From Streptomyces lienomycini (GTDB lineage: Bacteria; Actinomycetota; Actinomycetes; Streptomycetales; Streptomycetaceae): 64,000 nt of DNA. The stretch is taken from positions 3,782,001 to 3,846,000 of the forward strand of contig NZ_CP116257.1 in NCBI RefSeq assembly GCF_027947595.1, written 5' to 3'. Positions 1 through 64,000 of this stretch are shown here, piece by piece. The translations under genes were made by a program, and so were the position numbers. Numbering within the stretch: position 1 is the first letter of the stretch; each line of letters begins with the position of its first letter. The notes beneath the pieces are model-generated. The model ran no database searches. It was given only the letters and a program-made list of their open reading frames with translations, and had not been told where the DNA came from.

Positions 1-2055
<2,055 letters not shown>

Positions 2056-2182
2056 CACCACGCACAGGACGTCCTCCGCGCACCGGACGGAGCCGGACCC
2101 GCGCGCGTGGCGTCGCCGTGTCCGGGCGCCCCGCGGGTGAGCATGTGCTGACCCACCCCTCCGTGCGCACCGAGGCGATGCG

Positions 2183-2716
2183 ATGCCCGACCGAGCCGAC
2201 CCCGCCCGCCCCGACCATCCTGCGCCGAGAGGAATCCTGCGGCACCGCCCGGAGCGGTGGCTGTTCAAGGGAATCTACGGCCTGGTGCTGGCAAGCGCCC
2301 TGGTGGCCGCACTGGACGTCCCCGGCGAGGGGCCCAACCCCGGTCAGGACGCGCTGTGGGTGCTTCTCACCGCGCTGGCGTCGGGCGCGGCCCACGGATA
2401 CGCGCACGTCATCGCCCGGCGCGCGGCCGCCGACGGGACGGCCGGGCCGAGCAGACTGCGGGCGGTGCTCGTCGAGTGGCCGCTGACCGCCGCCGTGCTG
2501 CCCACCGTGGCGATGCTGCTGGCAGCGGAGGCCGGGTGGTGGGCGGAGGAGACCGCCGCCGGCACCGCCCTGCTGTTCAACACCGTCTGCCTCTTCGGAC
2601 TGGGTGCCTCCGCTGCCCGCGCCGCCGGACTCGGCCGGCTGTCCTCGTTGCGCGCCGGGGCCCTGGACATGCTGATCGGGCTGCTGATCATCGCCGCCGA
2701 CGCGTTGGTCGACTAG
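2183..2716 (+). CDS. conserved integral membrane protein, about 4 TM (177 aa)
   Basis: ATG at 2183 follows GAGG at good spacing. After a basic N-terminus (RHRPERWLFKG) there are about four hydrophobic helices: GLVLASALVAALDV, ALWVLLTALASGAAHGYAHVI, PLTAAVLPTVAMLLAAEAG and the C-terminal LDMLIGLLIIAADALV. His and Tyr occur in the second helix (HGYAHVIAR). It resembles small actinobacterial membrane proteins without assigned function. It stops 24 bp from the stop codon of convergent pntB, and no terminator hairpin is obvious in that gap. Confidence 0.75.
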   Translation: MPDRADPARPDHPAPRGILRHRPERWLFKGIYGLVLASALVAALDVPGEGPNPGQDALWVLLTALASGAAHGYAHVIARRAAADGTAGPSRLRAVLVEWPLTAAVLPTVAMLLAAEAGWWAEETAAGTALLFNTVCLFGLGASAARAAGLGRLSSLRAGALDMLIGLLIIAADALVD

Positions 2717-2740
2717 CCGGACGGGCGGGTGTGGCCGGTG

Positions 2741-4213
2741 CTACGGCTTCGTACTGCTCGACAGGCCTCGTCGGCGTTCGGCCGGTGCCGGGCCCCGCCC
2801 GGGCCCGGAGTCGAGGGCCCGCAGGATCTCCTCGACGCTCTGCCTGGCGTCGCCGAAGAGCATGCCGCTGTTCTCCCGGAAGAACAACGGGTTCTGCACG
2901 CCCGCGTAACCGGAGGCCATCGAGCGCTTGAAGACGATGACCTGCCCCGCCTCCCAGACCCGCAGCACGGGCATCCCCGCGATCGGGCTGGAAGGATCCT
3001 CGGTCGCCGACGGGTTGACCGTGTCGTTCGCGCCGATGACCAGGACGACCGAGGTGTCCGCGAAGTCGTCGTTGATCTCGTCCATCTCCAGGACGATGTC
3101 GTACGGCACCTTCGCCTCGGCCAGCAGGACGTTCATGTGCCCGGGCAGCCGACCGGCGACGGGATGGACGCCGAAGCGCACCTCGACGCCGTTCTCGCGC
3201 AGCCGACGCGTCAGTTCCGCGACCGGGTGCTGGGCCTGGGCCACGGCCATGCCGTACCCGGGGGTGATCACCACGGACCGTGCCCGCGTGAGCAGTTCGG
3301 CCGCCTCGTGCGCCCGGATCTCGCGGTGCTCGCCCTGTTCCGCGTCGCCGCCCGGCGGGGCCTCGACGCCGAATCCGCCCGCGATGACGGAGAGGAAGGA
3401 ACGGTTCATCGCCTGGCACATGATGTAACTCAGATAGGCGCCGGACGATCCGACCAGGGCCCCGGTGACGATGAGCAGGTTGTTGTCGAGCAGGAAGCCG
3501 GCCGCCGCCGCGGCCCAGCCGGAGTAGCTGTTGAGCATCGAGACGACGACCGGCATGTCGCCGCCGCCGATCGACGCCACCAGGTGCCAGCCCAGCGCGA
3601 GCGCCAGCGCCGTGACCGCCACCATCAACGGGAGGCTCGGACTGACGGTGAACCAGACCGTCAGCACCGCGAACAGGGCCAGCGCGCCCAGGTTGAGGGC
3701 GTTCTTGCCGGGCAGTGTCAAAGGCCGGGACCTGATCCGGGCGGACAGCTTCAGGTACGCGACCACGGAACCGGTGAAGGTGACGGCGCCGATGAAGACG
3801 CCGATGAACACCTCGGCGTGGTGGATACGGACCAGCTCGGCGGCGATCCGGCCCCGCGAGCCGTGGGCCTCGACCTCCAGGTAGCTGTTCCAGCCGACCA
3901 GGACGGCGGCGAGACCGACGAAGCTGTGCAGCACCGCGATCAGCTCGGGCATCTGGGTCATCTCCACGCGGCGCGAGCGCCACAACCCCGCCGCCGCACC
4001 GATCACCATGGCGAGCAGCACCAGCGCGACCGCACCGGCGGAGACGCTCCGCGCCGAGACCACGACGGTGGCGCCCAGCGCGAGCGCCATGCCCGCGATG
4101 CCGTAGACCACGCCGGCGCGGGACGTGCGGTGCTGGGACAGACCGGCCAGGCTGAGGACGAACAGCAGCGCCGCCACCAGGTCGGCGGCGCGGGAGGCGG
4201 TCATGGACGTCAT
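2741..4213 (-). CDS. pntB: NAD(P) transhydrogenase subunit beta
   Basis: This is the beta subunit of the membrane-bound proton-translocating transhydrogenase, which couples proton re-entry to hydride transfer from NADH to NADP+. The N-terminal ~300 residues form the multi-helix membrane domain dII. The C-terminal ~180 residues are the NADP(H)-binding dIII domain, with the motifs [42 protein letters not shown] and [18 protein letters not shown]. The length (490 aa) is normal. The start overlaps the pntA stop by 4 bp (ATGA type), so the two are translationally coupled in the order pntA-pntB. Confidence 0.97.
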
Positions 4214-5790
4214 CGGGGCTCGCCTCTCGAGAACATGGACAGCATGCGGCGGGTGACGGCGAAACCGCCGAAGATGTTCACGCTCGTCAGCAGGATCGCC
4301 ACGAAGGACAGCACGGTGACGAGTGTGCTCTCGTGGCCGATCTGCACCAGCGCGCCGATCACCACGATTCCCGAGATGGCGTTGGTCACCGACATCAGCG
4401 GCGTGTGCAGGGAGTGGTGGACCTTGCCGATGACGTAGTAGCCGATGATCACCGCCAGCGCGAAGACCGTGAAGTTCTCGGCCAGTTGCGCCGGAGCGAA
4501 GGCGACCAGCAGGAAGGCCGCCAGCATGCCGAGGCCGATCAGGCCGTAGCGTCCGGCCGGGGCGAGCCGCGGCGACCCGCCCGCCACCGGCGCGGCGGCG
4601 GACGCCGGCGACGGCGGAGTGGTGGCGGTGGCCGGGGCCGCCGAGACGGGGACCGGCGGGGGAGGCCAGGTGACCGTGCCCGCACGGACGACGGTCACGG
4701 TCCGCTGCACCACGTCGTCGAAGTCGATGACGGGCCGGCCGTCCTTGCCCGGCGTGATCAGCGCGAGCAGGTTGGCCAGGTTGGTGCCGAAGAGCTGCGA
4801 AGCCTGGGCGGGCAGCCGGGACGCCAGATCCGTGTATCCGACGAGGGTCACACCGTTGCCGGTCACCACACTCCGGCCCGCGACGGTCCCCTCGACGTTG
4901 CCGCCCTGGGCGGCGGCCATGTCGACGACGACACTGCCGGGCCTCATCGCCGCCACGTCGTCGGCGGTCAGCAGGCGCGGGGCGGGCCGTCCGGGGACGA
5001 GCGCCGTGGTGATGACGATGTCCACGTCGCGCGCCTGCTCGCGGTAGAGCGCGGCCGCGGCCCGGTCGTAGTCGGCGGACGTCGCCCTGGCGTACCCGTC
5101 GGCGCTCTCCTCCTGGTCCATGTCCACGGGAAGGTACTCACCGCCCAGGGACCGTACCTGTTCGGCGACTTCCGGCCGGGGGTCGGTGGCCCGGACGACC
5201 GCGCCCAGGCTGGACGCGGCCCCGATGGCGGCGAGCCCCGCCACACCGGCACCGGCGACGAGCACCTTCGCCGGAGGCACCTTGCCCGCGGCGGTGACCT
5301 GCCCGGTGAAGAAACGTCCGAAGACGTGCGCGGCCTCGATGACCGCGCGGTACCCGGCGATGTTCGCCATGGAACTGAGCACGTCCATCGACTGCGCCCG
5401 CGAGATCCGCGGCACCGCGTCGAGGGCGAGCACGGTGAGGCCCCGAGCACCGAGCGCGTCCAGCAACTCGGGTCGCTGCGCCGGTGCGACGAGGGACACC
5501 AGCGTCGTTCCGTCGCGCAGCGCGGCGATCTCCTCGGCCGACGGCGCGTTGACCTTCAGTACGACGTCCGCGGCCCAGGCGTCGCCGGCGCCCGCTCCAG
5601 CCTCGGCGTAGGCCTCGTCACCGAAGCCGGAGGCGGCACCGGCTCCGGACTCGACGACGACCTCGTAGCCGAGGCCGAGCAGCAGGCGAACCGTCGAGGG
5701 CGTCGCGGCGACGCGGGTCTCTCCTGGTAGGGACTCGGCGACGACGCCGATGCGTTGCGGTGGGTGATGGGCGGGCTGATGTCCAGTCAT
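4210..5790 (-). CDS. pntA: NAD(P) transhydrogenase subunit alpha (fused PntAA-PntAB)
   Basis: This is the alpha subunit, which binds NAD(H). It begins with an alanine-dehydrogenase/PNT N-terminal domain ([17 protein letters not shown]). The Rossmann domain with [20 protein letters not shown] follows, then the substrate loop ([10 protein letters not shown]) around residues 290-310. A Pro/Ala-rich linker at about 370-410 leads to the C-terminal membrane piece of 3-4 helices ([47 protein letters not shown]). It therefore fuses what some bacteria encode as pntAA and pntAB. It is the first gene of the operon. Confidence 0.96.
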
Positions 5791-5918
5791 GTCCGGTCTC
5801 TCGTCGAGGCGTTGTTGCCGGGATCCGTACCCAGACGGAGCCGCATGGGCACCGAACGGCGTTCATCCCGGCCCCGTGGGCCTCGCCCGGCTCGCGATCG
5901 GAGAGCCGCGCCGCCCGG

Positions 5919-6368
5919 TCATTCCTCCAGGGCCGCCGCGATGTGGTCGAGGTCGGCGAGGAGCGCTTCCATCCGGTGTGCGGGGACCGCCTCGACCATG
6001 CGCCGTTCGACGGCGTAGACGGCCGCCTGCACCTCACCGAGACGTGCGCGGCCCTCCTCGGTGAGGTGCGCCGGGCGGGCGCGGCCGTGGTCGGCGGTGG
6101 CGGGGCGGGAGATCAGCCCCGCGTCCTGCAGGCCCCGCAGGACGACGTTGCCCGACTGCCTGGTGACGAAGGTCGCGCGGGCGAGGTCGGCGTTGGACAG
6201 GCCCGGGCGCAGGGCGAGGAGTTCGAGGGTGGAGTACTGCGGGACGGTCAGTCCGTGTTCGCGCAAGGTCCTGTCCATGGCGCCGCGCAGGGCGGCCTGG
6301 GCGCGTTTCAGCAGGTAGCCCACGTGTTCGGTGACGTCCTCGGCCTGGTGGGGCGGGTCGGCCGGCAT
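5919..6368 (-). CDS. MarR family transcriptional regulator
   Basis: This is a winged-helix MarR protein of about 149 aa: dimerisation helices (HVGYLLKRAQAALRGAMD), the HTH (QYSTLELLALRPGLSNADLARATFVTRQS) and the wing (ISRPATADHGRARPAHLTEEG). An upstream ATG at 6380 exists, but the ATG at 6368 has GGAG six bases before it and is preferred. The upstream ATG overlaps an inverted repeat at 6380-6395. It is divergent from the VOC-protein gene at 6475 and shares a 100-bp intergenic region holding two copies of the same operator. It is therefore very likely autoregulated and controls the VOC gene. Confidence 0.92.
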   Translation of the reverse strand: MPADPPHQAEDVTEHVGYLLKRAQAALRGAMDRTLREHGLTVPQYSTLELLALRPGLSNADLARATFVTRQSGNVVLRGLQDAGLISRPATADHGRARPAHLTEEGRARLGEVQAAVYAVERRMVEAVPAHRMEALLADLDHIAAALEE

Positions 6369-6379
6369 GTTCTGCTCCA

Positions 6380-6395
6380 TGTCAGCATTTTGACA
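6380..6395. promoter_or_regulatory. MarR operator candidate 1 (TGTCA-N6-TGACA)
   Basis: This is a perfect 5-bp inverted repeat TGTCA/TGACA with a 6-bp spacer, abutting the marR start. The same arms and spacing recur at 6426-6441. Together with the divergent gene arrangement this points to MarR binding. Confidence 0.65.
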
Positions 6396-6425
6396 TAGCT
6401 ACCCCGGGGGTCCTAGCCTCGGCGA

Positions 6426-6460
6426 TGTCAAAGTCCTGACACGAACAGTCCTGACACGAA
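6426..6460. promoter_or_regulatory. MarR operator candidate 2 plus 14-bp direct repeat
   Basis: Positions 6426-6441 repeat the TGTCA-N6-TGACA operator. The right half is then duplicated: AGTCCTGACACGAA occurs at 6432-6445 and again at 6447-6460. The second copy ends just before the AAGGAG ribosome binding site of the VOC gene. The extra half-site could strengthen repressor binding over that promoter. Confidence 0.6.
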
Positions 6461-6474
6461 ACCAAGGAGCACCC

Positions 6475-6846
6475 ATGTCCGTCGCCATCGACGGCCCCGA
6501 CTTCGTGGCCCTGCAAGTCCGCGACCTGGCTGCCGCGGCGGCCTTCTGCGAGCAGCACCTGGGCCTGCGCAGGGCGGCCTTCTCGCCGCCGCACGCGGTC
6601 GTGTTCGACACCAAGCCGACGGCCTTCGCCCTCCGTGAGCCCCTCCCGGGCGTCGACCTCGCCGACGTGGCGCGGCCCGGCCTCGGAGTGGTCGTCTGGT
6701 TCCCGACCTCGGACGCCCATCAGCTCCACGCCCGGCTCGCCGCCGCCGGGGTCAAGATCATCACGCCGATGACGGACAGTCCGTTCGGGCCGATGTTCTC
6801 CTTCGAGGGCCCGGAGGGATACGTGCTCACCGCACACGGAGCCTGA
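6475..6846 (+). CDS. VOC family protein (glyoxalase/bleomycin-resistance fold)
   Basis: This 123-aa protein has the paired beta-alpha-beta-beta-beta architecture of vicinal-oxygen-chelate proteins. The first module is FVALQVRDLAAAAAFCEQHLGL; the second runs from about residue 63 (LGVVVWFPTSDAHQLHARLAAAG) to EGPEGYVLTAH. A Glu near the C-terminus (FSFEGPEG) matches the usual metal-ligand position. The start is secured by AAGGAG six bases upstream. Control by the divergent MarR suggests a role in detoxification or antibiotic sequestration, but the substrate is unknown. Confidence 0.9.
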   Translation: MSVAIDGPDFVALQVRDLAAAAAFCEQHLGLRRAAFSPPHAVVFDTKPTAFALREPLPGVDLADVARPGLGVVVWFPTSDAHQLHARLAAAGVKIITPMTDSPFGPMFSFEGPEGYVLTAHGA

Positions 6847-6926
6847 CGTCTCATCCCGGAAGCCGTGGCCGGGGCGGCCCACGCCCCGCGTCGCGTCGCG
6901 TGCGGACGGCGCCGCCGAGCGCCCAC

Positions 6927-7466
6927 TCAGTCGGACGCCGTGGCCGGGGACCACATGCCGAGCCACTGCCGGGCGCCCCAAGCCTCGAACCGCTCCACCT
7001 CGGTGAACCCCAGCTTCGCCGCGAGGCGCATCGAGCCGGCGTTCGCGGTCTGGGTGGCGAGGACCACCGGCTCGCCGGGGAGCGCGGCGGCGAGCCAGCC
7101 GAGCGCCGCCGCGCACGCCTCGGCTGCGTACCCGAATCCCCACGCACGCGGCAGGAACAGGTAGCCGAGTTCGACCCTGCCCGCGACGGCCGGGCGACTG
7201 TGCCCGCTCGCCCTCCTGAGCAGGATCTGGCCGATCATCGCCCCGTCGAGCGCGACGACGAAGCTGCCGGGCCACCGCTCGGGCACCTCGGGCGTCTCGC
7301 GCTCGAGTTCGTCACGCGGCCGGGGACCGCCGAGATAGGTGTGCACCTCCGGTGAGGCGAGCAGTTCGATGAACGTCACCCGGTCCCTGGCCTCGGGCTC
7401 ACGGAGCACGAGCCTTTCGGTCGTGATCGGGGCAGACGGCCAGGCGACGGATCCGAGTGCGGTCAT
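6927..7466 (-). CDS. GNAT family N-acetyltransferase
   Basis: This is an acetyl-CoA-dependent GNAT of the RimJ/L-like type. It has the N-terminal ITTERLVLREPEARDRVTFIELL, the central VELGYLFLPRAWGFGYAAEACAAAL (pyrophosphate-binding motif A, here GFGYAAEA) and the late NAGSMRLAAKLGFTEVERFEAWG typical of the family. ATG at 7466 (MTALGSVAW) is chosen; an upstream TTG in frame would add 12 residues. The substrate cannot be inferred. Confidence 0.9.
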   Translation of the reverse strand: MTALGSVAWPSAPITTERLVLREPEARDRVTFIELLASPEVHTYLGGPRPRDELERETPEVPERWPGSFVVALDGAMIGQILLRRASGHSRPAVAGRVELGYLFLPRAWGFGYAAEACAAALGWLAAALPGEPVVLATQTANAGSMRLAAKLGFTEVERFEAWGARQWLGMWSPATASD

Positions 7467-7597
7467 GCCCGCCAGCCAATCAGCGGGCCCGGCGGCGATC
7501 AAGACCGGCGGCCGGAGCAGCCCGCCGGCCCGGGGTGCTATCGTGCCTGCCGGAGCGACGACCAGGTCGCTCGCGGAGATCCGAAGGAGGTGTGTTG

Positions 7598-7666
7598 ATG
7601 ACCGTCGTGGAGACGCCCGCTGCGCGCGGCGCCCGGATCATCCCCACCTCCCGGGCCTCGTCCTGA
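7598..7666 (+). CDS. 22-codon ORF with strong ribosome binding site (leader-peptide candidate)
   Basis: ATG at 7598 follows AAGGAGG at near-ideal spacing and encodes MTVVETPAARGARIIPTSRASS followed by TGA. The next gene on this strand, a methyltransferase, starts about 220-240 bp downstream. Size, strong initiation signal and isolation fit a translated leader or a small peptide. No clear attenuator hairpin or amino-acid run that would name a ligand is visible. It could also be a chance ORF. Confidence 0.35.
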   Translation: MTVVETPAARGARIIPTSRASS

Positions 7667-7904
7667 CCCTCGCCTGCCTCCCTCCGCCGTAGAGCGGCCG
7701 CGGCACGCCTGTCGTCCGGCGGGGCCCCCGTTCAAGGGTCACCACCTTGTTTCACCAGCCCACTTCACACCCATGGGTGTCCTCCTCTCCCGCACGTGCC
7801 CCGCGCGGTGACGTGACCGAGACCGGGCCCCGCCGCTCCCTTGCCGTTCGGCAGGCCCTCAAGCCGTCCTCGCACGTCGAGGCATGACGCAAAGGAACCT
7901 GGTC

Positions 7905-8651
7905 ATGGACCTTCCCCGCATCTTCACCATCCGCGAGAGCAGCCACCGCATCCACAACCCGCTGACCTCGGCCCAGCTCGCCGCCCTGGGCGCATCACTG
8001 CGCCTCGCCCCGGGGACCCGGGCGCTCGACCTGGCCAGCGGGTCGGGCGAACTGCTGTGCACCTGGGCCCGCGATCACGGGATCAAGGGCACCGGGGTGG
8101 ACATCAGCACCGCCTTCACCGAGAAGGCCCGGGCCCGCACCGGCGAACTCGGCGTCGCCGACCGGGTCGGGTTCGTCCACGGTGACGCCTGTGGGCACGT
8201 CGCGGACGAACCGGTCGACCTGGCCGCCTGTGTCGGCGCCACCTGGATCGGAAACGGCGTCGCCGGGACCACCGAACTGCTCGACCGCAGCCTGCGCCCG
8301 GGAGGGCTGATGCTCATCGGCGAGCCGTACTGGCGGCGGACCCCTCCGGACGAGGAGACCGTCACGGCCTGCCACGCCACCGCCGTCACCGACTTCCTGC
8401 CCCTGGGGGACCTGATCGGACAGTTCCAGGACCTCGGGTACGACGTCGTGGAAATGACCCTGGCCGACCAGGACAGCTGGGACCGGTACACCGCCGCGCA
8501 GTGGCTCAACATGCGCCGCTGGCTCGACCGGAACCCGGACGACGGCATGGCTCCCGAGGTACGGGAGCAACTCACCACGGAACCCGCCCGCTACGCGCGC
8601 GGCATCCGCGAGTACCTCGGCTGGGGCGTCTTCGCCCTCATGAAGCGCTGA
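7905..8651 (+). CDS. class I SAM-dependent methyltransferase
   Basis: The protein has the Rossmann methyltransferase motifs in order: motif I ALDLASGSGELLCTWA, acidic end of beta-2 TGVDIST, motif II VGFVHGDAC, then LAACVGATWIG and the post-motif LRPGGLMLIGEPYWR. The C-terminal part (MTLADQDSWDRYTAAQWLNM) resembles uncharacterised Streptomyces methyltransferases. ATG at 7905 has AGGA eight bases upstream; an in-frame ATG at 7884 would add 7 residues. It is followed by a strong hairpin at 8670. The substrate is unknown. Confidence 0.88.
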   Translation: MDLPRIFTIRESSHRIHNPLTSAQLAALGASLRLAPGTRALDLASGSGELLCTWARDHGIKGTGVDISTAFTEKARARTGELGVADRVGFVHGDACGHVADEPVDLAACVGATWIGNGVAGTTELLDRSLRPGGLMLIGEPYWRRTPPDEETVTACHATAVTDFLPLGDLIGQFQDLGYDVVEMTLADQDSWDRYTAAQWLNMRRWLDRNPDDGMAPEVREQLTTEPARYARGIREYLGWGVFALMKR

Positions 8652-8669
8652 CGCTCCCGACCCCGTGCC

Positions 8670-8695
8670 GGGCCCGGACGACACCGTCCGGGCCC
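8670..8695. terminator. rho-independent-type hairpin
   Basis: A perfect 11-bp GC stem (GGGCCCGGACG / CGTCCGGGCCC) has an ACAC loop. It lies between the convergent methyltransferase and DinB-like genes and probably serves both directions. Confidence 0.7.
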
Positions 8696-8754
8696 ACCCG
8701 CCGCGGTCGGCGGCCCGGGCCCTGTCGGCCCGCGCCGCACGCCGCGACACCGTG

Positions 8755-9420
8755 TCAGGCCGCGCCGCGGCGACCGCGGAGCAGCTCCACACCGTCGCCT
8801 TCGAGGTCGTCGCAGTACGTCGCACGCCCGGTCATGGCCATCACCAGGGCCAGGGTGCCGCCGGACACGAGCGGCCCGGCACCCGTCGCGAACGGGCCGT
8901 CGTCCGCCACGAGCCTCAGGCCACCGATGCGTCCCTTGGCGACGACCACGAGGTCCGACCCCCGGTAGTACTCGGCCACCCGCGTGACGACCCCGATCGG
9001 CCGGTCGCGGCGGATGCCCAGCGGGCGCCGTATGTCCTCTCCGTGCACGATCACCTCGCCCAGCATCGCGATCGCGGGCAGGGGAGGCTTGGTCGTACTG
9101 GGGACGACGGCCCGGAAGCGATCGAGGGTCTCGCCGGAGGTCGCGCCGAGCTGCTCGGCCAGCCGTACGGCCACCTGTTTGTCGAAGTCGAACCGGCAGC
9201 GGACGACGCCCGCCAGCCAGCTCACGGTGTTGAGACTGGCGCCCGCGGTCAGATGCGCCAGCACCTCGCGCACCGTCAGCCCGGCACAGAGCGAGGGCGT
9301 GGCCCACTGTTCGTCCGTCAGATCCGCGAGGTCGGCGGCGAGCGCCGCCCGCTCGGCACGGATCAAGGGCCAGAGCCCGGTCTCGCGATTGCGGTCTGCT
9401 GTCATGGCCGGATCGGTCAT
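8755..9420 (-). CDS. maleylpyruvate isomerase/DinB-type, probably mycothiol-dependent enzyme
   Basis: This DinB-like four-helix protein (about 221 aa) belongs to the actinobacterial family with an N-terminal mycothiol-dependent maleylpyruvate isomerase-like domain. It shows LIRAERAALAADLADLTDEQWATPSLCAGLTVREVLAHLTAG. The His residues of the three-His metal site are expected near H in VLAHLTAG and in EVIVHGEDIRRPLG. ATG at 9420 is preferred because AGGAG lies ten bases upstream; earlier in-frame starts are weak. It is probably a thiol-transfer enzyme in the cytosol; the substrate is unknown. Confidence 0.85.
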   Translation of the reverse strand: MTDPAMTADRNRETGLWPLIRAERAALAADLADLTDEQWATPSLCAGLTVREVLAHLTAGASLNTVSWLAGVVRCRFDFDKQVAVRLAEQLGATSGETLDRFRAVVPSTTKPPLPAIAMLGEVIVHGEDIRRPLGIRRDRPIGVVTRVAEYYRGSDLVVVAKGRIGGLRLVADDGPFATGAGPLVSGGTLALVMAMTGRATYCDDLEGDGVELLRGRRGAA

Positions 9421-9529
9421 ACGGACTGGGCTCCTCAAGGATCGTGGTCTGTGCTGCCCCGGCCCGGACGGTCACCGGGCGGTCCGGGGCACTCCCGCTC
9501 CCTGAGGAGACTCCTGCTCCGGCGTGAAA

Positions 9530-10417
9530 TCATCGTCGGCGAGCGACTTCTTCTCCGGGGCCCGAACCGGTCACCGATCCGGGCATGGCGGGATGGCGGG
9601 CGAGCACGTAGACGCCGGCGACCACTGCGACGAGTCCGACGGTTTCGCCCGCCAGGGCAGCAGGGCCGGTGCGCAGTTGGTCGCCGAGGAAGCCGATCCC
9701 GCAGGCGATGCCGGCGAGCGGTTCGGCGGCGGTCAGAGCGGGCAGGGACATGCGCAGCGGGCCCGCCTCGAAGGCGCTCTGGACCAGCATCAGCCCGGTG
9801 ACGGCCAGCGCGACGATGGTGTAAGGCTCCCAGCGCGTCAGCAGGCCGGGAATCCCGTGCTCACCGACGATCTGGCTGGAGACACGAGTGAGGGCGTCCT
9901 GAAGCCCGTACAGCAGCCCGGCCGCGGCAGCCAGCAGCGGGGGCTCCTCGAAGAACGGCAGGTGGCGGGCGACGGCGATCACCGCCAGAGCCAGGCCGAC
10001 GAGCAGACCGATGACGAGCCACTGCCGCAAGGCGCTGACCTCGGTGTCGCTGCCGGTGGGCCGGCCCGCGACGATGAACACCGTCACCCCGCCGCTGAGC
10101 AGCAGTACCCCGGCCCAGCCCGAGCCGCCCAGCCGCTGACCGCTCATCCTGCGGGCGAGGGCCATGGCGAAGAGAAGGTTGGTGGCCAGCAGCGGTTCCA
10201 CCTTGGACAGATCACCCTTGCTGAGCGCCACCGCGCTGAGGACCTGCCCCGCCACCATGCAGCCGATCCCGCCCAGCCACAGCGGTACCCGCACCAGATC
10301 CCACAGCAGGCGGAACGAGAGCATGTCGCTGACGGGGGCCCGTTCGGCCGCGTGCTGCTGCAGCACGAAGCCGGCGCCCAGCAGACAGGCGGAGATCAGC
10401 CCGAAGAGGTAGACCAT
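9530..10417 (-). CDS. DMT superfamily (EamA-like) transporter
   Basis: The 295-aa membrane protein has about ten hydrophobic helices arranged as two repeats. It starts MVYLFGLISACLLGAGFVLQ and ends in LAGETVGLVAVVAGVYVLAR. The family consists of drug/metabolite exporters. AGGAG lies ten bases before the ATG. Its upstream neighbour, an MFS permease in the same orientation about 100 bp away, suggests a small export locus, though the cargo cannot be read from sequence. Confidence 0.85.
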   Translation of the reverse strand: MVYLFGLISACLLGAGFVLQQHAAERAPVSDMLSFRLLWDLVRVPLWLGGIGCMVAGQVLSAVALSKGDLSKVEPLLATNLLFAMALARRMSGQRLGGSGWAGVLLLSGGVTVFIVAGRPTGSDTEVSALRQWLVIGLLVGLALAVIAVARHLPFFEEPPLLAAAAGLLYGLQDALTRVSSQIVGEHGIPGLLTRWEPYTIVALAVTGLMLVQSAFEAGPLRMSLPALTAAEPLAGIACGIGFLGDQLRTGPAALAGETVGLVAVVAGVYVLARHPAMPGSVTGSGPGEEVARRR

Positions 10418-10525
10418 GGCGGTTCCGCTCCTGTTCCGTGCACCTGTGCGTACCGCACCTCGTGCCGCCTTCCCTTCTCGTGGGTGTCGTCGGTGTCGTC
10501 GTTGGTGCTCGCCTCCGGCGTCGTG

Positions 10526-11971
10526 TCAGTGGCCCTCCCTCGTGACGGCCCGGGCGGAGGCGGCGGCGGTCGCGACGTCCCGGGGATAGGTGCGCAGCGC
10601 CACCAGTCCGAGGAGTCCGGCGGCGATCAGCGGGAGGAGGAACAGCAACAGGGTGTACTGCAACCCGTCGTCACCCGCGAACACCCGAGCCGAAACCCAC
10701 CCGAACAGCGTGGGGGCCGCGGCTTCTCCGAGGGTTCGCAGCATCGTCCGCACGCCTTCCGCCCTGCCCCACAAGGAGGGGTGGATGATGTCCAGCCGGG
10801 CGGCGTCCAGAGGGGGGTTGGCCGCTCCGAGCAGCGCCGTGGCGCCGATCAGCAGAGGCAGGGCGACCAGCAGCGAGGTGCTGTGGAAGGCGGGTGCGGC
10901 CGGCACGGGGAGGGCGAGCAGGCACACCGTGGGCACCAGGACCCGCGCGTTGACCCGGTCGCGGTCGAGCAGCCGGTCCGCCACACGCCCCCCGAGCAGC
11001 ACGCCGACCAGGGCGCCGAGCCCCACCACCAGCACCAGGGTGCCGGCGACGGAGGTGCTGACGCCGTACTGGTGGGTGGCGAACAAGGTCGCGAAGGAAC
11101 GCAGGCCGGCGAAGAAGAAGTAGCCGAGCGCGGAAGCCACGATGAGTACGAGATTGGTGCGCACGCGCAGGATGTGGCCGACCGCCCGCCACAGCGGCAG
11201 ACTGCGGGGATCGTCGCGGAGCACCAGGTTTTCGTCCGGCTCGACACCCCTCGATCGCGCGGCCAGCGCGGCCGGGTTCCGTTCCACGGCCGATGCGTCG
11301 TCCTCGGCCCGGTAACGCGCCGAACGCCCGCGCCGGGAGTTCTCCGGCGTCGTCCGGAGGTGCCCCTGGCCGCCGCGAACCGGTTCGGGCAGCCGGGCCA
11401 CCGCCCAGGTCAGCAGAGCACCGGGGACGACCAGCCACCAGAAGGCGTACCGCCAGCCGAGCGCGGAGCCCACCATGCCGGAGACGGCGAACCCCAGTCC
11501 CGTACCCACCAGTTCCCCGCCGAGGACGGCGCCGTACATCCGGGCGCGGTCGCGCACGGGGAAGTAGTCCCCGACGAGGGAGGCGACGGTCGGTCCGGCC
11601 GTGGCGGTCACGGCGCCGAGAGCCGCCCGGGAGATCAGCAGCCACAGGTACGAGGGAGCCAGCGCGGACAGGGCGGTGGCCGTGGCCCACAGCGCCGTGC
11701 TGCACGCGAGCAGGCGGGCGCGGTTCACTCTGTCGGTGAGCACCCCCACCGGGATCGTGCACGCCGCGCCCACCAGTGAGACCACCGTGGCCAGCAGCCC
11801 GATCTCGATGTTGCCGACGTCGAAGGCGTCCTTGAGCGGACCGGCCATCGCGGAGACCGTGCCCTTGTCCGCGCCGTCCAGACCGAGCACCGCGCCGAGG
11901 ACGAGAACGGCTCTGGCGCGGTCGGCACCGCCCAGGGCGCGCACGACTCGCTGCCTCGTGCCGGTCAGCAC
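10526..11971 (-). CDS. MFS transporter (12 TM)
   Basis: This major facilitator permease starts at the GTG at 11971 (VLTGTRQRVVRALGG). A longer in-frame extension upstream is Arg/Gly-rich and unlike coding sequence. The hallmark loop 2-3 motif appears as GVLTDRVNRARLL, and the second-half copy as GGRVADRLLDRDRVNARVL. Twelve hydrophobic segments are recognisable, with a cytosolic charged loop (NSRRGRSARYRAEDDASAVER) between the halves. The N-terminal DKGTVSAMAGPL resembles spinster-like and sugar-phosphate-type MFS members. The substrate is unknown. Confidence 0.88.
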   Translation of the reverse strand: MLTGTRQRVVRALGGADRARAVLVLGAVLGLDGADKGTVSAMAGPLKDAFDVGNIEIGLLATVVSLVGAACTIPVGVLTDRVNRARLLACSTALWATATALSALAPSYLWLLISRAALGAVTATAGPTVASLVGDYFPVRDRARMYGAVLGGELVGTGLGFAVSGMVGSALGWRYAFWWLVVPGALLTWAVARLPEPVRGGQGHLRTTPENSRRGRSARYRAEDDASAVERNPAALAARSRGVEPDENLVLRDDPRSLPLWRAVGHILRVRTNLVLIVASALGYFFFAGLRSFATLFATHQYGVSTSVAGTLVLVVGLGALVGVLLGGRVADRLLDRDRVNARVLVPTVCLLALPVPAAPAFHSTSLLVALPLLIGATALLGAANPPLDAARLDIIHPSLWGRAEGVRTMLRTLGEAAAPTLFGWVSARVFAGDDGLQYTLLLFLLPLIAAGLLGLVALRTYPRDVATAAASARAVTREGH

Positions 11972-12171
11972 GGCCCCGTCCCACCGGCGAACCGCACCTC
12001 GGCCGGATCGACGGCGGACCGGCGCACGCCTGTGCGTCGTGCCGCCACCGGTCCGGGGGCCACCGGCATGCGGAAGCCTCCTCCCGTCGTCCGAGCCCAG
12101 GCCTACGCGCCGTCGCCCTGCTGTCGCGGACATCGACCCGGAGACACAGGTTGGTTCCCATGTCACACGCA

Positions 12172-12705
12172 GACATATCGCCGCGAAGGTGACTATAGCG
12201 ACAGAGGGGGATTCGGAACCGGTGATCAGCGGTGTGTTCGGAGCGCGATGGTGAAAGCCGTCGTGCGGGCGTCGACGGCGCCCGCGAGGCCGGCCGGTTC
12301 ACACGCCGCGTAGGCCATCCCGAGCCCGCCCGGGCTGCGTCCCCGTAGGGAGCGGTGGGACCCGTGCCGCATCCGGTCTGCTCCGCGGCCGACGGGGCGA
12401 GCCGCCCACACCGGCGGGGACGACCCCGGCCCGCCACGGGTCGCAAGACGCCTCGGACCCGAGGCAGCAGGCCGTGGTGCCGAGGGAATGGGCCGGTGTC
12501 CACCGGCTGACTGCGGCCGCCATGGTGCGCGTTCGCGGGTCTTTACAGTTTTGCGGCGTCTCTGTTAAAAACCCTCGCCGCCGCAGGCCTTGATGAGCCG
12601 TGGGGCCTCGGCCAGAGTCGGGGCGCGGCGAACATCCCCCCAACCTTCGCCGCCGGGCAAGTGCCGCCACCTGTGCGAACTTGCCTGCTACCGGAAGGAA
12701 TCAGT
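12172..12705. other. 534-bp intergenic region, protease promoter side
   Basis: No convincing gene is present; the ORFs seen here lack coding bias and ribosome binding sites. The right part holds a putative promoter at 12543-12572. The left part is ordinary GC-rich spacer with small AT pockets (TATCGCCG, GACTATAGCGACAGAG) that could carry promoters for the MFS gene. Confidence 0.5.
12543..12572 (+). promoter_or_regulatory. putative sigma-70-like promoter for secreted protease
   Basis: TTTACA at 12543-12548 and TAAAAA at 12567-12572 are separated by 18 bp, about 135 bp upstream of the protease start. It is one of the few AT-rich spots in the region. Confidence 0.4.
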
Positions 12706-13896
12706 GTGCGCATTTCGCGTAAGTATGCCTTCGTCGCAGCCGCCGGCGTCCTTCTCTCGGTGTCCGCCGTAGGCGGTGCCCAGGCCCAGAACGGCGACCC
12801 GGCCCCGAGGTACCAGCCGGAGATGGTGCGGGCACTCGCCGCGTCACTCGGCGTCACCGAGGACGCCGCCGAGCAGCGCCTGGACCAGCAGGACGCACAG
12901 CAGGCCAGACTGGCAGGCCTGGCCAAGAGCGGGATACCGGCCGACGGAGCCTTCTTCGACGCAGCCGGCAAGCTGACCGTCAACACCGACAGTGCCGCGG
13001 CGGCCGAGAAGGTGGAGCGGGCGGGCCTGACCGCCCGCGTCCCCTCCCGCGGCCAGGCCGAGCTGGGCCGGATCAAGGCGAAGCTCGACACCCTCGCCGC
13101 CCAGCGCGTGCCGACGGGCGTGGCCTCCTGGGGCGTCGACCTGGCGTCGGACACCGTCACGGTCGAGGTCAACAGCGACCGCGGGCCCGCCGCGAAGGCC
13201 TTCCTCGCCGAGGCCGGGAAGTACGGCTCCGCGGTCAAGGTCGTGCGCGGCCGGCAGGAACTCGTCCCGCAGGCGGTGATCTACCCGGGCAGCCGGATGA
13301 CCTTCAACGGCTACATCTGCTCGGTCGGTTACGGCGCCCACGACAGGAACGGCAAGGAGTACCTGGTCACCGCCGGACACTGCGTCGAGGACCTCCCCGT
13401 ACTGTCCTACGACAACGTGCGCTTCGCCCGGGCCACCCACACCAGGTTCGCGCTCGGATCCCGCAGCGTCGACATGGGCGTCGCCGCCATCGACGCCGGC
13501 AACTCCGTCGCGACGAGCGTGGGCACCTGGGGCAACAGCAGCCCGGTCGCCGTCAGCGGCAGTCGCCGCGCCGCCTCGGGGGCCGCGCTGTGCAAGTCCG
13601 GCCAGACCACCGGCTGGACCTGCGGCAAGGTCGGCTCGTACAACGTCAGCGTGACGTACACGGACCAGCACGGCGGCCCCGACACCGTGGTGACCGGCCT
13701 CGCCAGCTCCACCGTCTGCACCGAGGGCGGTGACAGCGGCGGTGCCTACATCTCCGGGAACCAGGCCCAGGGCATGACATCCGGCGGCCCCACCGGCCAG
13801 CAGTGCACCGGAGGCGTGAACTCCCGCGGCTCCTCCTACTTCCAGCCCCTCGACGACGCGCTCAGCTACTACGGCCTGACGCTGAACACCAACTGA
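12706..13896 (+). CDS. secreted serine protease, streptogrisin/alpha-lytic type (S1)
   Basis: The GTG at 12706 follows GGAAGGA. Residues 1-27 are a Sec signal peptide (AAAGVLLSVSAVGGAQA). Residues ~30-190 form the alpha-lytic-type pro-region that assists folding. The chymotrypsin-like protease follows from about V191. The catalytic triad is H225 (TAGHCVE), D256 (SRSVDMGVA) and S344 (GGDSGGAY). Cys pairs C205/C226 and C296/C306 flank the His and a surface loop as in streptogrisins. Proteins of this group are exported as zymogens that process themselves. The length (396 aa) is normal and a terminator follows. Confidence 0.95.
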   Translation: MRISRKYAFVAAAGVLLSVSAVGGAQAQNGDPAPRYQPEMVRALAASLGVTEDAAEQRLDQQDAQQARLAGLAKSGIPADGAFFDAAGKLTVNTDSAAAAEKVERAGLTARVPSRGQAELGRIKAKLDTLAAQRVPTGVASWGVDLASDTVTVEVNSDRGPAAKAFLAEAGKYGSAVKVVRGRQELVPQAVIYPGSRMTFNGYICSVGYGAHDRNGKEYLVTAGHCVEDLPVLSYDNVRFARATHTRFALGSRSVDMGVAAIDAGNSVATSVGTWGNSSPVAVSGSRRAASGAALCKSGQTTGWTCGKVGSYNVSVTYTDQHGGPDTVVTGLASSTVCTEGGDSGGAYISGNQAQGMTSGGPTGQQCTGGVNSRGSSYFQPLDDALSYYGLTLNTN

Positions 13897-13917
13897 TTCC
13901 CGCCCACCCGGCTGACC

Positions 13918-13951
13918 AGGGGCCGTTCACCAACTACGGTGGGCGGTCCCT
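13918..13951 (+). terminator. hairpin terminator after protease
   Basis: A 14-bp stem with G-T wobbles (AGGGGCCGTTCACC / GGTGGGCGGTCCCT) has a 6-base loop, 20 bp after the protease stop codon. Confidence 0.6.
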
Positions 13952-14010
13952 TCGGCGTGCGACGCGACCGCCGGCAGGGGCCCGTGCCGCGCCCCCCGTG
14001 GAAAGAAGTC

Positions 14011-14934
14011 ATGCCGACCAGCCCGACCCACGAACACAGTCGACCCGAAACGAACTTCGCCCTCGCCCTCCGGGACGCACTGCGGCGCCGCGGGCTGCCC
14101 CTGGAGCGCGTATGCGGCCGCCTGCACGCCCAGGGAATCAACGTGAGCGTCGCCACCCTCAGCCACTGGCAGCGTGGCCGCAGCCAGCCCGAGCGGTCGC
14201 GGTCACTGCAGGCCGTCGACGCACTGGAGCCGATACTCGGCCTCGAACCGCGCACACTGCGTTCGCTGCTCGGACCCCACCGCCCCCGGGGCCGTGCCCT
14301 GTTCCAGGACCCCGCCGCCACTCGCTGCGTCTACGGTGACAAATCCGACCTCGAGCAAGCCCTCGGCGAGGCGTTCGACGCGTTCAACACCGACACCCAA
14401 CTGCTCGTCGCACACGAGACCATGACACTGGACGAGCACCGCTCCACCCGCGAGATCGCGGTCACCAGCGTCCTGCGGGCCGTCAGGGACGGCGCCCGGC
14501 AGCTCACCGTCGTCCACTTCCTGGACGAACTGCCGGCCGACGGCGTGGACATCGTCGTACGCAACGGCGAAATGACCGGCAGCCACGTCGTGCCGGACCT
14601 GCGGAGCGTCATGGCCGACATCTCGTTCGGCCGGCCGCTGGCCCGCAACGAGACGGCGGTGGTCGACTACACCCTTCGCATCGGGCGCACACCCACACCC
14701 ACGCCCTCGCACGCTCACGAGCGCCGTATCCGGCATCCACTGCGCACCTATCTCCTGCACGTGCGGTTCCACCCGTCGGCCCTGCCGACGCGCTGCCACT
14801 ACTTCTACCGGGCACGCCTCGGCGACGAACCGCGCCAACGCCACCGGGTGGAACTGGACGCCTCCCACACCGCCCACCTGCTCCCCGCCAAGTGCCCGCC
14901 CGGGGTGTACGGGCTCGAGTGGGAATGGGACTGA
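14011..14934 (+). CDS. putative regulator with N-terminal XRE-like HTH
   Basis: This 307-aa protein starts at MPTSPTHEHS (GGAAAG upstream). Residues ~10-75 look like a cro/C1-type helix-turn-helix (FALALRDALRRRGLPLERVC, then VSVATLSHWQRGRSQPERSR). The remaining ~220 residues are a soluble alpha/beta region with no family I recognise (LVAHETMTLDEHRSTREIAV, VVHFLDELPADGVDIVVRNG). The domain order suggests a Streptomyces-type regulator with a ligand-sensing C-terminus. It is convergent with cydB and just 2 bp from its stop codon. Confidence 0.7.
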   Translation: MPTSPTHEHSRPETNFALALRDALRRRGLPLERVCGRLHAQGINVSVATLSHWQRGRSQPERSRSLQAVDALEPILGLEPRTLRSLLGPHRPRGRALFQDPAATRCVYGDKSDLEQALGEAFDAFNTDTQLLVAHETMTLDEHRSTREIAVTSVLRAVRDGARQLTVVHFLDELPADGVDIVVRNGEMTGSHVVPDLRSVMADISFGRPLARNETAVVDYTLRIGRTPTPTPSHAHERRIRHPLRTYLLHVRFHPSALPTRCHYFYRARLGDEPRQRHRVELDASHTAHLLPAKCPPGVYGLEWEWD

Positions 14935-14936
14935 GT

Positions 14937-15965
14937 TCACGCGTCCCGCGAGGTCGGGGAGTCGGACACGGAGGCCGGCGGGCGCCGTTGGAACGTGGCG
15001 TACAGCAGCCACAGCGAGGGGACCAGCAGGAGCGCCCCGACAGCCAGAACCACCAGACAGGCCGTAAGGACCGCCGGGTCCGAGGCGGCTTGGCCGACCG
15101 AGATCCCACCGACCAGCATCGCGGGGTACTGCGCCGCGCCCCACGCCCAGAGGATCGCGGCGACCGCCAGTGCCGAGGCGGGACGGGCCAGGACGAAGCG
15201 GCGACGGTTCAGCAGGACGAGCGCGACGAGACCGGCGACGACACTGAGCACGACCAGGGGCAGCGCGCGACGGGTCAGCCCGTGGAAGAGTTCGGGGGCG
15301 TCGGCGTGCAGCACGGCGATACCGGCGCCCGCGACGGCGCCGCTGGTCAGACCGCTGACGATCGCGCGCCGGGCGAAGGACGAGGCGAGCGCGCGTTCGC
15401 CGTCACGGGCGGCGTCGGCGCACAGGTACACCGCGGCGAGGTGAGCACAGGTGGTGACGGCCAGGACGCCGCCGAGGGCCGAGGTGGGATTGAGCCAACT
15501 GGTGATGACGTCGCCTGCGGCGAGACCGGGCGGCACCCGCCCGGAGGCGACCGCCCCGGCCACGGCACCGAGGAAGAACGGCGTGATCACGGAGGACAGG
15601 GCGAAGAACGCGCCGAACAGACGCTGCTGCCACAACTCGGTACTCGCCTTGCGGAAGGCGAACGCGGCCCCCCGCGCGATGATGCCCAGGGCCGCGAAGG
15701 TCAGCGGCAGGTAGAGCGTGGACATGACGGCGGCGAACACGGGGGAGAACGCGGACCACAGCAGCACGATCACGAAGATGAGCCAGACGTGGTTGGCCTC
15801 CCAGATGGGGCCGATGCTGTGCTCGATCAGGCGGCGCTGAGGCAGTCCGCGCCGGGACCCGCCGGCGAGCAGGTCCCACACACCCGCGCCGAAGTCCGCC
15901 CCGCCGAACAGGGCGTAGCAGGTGAGGCCCACCCACATGACAGCAAGAGCCGTGTCTGCGAGCAC
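14937..15965 (-). CDS. cydB: cytochrome bd oxidase subunit II
   Basis: This is a membrane subunit of the high-oxygen-affinity quinol oxidase. It carries the CydB signature segments WVGLTCYALFGGADFGAGVWDLL near the N-terminus and IGPIWEANHVWLIFVIVLLW, followed by about seven more helices. The GTG at 15965 is preferred because GGAGG stands five bases before it; a longer frame begins at 16025. cydA lies immediately upstream in the same direction with a ~120 bp gap. The cydCD heme/cysteine exporter genes needed for assembly are not in this window. Confidence 0.95.
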   Translation of the reverse strand: MLADTALAVMWVGLTCYALFGGADFGAGVWDLLAGGSRRGLPQRRLIEHSIGPIWEANHVWLIFVIVLLWSAFSPVFAAVMSTLYLPLTFAALGIIARGAAFAFRKASTELWQQRLFGAFFALSSVITPFFLGAVAGAVASGRVPPGLAAGDVITSWLNPTSALGGVLAVTTCAHLAAVYLCADAARDGERALASSFARRAIVSGLTSGAVAGAGIAVLHADAPELFHGLTRRALPLVVLSVVAGLVALVLLNRRRFVLARPASALAVAAILWAWGAAQYPAMLVGGISVGQAASDPAVLTACLVVLAVGALLLVPSLWLLYATFQRRPPASVSDSPTSRDA

Positions 15966-16086
15966 GGTCACCTCCGGTGCTGGCCGACTGGGCGGCGCGA
16001 GAAGCGGTTCGGGTGGGGGAAGCACCGAACGGGGGAGCGCCCCGGGCGGTGCGGACGGCGCGGAGGGCCGGGAAGCCGCGCGCCGG

Positions 16087-17502
16087 TCATACGACGGGGT
16101 AGCTCTCGACGTCCTGCTCCTGCGGTGCCAGCGGCACGGCAGTGCCCTTGGCCAGGCGCCGGAGTACGTAGACGGTCGCGACGGTCATGCCGGTGTAGAC
16201 GACCAGCACCAGCCACAGTCCGGTCATGAGGCCCGGTGCCGGGTTCACGGCATCACGCACGCTCATGATCCCCCACACGATCCAGGGCTGCCGCCCGAGT
16301 TCCGTGACGCACCAGCCGCTCTCCAGCGCGACCACCGACGCGGGACCGCCGACGGCGGCGAGCCCCAGGAACAGCCGGGACCCGCGCTGGTCGAGCAGCT
16401 CGCCCTGCCGCCCGCGCCCGCGCCACCAGGACAGCAGCAGCCAGGCCCCCAGGGCCAGGAGGAACAGCCCGACACCCACCATGATGTCGAACGCCCAGTG
16501 CACCCCCGTCACGGCCGGCCACTGGCTGCGTGGCACCGTGTCCAGGCCCTGGACGACGGTGCTCGGTGAGTAGCCGACCAGCAGGGACAGGCCGTTGGGG
16601 ATCTCCAGTCCGTACCGCAGCGCGTCGTCCCGAGCGATTCCCCCGAGGGTCAGCGGTACGTGGGAACCGGTGGTGAAGACCCCCTCGATCGCCGCCAGTT
16701 TCGCCGGTTGGAACTCCGCCAGGAACCGCGCCGCCCAGTCCCCCACGACGAGCTGGAAGGGCGTCACCGCCGCTCCCAGGGTGAAGGGGATGTAGAACCC
16801 GGCCTTGTGATAGGCGTCCCGGCGGCCCCGCAGCAGGGCGACCGCGTAGACCGCGGCCGTCAGGAAGGACGCCACCATGAAGGCGGCGAGGATCATGTGC
16901 ACGGTCTGCGGCGGGCTCGCGGGGTTGAGCATGGCTGCCCACGGGTCCACGTCGACGACCCTCCCCTCACGCAGCACGAAGCCGCGGGGCTGGTTCATCC
17001 AGGCGTTGGCGCAGACCACGAAGAACGCGGAGGCGACGCCCGCCACCACGATCGGCAGGCCGGTGAGCAGATGCCGTCGGGGCGGCAGCCGGTCCCAGGC
17101 GTAGAGGTAGATTCCCAGGAAGATCGCCTCGATGAAGAAGGCGATGCCCTCCAGCGCGAAGGGCAGCCCGATCACCTGGCCGAACCTGCCCATCAGGCCC
17201 GGCCACAGCAGCCCCATCTCGAAGCTGAGGATCGTGCCGGACACGGCGCCCACGGCGAAGAGCACCCCCATCGCGCGGGCCCACCTGCGCGCCAGCAACC
17301 GGTGGGCGGGGTTGCCGGTACGGATGCCGTACCACTCGGCGATCAGCGTGAGCGCGGGCAGGCCCACACCGAGACACGCGACGACGATGTGCCAGGCGAG
17401 GGAGAATCCCATCTGCGCCCTGGCCGCGGCGAGGTCGCCCTCGGACACCTTGTCCACGGCCAGCGCGACGACCGGCCACGGCGCCGCGGCCAGATGATGC
17501 AT
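16087..17502 (-). CDS. cydA: cytochrome bd oxidase subunit I
   Basis: This subunit carries the haems and the quinol site. The N-terminal helix holds the haem-ligand His (FSLAWHIVVACLGVGLP). The conserved GRQPW motif is present (LGRQPWIVWGIM), as are EGIAFFIEAIFLGIYLYAWDRL and NAWMNQPRGF. The Q-loop is of the short type usual outside enterobacteria. ATG at 17502 lies ten bases after AGGAGG; in-frame GTGs at 17505 and 17511 are alternatives. No Rex-like operator is evident in the upstream 140 bp. Confidence 0.96.
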   Translation of the reverse strand: MHHLAAAPWPVVALAVDKVSEGDLAAARAQMGFSLAWHIVVACLGVGLPALTLIAEWYGIRTGNPAHRLLARRWARAMGVLFAVGAVSGTILSFEMGLLWPGLMGRFGQVIGLPFALEGIAFFIEAIFLGIYLYAWDRLPPRRHLLTGLPIVVAGVASAFFVVCANAWMNQPRGFVLREGRVVDVDPWAAMLNPASPPQTVHMILAAFMVASFLTAAVYAVALLRGRRDAYHKAGFYIPFTLGAAVTPFQLVVGDWAARFLAEFQPAKLAAIEGVFTTGSHVPLTLGGIARDDALRYGLEIPNGLSLLVGYSPSTVVQGLDTVPRSQWPAVTGVHWAFDIMVGVGLFLLALGAWLLLSWWRGRGRQGELLDQRGSRLFLGLAAVGGPASVVALESGWCVTELGRQPWIVWGIMSVRDAVNPAPGLMTGLWLVLVVYTGMTVATVYVLRRLAKGTAVPLAPQEQDVESYPVV

Positions 17503-17655
17503 CACGGACACGCCTCCTTGTCGACGGCGAGCGAGGCGCGGAGCCGTCCCGGTGGGTCACTGCACGCCGCCGATATGCCGCTTATGCCCTGTGTAGCCTT
17601 CCCTAGAAGGTAGCGACGTGGACGGCGGAAGTCGCCCCGCCACGCCTCCGCGCGG

Positions 17656-18627
17656 TCAGCTGCGGAGCAGGTCGGCGGAGGCGGCCCAGAGACGCCGGGC
17701 GGTGGCGGGGTCGAGTGCCCATTCCTTGACGCCGTGCGGGTGCTGTGCGAGGTCGGCGTCGTTCGGCACGGTGTAGGCCTCTCGCGCATCGTCGAGGTAG
17801 TGACCTCCGGAGTGGGCGAACTCGGGGGCGACGGCCGCGACGATGCTGGTGGCGGCCCCCTGCTCGACCGTCTTGTACGTGAAGACCCCGGCGGCCTCGG
17901 CGGCGTCCAGCGACTCCTTCTGCCGTGCGGTGAAGTTCCGCTGCAGTCCCGTGGCGACGCCGCCGGGATTCACCGCGTTGGCGACGATCCCGTCGGACGC
18001 CCAGAGCCGGGTCGCCTCGACGGCGAAGAGCGAGTTCGCCGTCTTCGACCGGGCGTAGGCGATCTGCGGGTCGTAGTCGCGGTGCTCGAAGTGAAGGTCG
18101 TCGAAGTCGATGCCGGAACGCATGTGCGCCGTCGAGCTGACCGAGACGATCCGTGCACCGTCGCGGTCGGACGCTCCCCGGGCCAGTGCGTCGTGCAGGC
18201 CGACGGCCAGGGCGAAGTGACCGAGATGGTTGGTCGCGAACTGCAACTCCCAGCCGTCACGCGTCCGTTCGAGGCCGCCGGTGACCACGCCCGCGTTGTT
18301 GATCAGCAGGTGGAGCGGCCCGCGCCACGCGTCGACGAAGCGGGTGACGGAGACCCTGTCCGCGAGGTCGAGCCGCATGACCCGCGGTCGGACCGCGCCC
18401 GCCGACTTCGCGATCGTCTCGGCGGCGGCGTCGCCCGCGGTCGTGTTCCGGACCGCGAGGGTCACCTCCGCCCCGGCCGTGGCCAGCACGCGAGCCGTCT
18501 CGGTTCCGAGTCCGGAGGAGGATCCGGTCACGATCGCACGGACGCCGGTGAGGTGGGCGCCGCGCAGAGCTTCGTCAGCCGTGGTGGCGGAGGAGAAGGG
18601 TGTGGAGAGGGGGACGCGAGTGCTCAT
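17656..18627 (-). CDS. short-chain dehydrogenase/reductase (WWOX/retinol-dehydrogenase-like)
   Basis: This NAD(P)-dependent SDR of 323 aa has the cofactor motif TGSSSGLGTETARVLA, NNAG (LLINNAGVVTGG), catalytic Ser (IVSVSSTAHMRSG) and YxxxK (IAYARSKTANSLFA). The EGxxLQFATNHLGHF-type segment (WELQFATNHLGHFALAV) is typical of the extended WWOX-like group. ATG at 18627 is chosen over an in-frame GTG 24 bp upstream that overlaps the operator. It is divergent from a TetR gene, which probably represses it. Confidence 0.92.
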   Translation of the reverse strand: MSTRVPLSTPFSSATTADEALRGAHLTGVRAIVTGSSSGLGTETARVLATAGAEVTLAVRNTTAGDAAAETIAKSAGAVRPRVMRLDLADRVSVTRFVDAWRGPLHLLINNAGVVTGGLERTRDGWELQFATNHLGHFALAVGLHDALARGASDRDGARIVSVSSTAHMRSGIDFDDLHFEHRDYDPQIAYARSKTANSLFAVEATRLWASDGIVANAVNPGGVATGLQRNFTARQKESLDAAEAAGVFTYKTVEQGAATSIVAAVAPEFAHSGGHYLDDAREAYTVPNDADLAQHPHGVKEWALDPATARRLWAASADLLRS

Positions 18628-18634
18628 GGGGCGA

Positions 18635-18662
18635 CTATACGCGCTGGACACAAGTTGTATAG
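18635..18662. promoter_or_regulatory. operator candidate between SDR and TetR genes
   Basis: The inverted repeat CTATAC (18635-18640) / GTATAG (18657-18662) surrounds an inner ACAA-G-TTGT palindrome (18650-18658). It lies between the two divergent start codons, only 7 bp from the SDR start, and fits a TetR-type site. Confidence 0.5.
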
Positions 18663-18689
18663 CTTGGTGGCGGCTCGTATGCTCGTGCC

Positions 18690-19262
18690 ATGAGCAGCCC
18701 CGATGCCGGCCGCCCTCCGTCGCCGGCCGCCGACGCCGACCGCCGCACCGCGGTTCTGGACTCCGCCATGACCACCTTCGCCCGCTTCGGCTACAGGAAG
18801 ACCTCGATGGAGGAGGTGGCCCGTGCGGCGCGCATCTCCCGGCCCGGGCTCTACTTCCTCTTCTCCTCCAAGGAGGCCCTGTTCCGTGAGGCGGTCACCC
18901 AGGCGTTGGAGGGCGACATCACCGCGGTCGAACATGCCCTGGCCGACAGCGGCCGCCCTCTTGCGGAGCGTCTCGTCGAAGCGTTCGACCAGTGGGCGGG
19001 CCGCTACGTCGGCCCGTTGGCACGCGATGTCGCGGCCGTCGTCGAGGACCATCCCGACCTTCTCGGGGACATCGTCGACACCGCGCCGCGACGCTTCGAG
19101 GAACTGATCACGCAGGCGATCGCCGTCGAGTCGGGGCGAGAGACGGCCCTCCCCGTCGCACGGACGATGATCAGCGTGTCGATCGGCCTCAAGCACCAGG
19201 CCGTGTCACGGGACTTCTACCTCGAGCGACTGGAGGTCGCCGTCGGTCTCCTCACGCGCTGA
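18690..19262 (+). CDS. TetR family transcriptional regulator
   Basis: This 190-aa TetR has an N-terminal HTH at residues ~20-65 (AVLDSAMTTFARFGYRKTSMEEVARAARISRPGLYFLFSSKEALFREAV). A ligand-binding helical domain without a recognised subfamily follows (WAGRYVGPLARDVAAVVEDHPDLL). It is divergent from the SDR gene at 18627 and separated by about 60 bp that hold an inverted repeat, the usual arrangement for a repressor of its neighbour and itself. Confidence 0.93.
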   Translation: MSSPDAGRPPSPAADADRRTAVLDSAMTTFARFGYRKTSMEEVARAARISRPGLYFLFSSKEALFREAVTQALEGDITAVEHALADSGRPLAERLVEAFDQWAGRYVGPLARDVAAVVEDHPDLLGDIVDTAPRRFEELITQAIAVESGRETALPVARTMISVSIGLKHQAVSRDFYLERLEVAVGLLTR

Positions 19263-19300
19263 CCCGGCGGCACAACCGATCGCAGGCGCGGTCGGCCGCG

Positions 19301-19810
19301 TCACGAGGGGCCGACGGCAGACCGTCCGGGCGTACCGGTGGCAGACGGGGCACCGGCGCTGTCGGCGTCCACGCACACCAGCGAGACGCCTACGGGTGCC
19401 TGCAGGCCCTGGGCCGGTGTGCCGGGGAGGGCGACCGTCGCCGTCCAGTTGTTCTTCTCCAGGACGAGCGTCCCGCTGCCCATGTCGGGGCCCGGCTGCC
19501 AGCCGTACTGGGAACGGGCCCGCGCGAAGGCCGCCTTGAGCGCGGCGTCGACCGTTTCGGGCGCATGCCGTCCCGAGAGCTGTTCGAGGCAACCTTCCCC
19601 GAGCTCCAAGGGGGGCCGCCTCCTCTCCACCCCGATGCCTTCCGCCGCGAGTATCGACCGCATCTCCGACACCACCGTGTCCGCGGGCAGAGGCGCACCC
19701 GAGAAACGCGGGGGCAGCGGGCCGAGGTCCCGAGGAGCACAGGCCGACGCCGCCGTCAGCACCGCGACGGCGAGGCAGGCCGGGGTCGTGCGTCTCTGCC
19801 ACCGTCGCAT
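19301..19810 (-). CDS. secreted/lipoprotein-like hypothetical protein (169 aa)
   Basis: ATG at 19810 opens a basic N-terminus and hydrophobic core (RRTTPACLAVAVLTAASAC). This looks like a Sec or lipoprotein signal, although the lipobox is not canonical. The mature part includes a conserved-looking core (LEKNNWTATVALPGTPAQGL and LEQLSGRHAPETVDAALKAA) and ends in a Ser/Pro/Gly tail. No known family is recognised. Much longer in-frame upstream sequence is the antisense of the SDR gene and is not used. Confidence 0.65.
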   Translation of the reverse strand: MRRWQRRTTPACLAVAVLTAASACAPRDLGPLPPRFSGAPLPADTVVSEMRSILAAEGIGVERRRPPLELGEGCLEQLSGRHAPETVDAALKAAFARARSQYGWQPGPDMGSGTLVLEKNNWTATVALPGTPAQGLQAPVGVSLVCVDADSAGAPSATGTPGRSAVGPS

Positions 19811-20002
19811 ACCGTTGCCCGTCCTCTCCGCCGGGGGCCGGCGAAGAGCGCAGGCTATCAGGCTGTACCGGAGGGCACTGTCACGCACAGGCGTCCCGAA
19901 CACCCCGCGGAAGCCGCGGCGATGCCGTCCCGTCCGCCTATGCTGTCGAGGCAGGCCCCATACTTCAGCACCGTCTGCGATCCATGGACCGGGAGTGCCC
20001 GC

Positions 20003-20731
20003 GTGAGACTTGACGACCACCGCGTGGTCATCACGGCCGCAGGCCGTGATTTCGGACGTACTCTGGCCGTCCGACTGGCGGACCTGGGTGCCGAAGTCTT
20101 CCTCTCCGCGCGCACCCTCGCCGCCGCGGAACGCGTCCGCGACGAGATTCGGGGCCGAGGGCGACAGCAGGTCCACGCCTTCGCCTGCGACCTGACGGAC
20201 CCGGCCTCGATCCGCGACTTCGCTGCCGGTGTCGCCGGGAACACCGACCGCGTCGACCTGTTGATCAACAACGGCTCCCGCTACCTCGACGGTCCGGATC
20301 TGCGGTCCGCCTCCGACGACGACATCGTCGACACCATCGCCTCCGGCGCCACCGGCACCGTCCTGACCGTGAAGAGCTTCCTCCCTCTCCTGCTCAACTC
20401 GGACAAGCCGGACCTGGTGACCATGGTCTCCGCCTGTGGAACGGCCGGACATCACCGCTCGGAAGCGCACGACGCCTTCTACGCGGCCAAGAGCGCGCAG
20501 GCGGGGTTCGCCGAGATCCTCTCCAAGCGTCTGCGGCCCCAGGGAGTCCGGGTGATCTCCCTCTACCCGCCCGACTTCGACAACCCCGACCCGCTCTCCG
20601 GCGAATGGGAGACCGCACCGCGCGAGGCCACGGCCGCCCTCACCGCGCAGTCACTGGTGGACTGCATCGTGTTCGCCGTGTCCCAGCCCCGTGACTGCTT
20701 CATCAAGTCGTTCCACTTCGAACAGGTCTGA
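20003..20731 (+). CDS. short-chain dehydrogenase-like protein
   Basis: The 242-aa Rossmann protein starts at GTG 20003 (GGGAG seven bases upstream). The cofactor loop is atypical: ITAAGRDFGRTLAVRLADLG replaces TGxxxGxG with AAGRDFG. NNAG has become NNGS (LLINNGSRYLDG). The catalytic Tyr-Lys pair is present (FYAAKSAQAGFAEIL), with SACGTAG upstream, so it could still be active. The C-terminus (DCIVFAVSQPRDCFIKSFHFEQV) resembles the end of 3-oxoacyl-ACP reductase-like SDRs. Confidence 0.82.
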   Translation: MRLDDHRVVITAAGRDFGRTLAVRLADLGAEVFLSARTLAAAERVRDEIRGRGRQQVHAFACDLTDPASIRDFAAGVAGNTDRVDLLINNGSRYLDGPDLRSASDDDIVDTIASGATGTVLTVKSFLPLLLNSDKPDLVTMVSACGTAGHHRSEAHDAFYAAKSAQAGFAEILSKRLRPQGVRVISLYPPDFDNPDPLSGEWETAPREATAALTAQSLVDCIVFAVSQPRDCFIKSFHFEQV

Positions 20732-20781
20732 TCGATTCCGGGCCCGTGTTCCGTCCTGACCCGTCCACAGGGCAAGCTGCC

Positions 20782-20991
20782 TCAACGGCCGTCGCAGGGG
20801 TCGTCGCCCGCAGCCGACGGCTTCGTGTCGGCCGCCAGGCAGGAGGAGTACACCCGCGGCGGCGCGGGCCGCTGCTCCGGCTCCGACGGGTCGTCCACGG
20901 CGAGGGCCGTCACCGCACCGACGCCGGCCGCACACAGCGCGGCCCACGCGACACCCCGCATACGGCGGCTCGTTCGAATCGGCTTGAGCAT
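20782..20991 (-). CDS. small exported hypothetical protein (69 aa)
   Basis: ATG at 20991 has AGGA seven bases upstream. A basic start (KPIRTSRRMRG) and hydrophobic run (VAWAALCAAGVGAVTALAV) make a signal peptide or single anchor. It is followed by a short Pro-rich tail with two Cys (SSCLAADTKPSAAGDDPCDG) that could form a disulfide outside the cell. It lies just downstream of the terminator at 21029-21066, so it needs its own promoter. No family is recognised. Confidence 0.5.
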   Translation of the reverse strand: MLKPIRTSRRMRGVAWAALCAAGVGAVTALAVDDPSEPEQRPAPPRVYSSCLAADTKPSAAGDDPCDGR

Positions 20992-21028
20992 CGAGTCATC
21001 CTACGAGCAGCGTGGCCCCCGCACGGCG

Positions 21029-21066
21029 GGCGGCCCGCACTCACCCCGAGGTGAGTGCGGGCCGCC
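21029..21066. terminator. perfect 17-bp stem terminator
   Basis: GGCGGCCCGCACTCACC and its exact complement are separated by a CCGA tetraloop. It sits 17 bp beyond the stop codon of the secreted 119-aa protein on the minus strand. Confidence 0.85.
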
Positions 21067-21082
21067 GCTGTCGTGGCGCGGG

Positions 21083-21442
21083 TCAGCAGCTGGAAGCGGA
21101 GCTGATCCGCACCTTGTCGACCACCCAGGAGCCGAACGTGGTGACGTAGCCGGGCGGGGTGCAGTGGGTCTTGCCGTTGGTGAAGTGGGTGTAGACGATG
21201 TCGTCGTGCCGGGTGTTCACCATCTTCGTGGCGCCCTTGCTGGAACCGAGGGACTGCCAGCCGCTGGTGACGTCCTTGAACTGGCCCGTCTTCGCGGAGC
21301 CCTTGTAGAAGCAGACGTACGGGTAGGCGCAGCCGGCGGCGGCAGCGGACTGCGGGGCCGCCGAGGCCGTCGGGGCGAAGGCCAGGCCGGAGCCCACCGC
21401 CACGGCGGCCACGGACAGGGCGAAGCGCTTGCGCATGTTCAT
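21083..21442 (-). CDS. secreted small Cys-containing protein (119 aa)
   Basis: A clear Sec signal peptide (RKRFALSVAAVAVGSGLAFA, cleavage near ASA-AP) is followed by an ~85-residue mature domain. It has four Cys: CAYPYVCFYKG, KTHCTPPG and a C-terminal Cys. The CxxxxVCFY start and length resemble secreted peptidase-inhibitor I36 or gamma-crystallin-like small proteins of Streptomyces. The match is weak and the function is unknown. An in-frame ATG six bases later (21436) is possible. A strong terminator follows. Confidence 0.75.
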   Translation of the reverse strand: MNMRKRFALSVAAVAVGSGLAFAPTASAAPQSAAAAGCAYPYVCFYKGSAKTGQFKDVTSGWQSLGSSKGATKMVNTRHDDIVYTHFTNGKTHCTPPGYVTTFGSWVVDKVRISSASSC

Positions 21443-21735
21443 CGGGTCGGTTTCCTTCCCGGTCACGGGCCGGGTCCCCCTGTTGGTTCCCCCGAGTTGG
21501 CCCTTGGTGCCGTTGACGCGGTGCCGACGGTCGATCAGCTCCGCGGTGCTGCTGGGCCAAGAACGTACGGTCGGCACCGGCACCCGGTCGTCCCGCACCG
21601 GGTTGAACTCACGGTACGACCGCGGCGGTAGGGCTGTGGTTCCTGCAACCGCCGGACTACCGCGCCTGGTTGATGTGGTGCTGGCGTTGATCTCGACCGC
21701 TGCGGCGGGCCGGTCGAACGGGCGAGGGGCAGGGG

Positions 21736-23022
21736 TCAGCGCGACTCGGCCGAGAGCGTGCGGCCCAGGTGCGCGAGTGGGGACGAGATCATCACCAGGG
21801 GAGACAGCATCATGCCCGCGGCCGTGGCCAGGAGGCCGGCACGCGGACCCCACGTCTCGGCCAGGAAGCCGCCGAGCAGGGAACCCAACGGCGACATCCC
21901 CATGCCGACAAAGGTGATCGTCGCCGCCGCCCGGCCCTGCAACCCGTCCGGAGTGACCGTCTGCCGTACGGCCATGACCGCCACGTTCACCAACTGGCCG
22001 CCCGCACCGAACACGAGGTTCGCCGCGACGAGCACCGGAACGGTCACCGCGGTGGAGCCGTGCAGTGCCGGGACGCACAGGAAGACGCCGTCGCCGAGCG
22101 CCGCCGCGGCCACCAGCACCGGCCCGTAGCCGAACCGGCCCGGCAGACGGGCGGCCAGCACGGAGCCCAGGAGCGCACCCGGCCCCGTCGCCGCCAGCAC
22201 CAGCCCGACCTGGCTCGCGGACAGGTGCAGGTCCCGCGGCAGGAAGAGCAGGTAGACGGTCATCGTGGCCGCGAAGGAGAACTGGAAGGCCGCCGAGGCC
22301 AGGCACACGGCCCGCAGCGTGGTGTCGCGGACGACGAAACGCAGCCCCTCGTGGATGCGTCGCCAGACCCGGCCGGGACGTTCCAGGTGTACCGGGGCGG
22401 ACTCCGCTCGCTGGATCCGGCGGATCGAAAGAAACGACAGCGCGAAGCACACCGCACCGGACGCGACGGCGGCCGGCGCCGACAGAAGCGACACCAACGC
22501 ACCCCCGAGGGCCGGACCACCGATCTGCGCGGCGGACCGGCTGCCCTCAAGCGCACTGTTGCCCCGTACGAGTTGCTCGGGTCGCACCAACCGCACGAGG
22601 GACGCCTGGTAGGCGACGTCGAAGAACACGGACAGCGCTCCCACGACGAAGGCGGTCAGGAGCAGCGCGGGCAGGCCGAGGAGCCCGAAGAAGCAGGCCA
22701 GGGCCGCGGCACCCAGAGCAAGCGTGCGCCCGATGTCGGTCAGCACCAGCACCGTGCGGGTCCGCCACCTGTCCACCCACGCGCCGACGAAGAGCGCGAG
22801 CAACAGGACCGGCGCCTGGCCCACCGCGCGTAGGACGCCCAGCTGGGCGGCACTGGCGTCGAGTGTCAGGACGGCCAGAAGGGGGAGGACCACCAGCCCG
22901 GTGTGTTCTCCGAGTTGGGACACGGTCTGCCCGGCCCAGAGTCGGCGGAAGTCGCTGTCCCGCCACACACTCGACGGAGCGGGACGGTCGGAATCGGACG
23001 AAGCGGAGGAGGCGGACGGCAC
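21736..23022 (-). CDS. MFS transporter (enterobactin-exporter/DHA3-like)
   Basis: This ~428-aa permease starts at the GTG at 23022 (VPSASSASS; GAGGGA upstream); the upstream extension of ~70 residues is Arg-rich and non-homologous in character. It shows WRDSDFRRLWAGQTVSQLGEHTGLVVLPLLA, typical of DHA3/EntS-like MFS exporters, FVGAWVDRWRTRTVLVL (loop 2-3) and LVRPEQLVRGNSALEGSRSAAQIGGPALGG. Twelve helices are discernible. It is probably a drug or metabolite exporter. Confidence 0.88.
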   Translation of the reverse strand: MPSASSASSDSDRPAPSSVWRDSDFRRLWAGQTVSQLGEHTGLVVLPLLAVLTLDASAAQLGVLRAVGQAPVLLLALFVGAWVDRWRTRTVLVLTDIGRTLALGAAALACFFGLLGLPALLLTAFVVGALSVFFDVAYQASLVRLVRPEQLVRGNSALEGSRSAAQIGGPALGGALVSLLSAPAAVASGAVCFALSFLSIRRIQRAESAPVHLERPGRVWRRIHEGLRFVVRDTTLRAVCLASAAFQFSFAATMTVYLLFLPRDLHLSASQVGLVLAATGPGALLGSVLAARLPGRFGYGPVLVAAAALGDGVFLCVPALHGSTAVTVPVLVAANLVFGAGGQLVNVAVMAVRQTVTPDGLQGRAAATITFVGMGMSPLGSLLGGFLAETWGPRAGLLATAAGMMLSPLVMISSPLAHLGRTLSAESR

Positions 23023-23462
23023 GGGAATCCCTCGGGTCGCGGGCAACGAGGCCCGTCCGGCGGGCACACCACAGGTGCGCCGACGGTTCGGGCGGAAAGG
23101 GGGCTCGCTGTGCCGCGACATCAAGGGCAGCACGCGATGACGGGCCGACAGGCCCTCGACGTCAACGCGCGCTCGGACGACCGACCATGGCTGCAACTCC
23201 TCGAAGGATGACTCGCTTCCCCCGGACACTAGCGTCACGTGGTGCGTAGGGAAAGGAGATGAGACGTGCGCCGAGCGGACTGCGCACCGCCGTGGGGGAT
23301 GGCGTCGGTCCGACCGGTGGACTAGGTTGTGCGGCGATGACTACCGGGACGGCCTCGCGCCACACACGGATCGGTGACCCGGTGCTCCACTGAGCGCCGC
23401 CCGGGCTCCGCCTCCTGTCGTGCTGATCACAGCTCGACACGTCAACCACGACAGGAGAAGCG
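23023..23462. other. 440-bp intergenic region
   Basis: It lies between divergent MFS and dienelactone hydrolase genes. The ORFs here have no ribosome binding site or coding bias. Short AT-rich spots near 23230-23250 and the CTGATCACAGCTCGACAC stretch near 23420 could hold promoters. I see no clear repeat or RNA element. Confidence 0.4.
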
Positions 23463-24227
23463 ATGCCCACCGAGACACTGCACATTCCGACCGCCGACGG
23501 CCGTGCCGACGCGTTCGCCGCCCACCCCGACGGCGATGAGCGGCACCCAGGGGTGCTGATGTACCCCGACGGCTTCGGGATCCGGCCCGTGCTGCGGGAG
23601 TTGGCCCGCGAACTGGCAGGGCACGGGTACTACGTCCTCGTTCCCCATCCCTTCTACCGGCACGGCCCGGCACCCGTTCTCGAACTCCCCGCCCACATCG
23701 GAGAGGAGGAGCGGCCCGCGGTCTTCGCCCGGCTGATGCCCATGATCGAGGCGCACACCGTCGAACGCGCCCTGAGCGACGCCCACGCCTACCTCGACTT
23801 CCTCGCCACGCGACCCGAGGTCGCCCCCGGACCGGTCGCCGTGACCGGATACTGCATCGGCGGCCTTCTCGCGGTGCGCACCGCCGCGGCCCACCCCGGG
23901 CGGGTGGCCGCCGTCGCCGGGTTCCACGGTCCGGTGGGCGCGGCCGGGCCCGAGCTCTTCTCCGGGCTCACCGCCCAGGTGCACTTCGGCCACGCCGAAG
24001 GCGACCTGACACCCGAGGCACTCGCCGGACTCAACCAGTCCCTGGACGCCGCGGGCGTCGACCACACCTCCGAGATCTATCCCGGCACCGTCCACGGCTT
24101 CACCATGTCCGACACCGACGCCTTCGACCCCGCGGCGCTGCGGCTCCACTGGGAGCGTTTGCTGCCCCTCCTCGCCCGCACGCTGCGGCCCGGTGGCGGG
24201 GGAGCGGCGGCACCGGCGTCCGGCTGA
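23463..24227 (+). CDS. dienelactone hydrolase family protein
   Basis: This 254-aa alpha/beta hydrolase has the dienelactone-hydrolase Cys-Asp-His triad: nucleophile C131 in TGYCIGG, D181 in HAEGDLTP and H211 in GTVHGF. GFGIRPVLRELARELAGHGYYVLVPHPFY matches the family's N-terminal half. AGGAG lies four bases before the ATG. The members are cytosolic and open lactone or ester bonds; the natural substrate is unknown. A bidirectional terminator separates it from the convergent collagenase. Confidence 0.93.
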   Translation: MPTETLHIPTADGRADAFAAHPDGDERHPGVLMYPDGFGIRPVLRELARELAGHGYYVLVPHPFYRHGPAPVLELPAHIGEEERPAVFARLMPMIEAHTVERALSDAHAYLDFLATRPEVAPGPVAVTGYCIGGLLAVRTAAAHPGRVAAVAGFHGPVGAAGPELFSGLTAQVHFGHAEGDLTPEALAGLNQSLDAAGVDHTSEIYPGTVHGFTMSDTDAFDPAALRLHWERLLPLLARTLRPGGGGAAAPASG

Positions 24228-24245
24228 AGCCGCCGGGAGCCCCGA

Positions 24246-24273
24246 GCCCGGGGCGGAGGAGTCCGCCCCGGGC
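24246..24273. terminator. 12-bp perfect hairpin between convergent genes
   Basis: GCCCGGGGCGGA and its exact complement flank a GGAG loop, between the dienelactone hydrolase and collagenase stop codons. Confidence 0.75.
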
Positions 24274-24307
24274 CGTTGCCGAGCCCTGCCCCGTCGGTGT
24301 CCGCCGG

Positions 24308-26905
24308 TCAGTAGGCGGTACTGACGGTGACTCCGCTGAACCCGCTCGCGGCGTACAGGCCGAGGTAGTTCGCGCCGGCCGCGGGGTTGTCGACGGTCAG
24401 GGTGTGGCCGTTGCCGGTGCCCGTGGCATGCTGGGTGTAACTGCCGGTCCCGGGCCAGCCGTTGGCGCTGTAGTAGAGGTCCGCGTCACCGGTGCCGCCG
24501 GACGTGGTGATCGTCAGCCGGGTGGTGCCGGCGGGGACGTAGAGGTACAGGTAGGCGTAGTTCCCGGTGGTGGCCGACTGGTTGCCGCGCCGGCAGTTCT
24601 GGCCCAGCTCCCTGGGATCGCTGCCGGTGCATTCGGTCCCGGTACCGCCGCCGACGGTGACCGTCCTCGTGGCGGAGGCGGTGGCGCCCTTGTCGTCCGT
24701 GACGGTCAGCTTCACGGAGTAGGTGCCGGCGGTGCCGTACGTCTTGCCGGGGTTGGTGGCGGTCGAGGTGGTGCCGTCACCGAAGTCCCAGGACCTGGAG
24801 GCGATCGTGCCGTCGGCGTCCGTGGACCGGTCGGTGAAGGTGACCCGCACGTCCTGCACGGCGGTGGTGAAGGCGGCGGTGGGGGCCTGGTTGCCGGGCG
24901 GGTTGGTGCCCCCGCCGCAGTCACCGGCCGCGCAGCCCGCCAGCCAGGTGTACCAGTCGGTGTCGTAGCGGGTGCCGATGGTGCCGGTCAGGTAGGTGCG
25001 GGCGGCGTTCCAGTCCCCGGCGCGGTAGTGGCCGAGCACCCTGTCCAGGTCGGCGCGGTGCTTCTCGAGCATGTACCGCGTGGCGAGGTAGCCCCAGCGG
25101 TAGACGCGCGTGGTGTCGTGGCTGTACGTGGTGTCGAAGAGGGTGCTCAGGGCGTACGTACGGCGACCGGCCTCCGTCATCGCCTCCGTGTAGGGGACTC
25201 CGCGGTAGGAGTAGGAGACGTACTCGGCGAAACCTTCGATCCACCAGATGGTCGGGGTGGTGATGTTGGCGTTGAAGTCGCCGTACATGTCGAAGCGGCC
25301 GTCGAGGTAGTGGGTGTACTCGTGGTTGAGGTTCCAGATCTGGAAGTCCGGGCGCACCCACTCGGCCTCGTAGGCGATGAAGCGTGGCTGGTTGCCGGCC
25401 GCCGAAGGGTCGCCCTCCAGGTACATGCCGCCGTTGTTGGTGTCGATCCCGTAGATCGCGCCGGCGTAGGTCTGGTAGTCGGTGCTGGAGTCGAAGACCA
25501 CGACCTCGATGGTGGCGTTGCCGTCCCCGGCGACGGGTCCGCCGTCACGGACGACGCCGTGGAAGTAGGCGTCCTGGCCGCGCAGGCTGTCGCAACTGGC
25601 GGACAGCTCGCCCGAGGTCATCTGCTGGGCCTTGATGGTGATGCCGGCGCTGCACGTGTAGGTCACCGGCAGCACCGCCTTCGTCAGTTGCCCCTGGAGG
25701 TCGCAGGTGCCGTAGGAGGAGCAGTTGGCCTTGTCGTAGTAGTCGGTCATCTCGGCGACCCCGACCCAGAGCGGGGCGGTGGTGCCCTTGATGGAGCTGG
25801 CGTCGAGCAGACCGGAGGCCAGGGGGCGGACCTTGCTCCGCAGGGCGGAGTGCTGCAGGAACCTGCCGAGTTCACGTCCGGCGTTGGAGGTGAGGTACGA
25901 CTGGTCGGTGCCCAGGAGCGAGAGGTGACCGGCCGCGAAGCCGTACAGCGCGTCGATCAGACCGGGATCCGACTGGACGGCGGCCACGAAGGCGGGTACC
26001 TGGTGGCCGCGGAAGGTCACGGTGTAGACGTTGTTGACCGCGTTGAGCATCCACCAGGAGGAGTTCCAGGTGGAGTCGTACGCCGCCAGCAGCCGCTCGA
26101 GCACGGGTATGTAGCGGGCGTTCTCCTCGGCGCTGTCGATGAGGGTGACGGCCTCGGCGAGGGTCTCACCGTTGGCGTCGTTGACGTCGCGGGAGCGGGG
26201 GGCGGCGAAGAAGGCGTCGAGCCCCGCACGCACGGCGGACTGCAGCGCGCTGCCGTAGGAGCCGACCGTGCCGGCGTTGTAGTAGTGCACGTAGTAGCCG
26301 GCGCGCAGGTAGAGCACGAGCTGCGGCATGCCGGTGCTCGAGTCGCCGGGGTAGGACGCCGAGCCGTCGCGCAGCGCGTAGGCGACGGTGGTCATCTGCG
26401 CCTCGCGGAAGGCCTGGTAGGCGTTGCTCCCGGTCAGGTCGAAGAGGGTGTTGACGCAGTCGGTCGTCGACGCCTTGATCTGCTGCACCAGCGCGCTGCC
26501 GGTGCGGGAGGTGAAGTCGGCGACGTCGCAGGCGGCTGCGGTGGCCGCGGCGGCCTTCCCTGCGGCCCTGCCGTCGGCCGGCGAGTTTGCCGACCGGGAG
26601 GGCGGAGCAGGCGGTTCGTCGTGCCGTCCGTAGGACTCCTTGAGAGCCTCCTTGCTCGCTGCCAGCGGCGGGAGTGAGGACGCCTTCAGACGTCCCCTTC
26701 CCACGTGCTCGGAGTCGGCGGTGGGGGACTGGGCCACCGGCGGGGGACCGGCGTGCTCGTCGCCGCCGGCCGCGGGCTCCGCGACGGACACCGGGGACCC
26801 GGCCCGGGCGTCGGCAGGCTGCGCCAGCAGGCCGAAGCCCATGGCGACGGTCAGGGCCAGCGGCAGGGCCGCGCCCAGACGTCGCCGGACGAGTGACTTT
26901 CTCAC
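24308..26905 (-). CDS. secreted microbial collagenase (M9) with PKD and PPC domains
   Basis: The GTG at 26905 lies four bases after GGAGG. The 865-aa protein has a Sec signal (RRRLGAALPLALTVAMGFGLLA) and a spacer rich in Ala, Pro and Ser. An M9N activator-type domain runs from about residue 130 (CDVADFTSRTGSALVQQI). The catalytic zinc domain has HEYTH near residue 525 and the downstream Glu helix WWIEGFAEYVSYS. One PKD domain (about 672-748, SWDFGDGTTSTATN) and one C-terminal PPC/collagen-binding domain (758-865, GDADLYYSANG) follow. This is a complete, export-ready collagenase. Repeated GTGACAT motifs lie upstream. Confidence 0.95.
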   Translation of the reverse strand: MRKSLVRRRLGAALPLALTVAMGFGLLAQPADARAGSPVSVAEPAAGGDEHAGPPPVAQSPTADSEHVGRGRLKASSLPPLAASKEALKESYGRHDEPPAPPSRSANSPADGRAAGKAAAATAAACDVADFTSRTGSALVQQIKASTTDCVNTLFDLTGSNAYQAFREAQMTTVAYALRDGSASYPGDSSTGMPQLVLYLRAGYYVHYYNAGTVGSYGSALQSAVRAGLDAFFAAPRSRDVNDANGETLAEAVTLIDSAEENARYIPVLERLLAAYDSTWNSSWWMLNAVNNVYTVTFRGHQVPAFVAAVQSDPGLIDALYGFAAGHLSLLGTDQSYLTSNAGRELGRFLQHSALRSKVRPLASGLLDASSIKGTTAPLWVGVAEMTDYYDKANCSSYGTCDLQGQLTKAVLPVTYTCSAGITIKAQQMTSGELSASCDSLRGQDAYFHGVVRDGGPVAGDGNATIEVVVFDSSTDYQTYAGAIYGIDTNNGGMYLEGDPSAAGNQPRFIAYEAEWVRPDFQIWNLNHEYTHYLDGRFDMYGDFNANITTPTIWWIEGFAEYVSYSYRGVPYTEAMTEAGRRTYALSTLFDTTYSHDTTRVYRWGYLATRYMLEKHRADLDRVLGHYRAGDWNAARTYLTGTIGTRYDTDWYTWLAGCAAGDCGGGTNPPGNQAPTAAFTTAVQDVRVTFTDRSTDADGTIASRSWDFGDGTTSTATNPGKTYGTAGTYSVKLTVTDDKGATASATRTVTVGGGTGTECTGSDPRELGQNCRRGNQSATTGNYAYLYLYVPAGTTRLTITTSGGTGDADLYYSANGWPGTGSYTQHATGTGNGHTLTVDNPAAGANYLGLYAASGFSGVTVSTAY

Positions 26906-27040
26906 TGTGCCTCCCATGAGGGTGGGGACCACGCGACGCGCGGCCCATGGGGGATGAGAAGGCCGTGGAACGGGGAGGGCCGTGCCGCTCACCTGACGGG
27001 CGCACGACGACCGATGCCGAGATTGGCATGACCACGACCT

Positions 27041-27113
27041 GTGACATGTACCATTGCACAGGTGACATGGCTCAGGGAAGTCGTCCGACCGAACCTTGAG
27101 GTTGCCAATTGGC
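27041..27113. promoter_or_regulatory. repeat-rich control region upstream of collagenase
   Basis: GTGACATG occurs at 27041-27048 and 27062-27069, 21 bp apart (two helical turns). A perfect palindrome GCCAATTGGC lies at 27104-27113, flanked by TTGAG direct repeats. A GTGACATT copy, in the opposite orientation, sits upstream of gntR at 27924-27931. This suggests that the adjacent GntR acts at both places. Confidence 0.4.
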
Positions 27114-27176
27114 TTGAGAACTTCTGGAGTTGGGCGCGTGGCGGAAGCGTGTCCGCTGGGACTCGGCGAGTGCCGA

Positions 27177-27881
27177 TCAGCTGCCGACGCGCAGAGCCTG
27201 CTCCTGGTCCTCGGTGTCCGCCCGGCCGTCCGCCCAGAGGGTGCGGACATGGGCGAGATGGCGGCGCATGCACTCCTCCGCCTCGTGGACCCGGCCGGCC
27301 ACCATCAGGTCCAGCAACTCGACGTGCTCCTGGGCGGAAGCGACCAGCCGCCCCGCCCCGTTCAGGCTGCCCAGCCCGAACAGACGTGAGCGCTTGCGGA
27401 GATCGGCCACCACCTCGACGAGGTGGCGATTGCCGGCCAGGGTCAGCAGTTCGAGGTGGAACCGGTGGTCGGCTTCGAGGTACTTGAGGACGTCGTGCTC
27501 CCGGGCCGCCGTGACGATCCGCTGAGCCAGGGGCCGCAGGGCTTCCAACTGCTCGGCGGGCGTCGTCGCGGCGACGCGTCCCACCGTGGGGACCTCGATC
27601 AGGGTCCGGATCTCGGTGAACTCGTCGAGATCCCGTTCGGTCATCTCCGTGACCCGGAACCCCTTGTTGCGTACCGCTTCGACCAGGCCTTCCTTGGCCA
27701 GGTCCAGCATGGCCTCGCGCACCGGAGTGGCGGACACGCCCAGTTCCCCCGCCAGCGTGGGGGCGGAGTAGATGACACCGGGACGGAGGTCGCCGGCTAT
27801 GAGGGCGGCCCGGAGGGCGTCGGCGACCTGGTCGCGCAGATGGGTCTGGACGGAGATCGCCTGGGTTTTGAGATGAGGCAT
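27177..27881 (-). CDS. GntR family regulator (FCD type)
   Basis: This 234-aa protein has the N-terminal winged helix (LRDQVADALRAALIAGDLRPGVIYSAPTLAGELGVSATPVREAMLDLAKEGLVE) and a C-terminal FCD domain. The FCD metal-ligand-type residues are visible in EADHRFHLELL and EHVELLDLMVAGRVHEAEECMRRHLAH. FCD regulators usually sense carboxylates or amino-acid-like metabolites. GGAGGAG precedes the ATG. It lies 71 bp downstream of pepP and upstream of the collagenase, so peptide or amino-acid breakdown products are plausible effectors (inference). Confidence 0.93.
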   Translation of the reverse strand: MPHLKTQAISVQTHLRDQVADALRAALIAGDLRPGVIYSAPTLAGELGVSATPVREAMLDLAKEGLVEAVRNKGFRVTEMTERDLDEFTEIRTLIEVPTVGRVAATTPAEQLEALRPLAQRIVTAAREHDVLKYLEADHRFHLELLTLAGNRHLVEVVADLRKRSRLFGLGSLNGAGRLVASAQEHVELLDLMVAGRVHEAEECMRRHLAHVRTLWADGRADTEDQEQALRVGS

Positions 27882-27952
27882 CCCTGCTCCTCCGCCGGAC
27901 CAGCCAATGACCTCCCACTATACAATGTCACGTTGCCTTGACGGTTCGGCGG

Positions 27953-29398
27953 TCAGCGCAGGGACGCCATCCAGGTCTCCACCTCGTCGGCGCCGCGGGG
28001 CAGTTCCGACGACAGGCACACGGGACCGTCGGCCGTGATGACGAAGTCGTCCTCGATCCGTACGCCGATGCCGCGCAGTTCGGCGGGCACCGTCAGATCG
28101 TCGGGCTGGAAGTACAGACCGGGCTCGACGGTGAGGACGTGACCGGTCTCGAGCACGCCGTCCAGGTAGGTCTCCCTGCGGGCACCGGCGCAGTCGTGGC
28201 AGTCCAGCCCCAGCATGTGGCCCGAGCCGCAGACGGTGTACCGGCGGTACAGGTCGGACTCGGAGGTCGAGGCCGTCCTGCCGTGCGGCCGCAGCCCCCA
28301 CGCGTCGAGTCCCTCGGCGAGGACCCGCATCGCGGCATCGTGGAAGTCGCCGTACCGGGCACCGGGCCGCAGCGCGGCGATGCCCGCCGACTGCGCGGCC
28401 GACACCAGGTCGTAGACCCGGCGCTGGACATCGGTGAAGCGGCCGCTGACCGGCAGTGTCCGCGTCACGTCGCCGGTGTAGAAGGAGTCGGCCTCCACGC
28501 CCGCGTCCAGCAGGAGCAGGTCCCCGTCCCGTACCGGGCCGTCGTTGCGCGTCCAGTGCAGGACGCAGGCGTGTGACCCGGCCGCCGCGATCGTCTCGAA
28601 GCCCAGCCCGTGACCTCCGAGCCGGGCACGCCGGTTGAAGGTGCCCTCGATCCAGCGTTCCCCGCGGGCGAGGCGCGTGGCGTGGCGCAGTTCACCGACG
28701 ACGTCCTGGAATCCGGCGACCGTCCAGTCCACGGCCGAACGCAGCTCCCCGATCTCCCACTCGTCCTTGACCAGCCTCAACTCCGACAGGAACGCCTCCA
28801 GTTCGGCGTCGGCCCGGGGGACCGGTGTCACCATGGCGTCGACGTGCGCGTCCACACCGCGCAGCACCCGGGTCGGCACGTTCCCGCGAAGGGCCCGCTC
28901 CAGGTCGGTACGTGCGGCGGCCTCGACGCCGAGTGTGGCCGACGTCTCCGGCAGCGTCCGGCGCCGACCGGTCCAGAACTCGCCGTACCGCCGGTCGCTG
29001 TGGAACTCCGCGCTGTCCGCCCCGCCGTCACGCGGTGACCGCGGACGGGTGAACAGGGTCACCGTGTGCCCCGTTCCGGTGGGTTCGAGGACGAGGACGC
29101 CGTCGGGCACCGCCTGCGTCCCGAGTTCCGCGGTGAGGTGGACGAACGCGGAGTGCGGCCGGAACGCGTAGTCGAAGTCGTTGCTGCGGACCTTCAACCC
29201 GCCCGACGGGACGACGACGCGTTCTCCGGGGAAGCGCTCGGACACCGTCGAGCGCCGTTTGGACGCGTACGCCGCTCCCGTCAGGAGCGGCAGCCTGCGG
29301 TCCGTGTCCGCCCACCCTCCCCGGAAGGGGCCGCTCTCCGCGGCCGGCGGCTCGTCATCGCCCCTGCTCCTGCCGAGCAGGCCGTCCCGCTCTTCCAT
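27953..29398 (-). CDS. pepP: Xaa-Pro aminopeptidase P (M24B)
   Basis: This is a metallo-aminopeptidase that removes N-terminal residues preceding proline. An N-terminal creatinase-like domain (about 1-190) is followed by the pita-bread catalytic domain. All five metal ligands are recognisable: D in LLLLDAGVEAD, D in TGDVTRTL, H in GHMLGLDCHD, E in TVEPGLYF and E in VRIEDDF. The length (481 aa) is normal for bacterial PepP, with a slightly long N-terminus. It is the first gene of a likely pepP-gntR unit and divergent from a LysR gene. Confidence 0.95.
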   Translation of the reverse strand: MEERDGLLGRSRGDDEPPAAESGPFRGGWADTDRRLPLLTGAAYASKRRSTVSERFPGERVVVPSGGLKVRSNDFDYAFRPHSAFVHLTAELGTQAVPDGVLVLEPTGTGHTVTLFTRPRSPRDGGADSAEFHSDRRYGEFWTGRRRTLPETSATLGVEAAARTDLERALRGNVPTRVLRGVDAHVDAMVTPVPRADAELEAFLSELRLVKDEWEIGELRSAVDWTVAGFQDVVGELRHATRLARGERWIEGTFNRRARLGGHGLGFETIAAAGSHACVLHWTRNDGPVRDGDLLLLDAGVEADSFYTGDVTRTLPVSGRFTDVQRRVYDLVSAAQSAGIAALRPGARYGDFHDAAMRVLAEGLDAWGLRPHGRTASTSESDLYRRYTVCGSGHMLGLDCHDCAGARRETYLDGVLETGHVLTVEPGLYFQPDDLTVPAELRGIGVRIEDDFVITADGPVCLSSELPRGADEVETWMASLR

Positions 29399-29693
29399 CC
29401 GGGCATCCCCCTGTCATGGTTCACCGCACGGTGATCGAACCCTCCTCGCGCGTCGCGTCCGTCTCGCGGACACGGCGTCGCTGGGCCGAGATTTCCACGA
29501 CCGGTTCCGCCGGGACAACGGGCGCGGGCATAAGAGAACGTGCGGGGCATGCATAACGCCGGCGCCCTCCCGGCCGGGAGCCGACGGGGGAGCCGTACCC
29601 CTCGTCCGGGGCGAGTGGCATCACCGAGCGTCGACGGAACCGCGCCCACGCGCATAATGGACCCCCGATTCCGCGACCCGGCGAGGTGTACCG

Positions 29694-30695
29694 ATGGAAC
29701 TGGAGCTGCGCCATCTGCGCGTGCTGTGCGCGATCGCGGATTCCGGGAGCGTCGGCCGGGCGGCGGCCGCGCTCGGGTTCACCCAGCCCGCGCTGAGCAC
29801 ACAGCTGCGCCGCGTCGAGCGGCTGCTCGGCGAGGGACTGTTCGTGCGCAGCAGTACGGGTGTGGAGCTGACCGCCTACGGCGCGGAGGTCGTGAGCCAG
29901 GCCCGCGAGATCCTGATCCGCGCCGACGCTCTCGGACGACGGCACGCCCCACGCCCGCCCGCGGCGGCCCGCGCACTGCGGCTCGGCGTCACCAACACAC
30001 CGGTGGTGCCGATGCTCCTGGACGCCCTGCGCGAGGCATGCCCGGACCTCACGGTCTCCGTCAGCAGCGTGTACGCCACGGGTCACCTCCTCGAACTCCT
30101 GGAGGCCGGTGAACTCGACGCCGCGCTGGGCGTCGACTACCCCGGGCTGCCGGTGCGGCACTCCTCCGCCCTGGCCCACCGCGCCATCAACACCGTCCCG
30201 ATCTTCGTGGCCATCCACGCGGGCCACCCGCTGGCGCACCGCATCGAGGTCCCGCTGGAGGAACTGTCCGAGGACACCTGGTTCGTCGCCTCCGACGACG
30301 GCGTGGGATGGCCCGGCGCCTTCTACGACGCCTGCCGGTCCGCGGGGTTCACACCGGCCGGCACGCACGAGTTCCACGTCCTCGACCAGTTGCAGTCGAT
30401 GATCGCCAAGGGGCTCGGGGTGACCGCCGTCCAGCCCACGGTGCGTCCCGTCGAAGGGGTCCTGGTCAAGCCGTTGGCGGGCGACCCCCTGTGGCAGCGG
30501 CACCTGCTCGTCTGGCGTCGCGAACTGGTCGACGCGGCGGTGGTCGAGGCCCTTCACCACCATGCCGTGCGCACCTACCGCAACCTGCTGGCCCAGGCAC
30601 CGCACCTCCAGAAGTGGGCGACTCGCACCTATGCGCCCGCACGCGCCCCGGAGGGGCACGGAACGGGGCTGCCCGCGAGGGCCTCGTGTGTTTGA
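29694..30695 (+). CDS. LysR family transcriptional regulator
   Basis: This 333-aa LTTR has its HTH at residues 1-60 (ELRHLRVLCAIADSGSVGRAAAALGFTQPALSTQLRRVERLLGEGLF). The periplasmic-binding-fold effector domain follows (LRLGVTNTPVVPMLLDALREA, GELDAALGVDYPGL, FVAIHAGHPLAHR, IAKGLGVTAVQP). GAGGTG precedes the ATG. The divergent neighbour is pepP, 295 bp away; LTTRs commonly control divergent genes, so pepP is the first candidate target. Confidence 0.94.
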   Translation: MELELRHLRVLCAIADSGSVGRAAAALGFTQPALSTQLRRVERLLGEGLFVRSSTGVELTAYGAEVVSQAREILIRADALGRRHAPRPPAAARALRLGVTNTPVVPMLLDALREACPDLTVSVSSVYATGHLLELLEAGELDAALGVDYPGLPVRHSSALAHRAINTVPIFVAIHAGHPLAHRIEVPLEELSEDTWFVASDDGVGWPGAFYDACRSAGFTPAGTHEFHVLDQLQSMIAKGLGVTAVQPTVRPVEGVLVKPLAGDPLWQRHLLVWRRELVDAAVVEALHHHAVRTYRNLLAQAPHLQKWATRTYAPARAPEGHGTGLPARASCV

Positions 30696-30766
30696 GCGCG
30701 CCGGGGCGGATCACCCGGCGCGCAGGCCACGGGATGCTGTCCGATTCCCTGCTCGGAAGGTGGGTC

Positions 30767-31132
30767 ATGGCTGTACGGGTCGAGTACCGGAGAATCTACG
30801 AGGACCCCACACCGCAAGACGGGAAGCGCGTGCTCGTCGATCGCCTGTGGCCTCGCGGCATGAGCAAGGAGAAGGCCGAGCTGGACGAGTGGCTGCGCGA
30901 CGTCGCCCCGTCGGCCGATCTGCGCCGCTGGTACCACCACGATCCCGAGCGTTACGAGGAGTTCCGGCGCCGCTACTTCGCCGAACTGGAGGACGCCGGC
31001 CACGAGGCCGCGCTGCACCGTCTGCGCGACATGGCGGCACACGGCAAGGTCACCCTGCTCACGGCCACCAAGGACGCGGACCACAGCGAGGCGGCCGCCC
31101 TGGCCCAGTGGCTGGACCGCCGCCGCGGCTGA
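30767..31132 (+). CDS. DUF488 family protein
   Basis: This 121-aa cytosolic protein has the DUF488 landmarks: KRVLVDRLWPRGMSKEKAELDEWLRDVAPS, LRRWYHHDPERYEEFRRRYFAEL and the C-terminal VTLLTATKDADHSEAAALAQWL. ATG at 30767 follows GGAAGG. The biochemical function of the family is unsettled. The gene follows the LysR gene by 71 bp on the same strand. Confidence 0.92.
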   Translation: MAVRVEYRRIYEDPTPQDGKRVLVDRLWPRGMSKEKAELDEWLRDVAPSADLRRWYHHDPERYEEFRRRYFAELEDAGHEAALHRLRDMAAHGKVTLLTATKDADHSEAAALAQWLDRRRG

Positions 31133-31192
31133 GCACGGTCGTGCATCCGGAGCGCGGCGCAGGACCGGTGGGCGACGCAGCGTGCTGCCCGG

Positions 31193-32311
31193 TCAGGACG
31201 GCTGAACCCGGTCGAAGAGGGCGAGGGCTTCGCGGGGGTCGGGGCTCACGAGGCGCTCCAGGCCGGCCGTCGTGATCTGCGCCCAGCGGCCGGCCCGCGC
31301 CCACATCCGCTGCTCGAAGGCACGCACACTCTCGTCCAGGTCTTCGGGCCCGGCGGCGACGGACTCGGCCAGTTCGGCGGCTTCCAGCATCGCGAGGTTC
31401 GCGCCCGCGCCCAACGGAGGCATCAGATGGGCGGCGTCGCCCAACAGGGTCACCCCGGGGACGTGGGCCCAGGTGTGGGAGGCGGGCAGGGCGTGGAGGG
31501 GGTGCCGGGCGAAGGCGGTGCCGTGGCGGAGGAGGTCGAGGACGTGCGGGGCCCAGCCCTCGAACAGCGTCAACAGCTCCGACCGCACGGCCTCGACGTC
31601 GGCCGGGCCCACTCGCGTGTGCCGGTCGAGCGGGGCGCGGAACTGGGCGTACACCTTGACGTGGCCGCCGCTGTTGCGCTGGGCGACGAGCGCTCGGTTC
31701 ACTCCGTGCACCGCGACGGAACCGTCGCCGACCAGGCGTGCGAGGTCGGGGTGGCGGGCGTCGACGTCGTCCAGGGAGGACTCGACCATGGTGACGCCGG
31801 TGTAGCGCGGCGTCACCGGTGAGACCGCCGGGCGGACCCGGGACCAGGCGCCGTCCGCGCCGACGACGAGGTCGAACGTCTCCTCTCGCCCGTCCGCGAA
31901 ATGAACCGCCGTGCCGCCCCCGGACCCCGGTGCCGCGCGGGTCACGCCGTGCCCCCACCGCACGTCGAGGGGGCCGAGCAGCAGGTCGCGGAGTTGTCCG
32001 CGGTCGATCTCGGGATTGGCCCGCTCGTCCGGACGTGGCCGCCAGTCGCGCAGGACGGTTCCGTCGACGTCCAGGATGCGCATGGCCTGCCCCTCGGGAC
32101 GGGACAGCACCTGGAACTCCGCGAGCAGCCCCGCCTTGGCCAGCGCCCGCTGGCCCAGCCCCTCGTGCAGGTCGAGTGTGCCGCCCGGCGGGCGGGCGTC
32201 GGCAGCGGCATCGCGTTCGAGGACGGTGACGGGGTGGTCATGGCGGTGCAGGACACGGGCGAAGGTCAGTCCGGCGGGGCCGGCACCCACCACGGCGATA
32301 CGTCGTCTCAT
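31193..32311 (-). CDS. FAD-dependent monooxygenase, TetX-like
   Basis: This 372-aa class A flavoprotein monooxygenase has the FAD motif IAVVGAGPAGLTFARVLHRH, the DG motif VVGADGAWSRVRP and the second FAD motif LLGDAAHLMPPLGAGANLAMLEAAELA. The size, the absence of a C-terminal thioredoxin-like domain and GDAAHLMPP are typical of TetX-type antibiotic-modifying enzymes and their relatives. ATG at 32311 is chosen; longer frames run back into the divergent regulator. Pairing with a TetR-class repressor suggests an inducible detoxification function; the substrate is unknown. Confidence 0.88.
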   Translation of the reverse strand: MRRRIAVVGAGPAGLTFARVLHRHDHPVTVLERDAAADARPPGGTLDLHEGLGQRALAKAGLLAEFQVLSRPEGQAMRILDVDGTVLRDWRPRPDERANPEIDRGQLRDLLLGPLDVRWGHGVTRAAPGSGGGTAVHFADGREETFDLVVGADGAWSRVRPAVSPVTPRYTGVTMVESSLDDVDARHPDLARLVGDGSVAVHGVNRALVAQRNSGGHVKVYAQFRAPLDRHTRVGPADVEAVRSELLTLFEGWAPHVLDLLRHGTAFARHPLHALPASHTWAHVPGVTLLGDAAHLMPPLGAGANLAMLEAAELAESVAAGPEDLDESVRAFEQRMWARAGRWAQITTAGLERLVSPDPREALALFDRVQPS

Positions 32312-32315
32312 ATCG

Positions 32316-32337
32316 ATACACTGTATTTCTGTGATAC
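32316..32337. promoter_or_regulatory. operator candidate between monooxygenase and TetR genes
   Basis: The 11-bp perfect palindrome ATACA-C-TGTAT (32316-32326) overlaps a second inverted repeat GTAT-N7-ATAC (32323-32337). It lies between the two divergent starts, 54 bp apart. Confidence 0.55.
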
Positions 32338-32365
32338 GACGCATGGCAAGGGTTACGGTGTGCCC

Positions 32366-33058
32366 ATGACTGTCTGGGACCGGCCGGAGCCGCCGACTCG
32401 CCCCGCACCGCTCGACCGGGAGCGGATCGTCGCCGCCGCCGTCGCACTGGCCGACGAGGGCGGGCTGGAGGCGGTGTCGCTGCGCAAGGTCGCCGCCCGG
32501 CTGAACGCCGGTCCGATGCGGCTGTACGGCTACATCTCCACCAAGGCGGAGCTGTTCGACCTCATGGTGGACGAGGTCTACGCCGAGATCCTTCCCGAGG
32601 AGCGGCCCGGTGACTGGCGGGAGGCACTGCACGGCCTCGCGCACCGCACCAGGCAGGCCGCGCTCCGCCACGCATGGCTGGCCGACCTCCTCGGCGGCCG
32701 TCCGGCCCTCGGCCCGAACGGTCTCGCCGTCAGCGAGGCCACGCTGGCCGCCCTCGACGGCGTCGCCGACATCGACACGGTGATGCGTGCCGTGGAGACG
32801 GTCAGCGCCTACTCCACCGGCGCGATCAGGCGCGAGATCGCGAACCTGCGGGCCGAGCGCGCCACGGGTCTGTCCGAGAGCGACTGGCAGCGCGCCCGCG
32901 GCCCGCACGTGACGAGGATGCTGGCCACGGGCCGCTTTCCGGCGCTGGCCAAGCTCGTCTACGACGGCACGCACGTGGACGCCGAGGTGACCTTCGCGAC
33001 CGGCCTGGACTGGGTTCTCGACGGTGTGGCCGCCAGACTCACCGGGCCGCCCGCGTGA
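32366..33058 (+). CDS. TetR family regulator, tetracycline-repressor-type C-terminus
   Basis: ATG at 32366 begins a 230-aa protein. The N-terminal HTH is DRERIVAAAVALADEGGLEAVSLRKVAARLNAGPMRLYGYISTKAELFDLMVDEVY, whose spacing and LYGYISTK-type recognition segment match the subgroup with a TetR_C (tetracycline-repressor-like) ligand domain. The C-terminal half has VETVSAYSTGAIRREIANL. It is divergent from the TetX-like gene and presumably represses it until a planar polyketide-like ligand binds (inference). Confidence 0.9.
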   Translation: MTVWDRPEPPTRPAPLDRERIVAAAVALADEGGLEAVSLRKVAARLNAGPMRLYGYISTKAELFDLMVDEVYAEILPEERPGDWREALHGLAHRTRQAALRHAWLADLLGGRPALGPNGLAVSEATLAALDGVADIDTVMRAVETVSAYSTGAIRREIANLRAERATGLSESDWQRARGPHVTRMLATGRFPALAKLVYDGTHVDAEVTFATGLDWVLDGVAARLTGPPA

Positions 33059-33141
33059 GGCCCGGCTCCCGCCGGACGTAGGCCCGCCCCTGCGGGGCCC
33101 GGCCCGCGCTTCGCAGGAGCCGGCCGATCCGGTCGTTCCCC

Positions 33142-33300
33142 GTGCTCGCCGTGGCCGTGGCAAGAGGCGCCGGACGGCCGCACACCGCCCGGCGCCCGAA
33201 CGTCCCGTGGCCGGTTCCCTGGTTCCTCGTCGGGTTCCTGCCGACCGCCCTGGTCAACACCCTCGGCCTCGTCCCGGCCGATGCCCACCCGTCAGACGGG
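33142..33300 (+). pseudogene. relic of YeiH/UPF0324-type membrane protein
   Basis: In one frame the sequence reads VPWPVPWFLVGFLPTALVNTLGLVPA. This matches the conserved late segment of YeiH-family (putative sulfate exporter) proteins by its VPWF..GFL..ALVNxLGL pattern. There is no start region, no preceding helices and no following helix; the frame degenerates into Gly/Arg/Ser-rich sequence. Only about 35 codons remain, squeezed between the TetR stop and the RipA-like gene. Without an alignment this assignment is tentative. Confidence 0.4.
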
Positions 33301-33326
33301 ACACCGGGCCGCGGAGAGTGTCGGTG

Positions 33327-33842
33327 TCATACGGCCGCCGCGGCGACGAACCCCAGAACATAGGCCCCGGCGAAGAGGAGGGGAATCCACCGCTCCACCC
33401 GGTTCAGCGGCAGATAGACCCGCCAGTCCCGGCCCTCCCCGAGAGCACGCCACTCGGCGGCCACGAAGGTGCGGGCCGGCAGCCGCTCCTCCAGCGCGCC
33501 GATCACCTCGAACTTGCCCCGGTTCAACTGGTGGTAGGAACGGACGGTGAACCACCAGGCGACACACATGCCCAGCAGGACCAGCAGGGCCGCGACCGCG
33601 AGGACCGCCGGCATGTCGCGGTGGTGCCCCTGCGACAACCAGGTGCCGAGGAAGGCGACCAGGCCGGTGTGGAGGGTCAGGAAGAAGGTGTTGGCGAGAT
33701 TGCGCCGGGAGCTGACCCGGTCGGCCATCTCCACGCACAGCTTGTACTGCTCGAAGACCGCCGCGTGATAGGCGGCCTTCGCGTCGCGGTAGTCCTCCGC
33801 GCCGACACCGTCGTTCCACAGAGAGTCACTGTTCTCGACCAT
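33327..33842 (-). CDS. RipA-like two-helix membrane protein (171 aa)
   Basis: The N-terminal ~55 residues are helical and charged (DYRDAKAAYHAAVFEQYKLCVEMADRVSSRRNLANTFF). Two membrane helices follow (LTLHTGLVAFLGTWL and VLAVAALLVLLGMCVAWWFTV), then a conserved-looking SYHQLNRGKFEVIGALEERLPARTF and a third C-terminal hydrophobic segment (WIPLLFAGAYVLGFVAAAAV). The EQYKLCVEMADRxSxRR..ANTFFL pattern is that of RipA-type octameric membrane proteins and resembles 2TM pore-type effector proteins. It is divergent from an immunity-like gene; the function is unknown. Confidence 0.75.
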   Translation of the reverse strand: MVENSDSLWNDGVGAEDYRDAKAAYHAAVFEQYKLCVEMADRVSSRRNLANTFFLTLHTGLVAFLGTWLSQGHHRDMPAVLAVAALLVLLGMCVAWWFTVRSYHQLNRGKFEVIGALEERLPARTFVAAEWRALGEGRDWRVYLPLNRVERWIPLLFAGAYVLGFVAAAAV

Positions 33843-34010
33843 GGCAGGCTTCTCCCCGTAATCGTCACGCTCGCCGATCCTAACGACAAGGTAAGTTCTT
33901 CGACCGCGCCGGGCGGAGCAAAACCCCTACAGGACCCCGAAGTTCGGCGGAGAGTTGCCGCAACCGCGGGCCGGTGCGAGCCGGACACGAGCAGGAAGGA
34001 ACGGCCGACC

Positions 34011-34526
34011 GTGATCCTCCCGAAGATCAGGGACCCCCGCCTCGTCACGATCCGCCGCGGCGGGACCCTCACTGATCCGGACCACCACCTGCTCGCCCTC
34101 TGGGCCGCGGCCTGCGCGGAGCACGTCCTGCACCTCTTCGAGACGGCTCGGCCCGAGGACCCGCGTCCGCGCCGGGCGATCGAGCACGGCCGCGCCTGGG
34201 CGCGCGGCGAGGTCGGGATGATGCGGGCCCGCGCTGCCGGCGGGCATGCGATGGGTGCGGCGCGGGATCTGCGCGGAGCGGCACGGCATGCCGCCTACGC
34301 CGCCGGCCAGGCCGCGGTCGTCGCGCACGTCGCCGCGCACGAACTCGGGGCGGCCGCGTACGCGATCAAGGCCGCCCGCGCCGCCGTACCCGAGGGCGAG
34401 AGCGAGGCCGCGGGACGACTCGAATGCCGGTGGCAGCGTGACCGGCTCCCGGCGGCGATTCGCGCACTCGTACTCGACGACCAGCGCTTGCGGAACGACA
34501 TCTGCTGGTCGGTGTTCGACTGTTGA
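34011..34526 (+). CDS. putative immunity protein (Imm-5-like)
   Basis: The GTG at 34011 opens a 171-aa alanine-rich helical protein. LLALWAAACAEHVLHLFE, then RAIEHGRAWARGEV and a run of Ala-rich helices (AARHAAYAAGQAAVVAHVAAHELGAAAYAIKAARAA) match the Imm-5-like putative immunity family often found in Streptomyces. The start MIxPKIxDPRLVTIRRGGTLTDPDHH-type is also typical. No polymorphic toxin gene is visible nearby. The family's protective role is inferred from toxin-linked homologues. Confidence 0.8.
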   Translation: MILPKIRDPRLVTIRRGGTLTDPDHHLLALWAAACAEHVLHLFETARPEDPRPRRAIEHGRAWARGEVGMMRARAAGGHAMGAARDLRGAARHAAYAAGQAAVVAHVAAHELGAAAYAIKAARAAVPEGESEAAGRLECRWQRDRLPAAIRALVLDDQRLRNDICWSVFDC

Positions 34527-34551
34527 GTGACCATGATCGGCGTGTATGGGG

Positions 34552-34583
34552 CACTGATCTCAACTCATCTGAAATGATCAGTG
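34552..34583. promoter_or_regulatory. 8-bp inverted repeat with 16-base loop
   Basis: CACTGATC (34552-34559) and GATCAGTG (34576-34583) are perfect complements in a locally AT-rich spot between the Imm-5-like gene and the next gene. It may be a terminator for the former or an operator for the latter. Confidence 0.35.
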
Positions 34584-34716
34584 TGTCGGGGGAGGCCACA
34601 GAGGCCGAGGGGGCTGAGGAGGCCGGCCGCCGGGACGGTTCCGCGCCGGGGAGGGGCGGGAGCGCCCGCGTGCCGCGCGGCAGCCGAACGCGCCAACGCC
34701 CCGGCCTGAACATCGA

Positions 34717-35421
34717 ATGGGAGTTTCGGAGAACGTGCGCACGATACCTTCCGGCGGCCTGCCCGGCCGTCCGATCGCCGCGGTCGTCGCCCTCGTGGGA
34801 ATCGCCTCGGGCGTCCTGGTCGGACAGGGGGGTCTGGACACCGTGGTCGGCTGCGGAAGCCCGGCCGACGACTACCCGTCACGGACCGCGCGGGACTGGG
34901 TCACCAACGCCGACCACGTCGTCGTGGCCACGACGACCGCGGAACGCGACGCGGACAAGCGTGAGATCGACAGCGGACCGGTCCAGTTCGTCGTCTCCCG
35001 GACGGTGACGTTCCGGGCCGACGCCGTCCTGTGGTCCGCGCAGCGCCCCCGGCACACCCTGGACAAGGACTTCGACATGGAGGCCGCGGGTTGGTCGGTG
35101 TACCGGAACAGCGGAACGCGAATCAAGAGAACCACCGCCGCGGCGCCCCGACTGGAGCCCGGTCACACCTACGTGCTGGCCCTGCGCTGGGAGTCCGACC
35201 GCTGGGTGGTCCTCGGAGAGGGCGCCGCGGTGCCCTTCGACGACCGTACGGCGGGCCGGGGGGAGTGGTGCGGGCGGGTGCTGAGCGAGGACGACGTGGC
35301 CCTCGGCGAGCGCTTCTCCCGCCTCGACGACGACAGCCTCGAGGAGGACGTCAAGGGACAGGACGAACGCGCCGTCGTCCGTGAACTGGAACAGGCCCGA
35401 AAGCCCACACCCGGGTCCTGA
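34717..35421 (+). CDS. hypothetical protein with N-terminal anchor (234 aa)
   Basis: A hydrophobic stretch at residues ~20-40 (IAAVVALVGIASGVLVGQGG) acts as signal or anchor, followed by a soluble beta-rich region (ADHVVVATTTAERDAD, FVVSRTVTFRADAVLW, TYVLALRWESDRWVVLGEGAAVPFDD) that resembles small beta-barrel or OB-like exported domains. The tail is acidic and helical (DSLEEDVKGQDERAVVRELEQ). The start is uncertain: ATG 34717 has no ribosome binding site, and GTG at 34735 has GGAG very close. No known family. Confidence 0.65.
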   Translation: MGVSENVRTIPSGGLPGRPIAAVVALVGIASGVLVGQGGLDTVVGCGSPADDYPSRTARDWVTNADHVVVATTTAERDADKREIDSGPVQFVVSRTVTFRADAVLWSAQRPRHTLDKDFDMEAAGWSVYRNSGTRIKRTTAAAPRLEPGHTYVLALRWESDRWVVLGEGAAVPFDDRTAGRGEWCGRVLSEDDVALGERFSRLDDDSLEEDVKGQDERAVVRELEQARKPTPGS

Positions 35422-35571
35422 GCGGCCGGTCGCCGCCGGCCGAACGCCCGCGACACCCCGAGCGACCGGGCGGACGAACAGGGGAACGGCCGATGTCACC
35501 CGGTGAACGGCCGGAGAAAAACCGCCACCCGGGGTTATGCCGTGCGGTGGGTGCGCCCTAACGTCCCCCGC

Positions 35572-38500
35572 ATGTCCGACGTTTCCCGCCGCAAGGTCCT
35601 CGGCACCCTCGCCGGTGGAGCCGCGCTCTCCTTCCTGCCCCCGTCGTTGCACGCGGCGATGGCCACGCCCATGCCGCGCGGCGGCCTGCGTGCCGTCGAG
35701 CACGTGATCGTCCTGATGCAGGAGAACCGCTCCTTCGACAACTACTTCGGCACCCTCAAGGGGGTGCGCGGCTTCGGCGACCCCACCCCCCTGCGCCTGC
35801 CCCCGGGTGCGGACGTCTTCCGGCAGCCGCGGCCCGGCGGCGGCGAGGTGCTGCCCTTCTCGGCCCGCCGGGCGGCTCTGGACGCGGGCCGCCCGGCGAG
35901 CGACATCCAGTACCTGGGTTCGCTGCCGCACGGCTACCCCGACGCCGTCCAGGCGCGGGCCGACGGCTGGTGGAACGGCTGGGTCGCCGCCAAGACCCAG
36001 AGCACCATGGCCCACTACGACCGGCGCGACATCCCCCTCCAGTACGAACTGGCCGACCGCTTCACCATCTGCGACTCCTACTTCTGCTCGATCTACGGCT
36101 CGACGAACCCCAACCGCAACTACCTGTGGACCGGCACCACCGGCTACGAACCGGACGGTTCCGGCCGGGCCGTCACCAACGCCGCCTACGACCACCGCCA
36201 CGCCGGCTACACCTGGACGACGTACCCGGAGCGCCTGGAGGCCGCGGGCGTCTCCTGGCAGATCTACCAGGAGTGGGACAACTTCACCGACAACGCGGTG
36301 GAGTACTTCCGGCCCTGGAAGGAGATCGGGCGGAAGATCCTCTCCAGGGTCGGCGGCGCGTACACCACCACCGAGCAGTTCTACGACAGCCTGTGGAACC
36401 GCACCCCCGAGCAGCGCCGGGCCGCGCTGGCCGACTTCCAGCAGGGGGTCGACGCGCTGACCGACGCCGAGCGCCGGCTGTTCCTGCGCGGCGCCCACCG
36501 CTCCGCACCCGACACCCTCGTCCGGCGCATCCGGTCCGACATCGACAACGGCACGCTCCCGGCGGTGAGCTGGATCGTTCCGACGGCGGCACTGTCCGAG
36601 CACCCCAGCAGCTCCACCCCGGTCGGCAGCGCCAACCTGGTCTACGACCTCCTGGACGCCGTCGCGAGCGACCCCGAGACCTGGTCGAAGACGGTGCTGT
36701 TCATCAACTTCGACGAGAACGACGGCTACTTCGACCACGTGCCCGCCCCGACCGCGCCACGGCCCGCCTCCGGAAACGACGACGACTGGGTCGAAGGCAG
36801 ACCCCTCGGTCCCGGGCCGCGCGTCCCCATGACGATCGTGTCGCCCTGGACCGCCGGCGGCCACGTCAGCTCGGAGGCGTTCGACCACACCTCGGTCCTG
36901 CGGTTCCTGGAGAAGTGGACCGGCGTGCGCGAGCCCAACATCAGCGCCTGGCGCCGCGGTGTCTTCGGCGACCTGACCTCCGCCTTCGACTTCCACCGCG
37001 CCCACCGGCAACCCGAGGTCGAGCAGCCCGGCCCGGTGCCGGACGCGGTCGGCCGCTGGAGCCCCGTACCGCCGACGGACCAGTCGCTCCCCCGGCAGGA
37101 GACCGGCACCCGCCGGACCCGCCCCCTTCCCTACCGGCTGTCCCTGAGCGCCGACGTCACCCGCACCGGCGTCCGCCTCCGGCTCGGCAACGCGGGCACC
37201 ACCGCCGCATGGTTCACCGCCTACCCCGGTGACGGCGACGCTCCGCAGACCCGGACGGTCCCCGGGCACGCGAGCGCCGACCACACGGTCCCGTACGACG
37301 CCGACGGCTACGACCTCCAGGTGCACGGGCCCGGCTGGTCCGTGTGGCAGCTGCGGGGCACCGGCGTCGGCGCCGAGGCACACCTCGCCGGCCACCGGAA
37401 CACCGGCCAGGTGCGGATCGTGTGCTCCAACCCGTCCTCCCGCACCCGCAGGCTCCTCGTCGGCGAGTCGGTCCACTCCCGGGGCCGCGGCCGGGGGGAC
37501 GGGGTGCGCGCCGTCACCCTCCGGCCCGGCACCTCCCGCACGGTGCCGCTCGGCCTGGCGGACCACGGCTGGTACGACATCGTGGTCGTCGACCGGGACG
37601 ACCCGGCGTTCCTGCGCCGTATGACCGGCCGCCTCGCCCACGACGGGCCGGGCGTCACCGACCCGGCGACCGGCACCGACCCGGTACTGGCCGCGACGAT
37701 CGGCCTGCCCGCGGCTCCGCCCGCCCTGAACACCCCGTTCGCACAGGGCAGCCCCACCGACGTCGTCGTCACCGTACGCAACCGGGGCGACGACCGGCTC
37801 GACGGCCTCGACACGGCCCTGACCGCGCCGCCCGGCTGGACCGTCGAACGCGACGGCACCGGCCCCCGGACCCTCCGTGCGGGCGGATCCGCCGAGGTGC
37901 GCTTCACGGTGACGCCCGCCGAGGACGCCACGGCCGGCCGGCTGCTCGTCACCGCGCACGCCCGCGGCGACGGGCTGCTCCGGCTCGCCGAGGCCCGCGT
38001 GCGCAGCGAGGTCGCCCCCGTCCTGAGCGTCGCGCTGTCCGGCCCGGGAAGCTCGCCCGGCACCGACGGCGCCGTCCTGTCGCCGGGACGACCGGCCACC
38101 GTGACGGCCACCGTCACCAACGCCGGCGGCACACCCCTCACCGGTCTGACCGCCGCGCCCGACCTCCCGGAGGGCTGGCGGGCCGAGGCCAGGGGCACGG
38201 CACCGCAGACCGTTCCGGCGCGCTCGGACGTGGAGCTGGCCTGGGAGGTCGTCGCCCCCGCCACTGCCGCGCGGGTCTCCGCCACGCTCGGGGCGACCGT
38301 CACCGCCGGGCGGACCGGCAGCGGTGCCGACCGGAAGGCAGCCGCGTCCCTGCCGGTCAGGACGGGCCCCGTCATGACCGGTCACCTCCTCGCGGAGGAC
38401 TTCGAGTCCACCGCCCCCGCGCTCGCCCCGGCCGCCGACCTCGACCGCCCCGGCCTGCTCGGCTGGACCAGGACGGCCCCCGAGGGCTGGACGGTCGACA

Positions 38501-39021
38501 ACGCGCCGGACATGCCCCAGGGCACACGGGAACTGCAGGGCTGGACGTTCCTGTCCAAGCAGTTCTGGTTCCCCGCCGGGCAGAACCGCCCCGGCTTCGA
38601 GCGCGCGCTCGGCGTCGTCGCCGTCGCCGACCCCGACGACTGGGACGACACCGGCGGCCCCTCGGGCCGGGGCAGCTTCGACTCGACCCTGAGCGGACCC
38701 GCGGTGCCCCTCCCGCCCGGCACCTCGACCCTGTACCTGGCCTTCGACTCCCACTACCGGCAGGAGAGTCCGCAGGAGGCCGAGGTCACCGTCGAGTTCG
38801 ACTCCGGCGACAAGGTGCGGCTGCTGTACTACAGCAGTGCCGCCTCCGGCAACGACAACCAGGGCCGCCACCAGGAGAACCGTCTCGTCCGCCTCTCCTG
38901 TCCCGTCCCGGCCGGTGCCACCTCGGCGAAGGCTGCCTTCCGGATCTTCCGTGCGGGCAACAACTGGTACTGGGCCGTCGACAACGTCCGCATGTCCGCC
39001 GCCCCGGTCACCGACACGTGA
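35572..39021 (+). CDS. Tat-exported phospholipase C (phosphocholine-specific type) with extra C-terminal beta domains
   Basis: ATG at 35572 gives a twin-arginine signal (SRRKVLGTLAGGAALSFL). Residues ~45-460 are the phosphoesterase domain (IVLMQENRSFDNYFGTLKGV, STNPNRNYLWTGTTG, NFDENDGYFDHVPAP, PRVPMTIVSPWTAGGHVSSEAFDHTSVLRFLEKW). Two DUF756-type C-terminal modules follow (about 505-690). Beyond the normal end (~700 aa) come two NEW3-like beta domains (about 705-890) and a final ~230-residue beta-sandwich (GHLLAEDFES...YWAVDNVRMS). At 1149 aa it is some 430 residues longer than usual relatives. It probably cleaves phosphatidylcholine and sphingomyelin outside the cell. Confidence 0.92.
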   Translation: MSDVSRRKVLGTLAGGAALSFLPPSLHAAMATPMPRGGLRAVEHVIVLMQENRSFDNYFGTLKGVRGFGDPTPLRLPPGADVFRQPRPGGGEVLPFSARRAALDAGRPASDIQYLGSLPHGYPDAVQARADGWWNGWVAAKTQSTMAHYDRRDIPLQYELADRFTICDSYFCSIYGSTNPNRNYLWTGTTGYEPDGSGRAVTNAAYDHRHAGYTWTTYPERLEAAGVSWQIYQEWDNFTDNAVEYFRPWKEIGRKILSRVGGAYTTTEQFYDSLWNRTPEQRRAALADFQQGVDALTDAERRLFLRGAHRSAPDTLVRRIRSDIDNGTLPAVSWIVPTAALSEHPSSSTPVGSANLVYDLLDAVASDPETWSKTVLFINFDENDGYFDHVPAPTAPRPASGNDDDWVEGRPLGPGPRVPMTIVSPWTAGGHVSSEAFDHTSVLRFLEKWTGVREPNISAWRRGVFGDLTSAFDFHRAHRQPEVEQPGPVPDAVGRWSPVPPTDQSLPRQETGTRRTRPLPYRLSLSADVTRTGVRLRLGNAGTTAAWFTAYPGDGDAPQTRTVPGHASADHTVPYDADGYDLQVHGPGWSVWQLRGTGVGAEAHLAGHRNTGQVRIVCSNPSSRTRRLLVGESVHSRGRGRGDGVRAVTLRPGTSRTVPLGLADHGWYDIVVVDRDDPAFLRRMTGRLAHDGPGVTDPATGTDPVLAATIGLPAAPPALNTPFAQGSPTDVVVTVRNRGDDRLDGLDTALTAPPGWTVERDGTGPRTLRAGGSAEVRFTVTPAEDATAGRLLVTAHARGDGLLRLAEARVRSEVAPVLSVALSGPGSSPGTDGAVLSPGRPATVTATVTNAGGTPLTGLTAAPDLPEGWRAEARGTAPQTVPARSDVELAWEVVAPATAARVSATLGATVTAGRTGSGADRKAAASLPVRTGPVMTGHLLAEDFESTAPALAPAADLDRPGLLGWTRTAPEGWTVDNAPDMPQGTRELQGWTFLSKQFWFPAGQNRPGFERALGVVAVADPDDWDDTGGPSGRGSFDSTLSGPAVPLPPGTSTLYLAFDSHYRQESPQEAEVTVEFDSGDKVRLLYYSSAASGNDNQGRHQENRLVRLSCPVPAGATSAKAAFRIFRAGNNWYWAVDNVRMSAAPVTDT

Positions 39022-39028
39022 CCGCCGC

Positions 39029-39058
39029 GGGCCCGCCGCCCAGGTGAGCGGCGGGCCC
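39029..39058. terminator. hairpin between convergent genes
   Basis: An 11-bp stem GGGCCCGCCGC / GCGGCGGGCCC with an 8-base loop, eight bases after the phospholipase stop codon and just before the ABC ATPase stop. Confidence 0.7.
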
Positions 39059-39066
39059 CGCCGGCG

Positions 39067-39747
39067 TCAGCGCGCGCTGTCCGACCCGGCGCGCAGCAGG
39101 GCCATGTCGACGACGTGGTCGGCCGCCTCCACCACCACCGGGTCATGGGTGGCGACCACGGTGACACAGCCGTGCCGGTGCGTCGTCGACATGAGCAACT
39201 CCACGAGGTCGGCGGCGCGTTCACGGTCGACCGCGGCCGTCGGCTCGTCGACGAGCAGCACCTCCGGCTCCAGCAGCAGGGCACGGGCGATGGCGATGCG
39301 CTGCCGTTCGCCGCCCGACATCTGGTCGGCCCGGTGCCGCAACCGGTGCCCCAGCCCGACCTCGGTGAGCAGTTCGGTGGCCCGCGCGCGCACCGAACGC
39401 GGGGAGCGGCCGGTGACGGACGCGGCGGCCAGCAGTTGTTCGAGCGCGGTGAGCCCGCTCAGGAGGTTGCCGCTCTGGAAGACGTAGCCGATCCGCTCAC
39501 GGCGCACCCGCGCCTGCTCGGCGGGGGACAGCCGCGCGAGATCCGTGCCGCCGAGCAGGACCCGGCCCTCGTCGGGCCGCAGCAGAGCGCCGGCGACGGC
39601 CAGCAGCGTGGACTTGCCCGACCCGGAGGGGCCGACCAGCGCGGTCAGGGCGGACGGCGCGAAGCCCACGGTCAGCTCGCGCAGCGCGGTCGTGCGGGAC
39701 TCCCCGCGGCCCAGCCGCACGGTGACGTCGAGAAGTTCGAGGCTCAT
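39067..39747 (-). CDS. ABC transporter ATP-binding protein (MacB/LolD type)
   Basis: This 226-aa ATPase has Walker A GPSGSGKST, Q-loop VFQSGNLL, signature MSGGERQRIAIARAL, Walker B VLLVDEPTA and the H-loop ATHDP. The short length and the Q-loop context are typical of LolD/MacB/FtsE-type ATPases that pair with FtsX-fold permeases. It overlaps the permease gene by 4 bp (ATGA), so the two are translationally coupled with the permease first. Confidence 0.95.
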   Translation of the reverse strand: MSLELLDVTVRLGRGESRTTALRELTVGFAPSALTALVGPSGSGKSTLLAVAGALLRPDEGRVLLGGTDLARLSPAEQARVRRERIGYVFQSGNLLSGLTALEQLLAAASVTGRSPRSVRARATELLTEVGLGHRLRHRADQMSGGERQRIAIARALLLEPEVLLVDEPTAAVDRERAADLVELLMSTTHRHGCVTVVATHDPVVVEAADHVVDMALLRAGSDSAR

Positions 39748-40862
39748 CGGCCGGCTCCCAGCATGGTCATCGGGTCTACGGTGGTCACCTTGCGGAGCGT
39801 GACGGCGGTGCCGGCGAGTCCGACGAGCACGACCGTCGCCATGGTCGCGGCGAGCGACCCCGAGGGGAGACTGAACGGCACCTCGGAGCCCACCACCACG
39901 CCCAGTGCCGCGGCCAGCGCGGCGCCGACCGCCGCCCCCGCCGTCACCACGATCGCGGCCTGCGCGAGGGTGTGCCCCAGCAGCCGCGCCCGCGAGGCGC
40001 CCATGGCCCGCAGCAGTGCCAGCTCGGGGCGGCGCTGCACGGTCCACACCGCGAAGAAGGCGCCCACGACGAGCGGCGCGATGGCGTACAGGAACGCCTG
40101 GATCGAGGTCATGGTCAGGCGCTCGCCGGTGTAGCCGGGCGCGGCGGCGTAGGCGTCCTCGACGGTGACCGTCCGGGTGGCCAGGGCCCGGTCCGCCCCG
40201 GCGAGGTCCGCCTGCGCACCTGCCTTGAGGGCCACCGCGCTGTACTGACGCGGCGGTTCGGTGTCGGCGGCCCGCGTGCCGGGGGTGGCGAACCGGATGC
40301 GCTGCCAGGTCTCGACGGGCAGGTAGGCGACGGGAACATGGCCGTACGAGGACCGTTCGGTGGTGCCGGTCACCTTGAGGTCGATGCCGAACCGGTCGAC
40401 GGCGAGGGTGTCGCCGACGCGTACGCCGTCCTTCACCAGCTGCTGCGAGACGACCACGCCGAACGGTTCGGCGGCCGACAGCGCGGTGCCGGACGCGGCT
40501 GCGGGGTCGAGGAAGGAGCCGGGTTCGATGCCGAAGGCGGCGAAGTCCACCTCCACCTTCCGGTCCGTGGTGCCGCGGGCGATGGAGACGCCCAGCGGAG
40601 TGGCCTCGACCCCGTCACGGCCCCGCCAGCCGTCCAGTTCCGCGCCGTCCACCAGGCTGCGGGCGAACTGGTCGGAGTCGGCTCCGCGGGCGAAGGAGAG
40701 ATGGGTGGCGGGGAGTCTGCGCAGCGCGGAGATGGTGTCGTCGCCGAGTCCGGTGGTGAAACCACTGACGATGCCGACGAGCGCGGCGACGAGGACCACG
40801 ACGCTACCCATCAGGAGAAAGCGGCCACGGGCCGCCTTCAGTTCGAGCAGAGCCAAGTACAC
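39744..40862 (-). CDS. ABC transporter permease (FtsX/MacB fold)
   Basis: The GTG at 40862 (VYLALLELKAARGRF; GGAAGG upstream) is chosen; the longer frame runs through the operator. The 372-aa protein has one N-terminal helix (GSVVVLVAALVGIVSGFTTGL), a large extracytoplasmic domain (~45-250) and three C-terminal helices (FLYAIAPLVVGAFFAVWTV, AIVVTAGAAVGAALAAALGVVVG, MATVVLVGLAGTAVTLRKV). RRPELALLRAMGASRARL is the FtsX-family coupling segment. It probably exports a small molecule, lipid or peptide; regulated by the divergent TetR. Confidence 0.93.
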   Translation of the reverse strand: MYLALLELKAARGRFLLMGSVVVLVAALVGIVSGFTTGLGDDTISALRRLPATHLSFARGADSDQFARSLVDGAELDGWRGRDGVEATPLGVSIARGTTDRKVEVDFAAFGIEPGSFLDPAAASGTALSAAEPFGVVVSQQLVKDGVRVGDTLAVDRFGIDLKVTGTTERSSYGHVPVAYLPVETWQRIRFATPGTRAADTEPPRQYSAVALKAGAQADLAGADRALATRTVTVEDAYAAAPGYTGERLTMTSIQAFLYAIAPLVVGAFFAVWTVQRRPELALLRAMGASRARLLGHTLAQAAIVVTAGAAVGAALAAALGVVVGSEVPFSLPSGSLAATMATVVLVGLAGTAVTLRKVTTVDPMTMLGAGR

Positions 40863-40884
40863 GGGAGGAGCCTTCCCAGGGAGA

Positions 40885-40911
40885 ATGTTGGGGACACTGT
40901 GTCCCCAACAT
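40885..40911. promoter_or_regulatory. 27-bp perfect palindrome, TetR operator candidate
   Basis: The arms ATGTTGGGGACAC (40885-40897) and GTGTCCCCAACAT (40899-40911) are exact complements around a single T. It begins 23 bp before the permease start codon. A weaker related site (GTCCCCAAGTGGGG near 40930-40943) follows toward the TetR gene. Confidence 0.8.
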
Positions 40912-41019
40912 AGAAGATGGCGACATGGCGTCCCCAAGTGGGGTGCCGAGTGGTGTCCCGGGCCGGGCCCCGAGTGGGGCCGTCCCCTCCCGGCGCCGAC
41001 CGGCTCCTACACTGGCGAC

Positions 41020-41616
41020 GTGCCGAAGATCCGTGCAGCCTCCGTCGCCGACCACCGGGCGCAGCAGCGCGCCGCGCTGGTCGCCGCGGCGCGGGAACTC
41101 CTGGAGGAGGGCGACGCCTCGGCCGTCACCTTCTCCGCGGTGGCCGCCCGTACGGGACTGGCCCGCAACAGCGTCTACAAGTACTTCACGGATCGTGGCC
41201 GACTGCTGGCGGAGGTGGTGCGCGAGGCGACGCCCCGCTGGACCGCCCGGATCCGTTCCGAGATGGCGACCGCCCGGACCCCGGAGGAATCGGTGGCGGC
41301 CTATGTACGGGCGCAGCTGATCCTGGTACGGGACGGGGAGCACCGCATCGCGCAGGCGCTCGCCGGGGACCGGGACGCGGCGGTGCTCCGGGAGGGCGCG
41401 GCCGAGGCGCACGCACAGATCCTGGAGCCCCTGATCACCGCGCTCACCGACCTCGGTGACGACGCCCCGCACCGCACGGCGCGACTGCTGCAGGGCTTCG
41501 TCAACGCGGCGACGACGGCCGTGGAGTCCGGCGACGACTTCGAGGCCGTGACCCGGCAGGCGGTCCGCCTGGCCACCGGCGCGGTGACGTCGCTGGCGGC
41601 ACCGGACGGGCCCTGA
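41020..41616 (+). CDS. TetR family transcriptional regulator
   Basis: The GTG at 41020 (VPKIRAASVADHR) starts a 198-aa repressor. TACACT at 41007-41012 just upstream suggests a leaderless transcript. The HTH lies at residues ~12-60 (RAALVAAARELLEEGDASAVTFSAVAARTGLARNSVYKYFTDRGRLLAEVV); a helical ligand domain follows. It is divergent from the FtsX-fold permease gene. The 27-bp palindrome between them is the likely operator for both directions. Confidence 0.93.
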   Translation: MPKIRAASVADHRAQQRAALVAAARELLEEGDASAVTFSAVAARTGLARNSVYKYFTDRGRLLAEVVREATPRWTARIRSEMATARTPEESVAAYVRAQLILVRDGEHRIAQALAGDRDAAVLREGAAEAHAQILEPLITALTDLGDDAPHRTARLLQGFVNAATTAVESGDDFEAVTRQAVRLATGAVTSLAAPDGP

Positions 41617-41652
41617 TCCGGCACCGGTCGGCCGGCGGACCGCCCCGGGAGG

Positions 41653-41915
41653 TCAGCGGCGGACCGCGCGCACGCCGACGGCGGTGACGGCCGCCGCCAG
41701 GGCCGCCGCGGCCGAGAGGCGCAGCGCCCGTACCCGCCACGGCGGGGCCGGCCTGGGCGCGGCGTCCCGCTCGGGCCGTCCGGCGGAGTCACGGGTGCCC
41801 GGCTCGCGGGCCAGCCGCATCACTTCGGCGAGGTGCAGCGCTCGGCGGCCGGTACCCGCGTCCTCGATCCGGGTCTTGCAGGAGAAGCCGTCGGCGTCCA
41901 GGGTGTCTCCTCTGC
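41653..41915 (-). pseudogene. 3' relic of FAD/Fe-S oxidase (D-2-hydroxyacid dehydrogenase-like)
   Basis: Reading the minus strand gives DTLDADGFSCKTRIEDAGTG, then RRALHLAEVMRLA, a Pro/Arg linker and a hydrophobic tail (LSAAAALAAAVTAVGV), ending at TGA 41653. DGFSCKTxIE...GRRALHLAEV is the characteristic C-terminal end of large FAD-binding plus Fe-S oxidases related to D-lactate and D-2-hydroxyglutarate dehydrogenases. Upstream, the frame runs into the 3' end of the racemase gene in another frame, so the catalytic domains are gone. Only about 85 codons remain. Confidence 0.6.
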
Positions 41916-41923
41916 CGGCCTGG

Positions 41924-43075
41924 TCAGGATGGCCGCGTCCCGTGAACGCGGTAGGGCTCCGCGTCGGCCCATTTCACGTCGAGTCCGAGGCCGGGCCGGC
42001 CGGTGTCCGGGCGCAGGGCGCCGCCGTCGGGTGTCAGGGTGCCGTCGAACAGCAGGTTCTCGACGCGCACGTGGTCGTGGAAGTACTCCAGGTGCCGCAG
42101 CCGGCGCACCGCGCAGAAGGCGTGGGCGGAGACCGCGGGGGCGCAGTGCGCGGACAGGTCGAGGTGCCGTACGGCCGACAGCCCCGCGACCTCCAGAACC
42201 CCGGTGATGCCGCCGCAGCGGGTGACGTCCGCCTGGAGGCAGTCGACGACCGGCCCGCCGGGGCCCACGACGAGGTTGGCGAAGTCCTGCGCGGTGAAGG
42301 CGTACTCGCCCGCCGCCACCTCCAGCCGGGCCGGGCCCCGCTCGCGCAGCATCCGCAGCCCCTCCAGGTCCGCGGAGCCGACGGGCTCCTCGAACCAGCG
42401 CACGTCCCACTCGTCGTGGAACCGGTGCGCCCAGTACAGGGCTTCCTTGCGGCCGAGGGCACCGTTGGCGTCCGTGAACAGTTCCGGTGCGGCGCCGATC
42501 GCCTCGCGTACGGCGGTGAGCCGCTCGGCGTCGCGCTCGGGGTGCCGCGAGGTCTTCAGCTTCACGCGGGGGATGCCCTGTCCGACCCATCCGGCGAGCT
42601 GGTCGGTGAGGCGGTCCAGGGGGTAGTTGGTGAAGCCGCCGCTGCCGTAGACCGGCACCCGGTCGTGCTGGGCCGGCAGGAGGTGGACCAGGGGCAGGTC
42701 CAGGAGCCGTGCCTTGAGGTCCCACAGCGCCACGTCGACGGCGGACAGGGCCATGGCCCCGACACCGGGACGGCCGGCGTTGCGGATCCGCGCGCCCATC
42801 CGGTGCCACAGCGCCGCCGGTGAGGAGACGCCCGCACCCTCGATCAGCGGGGCCAGCTTCGAGCGCACGAACGCGGCGACCGAGACGTCGCCGTAGGTGT
42901 AGCCCAGCCCCGTGCGGCCGGCGGCGTGCACCCGGACGAGGACGAGTGTCGTGGAGTCCCACTCCAGGGTGCCGTCCTGTTCCTTGCCGTCCGGGCCGTC
43001 GGTGGGGATCTCGAAGGCGTGGACGTCGACGGCGTCGACCGTGCACGCCTCCAGCGAGGTCGCGTCCTGCCGCAT
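41924..43075 (-). CDS. enolase-superfamily (mandelate racemase/muconate cycloisomerase-like) enzyme
   Basis: The 383-aa protein has the capping N-terminal domain and TIM barrel of the superfamily. The acid/base Lys pair lies in PRVKLKTSRHP (KxK). The Mg ligands are likely D in FTDANGAL, E in RWFEEPV and E in VAAGEYAF, followed by LQADVTRCGGITG. The reaction is probably racemisation or dehydration of an acid sugar or a related carboxylate. Its ATG overlaps the TGA of the upstream PoxB-like remnant (TGATG), so translation is coupled to a broken gene. The C-terminal 30 residues are unremarkable. Confidence 0.92.
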   Translation of the reverse strand: MRQDATSLEACTVDAVDVHAFEIPTDGPDGKEQDGTLEWDSTTLVLVRVHAAGRTGLGYTYGDVSVAAFVRSKLAPLIEGAGVSSPAALWHRMGARIRNAGRPGVGAMALSAVDVALWDLKARLLDLPLVHLLPAQHDRVPVYGSGGFTNYPLDRLTDQLAGWVGQGIPRVKLKTSRHPERDAERLTAVREAIGAAPELFTDANGALGRKEALYWAHRFHDEWDVRWFEEPVGSADLEGLRMLRERGPARLEVAAGEYAFTAQDFANLVVGPGGPVVDCLQADVTRCGGITGVLEVAGLSAVRHLDLSAHCAPAVSAHAFCAVRRLRHLEYFHDHVRVENLLFDGTLTPDGGALRPDTGRPGLGLDVKWADAEPYRVHGTRPS

Positions 43076-43389
43076 CAGTGGCGCCCGGGCAGACGCTCGG
43101 TGTACTCGGTGTACTCGGTGAGCTTCCGGCGTACACCCCTGGCGGCGATGCCGACCGCGCCGGGTCCCGACGTGGCGACGCGGCAGCCCGCCTCGCCGGT
43201 GAACGTGGCGTGCGCGCGGGCCATGAACGCGGCCATCTCCTCGTGCCGGGCCTGGACGGGCTCCGGGTCCCCGTCGGCACGGTCGAAGGTGCCGAGCAGA
43301 CCGTTGAGTCCGTCACCCGGATAGCCGTACACCCGCTGGACGCCCCACTCGGACAGGCGTTGGAGGACGTAGTCGGCGGCTTGGGCCAT
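43075..43389 (-). pseudogene. 5' relic of ThDP-dependent enzyme (PoxB/acetolactate-synthase-like)
   Basis: From ATG 43389 (AGGAGAG upstream) the frame reads MAQAADYVLQRLSEWGVQRV, then YGYPGDGLNGLLGTF and VQARHEEMAAFMARAHATFTGE. This is the start of pyruvate-oxidase-like thiamine-diphosphate enzymes, including the conserved ThDP Glu (RHEEMAAF). After VATSGPGAVGI the homology-like pattern stops and a short KLTEYTEYTERLPGRH tail ends at the racemase start. About 104 of ~580-600 residues remain, so it cannot be catalytic. It may persist as a translated leader of the racemase. Confidence 0.65.
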
Positions 43390-43756
43390 CGGGCTCTCCT
43401 GGGCGGGGGGTGAGAAACACTCTTGGAGTGCCTTCCCTGACAGCCGGTAAACCGGACGACAGTCACTCATTCGGCCATCCCCGGCAGAGGCCCGCGCGGG
43501 ACCGGTGATCAGGGCGCTCATCCGCGGGGCACGACGGCTTCCCCATTCACCTGTCCGAGTGGCCACTCCGAGTTCCACGGCAGCCCCAGGGGCGGGCCAC
43601 CCCAACCGAACAGGCCGAGGGGAGCGTCGTGCACCTCCGACAGCCGGCAGTCGGGCAACCGGTCCGAAGCGCGTGGCCGCGTACGGCCGATTTCGACCGG
43701 TGAGGGCGCCGCGTGGCGCCACCGCACGGAGAAGGAGGCTTAACGGCGTAGGTAGT
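43390..43756. other. intergenic region between remnant and PLP cassette
   Basis: An open frame continues upstream of the remnant through much of this stretch but lacks coding character. The divergent promoters of the racemase pair and of the PLP cassette must lie here. No repeat or RNA element is evident apart from the Zur-like site at its right end. Confidence 0.4.
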
Positions 43757-43771
43757 TGGAAACGATTATCA
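43757..43771 (+). promoter_or_regulatory. Zur-box-like operator 1 (TGGAAACGATTATCA)
   Basis: This 15-bp semi-palindrome resembles actinobacterial zinc-uptake-regulator boxes (AT-rich, TGrAAA-CG-TTwTCA). It ends 27 bp before the first gene of the PLP cassette. The complement of the site at 47911-47925 is the same sequence with one central substitution. Assignment to Zur is from the motif as I know it, not from a scan. Confidence 0.65.
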
Positions 43772-43797
43772 CGAACTGATCATCGAGGGGAGACGCG

Positions 43798-45339
43798 ATG
43801 ATCGACCGACGCGGGAGGTACTTCGTGAAGGACGCGCCCTTGTACCTGAGGCCGCGGATCGACCCGCCGCTCGCTTCGTTGCTGGAGGACGCGCCGTTCC
43901 TGCACTCCCTGGCCGACGCACTCGGATCACCGCTGAACGTGCTGCTCCCGGAGGTCGTCGCGGGCAACGCGGAACGCTTCCGGTCCGTCTACCGGCGTCA
44001 TCATCTCGCCGGGCGGGTGTACTTCGCCCACAAGGCGAACCGTTCCAGTGCCCTCGTGCGCAGACTCGCGGCCTGCGACCCGGCCGCCGTCGGTGTCGAC
44101 GTGGCCTCCCTGGAGGAACTGCGGCACGCGCTGGGCTGCGGCTTCACCGGAGACCGGGTGATGGCCACCGGCCCGAAGGACGCCGAGTTCCTGTGGCTGG
44201 CCGCCCGGGTCGGTGCCACGGTGAACCTCGACTCGCTCACCGAACTGGATCAACTGGCCGGTCTCGTACGGAAGTACCGACTGGCCCGGACCGACGTGCT
44301 GGTGCGTCTGTCCGGATTCGAGTCGGACACCGGCCCCGGCGGCGCGGGCACACGGCTGCTGTCGCGCCGCAGCCGCTTCGGCACGCCGGCCGCCGAGGCG
44401 GACGGGCTCTGGAGGGCGCTGGAACGACATGCGGACAGCGTCGAACTCGTCGGTCTGGCCTATCACCTGGACACCACGGGGCTGGAGGAGAAGGGGCGGG
44501 CCCTGGAACGCTGTGTGCTGCTCATGGACGAGTGCCGCGCCCGGGGCCTCGCACCGCGCGCGGTGGACATCGGCGGCGGCTTCGGGGTCGGCTACGTCGA
44601 GGACGCCGGCGAGTGGCAGCGCTGGACGACCGCGCTGAGCGAGGCCGTCCTCGGCATCCGCCCGCCCCTGACCTGGCGCGGCCACGGGTACGGCCTGCGC
44701 AACGAGGCCGGCACGGTGCGCGGTACCGCCGCCCTCTACCCCGCGCACCGGCCCACCGCGGGCCCCGACTACCTCGACGCCCTCCTCTCCCGCTCGGCGC
44801 CCGTCCTCGGCCGGCCCCCCGCCACGCTGCTCCTGGAGCACCTCCACGACCTCTTCATCGAACCCGGCCGCGCCCTCGTCGACCAGTGCGGACTGTCGCT
44901 GGCGCGGGTGCTGGAGGTGCGGCCCGCGGGCGACGCCCCCGACCGGTACCTGGTGCGCCTCGGCATGAACGCCGGCGACGTGAGCCTGGAGGAGCACGGG
45001 GTCCTCGTCGACCCCGTCCTGCTGCCGCGCGGCGACCCCGGGCACGGACCGACGGACGACGCCCCGGTGGGGGTCCACCTCGTCGGGAACCTCTGCCTGG
45101 AGGCCGACCTGATCACCCGGCGCCTGGTGTTCCTCCCCCGCCTGCCCCGGCCGGGAGACCTGCTGGCCTTCGTCAACACCGCTGGATACGTCATGGACTT
45201 CCACGCCCACCACGCGCAACACCAGCCGTCCGCACGGACGGTCGCGGTCACGCGGGACGACGGGGCGGGCGGGCCCTGGCGCTGGTGCCCGGACGAGAAC
45301 TACTGGCCGCTCACACACCCGCAGGGAGTGCCGTCATGA
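43798..45339 (+). CDS. Y4yA-type PLP-dependent decarboxylase
   Basis: This 513-aa fold-III PLP enzyme is related to diaminopimelate and ornithine decarboxylases. The PLP lysine is K79 in VYFAHKANRSSALV. GVDVASLEELRHAL, TGPKDAEFLWLA and the glycine-rich phosphate loop VDIGGGFGVGY follow. C-terminal elements include LHDLFIEPGRALVDQCG and LVGNLCLEADLITRRLVFLP. The length and C-terminus match the Y4yA subgroup, which occurs in siderophore-type loci rather than lysine biosynthesis. GGGAG precedes the ATG. It is the first gene of a three-gene overlapping operon preceded by a Zur-like box. Confidence 0.88.
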   Translation: MIDRRGRYFVKDAPLYLRPRIDPPLASLLEDAPFLHSLADALGSPLNVLLPEVVAGNAERFRSVYRRHHLAGRVYFAHKANRSSALVRRLAACDPAAVGVDVASLEELRHALGCGFTGDRVMATGPKDAEFLWLAARVGATVNLDSLTELDQLAGLVRKYRLARTDVLVRLSGFESDTGPGGAGTRLLSRRSRFGTPAAEADGLWRALERHADSVELVGLAYHLDTTGLEEKGRALERCVLLMDECRARGLAPRAVDIGGGFGVGYVEDAGEWQRWTTALSEAVLGIRPPLTWRGHGYGLRNEAGTVRGTAALYPAHRPTAGPDYLDALLSRSAPVLGRPPATLLLEHLHDLFIEPGRALVDQCGLSLARVLEVRPAGDAPDRYLVRLGMNAGDVSLEEHGVLVDPVLLPRGDPGHGPTDDAPVGVHLVGNLCLEADLITRRLVFLPRLPRPGDLLAFVNTAGYVMDFHAHHAQHQPSARTVAVTRDDGAGGPWRWCPDENYWPLTHPQGVPS

Positions 45340-46673
45340 GGTACGACAGCATCACGGAGGCCATCGGCAACACGCCGCTGGTCCGCATCGACCCGTCCGT
45401 GCACGGGCTGCGCCACATCGACCTCTACGCGAAGCTGGAGATGCTCAACCCGTTCGGGTCCGTCAAGGACCGGCCGGCCTGGCACATGGCCCGCCCCCAT
45501 CTGGAGGGCGCGGCCGGGGGCGACGGGACGGTCGTGGAGCTGTCCAGCGGCAACACCGCCAAGGCGCTCGCGCTGCTGGCCGGAATGCACGGGCTGCGGT
45601 TCAAGAGCGTGACCAACCGGATGCGTGTGCCCGAGATCAAGGAACTGCTCCTGCTCCTCGGCGCGGAGATCGAGGAACTGCCCGGACAGAGCGAGTGTCT
45701 CGACCCCACCGACACGGACGACCCGCTCACCCGCTTCCACCAGGCACTCTCCGAGCCCGGCAACACCTATCTGCACACCGACCAGTACTTCAACCCGCGC
45801 AACGTCGAGGCGCACGCGGCCGGGACGGGGCCCGAGATCGTCAAGGACCTCGACGGCCGGGCACCGGACTGGTTCGTGGCCTGCGTCGGCACGGCCGGCT
45901 CCTCCACAGGCGTCGCCCGCGTCCTGCGCGAGCACGACGCCGACGTACGCGTGCTCGGCCTGGTCGCCGACAAGTCCGACTTCATCCCCGGCATCCGCAC
46001 CATCGACGAGGTGCACCAGGTCGGCCTGTTCGATCCCGCGACCTACGACGTGCTGGCCCCGGTCACCTCGCAGCAGGCCATCGACGGCATGGTCACCCTC
46101 ATCCGCCGCTGCGGACTGCTGTCGGGACCGACCGGCGGCGCCGCCTACCAGGGCGCCGTTCACCAGTTGGCGTCCGTCGACGCCGAGTTGGCGGGCACCG
46201 GCCGCCGCGAGAGCGCCGTGTTCATCGTGTGCGACCGGGCCGAGAGCTATCTGAGCTACGTGCGTCAACGCCGCCCCGAGCTGCTGGGCAAGATGCGGCG
46301 CGGGCAGTCGGCGTCGTCCCTCACCGACGACGAGGTCAGGGCGCGGGCCCGGGTGGTCGGCGTCGACGACGCACGGCGCTGGATCGCGGAGGGGGACCCG
46401 CGTCCCCTGGTCGTTGACCTCCGCGGCCCGCACGCCTACGCCGCCCTGCACATCGAGGGCTCGGTCAACATCGTCGACGAACTCTTCGAGGAACTGGTCC
46501 GCGGCGGACTGCCGTTCAGCAAACGCACCCCGGTCCTGCTGGCCTGCCCGGTGGGGGAGAAGTCGCTGCGGCACGCCGCTCTGCTGTCCCGCATGGGCCA
46601 CCCGGACGTCAGGAGCCTGGCGGGCGGGATCGTGGCCTGGCGGGACGCCGGCGCACCGCTGGTGAGGGAGTGA
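45336..46673 (+). CDS. cysteine-synthase-like PLP enzyme fused to rhodanese domain
   Basis: The 445-aa protein overlaps the previous stop by 4 bp (ATGA). Residues 1-~320 are a fold-II cysteine synthase/SbnA-like enzyme: PLP lysine K44 in NPFGSVKDRPAW, substrate loop ELSSGNTAKALAL and phosphate loop VGTAGSSTGVARVL. Residues ~340-445 are a rhodanese domain (LVVDLRGPHAYAALHIEGSVNI) with active Cys in LLACPVGEKSLRHA. The fusion suggests that a persulfide carried on the rhodanese Cys, or released by it, feeds a beta-replacement reaction (inference). Similar genes sit beside Y4yA in other bacteria. Confidence 0.9.
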   Translation: MRYDSITEAIGNTPLVRIDPSVHGLRHIDLYAKLEMLNPFGSVKDRPAWHMARPHLEGAAGGDGTVVELSSGNTAKALALLAGMHGLRFKSVTNRMRVPEIKELLLLLGAEIEELPGQSECLDPTDTDDPLTRFHQALSEPGNTYLHTDQYFNPRNVEAHAAGTGPEIVKDLDGRAPDWFVACVGTAGSSTGVARVLREHDADVRVLGLVADKSDFIPGIRTIDEVHQVGLFDPATYDVLAPVTSQQAIDGMVTLIRRCGLLSGPTGGAAYQGAVHQLASVDAELAGTGRRESAVFIVCDRAESYLSYVRQRRPELLGKMRRGQSASSLTDDEVRARARVVGVDDARRWIAEGDPRPLVVDLRGPHAYAALHIEGSVNIVDELFEELVRGGLPFSKRTPVLLACPVGEKSLRHAALLSRMGHPDVRSLAGGIVAWRDAGAPLVRE

Positions 46674-47902
46674 ACACCATGCCGGACGACGCGGGCCCCG
46701 AGCGGGTACCCGACCAGGACGGCGACTGGCAGCGGAAGCTGCGGACGCAGTTCCCGATCGTCACCGCGCACCCGGACCTGACGTATCTGGACAGCGCGGC
46801 GACCTCGCAGAAACCGCGGGCCGTCCTCGAAGCCGTGGAAACCTACCTCACCACCTCCAACGCCAACGCCGGCCGCGGCACCTACCCCTGGGCCAACCGC
46901 ACCACGGAACTGGTGGAGCGGACCCGTGAACGCGTCAAGGAGTTCCTGGGCGACGGGCGACCGCGGCGCTCCACCGTCCACTTCACCAGCGGCACCACCG
47001 AGGGCCTGCGCACCGTCGCCCGCGACTGGCTCGTGCCCTATCTCGCCGACGGCGACGAGATCCTCGTCCCGTACGCCGACCACCGGGCCAACCTGGAACC
47101 CTGGCTCGAGGCCCGACGCCTGCTCGCCGAACGCGGTGTCGGCGTACGGGTGCGGGCCCTGCCCCGGCAGGAGTCCTCCGGCGACTACGACCACCGCGCG
47201 CTCGCCGACGTGGTCGGCCCCCGCACCCGGTTCGTCGCGGCGACCCACGTCCACCACGTCTACGGCGGCGACATGAACGTGCACCGCCTGCGCGCGGCCG
47301 TCGGCCCCGACGTGCCGATCTGCCTGGACGCCGCGCAGAGCGTCGGCCACCTGCCCGTCCGCGTCGACGACCCGGACCTCGACGTCGACTTCGTCGTCTT
47401 CTCCGGCCACAAGGCGCTGGCGCTGCCCGGCACCGGAGCGGTCTGGGCACGCAACACCCGTGGACCGGAACTGAGACCCGAGGGCTGGCAGGGCACCCCC
47501 AACACCGTCGGAGTCGTGTCGCTGCTCGCGGCGCTCGACTGGCTGGACGAGGCGGGCCCCGAACGCATCGACCGCCATCTCACCCGGCTGGCCACGCGCC
47601 TGACCGACCGGCTGCACCGCCTGGACCGCTACGAGATCCTCGGCTGCCCGGCCGGCCTCGCCGCCGACAGCGCGCTGCCCGCCGCCCAGCGACGGCACGG
47701 CATCGTCACCTTCCGGCACCGCGACATCCCCTCCGACGACCTGGGCTTCATCCTCTACAGCCACGGCTTCATGGTCCGGGCCGACAGCCTCTGCCAGGCC
47801 GGTGCGGACGACCGGGACGGATCCGTGCGGGTCAGCCTGCACGTCTACAACACACAGGAGGAGATCGATCACCTGCTCGCCGTTCTGGGCTCACTGGAGT
47901 GA
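46670..47902 (+). CDS. SufS-like cysteine desulfurase (class V aminotransferase fold)
   Basis: This 410-aa PLP enzyme overlaps the preceding gene by 4 bp (GTGA). LTYLDSAATSQKPRAVLEAV, GRGTYPWANRTTELVERTRERV, HFTSGTTEGL and the PLP lysine K248 in FSGHKALALPGTGAV follow the SufS pattern. The SufS catalytic Cys loop aligns with VRADSLCQAGADD (C374), and the end SVRVSLHVYNTQEEIDHLL is also SufS-like. It probably abstracts sulfur from cysteine as a persulfide for the adjacent rhodanese fusion rather than for general Fe-S assembly, since no suf genes are nearby. Confidence 0.88.
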   Translation: MNTMPDDAGPERVPDQDGDWQRKLRTQFPIVTAHPDLTYLDSAATSQKPRAVLEAVETYLTTSNANAGRGTYPWANRTTELVERTRERVKEFLGDGRPRRSTVHFTSGTTEGLRTVARDWLVPYLADGDEILVPYADHRANLEPWLEARRLLAERGVGVRVRALPRQESSGDYDHRALADVVGPRTRFVAATHVHHVYGGDMNVHRLRAAVGPDVPICLDAAQSVGHLPVRVDDPDLDVDFVVFSGHKALALPGTGAVWARNTRGPELRPEGWQGTPNTVGVVSLLAALDWLDEAGPERIDRHLTRLATRLTDRLHRLDRYEILGCPAGLAADSALPAAQRRHGIVTFRHRDIPSDDLGFILYSHGFMVRADSLCQAGADDRDGSVRVSLHVYNTQEEIDHLLAVLGSLE

Positions 47903-47910
47903 ACGGCTAT

Positions 47911-47925
47911 TGATAACCGTTTCCA
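47911..47925 (-). promoter_or_regulatory. Zur-box-like operator 2
   Basis: On the plus strand TGATAACCGTTTCCA; its complement TGGAAACGGTTATCA differs from operator 1 at a single position. It lies 9 bp after the desulfurase stop codon and 58 bp before the methyltransferase start, next to a possible -10 (TAGATT, 47930-47935). Confidence 0.65.
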
Positions 47926-47982
47926 CCTGTAGATTGCGTGGTAGTCACGACGGGTGAGAGACGGACGAGGTGACACGGCCGG

Positions 47983-48750
47983 ATGGGCGTGAGTATGGGA
48001 ACGGGCAGCATGTGGGTGGAGCGCTGGGAGCGGCAGCAGCAGCGTTACGCCGTGGACCGTGAGGAGCGGTTCGCGGTGATCGCGGACGTCACGGAGCACC
48101 TCTGCGCCGGACGCGACCGGCCGCTCCTGCTCGACCTGGGCTGCGGCCCCGGCTCCCTGTCCGTCCGGCTCGCCCGGCGCCTGCCGCGGGCGGAGATCGT
48201 CGCCGTCGACATGGACCCCGTACTGCTGGAGCTCGGACGTACCCACCACTCGGACTCCGCCCGGTACGTGGACGCGGTGATCGGCGAGGACGGCTGGACG
48301 GACGCGCTGGAGCTGGACCGCACCGTGGACGCCGCCGTCTCGACCACCGCCCTGCACTACCTTCCCGCGGCCGTTCTGCTGCGCACCTACCGGGGCCTCG
48401 CCGACCTCCTCCGTCCCGGCGGCGCGCTGGTCAACGGGGACCACTTCCCTCCGGACGACTCGCCCTGCTCGGACCTGACCGCCCACGTGGGGCGCCGCCG
48501 GGCCGAGCGGACCGGCGCACACGGGCACGCGGACGAGGACTGGGAGTCGTGGTGGCGGGCCGCGGCCGCCGACCCGGAGCTGACCGGCCTGTTCGAGCAG
48601 CGCGAGAGAAGCCGCTCGTCCTCGGGCGGCGGCAACCGGCACCTCTCCGTGGACGCCCACACCGAACTGCTCCATCGCGCGGGGTTCCGCCACGTCACAC
48701 CCGTGTGGCAGGTCGGGGACAGTTGCGTCCTGGTCGCCCTGAAGGGCTGA
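47983..48750 (+). CDS. class I SAM-dependent methyltransferase of the PLP cassette
   Basis: The 255-aa enzyme has motif I LLLDLGCGPGSLSVRLARRL, acidic loop IVAVDMDPVLLELG and LLRPGGALVNGDHFPPDD. The N-terminal WVERWERQQQRYAVDREERF is typical of small-molecule methyltransferases. GAGGTG lies upstream of ATG 47983; a second in-frame ATG is at 47995. The Zur-like box in front suggests it is co-regulated with the PLP cassette, where it may methylate the product (N-, O- or S-). Confidence 0.87.
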   Translation: MGVSMGTGSMWVERWERQQQRYAVDREERFAVIADVTEHLCAGRDRPLLLDLGCGPGSLSVRLARRLPRAEIVAVDMDPVLLELGRTHHSDSARYVDAVIGEDGWTDALELDRTVDAAVSTTALHYLPAAVLLRTYRGLADLLRPGGALVNGDHFPPDDSPCSDLTAHVGRRRAERTGAHGHADEDWESWWRAAAADPELTGLFEQRERSRSSSGGGNRHLSVDAHTELLHRAGFRHVTPVWQVGDSCVLVALKG

Positions 48751-48816
48751 CACCGGACACGACCGGCTGACCGTGCCGGCCGCTCCGCGCAGGTCGACGA
48801 TCGCCGATGGCCGATA

Positions 48817-48826
48817 AACGATCGTT
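48817..48826. promoter_or_regulatory. palindrome AACGATCGTT
   Basis: A perfect 10-bp palindrome, extendable with one mismatch to GATAAACGATCGTTGTC (48813-48829), stands about 70 bp before the following short ORF and IrrE-like operon. It is a candidate operator for that operon. Confidence 0.4.
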
Positions 48827-48898
48827 GTCACCCGGGGGAGATCTGCGTACGCTGCCACGCACACGCAGCCGACGCGCCTCGGTCCAGGGAGCAGATCG

Positions 48899-49180
48899 TT
48901 GGAGTCGCACACCTCGCCGGGCCGGACGCTCCGGAAGGCCCTCGGCGACTCGTGCCCGCGACGCCGCGGCAGAACCGTGCACACCCTCGCCGCCGGGGCC
49001 GCCGCGCACACCGGAGCCTCCGGCGTGCGGGCCCGCGCCGCCCGCGACGGCAAGAAGGTGCCGAACGAGGAACTCCCGCACCGCTCGGCGGGGTTCTTCC
49101 GCGTGGAGGGTGGGGAGCCCCTCTTCCTGGAGGGAGTACTGAGGTCGGTGCTGCCTCAGGGGGGAGACGACGGGCGATGA
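48899..49180 (+). CDS. short ORF coupled to IrrE-like gene (possible XRE regulator remnant)
   Basis: The 93-codon frame ends 4 bp inside the next gene (ATGA overlap), so it is probably translated. The first ~50 residues are Arg/Ala/Gly-rich and of low complexity. The end, DGKKVPNEELPHRSAGFFRV then GGEPLFLEGVLRSVLP, faintly resembles the last helices of Streptomyces cro/C1-type regulators that precede similar operons. The recognition helices are not seen. The true start is unknown; internal GTGs exist. Confidence 0.4.
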   Translation: MESHTSPGRTLRKALGDSCPRRRGRTVHTLAAGAAAHTGASGVRARAARDGKKVPNEELPHRSAGFFRVEGGEPLFLEGVLRSVLPQGGDDGR

Positions 49181-49794
49181 GCTCCAGAGCCATGAGGTCA
49201 CTGCTGAGCGCCCTGGGCGAAGAGGCATCGAGGACGCTCAGCCGGCCCGCCGACCCGCGGGACGTCATGGAGGCGTTCTGCCGGGCCATGAGCGTGCGCA
49301 AAGGACGCCCCGTCGACCTCCGGTTCAGCAGGTTCCCCAAGGACCTGGCCGACGTGGACGTGTCGGGGGCACGCCTGGACCTGGGGAACCGGTCCGTCAT
49401 CGTGGTCGAGGAGGACACCGCCCCCCTGGCCCAACTGGTCATACTCGGCCACGAACTCTGGCACGAGGAAGAGGAGGACAGGGGGCATCACATAGCCGGG
49501 CTGCACGGAGCCGCCCGCACTCTCACCGCCGAGCAGCACCCCGAAGCCGTCCGCCGGGCCGTCGAACAGATCCTCGCCCTGCGGGAAGTGCCGCCCGACG
49601 CCGTCCTCACCGTGGCGGCACGCGCGGAGTCGGCCTCGCAGCACGAAGTGGACGCGGAGACCTTCGGGTTGCTCTTCGGCCGCGAGGTGCGCCCCTGGAC
49701 CAAGGGCCGCTACGCGCGGGGGCCGGTCAGTGCCGCGACCGTCGAAGGACGCATCAACCTCTCCCTCCTCCATCGCGGTGGACACATCCTGTGA
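49177..49794 (+). CDS. IrrE/ImmA-like HExxH protein (toxin-component-type)
   Basis: This 205-aa cytosolic protein has a zinc-metallopeptidase motif HELWH (H92, E93, H96) in LVILGHELWHEEEEDRGHHI, the position used by IrrE/ImmA-type proteins and by the so-called toxin component of Streptomyces XRE-toxin pairs. Further His/Glu (RGHHIAGLHGAA, QHEVDAETFG) could give the third ligand. GGGGGAG precedes the ATG. It overlaps both neighbours by 4 bp. It may cleave a regulator or act as a stress-sensing protease (inference). Confidence 0.8.
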   Translation: MSSRAMRSLLSALGEEASRTLSRPADPRDVMEAFCRAMSVRKGRPVDLRFSRFPKDLADVDVSGARLDLGNRSVIVVEEDTAPLAQLVILGHELWHEEEEDRGHHIAGLHGAARTLTAEQHPEAVRRAVEQILALREVPPDAVLTVAARAESASQHEVDAETFGLLFGREVRPWTKGRYARGPVSAATVEGRINLSLLHRGGHIL

Positions 49795-50984
49795 GCCCGC
49801 ACCTCCACATCCCCTACGCGGTCCCCACCGCACTGCTGCTGCTCGCCCTCGTCCTCAAGTTCCCCACCCTGGCGAGAGCCTGGCGCGACCCCGACGTCCG
49901 CGCGACCGCGCTCCTGCTGACCTTCGCCACGGCCGTACTCGTGGTCATCACCCCGGTCAACATCGACCGTCTCAACAGGCTGACCGGAGTGCCGAACATC
50001 GCCTCGCCCTGGGCGTACAGCTTCCTCACCGCGTTCTGCGCCACCGGACTGACCATGATCATGCGCTGGCGGGAGGAACCGTCCCCGCGGCGCCGGCGCC
50101 GGATGCGGAACGTCTACTGGATCTACGCCGGGATCGTGGTCGCCCTGTGGGCCACGTTCCTGCTCGCCCACGTACCCGAGCCGCGGATCTACGACCTCGA
50201 CACCTACTACGCCGGCACCCCCTGGATGCGCGAGCACATCCTGCTGTACCTGTCGGCGCACATGGTGTCGTCCCTGGTCGCCACCTACATGCTGTGGAAG
50301 TGGTTCCCCGAGATCGGCAACCGGTGGCTGAAGTGGGGCGTCGTCTGCCTGCAGACCGGCTTCGCCTCGGGGCTCGTGTTCGACGCGGCGAAGCTGGCCG
50401 CGCTCGGCGCCCGGTGGTCGGGGCACGACTGGGACGTCCTCAGCACCCGGGCCGCGCCGCCCTTCGCTCTCCTCGAAGCGGCCTTCGTCGCCGTCGGGTT
50501 CATCGTGCCCCAGGTCGGGCCCTCGCTGCAGAACCGGGCGCGCGAGCGGCGTGAGTACCGGCAACTGCGTCCTCTGTGGTGGGCCGTCCGCGACGTCGTG
50601 CCCTCCCCGGTCCCTCCCTCGTCGGGCCGTCGGATGCCGCTCGGCCTGCGCCTGGTGCAGCGCCAGCAGAGGATCCACGACGCCCTGCGCATCCTGGCCC
50701 CCCACCTGGACCAGGACCTCTTCCGGCGAGCGCGGAACCTCGTACCGGACGGCCTCGGCGAGGACACCGCACGGGGCGTCGCCGGCGCCGTCACCGTCCG
50801 CGCCGCCATCGACGCCCACCGCGTCGACAGGCCCGCCCGGGCCGGCTCCGACACGCAGCAGTGGGGCGCCGACCTCAGCGACCACATCGACGCGATCTCG
50901 CAGGCCCTGCGCCACCCCCGCCACATCGACAGCATCCGCCGACGAGCGACCAGCACAGAAAGCGTCAACACAGATGCCTCCTAG
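49791..50984 (+). CDS. MAB_1171c-like multi-spanning membrane protein
   Basis: The GTG at 49791 overlaps the HExxH gene stop (GTGA). The first ~240 residues contain about seven helices (AVPTALLLLALVLKFPTLA, ALLLTFATAVLVVITPV, VYWIYAGIVVALWATFLLA, ILLYLSAHMVSSLVATYMLW). A ~150-residue cytosolic part follows (LRPLWWAVRDVVPSPVPPSS, LRLVQRQQRIHDALRILAPHLD). This matches the MAB_1171c putative-transporter family, whose function is unknown. The cytosolic tail could interact with the soluble operon partners. Confidence 0.85.
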   Translation: MSPHLHIPYAVPTALLLLALVLKFPTLARAWRDPDVRATALLLTFATAVLVVITPVNIDRLNRLTGVPNIASPWAYSFLTAFCATGLTMIMRWREEPSPRRRRRMRNVYWIYAGIVVALWATFLLAHVPEPRIYDLDTYYAGTPWMREHILLYLSAHMVSSLVATYMLWKWFPEIGNRWLKWGVVCLQTGFASGLVFDAAKLAALGARWSGHDWDVLSTRAAPPFALLEAAFVAVGFIVPQVGPSLQNRARERREYRQLRPLWWAVRDVVPSPVPPSSGRRMPLGLRLVQRQQRIHDALRILAPHLDQDLFRRARNLVPDGLGEDTARGVAGAVTVRAAIDAHRVDRPARAGSDTQQWGADLSDHIDAISQALRHPRHIDSIRRRATSTESVNTDAS

Positions 50985-52368
50985 CACCAGTCGGCCCACC
51001 GCCGTCGTCATCGGGGCCGGCGCGACCGGCCTGTTCGCCGCCGCCGCGCTCACCGAGTTCGCCGACGTCGTCGTCGTCGAGCGCGACCTCCTGCCCGACG
51101 GCCCGACGGCCCGCCGCGGCATACCGCAGGCCAGGCACGCGCACCTCGTCTGGAGCGGAGGCGTGCGCGCCCTCGACGACCTGCTCCCCGGCAGCGTCGA
51201 CGAGGTCGTCGCCCGTGGCGGACGGCTCGCGCACATCATGGGCGACATGGTCTCCCGGGCACCCAACGAGGTCTGGTTCAGACGCTTCCTGTCCACCCAC
51301 CACCGCAATCTCGTCTGCTCCCGCAACCTGCTGGACGCCGTCCTGCGGGAACACGTGCTCGCGGACAAGCGCATCACCGTGCGGGAGAACACCACCGCGC
51401 TGGGACTGGAGCGGGTCGGCAGGCGTGTTCGCGCGGTCCGCGTCCGCGGCGGCGACGAGGAAACGACACTGCCGGCCGACCTGGTCGTCGACGCCTCCGG
51501 CCGCGGCTCACGCACCCCCCGCTGGCTCGAGGAGATGGGCCTGCCCCGAGCCGCCGAACGACAGGTGGACGCCGGCGTCACCTACGCCACCCGGATCTTC
51601 CGCGCCCCCCGCTCCGCCGCCGACATCGCCTTCCCCCTGGTGAACGTGCAGGCCAACCCGGCCAAGCCGCCCGGCCGGGGCGGCATCATCCTGCCCGTGG
51701 AGAACGACCAGTGGATCGTCACCCTCTCCGGCACCCGCAACGGCGAACCCGGCAACGACCCCCGGGCCTTCATGGAATTCGCACTCGGCCTGGGCGACCC
51801 CGTCATCGGTGAGCTCCTCAAGGACGCCGAACCACTCGGTGATGTCGTCACCACGCGTTCCACCGCCAACCACCGCCGCTACTACGAGAAGGCCGGGCAC
51901 TGGCCCGACGGCCTCGTCGTCCTCGGTGACGCGACGGCGAGCTACAACCCCGTGTACGGTCACGGCCTCACCGTCGCCGCACAGTGCGCGCTCGCCCTGC
52001 GCACCGTCCTGCGGACCACGGAGCTGACCGCGCCCGGTACCGCACGACGCCTCCAGCGCGCCGCCGCCCGTCCGGTGAGCGCGGCCTGGGACCTGGCGGT
52101 GGGGCAGGACGCCCTCTACCCCGGCGCGACCGACACCCCGCTCACCGGGGCGGAACGGCTCCTCGCCCGGTACGTCGACCGTGCCGTCGAGACCGGTGCC
52201 GCCAACCCCCGCGCCCTGGGCGCCCTGCTGGACGTGATGAGCCTGGAGAGATCCCCTGCCCGGCTGTTCTCGCCCGACATGGTCGTGCCGATGCTCTTCG
52301 GCCCGAGGAAGCCGCGCCTGCAAGGGCCGCCCCTGAGCGAGGCGGAGCGCAAGGCCGCCACTTCCTGA
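50974..52368 (+). CDS. FAD-dependent oxidoreductase/monooxygenase
   Basis: ATG at 50974 overlaps the membrane-protein gene by 11 bp. The 464-aa flavoprotein has the dinucleotide motif AVVIGAGATGLFAAAALTEF, the E-R segment VVVERDLLPDGPTARRGIPQ, LVVDASGRGSRTP and the late FAD motif GLVVLGDATASYNPVYGHGLTVAAQ. PQxRHAHLV and NPVYGHGL are typical of geranylgeranyl-reductase-like and tryptophan-halogenase-like FAD oxidoreductases of Streptomyces. It is the last gene of the overlapping operon; the substrate is unknown. Confidence 0.87.
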   Translation: MPPSTSRPTAVVIGAGATGLFAAAALTEFADVVVVERDLLPDGPTARRGIPQARHAHLVWSGGVRALDDLLPGSVDEVVARGGRLAHIMGDMVSRAPNEVWFRRFLSTHHRNLVCSRNLLDAVLREHVLADKRITVRENTTALGLERVGRRVRAVRVRGGDEETTLPADLVVDASGRGSRTPRWLEEMGLPRAAERQVDAGVTYATRIFRAPRSAADIAFPLVNVQANPAKPPGRGGIILPVENDQWIVTLSGTRNGEPGNDPRAFMEFALGLGDPVIGELLKDAEPLGDVVTTRSTANHRRYYEKAGHWPDGLVVLGDATASYNPVYGHGLTVAAQCALALRTVLRTTELTAPGTARRLQRAAARPVSAAWDLAVGQDALYPGATDTPLTGAERLLARYVDRAVETGAANPRALGALLDVMSLERSPARLFSPDMVVPMLFGPRKPRLQGPPLSEAERKAATS

Positions 52369-52538
52369 CCGGGCCCCCGCCGAGGCACGTCACCCGGCCG
52401 CACCGAGGGGTACGGGCGTGGTGCACGGCCCGGCTCCGTCGCCGCGTCGGGGGCTCCTCGGCCGTCCGGCGAGGCCACCAGCCGGAAGGTTCGCAGTAGT
52501 TGACCCACGAACGTGCAGCTCTGTGTGAAGCTTTGCCC

Positions 52539-53342
52539 ATGAGTCATCCGCGAGAAGAAGTCAGGGCGAGGCTGCAGACCGACCGCCCGCACTCCGCCCG
52601 TGTCTGGAACTACCTGCTGGGAGGCAAGGACAACTACCCCGTCGACAGCGAGGCCGGCGACGTCATCCTGACGACGTTCCCGGAGTTCGCCGCCGTCGCC
52701 CGCCTGCAACGACGATTTCTCGCGCGCGCGGTCCGTCACCTGGCCGGTGAGGCCGGCATCCGCCAGTTCCTCGACATCGGCACCGGGCTGCCCACCGCCG
52801 ACAACACCCACGAGCTGGCCCAGCGCATCGCGCCGGAGAGCCGCATCGTGTACGTGGACAACGACCCCCTCGTCCTCGTCCACGCCCAGGCCCTGCTCAC
52901 CAGCAGTGACGAGGGCGCCTGTGCCTACATCGACGCCGACGTCCGCGACCCGGAACGGATTCTGGCCGAAGCGGCCAAGACCCTGGACTTCGACCGCCCC
53001 GTCGCGCTGACCATGCTGGGCATCATGGGCCAGATCTCCGACGCCGAGCGCCCCGCCGAACTGGTGAACACGCTGCTCGCGGGGCTGCCTCCGGGCAGCT
53101 ACCTGGCCCTGAGCGACGGCACGAACGGCAACGAGGCGCTCAACAGGGCGGTCGAGGCGTACAACGGGCAGTCGGCCAACACCTACCACCTGCGGTCACC
53201 GCAGGAGATCGCCGCCTTCTTCGCCGGGCTGGACCCGGTGGAGCCCGGGATCGTGTCCACGGCTTCCTGGCGCCCGGACGCGCAGCAGGCCGAGGAGTCC
53301 ACGGCCGACGTCTCCTTCTGCGGCGTCGCGCTCAAGAAGTGA
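52539..53342 (+). CDS. DUF574/Methyltransf_19 SAM-dependent methyltransferase
   Basis: This 267-aa protein has the actinobacterial DUF574 pattern: RPHSARVWNYLLGGKDNYPVDSEAGDVIL, FLDIGTGLPTADNTHELAQRIAPESRIVYVDNDPLVLVHAQALL and the C-terminal YHLRSPQEIAAFFAGLDPVEPGIVS. ATG at 52539 is used. A possible -35 TTGACC at 52500 suggests its own promoter 170 bp after the FAD gene. Members are numerous in Streptomyces; targets are unknown. Confidence 0.92.
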   Translation: MSHPREEVRARLQTDRPHSARVWNYLLGGKDNYPVDSEAGDVILTTFPEFAAVARLQRRFLARAVRHLAGEAGIRQFLDIGTGLPTADNTHELAQRIAPESRIVYVDNDPLVLVHAQALLTSSDEGACAYIDADVRDPERILAEAAKTLDFDRPVALTMLGIMGQISDAERPAELVNTLLAGLPPGSYLALSDGTNGNEALNRAVEAYNGQSANTYHLRSPQEIAAFFAGLDPVEPGIVSTASWRPDAQQAEESTADVSFCGVALKK

Positions 53343-53390
53343 CGCACCCCGCCGCGCGACGGCTTCTGCGGCCGGCCGCAGTGAGTCGGA

Positions 53391-53417
53391 CGGCCGGTGC
53401 GTGGACCGCACCGGCCG
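53391..53417. terminator. hairpin terminator after DUF574 gene
   Basis: An 11-bp perfect stem CGGCCGGTGCG / CGCACCGGCCG with a 5-base loop; a second palindrome (CTGCGGCCGGCCGCAG) precedes it at about 53366-53381. Confidence 0.65.
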
Positions 53418-53526
53418 CCCCGTCGGGGGAGGGCTGCCTACCACGGTCGTACGGCCGGGCCGGCGAGGACCGCTACGACCCCTGCCCGGCTCTGTGGCCC
53501 TCCTGGGCCGGTGTCGCGCCCGGTGC

Positions 53527-54264
53527 CTAGGACGGCATCCGTTCCCGCGCCCATGACAGCACCTCCTCGGAGTCCAGCCCGGTGATCCAGGTGTCCGCCC
53601 GGCCACTGTCGCCGTGGTGGGGCAGCGGCCCCACACCGAGCACCCGCAGGCCCGCGCGCCGGGCCGACTCGACCCCCGTGAGGGAGTCCTCGACGGCGAG
53701 GGCGGCCTGCGGCGGGACTCCGCACAGGCGTGCGGCCGTGCTGTAGACGTCCGGCCACGGCTTCGGCCGGACCACCGGCTCCTGCTCGCCGTCCGTCGCC
53801 GGTTCGGCCCCGGCGGGCTCTCCAGGTGACTCCGTGGGTACGACGACGTGCCGGAAGTACCGGCGCAGTCCGGCGCGGCCGAGACTCTCGTCCACGACCT
53901 CCAGGGGGCAGTTGCTGGCCACGGCCAGGGGGAGCCGGCGCGAGCACAGGCGTACGAACTCGGAGGCGCCCGGCATCGTCACCGGGTCTTCCGCGACGAG
54001 GGCCAGGAAGTGCCCGAGCAGGGCCGATGCGAGGTCCGCGGCCAGGTCCGGCTTGTTCGTCTCCTCGGCCATGAGGCGTCCGCAGTCGACGTAGTGCACC
54101 CCCTGGGCCCGTTCGGCGAACCCCGGCGGAGGCAGCAGTCCGAAGTCACGGAAGGACCTGCCGCGAGCCTCCTGCCAATGACGTTCGGTGTCCATCAGGG
54201 TCCCGTCGCAGTCGAACACGACGGCCTCGGGTGACCAGTTCGGCAGAAAACCTGACATAGGCAT
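53527..54264 (-). CDS. HAD family hydrolase (beta-phosphoglucomutase-like)
   Basis: This 245-aa phosphatase/phosphomutase has motif I VVFDCDGTLMDTE, motif II LAVASNCPLEVV, motif III Lys (VVRPKPWPDVY) and motif IV ALAVEDSLTGVESARRAGL. The alpha-helical cap (about 20-85) is the class I type. GGAGG lies eight bases before the first ATG. The substrate is unknown. It is divergent from a gamma-butyrolactone-receptor-like gene across a 524-bp region. Confidence 0.93.
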   Translation of the reverse strand: MPMSGFLPNWSPEAVVFDCDGTLMDTERHWQEARGRSFRDFGLLPPPGFAERAQGVHYVDCGRLMAEETNKPDLAADLASALLGHFLALVAEDPVTMPGASEFVRLCSRRLPLAVASNCPLEVVDESLGRAGLRRYFRHVVVPTESPGEPAGAEPATDGEQEPVVRPKPWPDVYSTAARLCGVPPQAALAVEDSLTGVESARRAGLRVLGVGPLPHHGDSGRADTWITGLDSEEVLSWARERMPS

Positions 54265-54788
54265 GACGGTGGCCTCCTGGGGGGCGGGCGATCACGCGGG
54301 TCGCGGAATCGCGGAGTGAGGTGATGCGGCCTCCCCTGACGGACATGAGGACCGCCACCGCTGCCCTCGCCGGTTCCACCGGCCAGGACGATTCGCAATT
54401 CGGGGTATCAGCCGCAAAAGGAAAACATTGCGACCGCTACGTTATTTCTGATCCGAAACGCGGCGCAATCACTACTTCGAGTGCTCGACCGCTGAGCGTT
54501 CAGGGTGTAACGGCCGGCGAGAGGCAATCGCCGGACGGAGCTGATGCTCCGTCACTGCAACTGCCGGTAACACGAGTTGGGCCCCGGCGTGAGGCCCTTG
54601 TCGCCCGGTCCTGAGTGACGGCGCCGAGCGCCGATCGGCCGGGAGCGGTGCCCAGAACGGCCACAAGCCACTCGCGCGCGTGCATATTCGAAAGAAATGT
54701 TCAATGACCGCGCGCAGTTGACGTCTGATTGCTCCAGGCGTACGCGGGCGCATTACATTGTCCGTCGTCCATTCCACCCCGAGCCGAG
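54265..54788. other. 524-bp intergenic region, unusually AT-rich patches
   Basis: No gene is supported. It contains AT-rich spots (CAAAAGGAAAACATTGCG near 54414, ATATTCGAAAGAAATGTTC near 54684) and a perfect hairpin GACGGAGC-TGAT-GCTCCGTC at 54534-54553. Promoters of both divergent genes must be here. Confidence 0.5.
54534..54553. promoter_or_regulatory. 8-bp perfect hairpin in intergenic region
   Basis: GACGGAGC and GCTCCGTC flank a TGAT loop, about 235 bp upstream of the TetR gene. It may be an operator or an RNA structure; nothing else identifies it. Confidence 0.3.
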
Positions 54789-55463
54789 GTGCACGAGAAC
54801 TTGCAGGAACGGGCCAGAGCAACCCGCAGATCACTTCTCGAGGCGGCAGCCTGCCTCTTCGCCCAGCACGGATACGTGGGGACCAGCGTCAACGACATAA
54901 GCGCCCGGTCCGGACGGACCAGCGGCTCCGTCTACTTCCACTACACCAGCAAGGAGGGCATCGCCCTCGCCGTCGTCCGGGACGGTTTCGCCACCTGGCC
55001 CGGCCTCGCCACACGGTACGACGACCGAACCGTGCCGCCCCTCGAGCGCCTCGTCTCGCTGAGCTACGAGATCGCCCGCGCCCTGTCCGAGGACCCCCTG
55101 ACCCGCGCGGGCGCGCGTCTGTGGGCCGAACGCGGCACCATCAACGTGCACATCCCCGACCCCTTCGTCCTCTGGACGGCCGCCGCGACGCGACTGCTCG
55201 CCCAGGCCCGGAGCAGCGGTCACCTGGCCGCCCACATCCGCCCGGCTCCCACCGCCCGCACCCTGGTCCGCGCCTTCTTCGGCTTCTGCGCCCTCACCGA
55301 GGCGCTCGAGGGGCCGCACGCCCTCACCGGCCGCCTCTCCGACTGGTGGCACCTGACCCTGCCCTCCCTCCAGCCGGCCCCCCACCCGGTGCGCATCCCG
55401 GTGCAGCCGGCAGCCGCCCCGAGCTGCGCCGAACACCCCTCCGGGAGCAGGCCGTCGCCGTGA
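54789..55463 (+). CDS. TetR family, gamma-butyrolactone-receptor (ArpA/ScbR)-like regulator
   Basis: The GTG at 54789 (VHENLQERARATRRS) is the likely start. The HTH covers residues ~10-55 (SLLEAAACLFAQHGYVGTSVNDISARSGRTSGSVYFHYTSKEGIALAVV). The C-terminal pattern (RAGARLWAERG, PFVLWTAAATRLLAQARSSGHL, RTLVRAFFGFCALTEALEG, LSDWWHLTLPSL) follows gamma-butyrolactone receptors. No AfsA-type synthase gene is in the window, so it may be an orphan or pseudo-receptor that controls antibiotic or morphological genes (inference). Confidence 0.82.
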   Translation: MHENLQERARATRRSLLEAAACLFAQHGYVGTSVNDISARSGRTSGSVYFHYTSKEGIALAVVRDGFATWPGLATRYDDRTVPPLERLVSLSYEIARALSEDPLTRAGARLWAERGTINVHIPDPFVLWTAAATRLLAQARSSGHLAAHIRPAPTARTLVRAFFGFCALTEALEGPHALTGRLSDWWHLTLPSLQPAPHPVRIPVQPAAAPSCAEHPSGSRPSP

Positions 55464-55674
55464 CGACCGGTCAGTGTGCCTTTGGCGCGATCCAGTTGAT
55501 TCGTCAATGTGCGCATACTGTGCAGCTTTTGTCTGATCAGGATTTGAGCCGATCACAAGATGGTCACTAGGGTCTGCCTGGCACCCCACTCGGGGATCAC
55601 CCGCAGGGGGTGACGGTGGAGGCGCACCGCCCGTCGTGACCGGCAGGCGGCTGGAGGAGAAGAGGACTGCCCAC

Positions 55675-56700
55675 GTGGCCTCTCACCGTCGGCCCAAGCA
55701 GCCCGGCCGTGCCCGTGTGACCGTGATCACCGCGACCGCCGCCGCAGCCGTGGCGTTGACGTCCCAGGCGGCCCAGGCCGCCCCCAAGCCGAGCAAGGAC
55801 GAGGTCAAGTCCAAGGTCGACAAGCTCTACGAGGAGGCGGAGAGGGCCACCGACAAGTACAACGGGGCCAAGGAGAAGCAGGAGAAGCTCGAGGGTCAGA
55901 TCGACGACCTCCAGGACGAGGTCGCCCGTGGCCAGGCCGACCTCAACGCACTGCGTGACAGCCTCGGTTCGCTCGCCAGTGCCCAGTACCGCTCCGGCGG
56001 CATCGATCCCTCCCTGCAGCTTTTCCTCTCCTCCGACCCGGACAACTACCTCGACAAGGCCTCCGCCCTGGACCAGCTCAGCGGCCAGCAGGTCGAGACG
56101 CTGAAGACGATCCAGCAGAAGCAGCGCACCCTCGCGCAGCAGCGCGAGGAGGCCTCCGGCAAGCTCACCGACCTCGCGGACACCCGCACCGAGCTGAAGG
56201 ACAAGAAGGAGAAGGTCCAAGGCAAGCTCGCGCAGGCGCAGAAGCTGCTCAACACGCTGACGGCGCAGGAGCGCCAGGAACTCGCCGAGAAGGATCAGCG
56301 GGCCAGCCGTTCGGCCAGTGACCGCGTCGAGCTCGGCAACGAGGCCCCCGCGTCCCAGCGAGGCTCCGCCGCCCTGGCCGCGGCGGCCACCCAGATCGGC
56401 AAGCCCTACGTCTCCGGCGGCACCGGCCCCAGTTCCTACGACTGCTCGGGCCTGACCCAGTGGGCCTACGCCCAGGCCGGCGTCCAGCTCACCCGGACGA
56501 CCTACACCCAGCAGAACGACGGCACCAAGATAGGCAGGAGCCAGCTGGCGCCCGGCGATCTCGTCTTCTTCAACAGCCTCGGCCACGTGGGCCTCTACGC
56601 GGGCAACGGTCAGGTGCTCCACGCTCCGTACCCCGGCACCTCGGTGCGCTACGAGTCGATGAGCACCATCGGCTCCTTCCAGTTCGGCGTCCGCGTCTGA
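55675..56700 (+). CDS. secreted NlpC/P60 (C40) peptidoglycan endopeptidase
   Basis: The GTG at 55675 gives a 341-aa protein. The signal peptide is at 1-36 (VTVITATAAAAVALTSQAAQA), and a long coiled coil spans ~40-215 (EVKSKVDKLYEEAERATDKY, EKLEGQIDDLQDEVARGQAD). The C-terminal NlpC/P60 domain has catalytic C257 (SSYDCSGLTQWA), H304 (SLGHVGLYAG) and H316 (QVLHAP). Proteins of this architecture cut peptide cross-links during growth and sporulation. A promoter-like TTGAGC and AT-rich stretch lies about 150 bp upstream. A very strong terminator follows. Confidence 0.95.
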   Translation: MASHRRPKQPGRARVTVITATAAAAVALTSQAAQAAPKPSKDEVKSKVDKLYEEAERATDKYNGAKEKQEKLEGQIDDLQDEVARGQADLNALRDSLGSLASAQYRSGGIDPSLQLFLSSDPDNYLDKASALDQLSGQQVETLKTIQQKQRTLAQQREEASGKLTDLADTRTELKDKKEKVQGKLAQAQKLLNTLTAQERQELAEKDQRASRSASDRVELGNEAPASQRGSAALAAAATQIGKPYVSGGTGPSSYDCSGLTQWAYAQAGVQLTRTTYTQQNDGTKIGRSQLAPGDLVFFNSLGHVGLYAGNGQVLHAPYPGTSVRYESMSTIGSFQFGVRV

Positions 56701-56707
56701 CCCGTCC

Positions 56708-56754
56708 CTCGCCCGCTGTACCGCCACCGATCCGGTGGCGGGACAGCGGGCGAG
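56708..56754 (+). terminator. long hairpin terminator after NlpC/P60 gene
   Basis: Stem of 12 bp (CTCGCCCGCTGT / ACAGCGGGCGAG), one A-G mismatch, then 8 bp (CCGCCACC / GGTGGCGG), with a GATCC loop; it starts 8 bp after the stop codon. Confidence 0.85.
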
Positions 56755-57029
56755 GCGTCGCGGCTACTCCGCGGTTCCCGCCACGTGCGTGAAAGGGCAG
56801 TCCGCCTGCCCGTACGGCACCGAAGCGACCCTTGTGGGAAGGCATTCGAAAGCCTCGAAAGTCCCTGTGCGAAGGGCCATCCAGGCAACGCCCTCACGAG
56901 ACGGTCATAAACAGCCGCGAGATATTCACACCCGGTCATTGTTCGTCCCAGTCACTCACATGACGGCTGGTAACGTGCCCGCCGTTCCACCCCCACAGAA
57001 CGAAGTACCCGATCCTTGGAATCCACTTT

Positions 57030-58385
57030 ATGACTGGTACGCCAGACGAAACCCCCACGAACACCTTCGCCCCGGGCGGACGCCGTCGGCACCGCAAGGC
57101 AAGAGTGAGCCGCATCGGTGCGCGACGAGCCGTCGTGCTCGCGATGGCCGTGCCGGTGGCCTCCGCCACGCTGGCCGGCACCTCGGCGTTCGCCGCCGAC
57201 GACAGCGCCGCGAAGCCCCAGGGCATCTCGGTCGACGACCTCGCGGCCGACGACGCGCAGTTGGTCAAGAACCTGAACGAGCGCCTCGCCGACGAGCGCC
57301 TGGGCTCCGACGTCAGCGGCGTGGTCCTCGACGCCGACTCGGACACCGCCCTGTGGGACCACAACGGCTCCACCGCCCTCATGCCGGCCTCGAACGCCAA
57401 GCTCGCCACGGCGACCACCGCGCTGACGCTGCTGGGCGCGAACCACGAGTTCACCACGAAGGTCGTGTACGGCGAGGGCACCCTGACCCTCGTCGGCGGC
57501 GGTGACCGCACCCTCACCAGCGACGACGTGGCCGAGCTGGCCAAGACCGCCGCCGACGGGCTCAAGGCGGCGGGCCGGACCGACGTCAAGGTCCGGGTGG
57601 ACGACAGCCTCTTCGCCGAACCCGGTCTCGCCAAGGGCTGGAACGAGGGCTACTACCCCACCGAGGTGACGCCGGTCCGCTCACTCGTCGTCGACGGCGC
57701 CGCGGTCGACGACACGTCGATCAACGCCGGCAACGTCTTCGCCGAGAAGCTCGCCGCGCAGGGCATCGCCGTCGACGGCGACGTCAGCCGCGCGACGACG
57801 AAGCAGTCCGACGTACCGGTGGCGCAGCACAAGTCGGCGCCGCTGTCGGACATCGTCAAGCAGATGCTCAAGACGAGCGACAACAACATCGCCGAGACCC
57901 TGCTGCGGATGTCCGCCGCAGAGCTGGGGAAGCCGGCCACCTTCGAAGGCGGCACCGCACTCGTCCGCCAGGTGCTGAGCTCGTACGGGATCTCCCTCGA
58001 CAACTTCGAGATGTACGACGGCAGCGGCCTCTCCCGTGCCGACCGTATCCCGGCCGCGACGCTCGCCCAGCTCCTCGACGCGATCACCGAGTCCCCCGCC
58101 CTGGGCTCCATCCTGGAGGGGCTGCCGATCGCTGGTGAGGCCGGTGCCAGCCTCGGCCCGGAGTGGGGACGCTTCGACGACCCCAACTCCGAGTGCGCCG
58201 TCGGCAAGGTGCACGCGAAGACCGGCACCCTCACCGGTGCCATCGCCCTCAGCGGTGTCACACAGACCGAGGACGGCGACTGGAGGATCTTCTCCTTCAT
58301 CGAGAACAACTCGACGGCCGATCCGAGCGACATCAAGGACGCCATGGACGGCCTCGCCGCGACGGTGAACGGCTGCTGGGCCTGA
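57030..58385 (+). CDS. D-alanyl-D-alanine carboxypeptidase/endopeptidase (PBP4, S13)
   Basis: This 451-aa penicillin-binding protein acts in the cell wall. An N-terminal basic stretch and anchor/signal (RRAVVLAMAVPVASATLAGTS) precede the S13 domain. Its three active-site motifs are SNAK (S121 acylated, K124), SDNN (TSDNNIAETLLRM) and KTG (VHAKTGTLTG). The intervening domain (TLVGGGDRTLTSDDVAELAK) is typical of PBP4. It sits after the NlpC/P60 gene in the same direction with separate terminators, so both are cell-wall remodelling enzymes but probably separate transcripts. Confidence 0.95.
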   Translation: MTGTPDETPTNTFAPGGRRRHRKARVSRIGARRAVVLAMAVPVASATLAGTSAFAADDSAAKPQGISVDDLAADDAQLVKNLNERLADERLGSDVSGVVLDADSDTALWDHNGSTALMPASNAKLATATTALTLLGANHEFTTKVVYGEGTLTLVGGGDRTLTSDDVAELAKTAADGLKAAGRTDVKVRVDDSLFAEPGLAKGWNEGYYPTEVTPVRSLVVDGAAVDDTSINAGNVFAEKLAAQGIAVDGDVSRATTKQSDVPVAQHKSAPLSDIVKQMLKTSDNNIAETLLRMSAAELGKPATFEGGTALVRQVLSSYGISLDNFEMYDGSGLSRADRIPAATLAQLLDAITESPALGSILEGLPIAGEAGASLGPEWGRFDDPNSECAVGKVHAKTGTLTGAIALSGVTQTEDGDWRIFSFIENNSTADPSDIKDAMDGLAATVNGCWA

Positions 58386-58420
58386 CCGGTCACCGCCGCT
58401 GACACCTCGCACATCACGGT

Positions 58421-58456
58421 GCGTCTGCGCGCCGCCCACCGGCGGCGCGCAGACGC
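58421..58456 (+). terminator. perfect 16-bp stem terminator
   Basis: GCGTCTGCGCGCCGCC and its exact complement flank a CACC loop, 36 bp after the PBP4 stop codon. Confidence 0.85.
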
Positions 58457-58530
58457 GTGAACCTTCCGCCCCCTCCCCTCGTTCAACCCTGCGACAGCAT
58501 TCCGCGCAGGCGACTGTTCGAGGAGTTTCG

Positions 58531-59331
58531 GTGAAGGATCCGGCGGACTCGGTGGAATCGATGGAGCAGCTCGCCACGGTCTGGCGGGCCGTGGTCCTCG
58601 ACCGTGATCCGGGGGCAGACGTACGTGACCTTCCGGGCATCGCCGTCCGCTGGGCGGACTGCCGGTTCGCCTTCTGGAACTGCGTCACGCTGACCGACGT
58701 CAAGGCCGAAGCGCCGCTCGTGGAGCGGCGTCTGGCGCAGGCCGCGGACATCATGCGCGCCAAGCGGCATCCCGGCTTCCTCTGGCTCTTCGAGGACCTC
58801 CTGGACGCCGGGGCGCGATCGGCCCTGGACGACGCGGCCGGGCGAGCGGGCCTCCAACTCGCCTTCCCCGGCACCGGTATGGCCGGGAACGTACTGCCCC
58901 TGCCGCGTCCCGTCCACCCCGACCTGACCTTCGCGCGCGTCAGGTCGGACGACGAGCTGACCGCCTACGCCGACCTCAACTCACGCGCCTACGGCTTCGG
59001 CCTCGACGAAGGCCGCGACGGGCTCGCCGGATCCGCACTCTGGAGACAGGAGGCGTACGCGTACCTCGGGCTGCGTGAGGGCGTCCCGGTGACGTGTGCC
59101 GCGGCGGTGCCGGCCGACGGCCGTCTCTTCGTCGCGCTCGTCGCCACCGCCCCCGAGTGGCAGCGCCGGGGCTACGGCGAAGCCGTCACGAGGAAGGCGC
59201 TGCACGAGGGCGCGCGGGCCACGGGTCTGACCCGCGCCACCCTGCACGCCACGGAGGCCGGGGCACCCGTGTACCCGCGCATCGGACTCCGCCCGAACTC
59301 ACCGATCCGCTTCTACGGGTTGCGGGACTGA
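58531..59331 (+). CDS. GNAT family N-acetyltransferase
   Basis: The GTG at 58531 has GAGGAG upstream. The 266-aa protein has an N-terminal ~120-residue GNAT-like half and a C-terminal canonical GNAT: FVALVATAPEWQRRGYGEAVTRKALHEG (motif A Q/RxxGxG/A), THLHATEAGAPVYPRIGL-type motif B (LHATEAGAPVYPRIGLRP). The tandem arrangement is typical of larger actinobacterial acetyltransferases. The substrate is unknown. Confidence 0.88.
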   Translation: MKDPADSVESMEQLATVWRAVVLDRDPGADVRDLPGIAVRWADCRFAFWNCVTLTDVKAEAPLVERRLAQAADIMRAKRHPGFLWLFEDLLDAGARSALDDAAGRAGLQLAFPGTGMAGNVLPLPRPVHPDLTFARVRSDDELTAYADLNSRAYGFGLDEGRDGLAGSALWRQEAYAYLGLREGVPVTCAAAVPADGRLFVALVATAPEWQRRGYGEAVTRKALHEGARATGLTRATLHATEAGAPVYPRIGLRPNSPIRFYGLRD

Positions 59332-59413
59332 CGACCGCTCACAGCGGAAGCCGGTGGGACATCGGATCTCGAGCCGCTGTTGAGGGCGACGTCGTCGAGA
59401 GGGACAATCTGCC

Positions 59414-59794
59414 ATGCACCGAAGCCGCGTGTACGCCGTGATCATCGATGTCCCCGAGTCGACAGCCGCCCGGGCGGCGGAGTTCTGGGCGGCAGCCCTG
59501 GGAGCCACCGCCGCCCCCTTCCCGCCGGCACCGCACTTCACCACGCTCCACGGAGCACTTCCGGGTCTGATCACCGCCGTCCAGGCGGTCGACGACGCCC
59601 CTCGCACGCACCTGGACTTCGAGACCGACAACGTGGCGGCGGAGACGGCCCGCTTGACCGCCCTGGGCGCTCAGGAGATCGCGCACTGGCAGGAGTGCCG
59701 CGTGCTGCGGGCCCCCGGAGGTCACGTGCTGTGCGTCCTGCCGGTGGAGAGCGACGCCGAGACGTTCCGGACACAGGCCACGGTCTGGCCCTGA
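59414..59794 (+). CDS. VOC family protein
   Basis: The 126-aa protein has tandem VOC modules: YAVIIDVPESTAARAAEFWAAALG and, after LDFETDNVAAETARLTALGA, the C-terminal LRAPGGHVLCVLPVE. The first strands have Tyr/Ile in place of the usual metal His, so metal binding is uncertain. GAGAGG lies upstream. It follows the GNAT gene by 80 bp and may share its promoter. The function is unknown. Confidence 0.87.
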   Translation: MHRSRVYAVIIDVPESTAARAAEFWAAALGATAAPFPPAPHFTTLHGALPGLITAVQAVDDAPRTHLDFETDNVAAETARLTALGAQEIAHWQECRVLRAPGGHVLCVLPVESDAETFRTQATVWP

Positions 59795-59979
59795 CCGGAA
59801 GTGGCGGTTTCCAGGAGGGCGGTACTTCATGCGCGGTCGCGCGGATTCCGTCCGTTCGTGTGGACGGGCTCGGCTTTCCGCCCGGAACCGCGGAAACGGG
59901 CCGATAGTGGGCTCGGCGCCGGTCATGAGCCCGGCGTGCTCCGACGGCAGTACTCCACCCGGAAAGTTCGAGGTGCCCC

Positions 59980-60519
59980 ATGACGCCCACCAAAGAGGCG
60001 ACGGACCGCGTCCAGTTGGTCTTCACCCTGTTCGACGCCGATGGCAACGGCTACCTGGAGTCCGCGGACTTCGCCCTGATGAGCGACCGCGTCGTGGCGG
60101 CCGTGCCGTCGGCCGGCGACGCCGTCAAGGAGCGGCTCGCCGCATCGTTCCGCCGGTACGGGGACACGCTCCTGACCGAACTGGACGCCAACGGCGACGG
60201 ACGGATCAGCCCCGAGGAGTTCGCCTCCGTCGTCCTCAACCCGCAGCGCTTCGACGCCGCCGTGGACGAGTTCGCCGAGGCACTCGCCGCGATGGGCGAC
60301 CCGGAAGGCGACGGGCTCGTCGCCCGCCCCGAGTTCGTCGCGCTGATGATCGCCATCGGCTTCGAGCGACGCAACATCGGGGCGCTGTTCGACGCCTTCG
60401 GGCCGGACGAGGCCGACCGTATCGGCGTGGCCACCTGGGCGGACGGCATCCGGGACTACTACCGGCCCGAGAAGTCCGGCATCGCGGGCGACCACCTGAC
60501 CGCGGGCGTGTCCGGGTGA
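59980..60519 (+). CDS. EF-hand calcium-binding protein (calerythrin-like)
   Basis: The 179-aa acidic protein has EF loops DADGNGYLESAD (residues ~19-30), DANGDGRISPEE (~68-79) and DPEGDGLVARPE (~107-118), spaced for four EF-hands. The fourth (FGPDEADRIGVATW) is degenerate. This is the organisation of Streptomyces CabC/calerythrin-type calcium buffers and sensors. GAGGTG precedes the ATG. Confidence 0.9.
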   Translation: MTPTKEATDRVQLVFTLFDADGNGYLESADFALMSDRVVAAVPSAGDAVKERLAASFRRYGDTLLTELDANGDGRISPEEFASVVLNPQRFDAAVDEFAEALAAMGDPEGDGLVARPEFVALMIAIGFERRNIGALFDAFGPDEADRIGVATWADGIRDYYRPEKSGIAGDHLTAGVSG

Positions 60520-60719
60520 GCAAAGGCGGCGAACGATCGGGCGCCGGCCGAGAACGCATCGTCGCGGACCGGACCGTCGTCATCACGTGACGCCACCCGT
60601 CCGGCACCAGGGCCCGGGGCCGCCGTGCCTCGGGCCCGAACCCCGGACGGAACCGGTGGGCGGCGACGGAGCGTGGCAGAGTGGAGATGCCCCGTTGTCC
60701 CCGAGAAGGGCCCCTTCGT

Positions 60720-61382
60720 ATGCGTCTCCTGCTCATCCGGCACGGCCAGACTCCGTCCAACCTCAAGCACCTCCTGGACACGGCGGAGCCCGGCCCCGGA
60801 CTGACCGCCCTCGGCCAGGAGCAGGCAGCGGCCCTGCCCGCCGCACTGGAGTCGGAGAAGATCGACGCGCTGTACGCGTCGACGCTCGTACGCACCCAGC
60901 TGACCGCCGCACCGTTGGCCGCCGCGACCGGGCTGGAGGTCCGGATCCGGGCCGGGATCCGGGAGCTGACCGCGGGCGATCTGGAGATGCGCGGCGACGA
61001 CGAGGCGGCCCACACCTACCTGCACACCGCTTTCGCCTGGTCCGCAGGGGACGTGCGGCTCCGCATGCCCGGGGGTGAGAACGGCGAGGAGGCACTCGGG
61101 CGGTTCGACGCCGTTGTCGCCGAGGCGCACGGCAGCGGTGCGCAGACGGTGGCGATGATCAGCCACGGTGCCGCGATCCGCATGTGGGTGGCGGCGCGGG
61201 CCGACAATGTGGACGTCGCCCATGCCGCGCAGCACGCCCTGGCGAACACCGGGATCGTCGTCCTCACGGGTTCGCCCGAGGGGGGATGGCGAACACTGCT
61301 GTGGGAGGGCGAATCCCTGGGACCCGTGCCCGGCACTCCGGGACCGGACGACCCCACCGGCGCCGCCATCCCCACGCCCTGA
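60720..61382 (+). CDS. histidine phosphatase family protein
   Basis: ATG at 60720 gives MRLLLIRHGQTPSNLKHLLD with the phospho-acceptor His of the RHG motif at residue 8. The second-half His is in VAMISHGAAIRMWV, and the Glu acid in IRELTAGDLE. The length (220 aa) is that of PhoE/GpmB-like phosphatases. GAAGGG lies about ten bases upstream; a further upstream ATG would add 13 residues. The substrate is unknown. It is convergent with a small secreted protein gene. Confidence 0.93.
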   Translation: MRLLLIRHGQTPSNLKHLLDTAEPGPGLTALGQEQAAALPAALESEKIDALYASTLVRTQLTAAPLAAATGLEVRIRAGIRELTAGDLEMRGDDEAAHTYLHTAFAWSAGDVRLRMPGGENGEEALGRFDAVVAEAHGSGAQTVAMISHGAAIRMWVAARADNVDVAHAAQHALANTGIVVLTGSPEGGWRTLLWEGESLGPVPGTPGPDDPTGAAIPTP

Positions 61383-61455
61383 CACGGCCGGTCGGCCGGG
61401 CAGGGATCAAGCGTCGCGCACCCGGGCCTGCGGCACGGCACCGTCCGCCCCCGGC

Positions 61456-61761
61456 TCAGTGCCCCTGCGCGGCGAACTGCGTCAGCTGGTCCTTGACCCA
61501 GGGGTCGTACACCGCGAGCCGCTGAGCGGCGGCGGGGTCGAACTGCCGCAGCTGGTCCAGGACCCACGGGTCGACGCGCCGGTGCGAGGCGGGGCTGTGC
61601 GCCTGCGGTGCGGAGGTCGTCACGGTGGCGGGCCGGTCGGTGTGCCCGCCGGGCTGCTGAGGGGAGGCCGCCATCGCGGGGCCGCCGCCGACCAGAAGGG
61701 CGCCTCCGACGGCCGCGGCGACCATGCCGGTGATCCTGAGGTGTCGCATCGGCTTGTTCAC
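61456..61761 (-). CDS. small secreted protein with internal DPWV repeat (101 aa)
   Basis: The GTG at 61761 follows GGAGAGA. A Sec signal (ITGMVAAAVGGALLVGGGPAMA) and a Thr/Ser/Pro/His linker precede a C-terminal repeat: VDPWVLDQLRQFDPAAAQRL and then YDPWVKDQLTQFAAQ. The two DPWVxDQLxQF copies are 21 residues apart and helical. No family is recognised. The repeat might bind a partner twice or form amphipathic helices outside the cell. Confidence 0.65.
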   Translation of the reverse strand: MNKPMRHLRITGMVAAAVGGALLVGGGPAMAASPQQPGGHTDRPATVTTSAPQAHSPASHRRVDPWVLDQLRQFDPAAAQRLAVYDPWVKDQLTQFAAQGH

Positions 61762-61885
61762 GGTCTCTCTCCAGCTTCACACGACGACAGATACAGAAGC
61801 GGAATCAAATGATCCGGTAGCTCCGCTTACCCGGCACGACGCGCGCTACACGGACCCGGCGGCGGGCCGGGACCGGTCGGCCGGG

Positions 61886-62311
61886 TCAGCCCCGGGTGAG
61901 GCGTGCCGTCAGGCGGGCCAGCAGGGTGACGGACTCGCTCAGCCGCCGCTTCTCCTCGGCGTCGAAGGTCTCGCGGATGGCCGCGCCGAGCACGCCCGCG
62001 CGGCCGGTGCGTTCGCGCTGGAGGCGGGCGCGACCGGCGTCGGTGAGGTGCAGCAGGAGTTTGCGGCCGTCCTCGGGGTGCTGTTCACCGCGGACCAGGC
62101 CCTCCGCGGTGAGGTCCTTGACCGACTTGGCCGCCGACTGGTGGGTGACCCCGCGCAGGCGGGCGACGTCGGCCGTGGTCAGCGGGCCGCCGCGGTCGAG
62201 GAATCCGAGGACGGCGGCCTCGCCGGGAGGCATGGTGTCCACCGTTCGTACCGCCCGGACCAGCTCACCGAGCGAGTGCCGCAGTTCCTCGGCCAGCGCG
62301 TCTTCGTCCAT
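61886..62311 (-). CDS. MarR family transcriptional regulator
   Basis: This 141-aa MarR has the winged helix GEAAVLGFLDRGGPLTTADVARLRGVTHQSAAKSVKDLTAEGLV, wing HPEDGRKLLLHLTDAG, and flanking dimer helices (LAEELRHSLGELVRAVRTVD). AGGA lies seven bases before ATG. It is divergent from an MBL-fold gene with a 100-bp region carrying TGTACA repeats, the likely operator. Confidence 0.92.
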   Translation of the reverse strand: MDEDALAEELRHSLGELVRAVRTVDTMPPGEAAVLGFLDRGGPLTTADVARLRGVTHQSAAKSVKDLTAEGLVRGEQHPEDGRKLLLHLTDAGRARLQRERTGRAGVLGAAIRETFDAEEKRRLSESVTLLARLTARLTRG

Positions 62312-62341
62312 GGGGGCATCCTATCCGGGCTCACGGAGTCG

Positions 62342-62363
62342 AGTTGTACAGTTAAGTTGTACA
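62342..62363. promoter_or_regulatory. tandem AGTTGTACA repeats, MarR operator candidate
   Basis: AGTTGTACA occurs at 62342-62350 and 62355-62363. Each copy contains the TGTACA palindrome, 13 bp apart. They lie between the divergent MarR and MBL genes. Confidence 0.6.
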
Positions 62364-62411
62364 AACAGATTTCAGGCAGGCTTCGAGTGGAGTCGGAAGG
62401 ACGTGTCGTTC

Positions 62412-63053
62412 ATGGAACTCACCAAGTTCGGTCATGCGTGTGTGCGGCTGGAGAAGGACGGGCGTCGCCTGGTCATCGACCCCGGCGGTCTGAGCGATCC
62501 GGGGGCGCTGGAGGGCGCCGACGCCGTACTCGTCACGCACGAGCACTTCGACCACTTCTCGGAGGAGGTGCTGCGCCGGGCGGCCGCGGCGAGCCCGGGT
62601 CTTCGGATCTGGACCAACTCCTCGGTCGCGAAGCGACTGGACGGTCTCGGGACACGGGTCGCCGCCGTCGGGGACGGGGACGACTTCACCGTCGCGGGCT
62701 TCGACGTCCGGGTCCACGGGACCTGGCACGCGGTCATCCACCCGGACGTCCCGCGCATCTCCAACATCGGATTCCAGGTGGACGGAACCCTCTTCCACCC
62801 CGGCGACGCCCTGACCGTCCCCGACGGCCCGGTCGGCACACTGCTGCTGCCCGTACACGCCCCCTGGTCCACCGTCGGAAACCTGATCGACTACGTGCGC
62901 GAGGTCGCCCCCCACGACGCCTACGCCGTGCACGACGGCGCCCTCAACGACGTCGGCACCGCGATGGTCGAGGGCTTCCTCGGTGAGCGGGGCCCCGGGG
63001 TTCCGGCCCGCTACCACCGGCTGGCCCCGGGCACGAGCGTCCGGATCGGCTGA
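62412..63053 (+). CDS. MBL-fold metal-dependent hydrolase (UlaG-like)
   Basis: This 213-aa metallo-beta-lactamase-fold protein has the HxHxDH motif THEHFDHF, then HGTWHAVIHPDV, LFHPGDAL and a final VHAPW. ATG at 62412 (MELTKFGHACVRLEKDGRR) gives the typical UlaG/YycJ-like start. It is regulated by the divergent MarR. A phosphodiester or lactone-type substrate is expected, but it is unknown. Confidence 0.93.
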   Translation: MELTKFGHACVRLEKDGRRLVIDPGGLSDPGALEGADAVLVTHEHFDHFSEEVLRRAAAASPGLRIWTNSSVAKRLDGLGTRVAAVGDGDDFTVAGFDVRVHGTWHAVIHPDVPRISNIGFQVDGTLFHPGDALTVPDGPVGTLLLPVHAPWSTVGNLIDYVREVAPHDAYAVHDGALNDVGTAMVEGFLGERGPGVPARYHRLAPGTSVRIG

Positions 63054-63170
63054 GGCCGGCCACCGGTCCGCCCGCTCACGCGCCCGGGCATGAGGCCCGG
63101 GGAGAGGCCGGACAGAGGCCGCGGAAGAACGCCGTGACGCCGTCGGCGAGCAGTCGGACAGGCGGTCGGG

Positions 63171-63494
63171 GTGTCGGCACGGACCGTCCGGTGCTACTTC
63201 GCCACCGGGGAGAGCCGTGTACGGCCGTTGCTGTCGACGGGCGTCGACGCGATCGCCGAAACCCCGAGGCACTGGGACCCCGACCGTCCCCTGCCGGACG
63301 CCTTCGACCACCTGTGGGCCACCGACGCCGCCCTTCCCGGCCCCGACGTCGGCGCCCTCCTGCGCCTGGCCAGGACCGAAGCGGGCCTGCGTGCGGTCTG
63401 GCTGCAGACCCACGACGAGGCCGAACCCGTCTTCGCCCGCGCCCTCGACGAGTGGGCCCGGCTGCCCGCCGACGAAACGCGGTGGACGGGGTGA
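63171..63494 (+). CDS. hypothetical protein (107 aa)
   Basis: The GTG at 63171 opens VSARTVRCYFATGESRVRPL, followed by PLPDAFDHLWATDAALPG and LRLARTEAGLRAVWLQTHDE. The strong third-position GC and the length suggest a real gene, but there is no clear ribosome binding site and no recognised family. It may be a small cytosolic protein between the MBL and FAD monooxygenase genes. Confidence 0.45.
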   Translation: MSARTVRCYFATGESRVRPLLSTGVDAIAETPRHWDPDRPLPDAFDHLWATDAALPGPDVGALLRLARTEAGLRAVWLQTHDEAEPVFARALDEWARLPADETRWTG

Positions 63495-63552
63495 CGCGCG
63501 GGCTTGTAGCTTGCGGTGGAAGATCGTGACGCCGCCCGAGGAGGTGAGACCC

Positions 63553-63606
63553 GTGAACGCAGTATCGACGTGGGTGCTCCCCCTTTCCGTCACGGTCGGC
63601 GACTGA
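63553..63606 (+). CDS. 17-codon leader ORF upstream of FAD monooxygenase
   Basis: The GTG at 63553 stands six bases after GAGGAGGTGA, the strongest ribosome binding site in this region. It encodes MNAVSTWVLPLSVTVGD followed by TGA. It ends 12 bp before a hairpin whose 3' arm touches the ribosome binding site of the monooxygenase. Spacing and structure are those of a translational-attenuation leader. Confidence 0.6.
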   Translation: MNAVSTWVLPLSVTVGD

Positions 63607-63617
63607 CGTAGGTCTCG

Positions 63618-63648
63618 CCGGGAGCGCCTCCATCCAAGGCACTCCCGG
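63618..63648 (+). promoter_or_regulatory. hairpin overlapping the monooxygenase ribosome binding site
   Basis: CCGGGAG pairs with CTCCCGG and, after a C-A mismatch, GCCT with AGGC, loop CCATCCA. The last GG of the stem is the start of the GGAAGG ribosome binding site (63647-63652) for ATG 63661. When folded, it would hide that site. Confidence 0.5.
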
Positions 63649-63660
63649 AAGGCCACACCC

Positions 63661-64000
63661 ATGGACTCCTCGCAGCCCATCGCCGAGCCGTCGTCGCAGG
63701 ACACGGCCGAGCACCACGCCCTCGCGGGCGACACCCCCCGACGGTCGCAGGGCCCCGCCGCCGACCGCACACCCGCCTTCGACGTGATCGTCGCCGGGTG
63801 CGGACCCACCGGCGCGACGCTGGCCGCCGAACTGCGGCTGCACGGTGTGCGGGTACTCGTCCTGGAGAAGGACACCGAGCCCGCGTCCTTCGTCCGCATC
63901 GTCGCCCTGCACATGCGCAGCCTCGAACTGATGGCGATGCGCGGACTGCTGGACCGCCTGCGCGAACACGGAAGGCAGCGCCCCGCGGGTGGGCTCTTCG
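63661..64000 (+). CDS. FAD-dependent monooxygenase (Rox-like), partial
   Basis: ATG at 63661 opens a frame that runs off the right edge. After a ~40-residue Ser/Asp-rich N-terminus comes the FAD motif FDVIVAGCGPTGATLAAELRLHGVRVLVLEKDTEP. VRIVALHMRSLELMAMRGLLDRLREHGRQ is the segment typical of Rox-type rifampicin and polyketide hydroxylases. Homologues are ~480-550 aa, so about a fifth is visible. The leader ORF and hairpin suggest translational control. Confidence 0.88.
   Translation, partial: MDSSQPIAEPSSQDTAEHHALAGDTPRRSQGPAADRTPAFDVIVAGCGPTGATLAAELRLHGVRVLVLEKDTEPASFVRIVALHMRSLELMAMRGLLDRLREHGRQRPAGGLF

Follow-up and report, generated by a model that had tools for sequence, protein, structure and literature searches.

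The window, by which the whole analysed stretch of 64,000 nucleotides from Streptomyces lienomycini is meant, contains a cassette of four genes together with two palindromic sites resembling Zur boxes. The features of the cassette are as follows:

43757–43771, forward strand: Zur-like 7-1-7 palindrome before the PLP operon, TGGAAACGATTATCA (exact genome match)
43798–45339, forward strand: P0001 (P1), Y4yA-type fold-III PLP decarboxylase-like enzyme (Pfam Orn_Arg_deC_N, NCBI homologue name)
45336–46673, forward strand: P0002 (P2), fusion of a CysM-like PLP domain (residues 6–300) and a rhodanese domain (345–437) (Pfam PALP, Rhodanese)
46670–47902, forward strand: P0003 (P3), SufS-like class V PLP enzyme (Pfam Aminotran_5, alignment to Bacillus subtilis SufS)
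47911–47925, reverse strand: Zur-like palindrome before the methyltransferase gene, TGGAAACGGTTATCA (exact genome match)
47930–47935, forward strand: TAGATT, probable −10 hexamer 4 bp past the methyltransferase box (offset kept in relatives)
47983–48750, forward strand: P0004, class I SAM-dependent methyltransferase (Pfam Methyltransf_25)

The gene coordinates bear out the arrangement of four genes, all on the forward strand, which was described in an earlier note on this DNA, and both junctions among the first three genes are indeed overlaps of 4 bp. The two nearly identical 15-bp sites reported there, the second one inverted, were both recovered exactly in place. Because a GGGAGG followed by a GTG at 43825 is kept in relatives, the sequence suggests that the true start of P0001 may be this GTG, 27 bp downstream of 43798.

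NCBI itself applies the name Y4yA, used already in the earlier note, to close homologues of P0001. For residue counts, aligned rows below 70 % of the length were left out, so that 72 (P1), 81 (P2) and 69 (P3) of 81 rows remain. The lysine K79 of P0001 is present in all 72 rows, and C433, E435 and D437 are also conserved among the aligned relatives. In P0002 the lysine K44, the arginine R221 and the rhodanese cysteine C404 are each found in 81/81 rows, and P0003 possesses K248 in 69/69 and both C375 and R387 in 68/69 rows (one gap). The three catalytic lysines and the rhodanese cysteine are thus present as the earlier note has them and kept in relatives; the desulfurase-type cysteine named there exists as well, but it is C375 and not C374. 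That the PLP lysines, the rhodanese cysteine and the desulfurase-type cysteine and arginine are invariant or nearly so speaks for working enzymes.

P0003 shows the hallmarks of SufS when aligned to the B. subtilis protein, namely the PLP lysine, the catalytic cysteine and the C-terminal arginine, and reaches 244.3 bits against the NCBIfam SufS model TIGR01979, below the curated cut-off of 475.1. P0002 reaches the Pfam cut-off for PALP and scores below the cut-offs of both the CysK/CysM model TIGR01136 (166.4 bits; cut-off 344.15) and the model of the 2,3-diaminopropionate synthase SbnA, TIGR03945 (136.5 bits; cut-off 349.95). Its rhodanese domain (PF00581) lies with 56.2 bits above the cut-off of 22.2 and has the active-site cysteine C404. 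The nearest PDB match of P0002 is CysM of Mycobacterium tuberculosis, which is annotated as O-phosphoserine sulfhydrylase too, and the invariant R221 (81/81) aligns to the arginine of this enzyme which marks the use of O-phosphoserine. In B. subtilis SufS a histidine swaps a zinc ligand with SufU, and the residue of P0003 aligned to it is never a histidine in 68 rows; a rhodanese as sulfur acceptor is therefore reasonable.

The Zur motif of Streptomyces coelicolor, derived from ChIP-chip data, is likewise a 7-1-7 palindrome, tGaNNatSatNNtCa (excerpt of PMC5472717). In the window three matches to the cassette sites occur at up to three mismatches, where 0.21 are expected; the third, at 12214, has three mismatches. 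The pattern TGRAAAYGRTTWTCA has just three exact matches in the 7.86-Mb genome, two of them at the cassette, and 24 strand hits at up to two mismatches, with three sites counted on both strands, while the reversed pattern used as a control had none in the whole genome at this threshold. Six sites differ by one mismatch at most. Apart from the two at the cassette, one belongs to a pair before a gene reading as znuA, one lies between genes reading as divergent ABC-transporter genes, one before a gene reading as a bL32 protein free of cysteine and one before the gene of an AMP-binding enzyme; among the two-mismatch sites examined, some precede the gene of a family-5 solute-binding protein or lie by a gene pair reading as bL28/uS14. 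The labels znuA (in this genome and in L156/L159), ABC genes, bL32, bL28, bS18 and AztD-like were given by reading translations only. The methyltransferase box is identical in 14 of 15 positions to a site before the gene reading as znuA. Known Zur targets of S. coelicolor comprise ZnuABC, a COG0523 protein, rpmB2, rpmE2, rpmF2, rpmG2, rpsN2 and rpsR2 (excerpt of PMC6103462). A scan with promoter and terminator consensus sequences gave no match. The third exact site, TGGAAATGATTATCA (L003:1501-1521, about 4112873 in this genome), overlaps a second near-match, and the AMP-binding enzyme following it (L165:4967-6631) appears to be a siderophore-type ligase; the site may belong to a siderophore cluster under Zur control.

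For a comparison among relatives, a species-genome collection was scanned, which yielded 183 confirmed relatives of P0002; the best 80, ranked by P0002 similarity, were examined, and because of this ranking decayed cassettes are under-represented. The gene calls behind the box counts and the neighbourhood survey come from a custom GC3 script, which at times picks antisense frames. A methyltransferase box with at least 13 of 15 matching positions exists in 75 of 81 loci (the window and the best 80 of 183), and in the remaining six it reaches 12/15 at best. A score of 13/15 or more is attained by just 11 of 3458 random windows and, in these same loci, by 22 of 781 upstream regions belonging to other genes. 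In 63 of the 75 boxed loci the distance from the box to a TANNNT motif downstream is exactly 4 bp, which places the box where a repressor would block the methyltransferase promoter.

Upstream of the Y4yA gene, a box of at least 13/15 within 250 bp was found in just 11 of 78 evaluable loci. In the window, in L009–L012 and, in the other orientation, in L058 it lies at most 60 bp from the start used, and in the remaining five 120–220 bp upstream. An intact box at exactly the position seen in the window is restricted to the window and L009–L012, its four nearest relatives, and most other relatives have a half-site only. The idea that all relatives share Zur control of the PLP operon was thus rejected: of the two proposed Zur boxes, the one before the methyltransferase gene proved to be conserved, whereas the one before the PLP operon is intact in the window's clade only. 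A few relatives carry other boxes upstream of the PLP operon, some of them common to znuA-like or Fur-like genes. Relatives with half a Zur box only also have a separate conserved element before the Y4yA gene, GGCTTAG ... TGTA (43720–43760 in the window), which is perhaps a promoter or another operator.

Genes of zinc starvation recur in the neighbourhood of the cassette, namely paralogues of uS14, bL28, bL32 and bS18, a ZigA-like GTPase (518.7 bits, below the cut-off of 600), Fur-family regulators and ZnuA-like proteins. Flanks reaching up to 10 kb to either side of P0002 contain one or more such genes in 31 of 80 loci, or in 29 without the AztD-like label; two or more of these families occur in 26 of the 80. 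The only Pfam match of the AztD-like protein is a sub-threshold PQQ_2. Distances were taken from 57 of the 68 P0002-positive genomes; the 11 left out are mostly highly fragmented. In 11 of the 57 genomes, against about 0.27 expected, the uS14 paralogue (59 copies) is found at most 20 kb from the cassette, on either side, and the ZigA-like gene (40 entries, omitting one of two fragments of a G666 gene) in 9 of 57 against about 0.18, both expectations treating genomes as independent, which their relatedness contradicts. Two boxes are common to the PLP operon and a divergent ZnuA-like gene in L069 and L079. The PLP operon of L058 faces a boxed Fur-family gene, past which there is a ZnuA-like gene that is boxed as well. 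In L009 the gene for a salicylate synthase, 1 kb upstream, has a box, and the methyltransferase remnants of L156 and L159 lie about 3–5 kb from a boxed gene reading as znuA. The window's own 64 kb contain none of the sought zinc genes in a tblastn search with the same queries.

The control by zinc through Zur proposed in the earlier note is strongly supported by the match to the znuA site and the Zur motif, the conserved methyltransferase box and the recurrent zinc-starvation neighbours. The boxes are unlikely to have arisen by chance. Judged from these sites, zinc control is very likely for the methyltransferase and likely for the PLP operon in the window's clade. The core GAAACG resembles half-sites of LacI-family proteins, and the sites might accordingly be operators of such a repressor or of another regulator. 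This is very improbable, given the identity of 14 of 15 positions with the site before znuA, the retention of the box in 75/81 loci against its rarity in random windows and in other upstream regions, and the odd 7-1-7 symmetry, which is the same as that of the Zur motif in the excerpt of PMC5472717; a LacI-type operator in particular was rejected because of the symmetry and the match to the znuA site.

The synteny count proposed in the earlier note showed the four genes in the same order in 80/80 loci (best 80 of 183), some of them cut by contig ends or partial; a P0004 match lies at the expected place in all 80, two being partial. The methyltransferase is found about 2.8 kb further on in L053 and 8.5 kb from the triad, with its box retained, in L154. 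Within the genus, 68 of 295 sampled genomes have P0002 and 227 lack it; it is found in 5 of 396 genomes of a phylum sample, with a remoter form in 10 of 296 of a class sample. Close relatives of P0002 exist in S. ambofaciens and S. rochei. The methyltransferase is present in 44 of 46 P0002-positive against 8 of 153 P0002-negative genomes, and among these eight are contig edges, fragments and also paralogues with identities of about 44–56 %; the 199 genomes of this and the importer search were taken as a subset of the 295 from their coinciding handles. Degraded cassettes exist too: P0002 is gone in L155 and in pieces in L142 and L126, and L156 and L159 retain a broken methyltransferase alone. 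A larger conserved cluster was rejected, as open reading frames of 21 loci and the window, compared with the 80 loci, gave no further gene common to all. Spread by plasmids was rejected as well, with only 2 hits in 72,556 plasmid records, both from Streptomyces. Downstream of the methyltransferase several loci have a small His-rich protein, e.g. L016:13718-14020(+); about 30 loci have at this place an open frame that is possibly antisense.

The earlier statement that no transporter is present holds within the cassette, but a candidate importer exists elsewhere in the genome. In L016 a boxed, divergent gene for the family-5 solute-binding protein of an ABC importer adjoins the cassette; its product matches nickel-binding and, more weakly, staphylopine-metal-binding models, all below their cut-offs. 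The relative in the present genome, 51 % identical, has a Zur-like site of 13/15 before its gene:

L164:2943-4538 (this genome, about 2856442): gene of the family-5 solute-binding protein

A 14/15 box precedes 20 of 20 sampled family members (17 close, 3 remoter; 88 genomes have a match). Close relatives of the importer (at least 73 % identity) are present in 33 of 199 genomes, 17 of which also have the cassette, compared with 29 of the 166 genomes lacking a close importer (odds ratio 5.0 with Fisher p 8e-5, uncorrected for phylogeny). As 16 of the 33 close-importer genomes have no cassette and 29 of the 46 cassette genomes no close importer, the link is partial, and the importer is a plausible partner of the cassette.

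Taken together, the cassette looks like a variant of Zur-controlled specialised metabolism and suggests that Streptomyces possess a pathway for scavenging or sparing zinc which has not been described so far. We tentatively favour, at a little under an even chance, a zinc-starvation pathway for a small sulfur metabolite, most likely a zincophore-like zinc ligand, and we infer its chemistry, product, zinc binding and importer role from the genes. Zinc-loaded Zur would repress the methyltransferase promoter and, in the window's clade, also the PLP operon, and zinc shortage would lift this repression. The SufS-like enzyme would then pass a persulfide from a thiol amino acid to the rhodanese cysteine, and the CysM-like domain would form aminoacrylate, probably from O-phosphoserine, to which the sulfur would be added. 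Decarboxylation of the sulfur amino acid could be carried out by the Y4yA enzyme and the final, zinc-gated step by the methyltransferase. The zinc complex may return via the family-5 (nickel/opine-type) ABC importer, whose genes have Zur-like boxes. Drawn in this way, however, the relay could be a futile cysteine cycle unless one substrate differs from cysteine. That all this constitutes a new class, i.e. a synthetase-free sulfur zinc ligand made by a three-enzyme PLP/rhodanese relay with zinc-gated methylation and uptake by a Zur-boxed family-5 importer, is possible though doubtful, since the 29 of 46 cassette genomes without a close importer lower the rating of a ligand taken up in this manner.

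The main rival, which we consider rather unlikely, is a zinc-sparing sulfur relay, in which the cassette replaces zinc-dependent sulfur handling in zinc shortage. In Gram-positive bacteria SufS passes sulfur to the zinc protein SufU, and a SufS-like enzyme delivering its sulfur to a rhodanese that is fused to a CysM would need neither SufU nor a JAB peptidase. This would agree with the missing histidine at the SufU-exchange position, with the likeness of P0002 to the M. tuberculosis O-phosphoserine sulfhydrylase and with neighbours that are often zinc-sparing ribosomal paralogues, and actinobacterial cysteine-synthase (CysM) operons include a JAB peptidase (excerpt of PMC1779556). Such a relay leaves the decarboxylase and the methyltransferase unexplained, the box of the latter being the best conserved one, and P0002 is missing from most genomes of the genus (227/295). 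Also unlikely is a sulfur metabolite with another role, such as an antimetabolite, a signal or a thiol buffer, whose PLP operon is constitutive and only its methylation zinc-switched. The wide conservation of the methyltransferase box alone, the half-sites in a separate region upstream of most PLP operons and the ability of the methyltransferase to stand apart from the triad (L154) would fit here, but what argues against it is that zinc-starvation genes recur nearby and that several lineages have boxes in front of the PLP operon.

The favoured zinc-ligand pathway has relatives among Zur-controlled metallophores, which include coelibactin of S. coelicolor, ethylenediamine-disuccinate (EDDS) of Amycolatopsis japonicum and pseudopaline of Pseudomonas aeruginosa (excerpt of PMC6103462). 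Common to them, as far as that excerpt goes, and to the cassette are boxed biosynthetic genes near or among zinc-acquisition genes and an expected small product. Unlike these clusters the cassette has neither a synthetase nor an exporter, and its PLP/rhodanese/desulfurase-like set is not described for them in the excerpt of PMC6103462. A cysteine-synthase-like enzyme adjoining a Y4yA-type enzyme is found in the rhizobial y4xP/y4yA pair as well (excerpt of PMC3973906). P0002 differs from this pair and from SbnA/SbnH by its rhodanese domain, its score below the SbnA cut-off and the additional SufS-like enzyme. The same adjacency is known from SbnA/SbnH of staphyloferrin B. With staphylopine/Cnt opine metallophores the cassette would share a family-5 ABC importer as plausible partner and a metal-regulated promoter; in contrast to them, no gene resembling an opine or nicotianamine synthase is among the four, and the importer reaches just 61.5 bits against CntA, far below the cut-off of 800. 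The CysM/CysO/Mec system of M. tuberculosis resembles it in a CysM-type enzyme with the invariant arginine and in protein-carried sulfur, but here the carrier would be the fused rhodanese, and neither a CysO-like nor a JAB gene is among the four. The four-gene cassette is not named in the titles and abstracts searched, in which few subscription journals are covered. Few actinomycete metabolites of zinc starvation are known, with coelibactin and EDDS named in the excerpt of PMC6103462. If the favoured pathway or the sparing relay is true, the cassette would represent a way of acquiring or sparing zinc that is based on sulfur and whose key gene exists in 68 of the 295 genus genomes. A search for the product can start from a defined set of genes, a candidate importer and zinc starvation as the growth condition.

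Some relatives lie outside Streptomyces. G050 and G235 were taken as Nocardia because one protein is 92 % identical to Nocardia proteins. Locus L123 (G050) contains the triad at 58–67 % identity with three boxes, next to a Fur-family gene, an MFS transporter, a flavin reductase and two methyltransferases, of which the one adjoining the triad has marginal similarity to P0004. L124 and L125 have a remoter operon (36–45 %) plus an HMA-domain protein, and in these two and in L141, which belongs to another family, the triad occurs without P0004 and without a box at the cut-off used. The HMA-domain protein of about 430 residues is encoded between the SufS-like and the Y4yA genes (L124:5025-6311(-), L125:11566-12900(-)); its C-terminal part is modelled as an Atx1-like metal-binding domain, and its N-terminal part has no Pfam match. 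It has no tblastn match in the 80 loci, and the close homologues listed come from Nocardia. The Fur-family gene of L123 (L123:1959-2407(-)) has a perfect Zur-type palindrome at its start and possibly encodes a second Zur that acts on the cassette.
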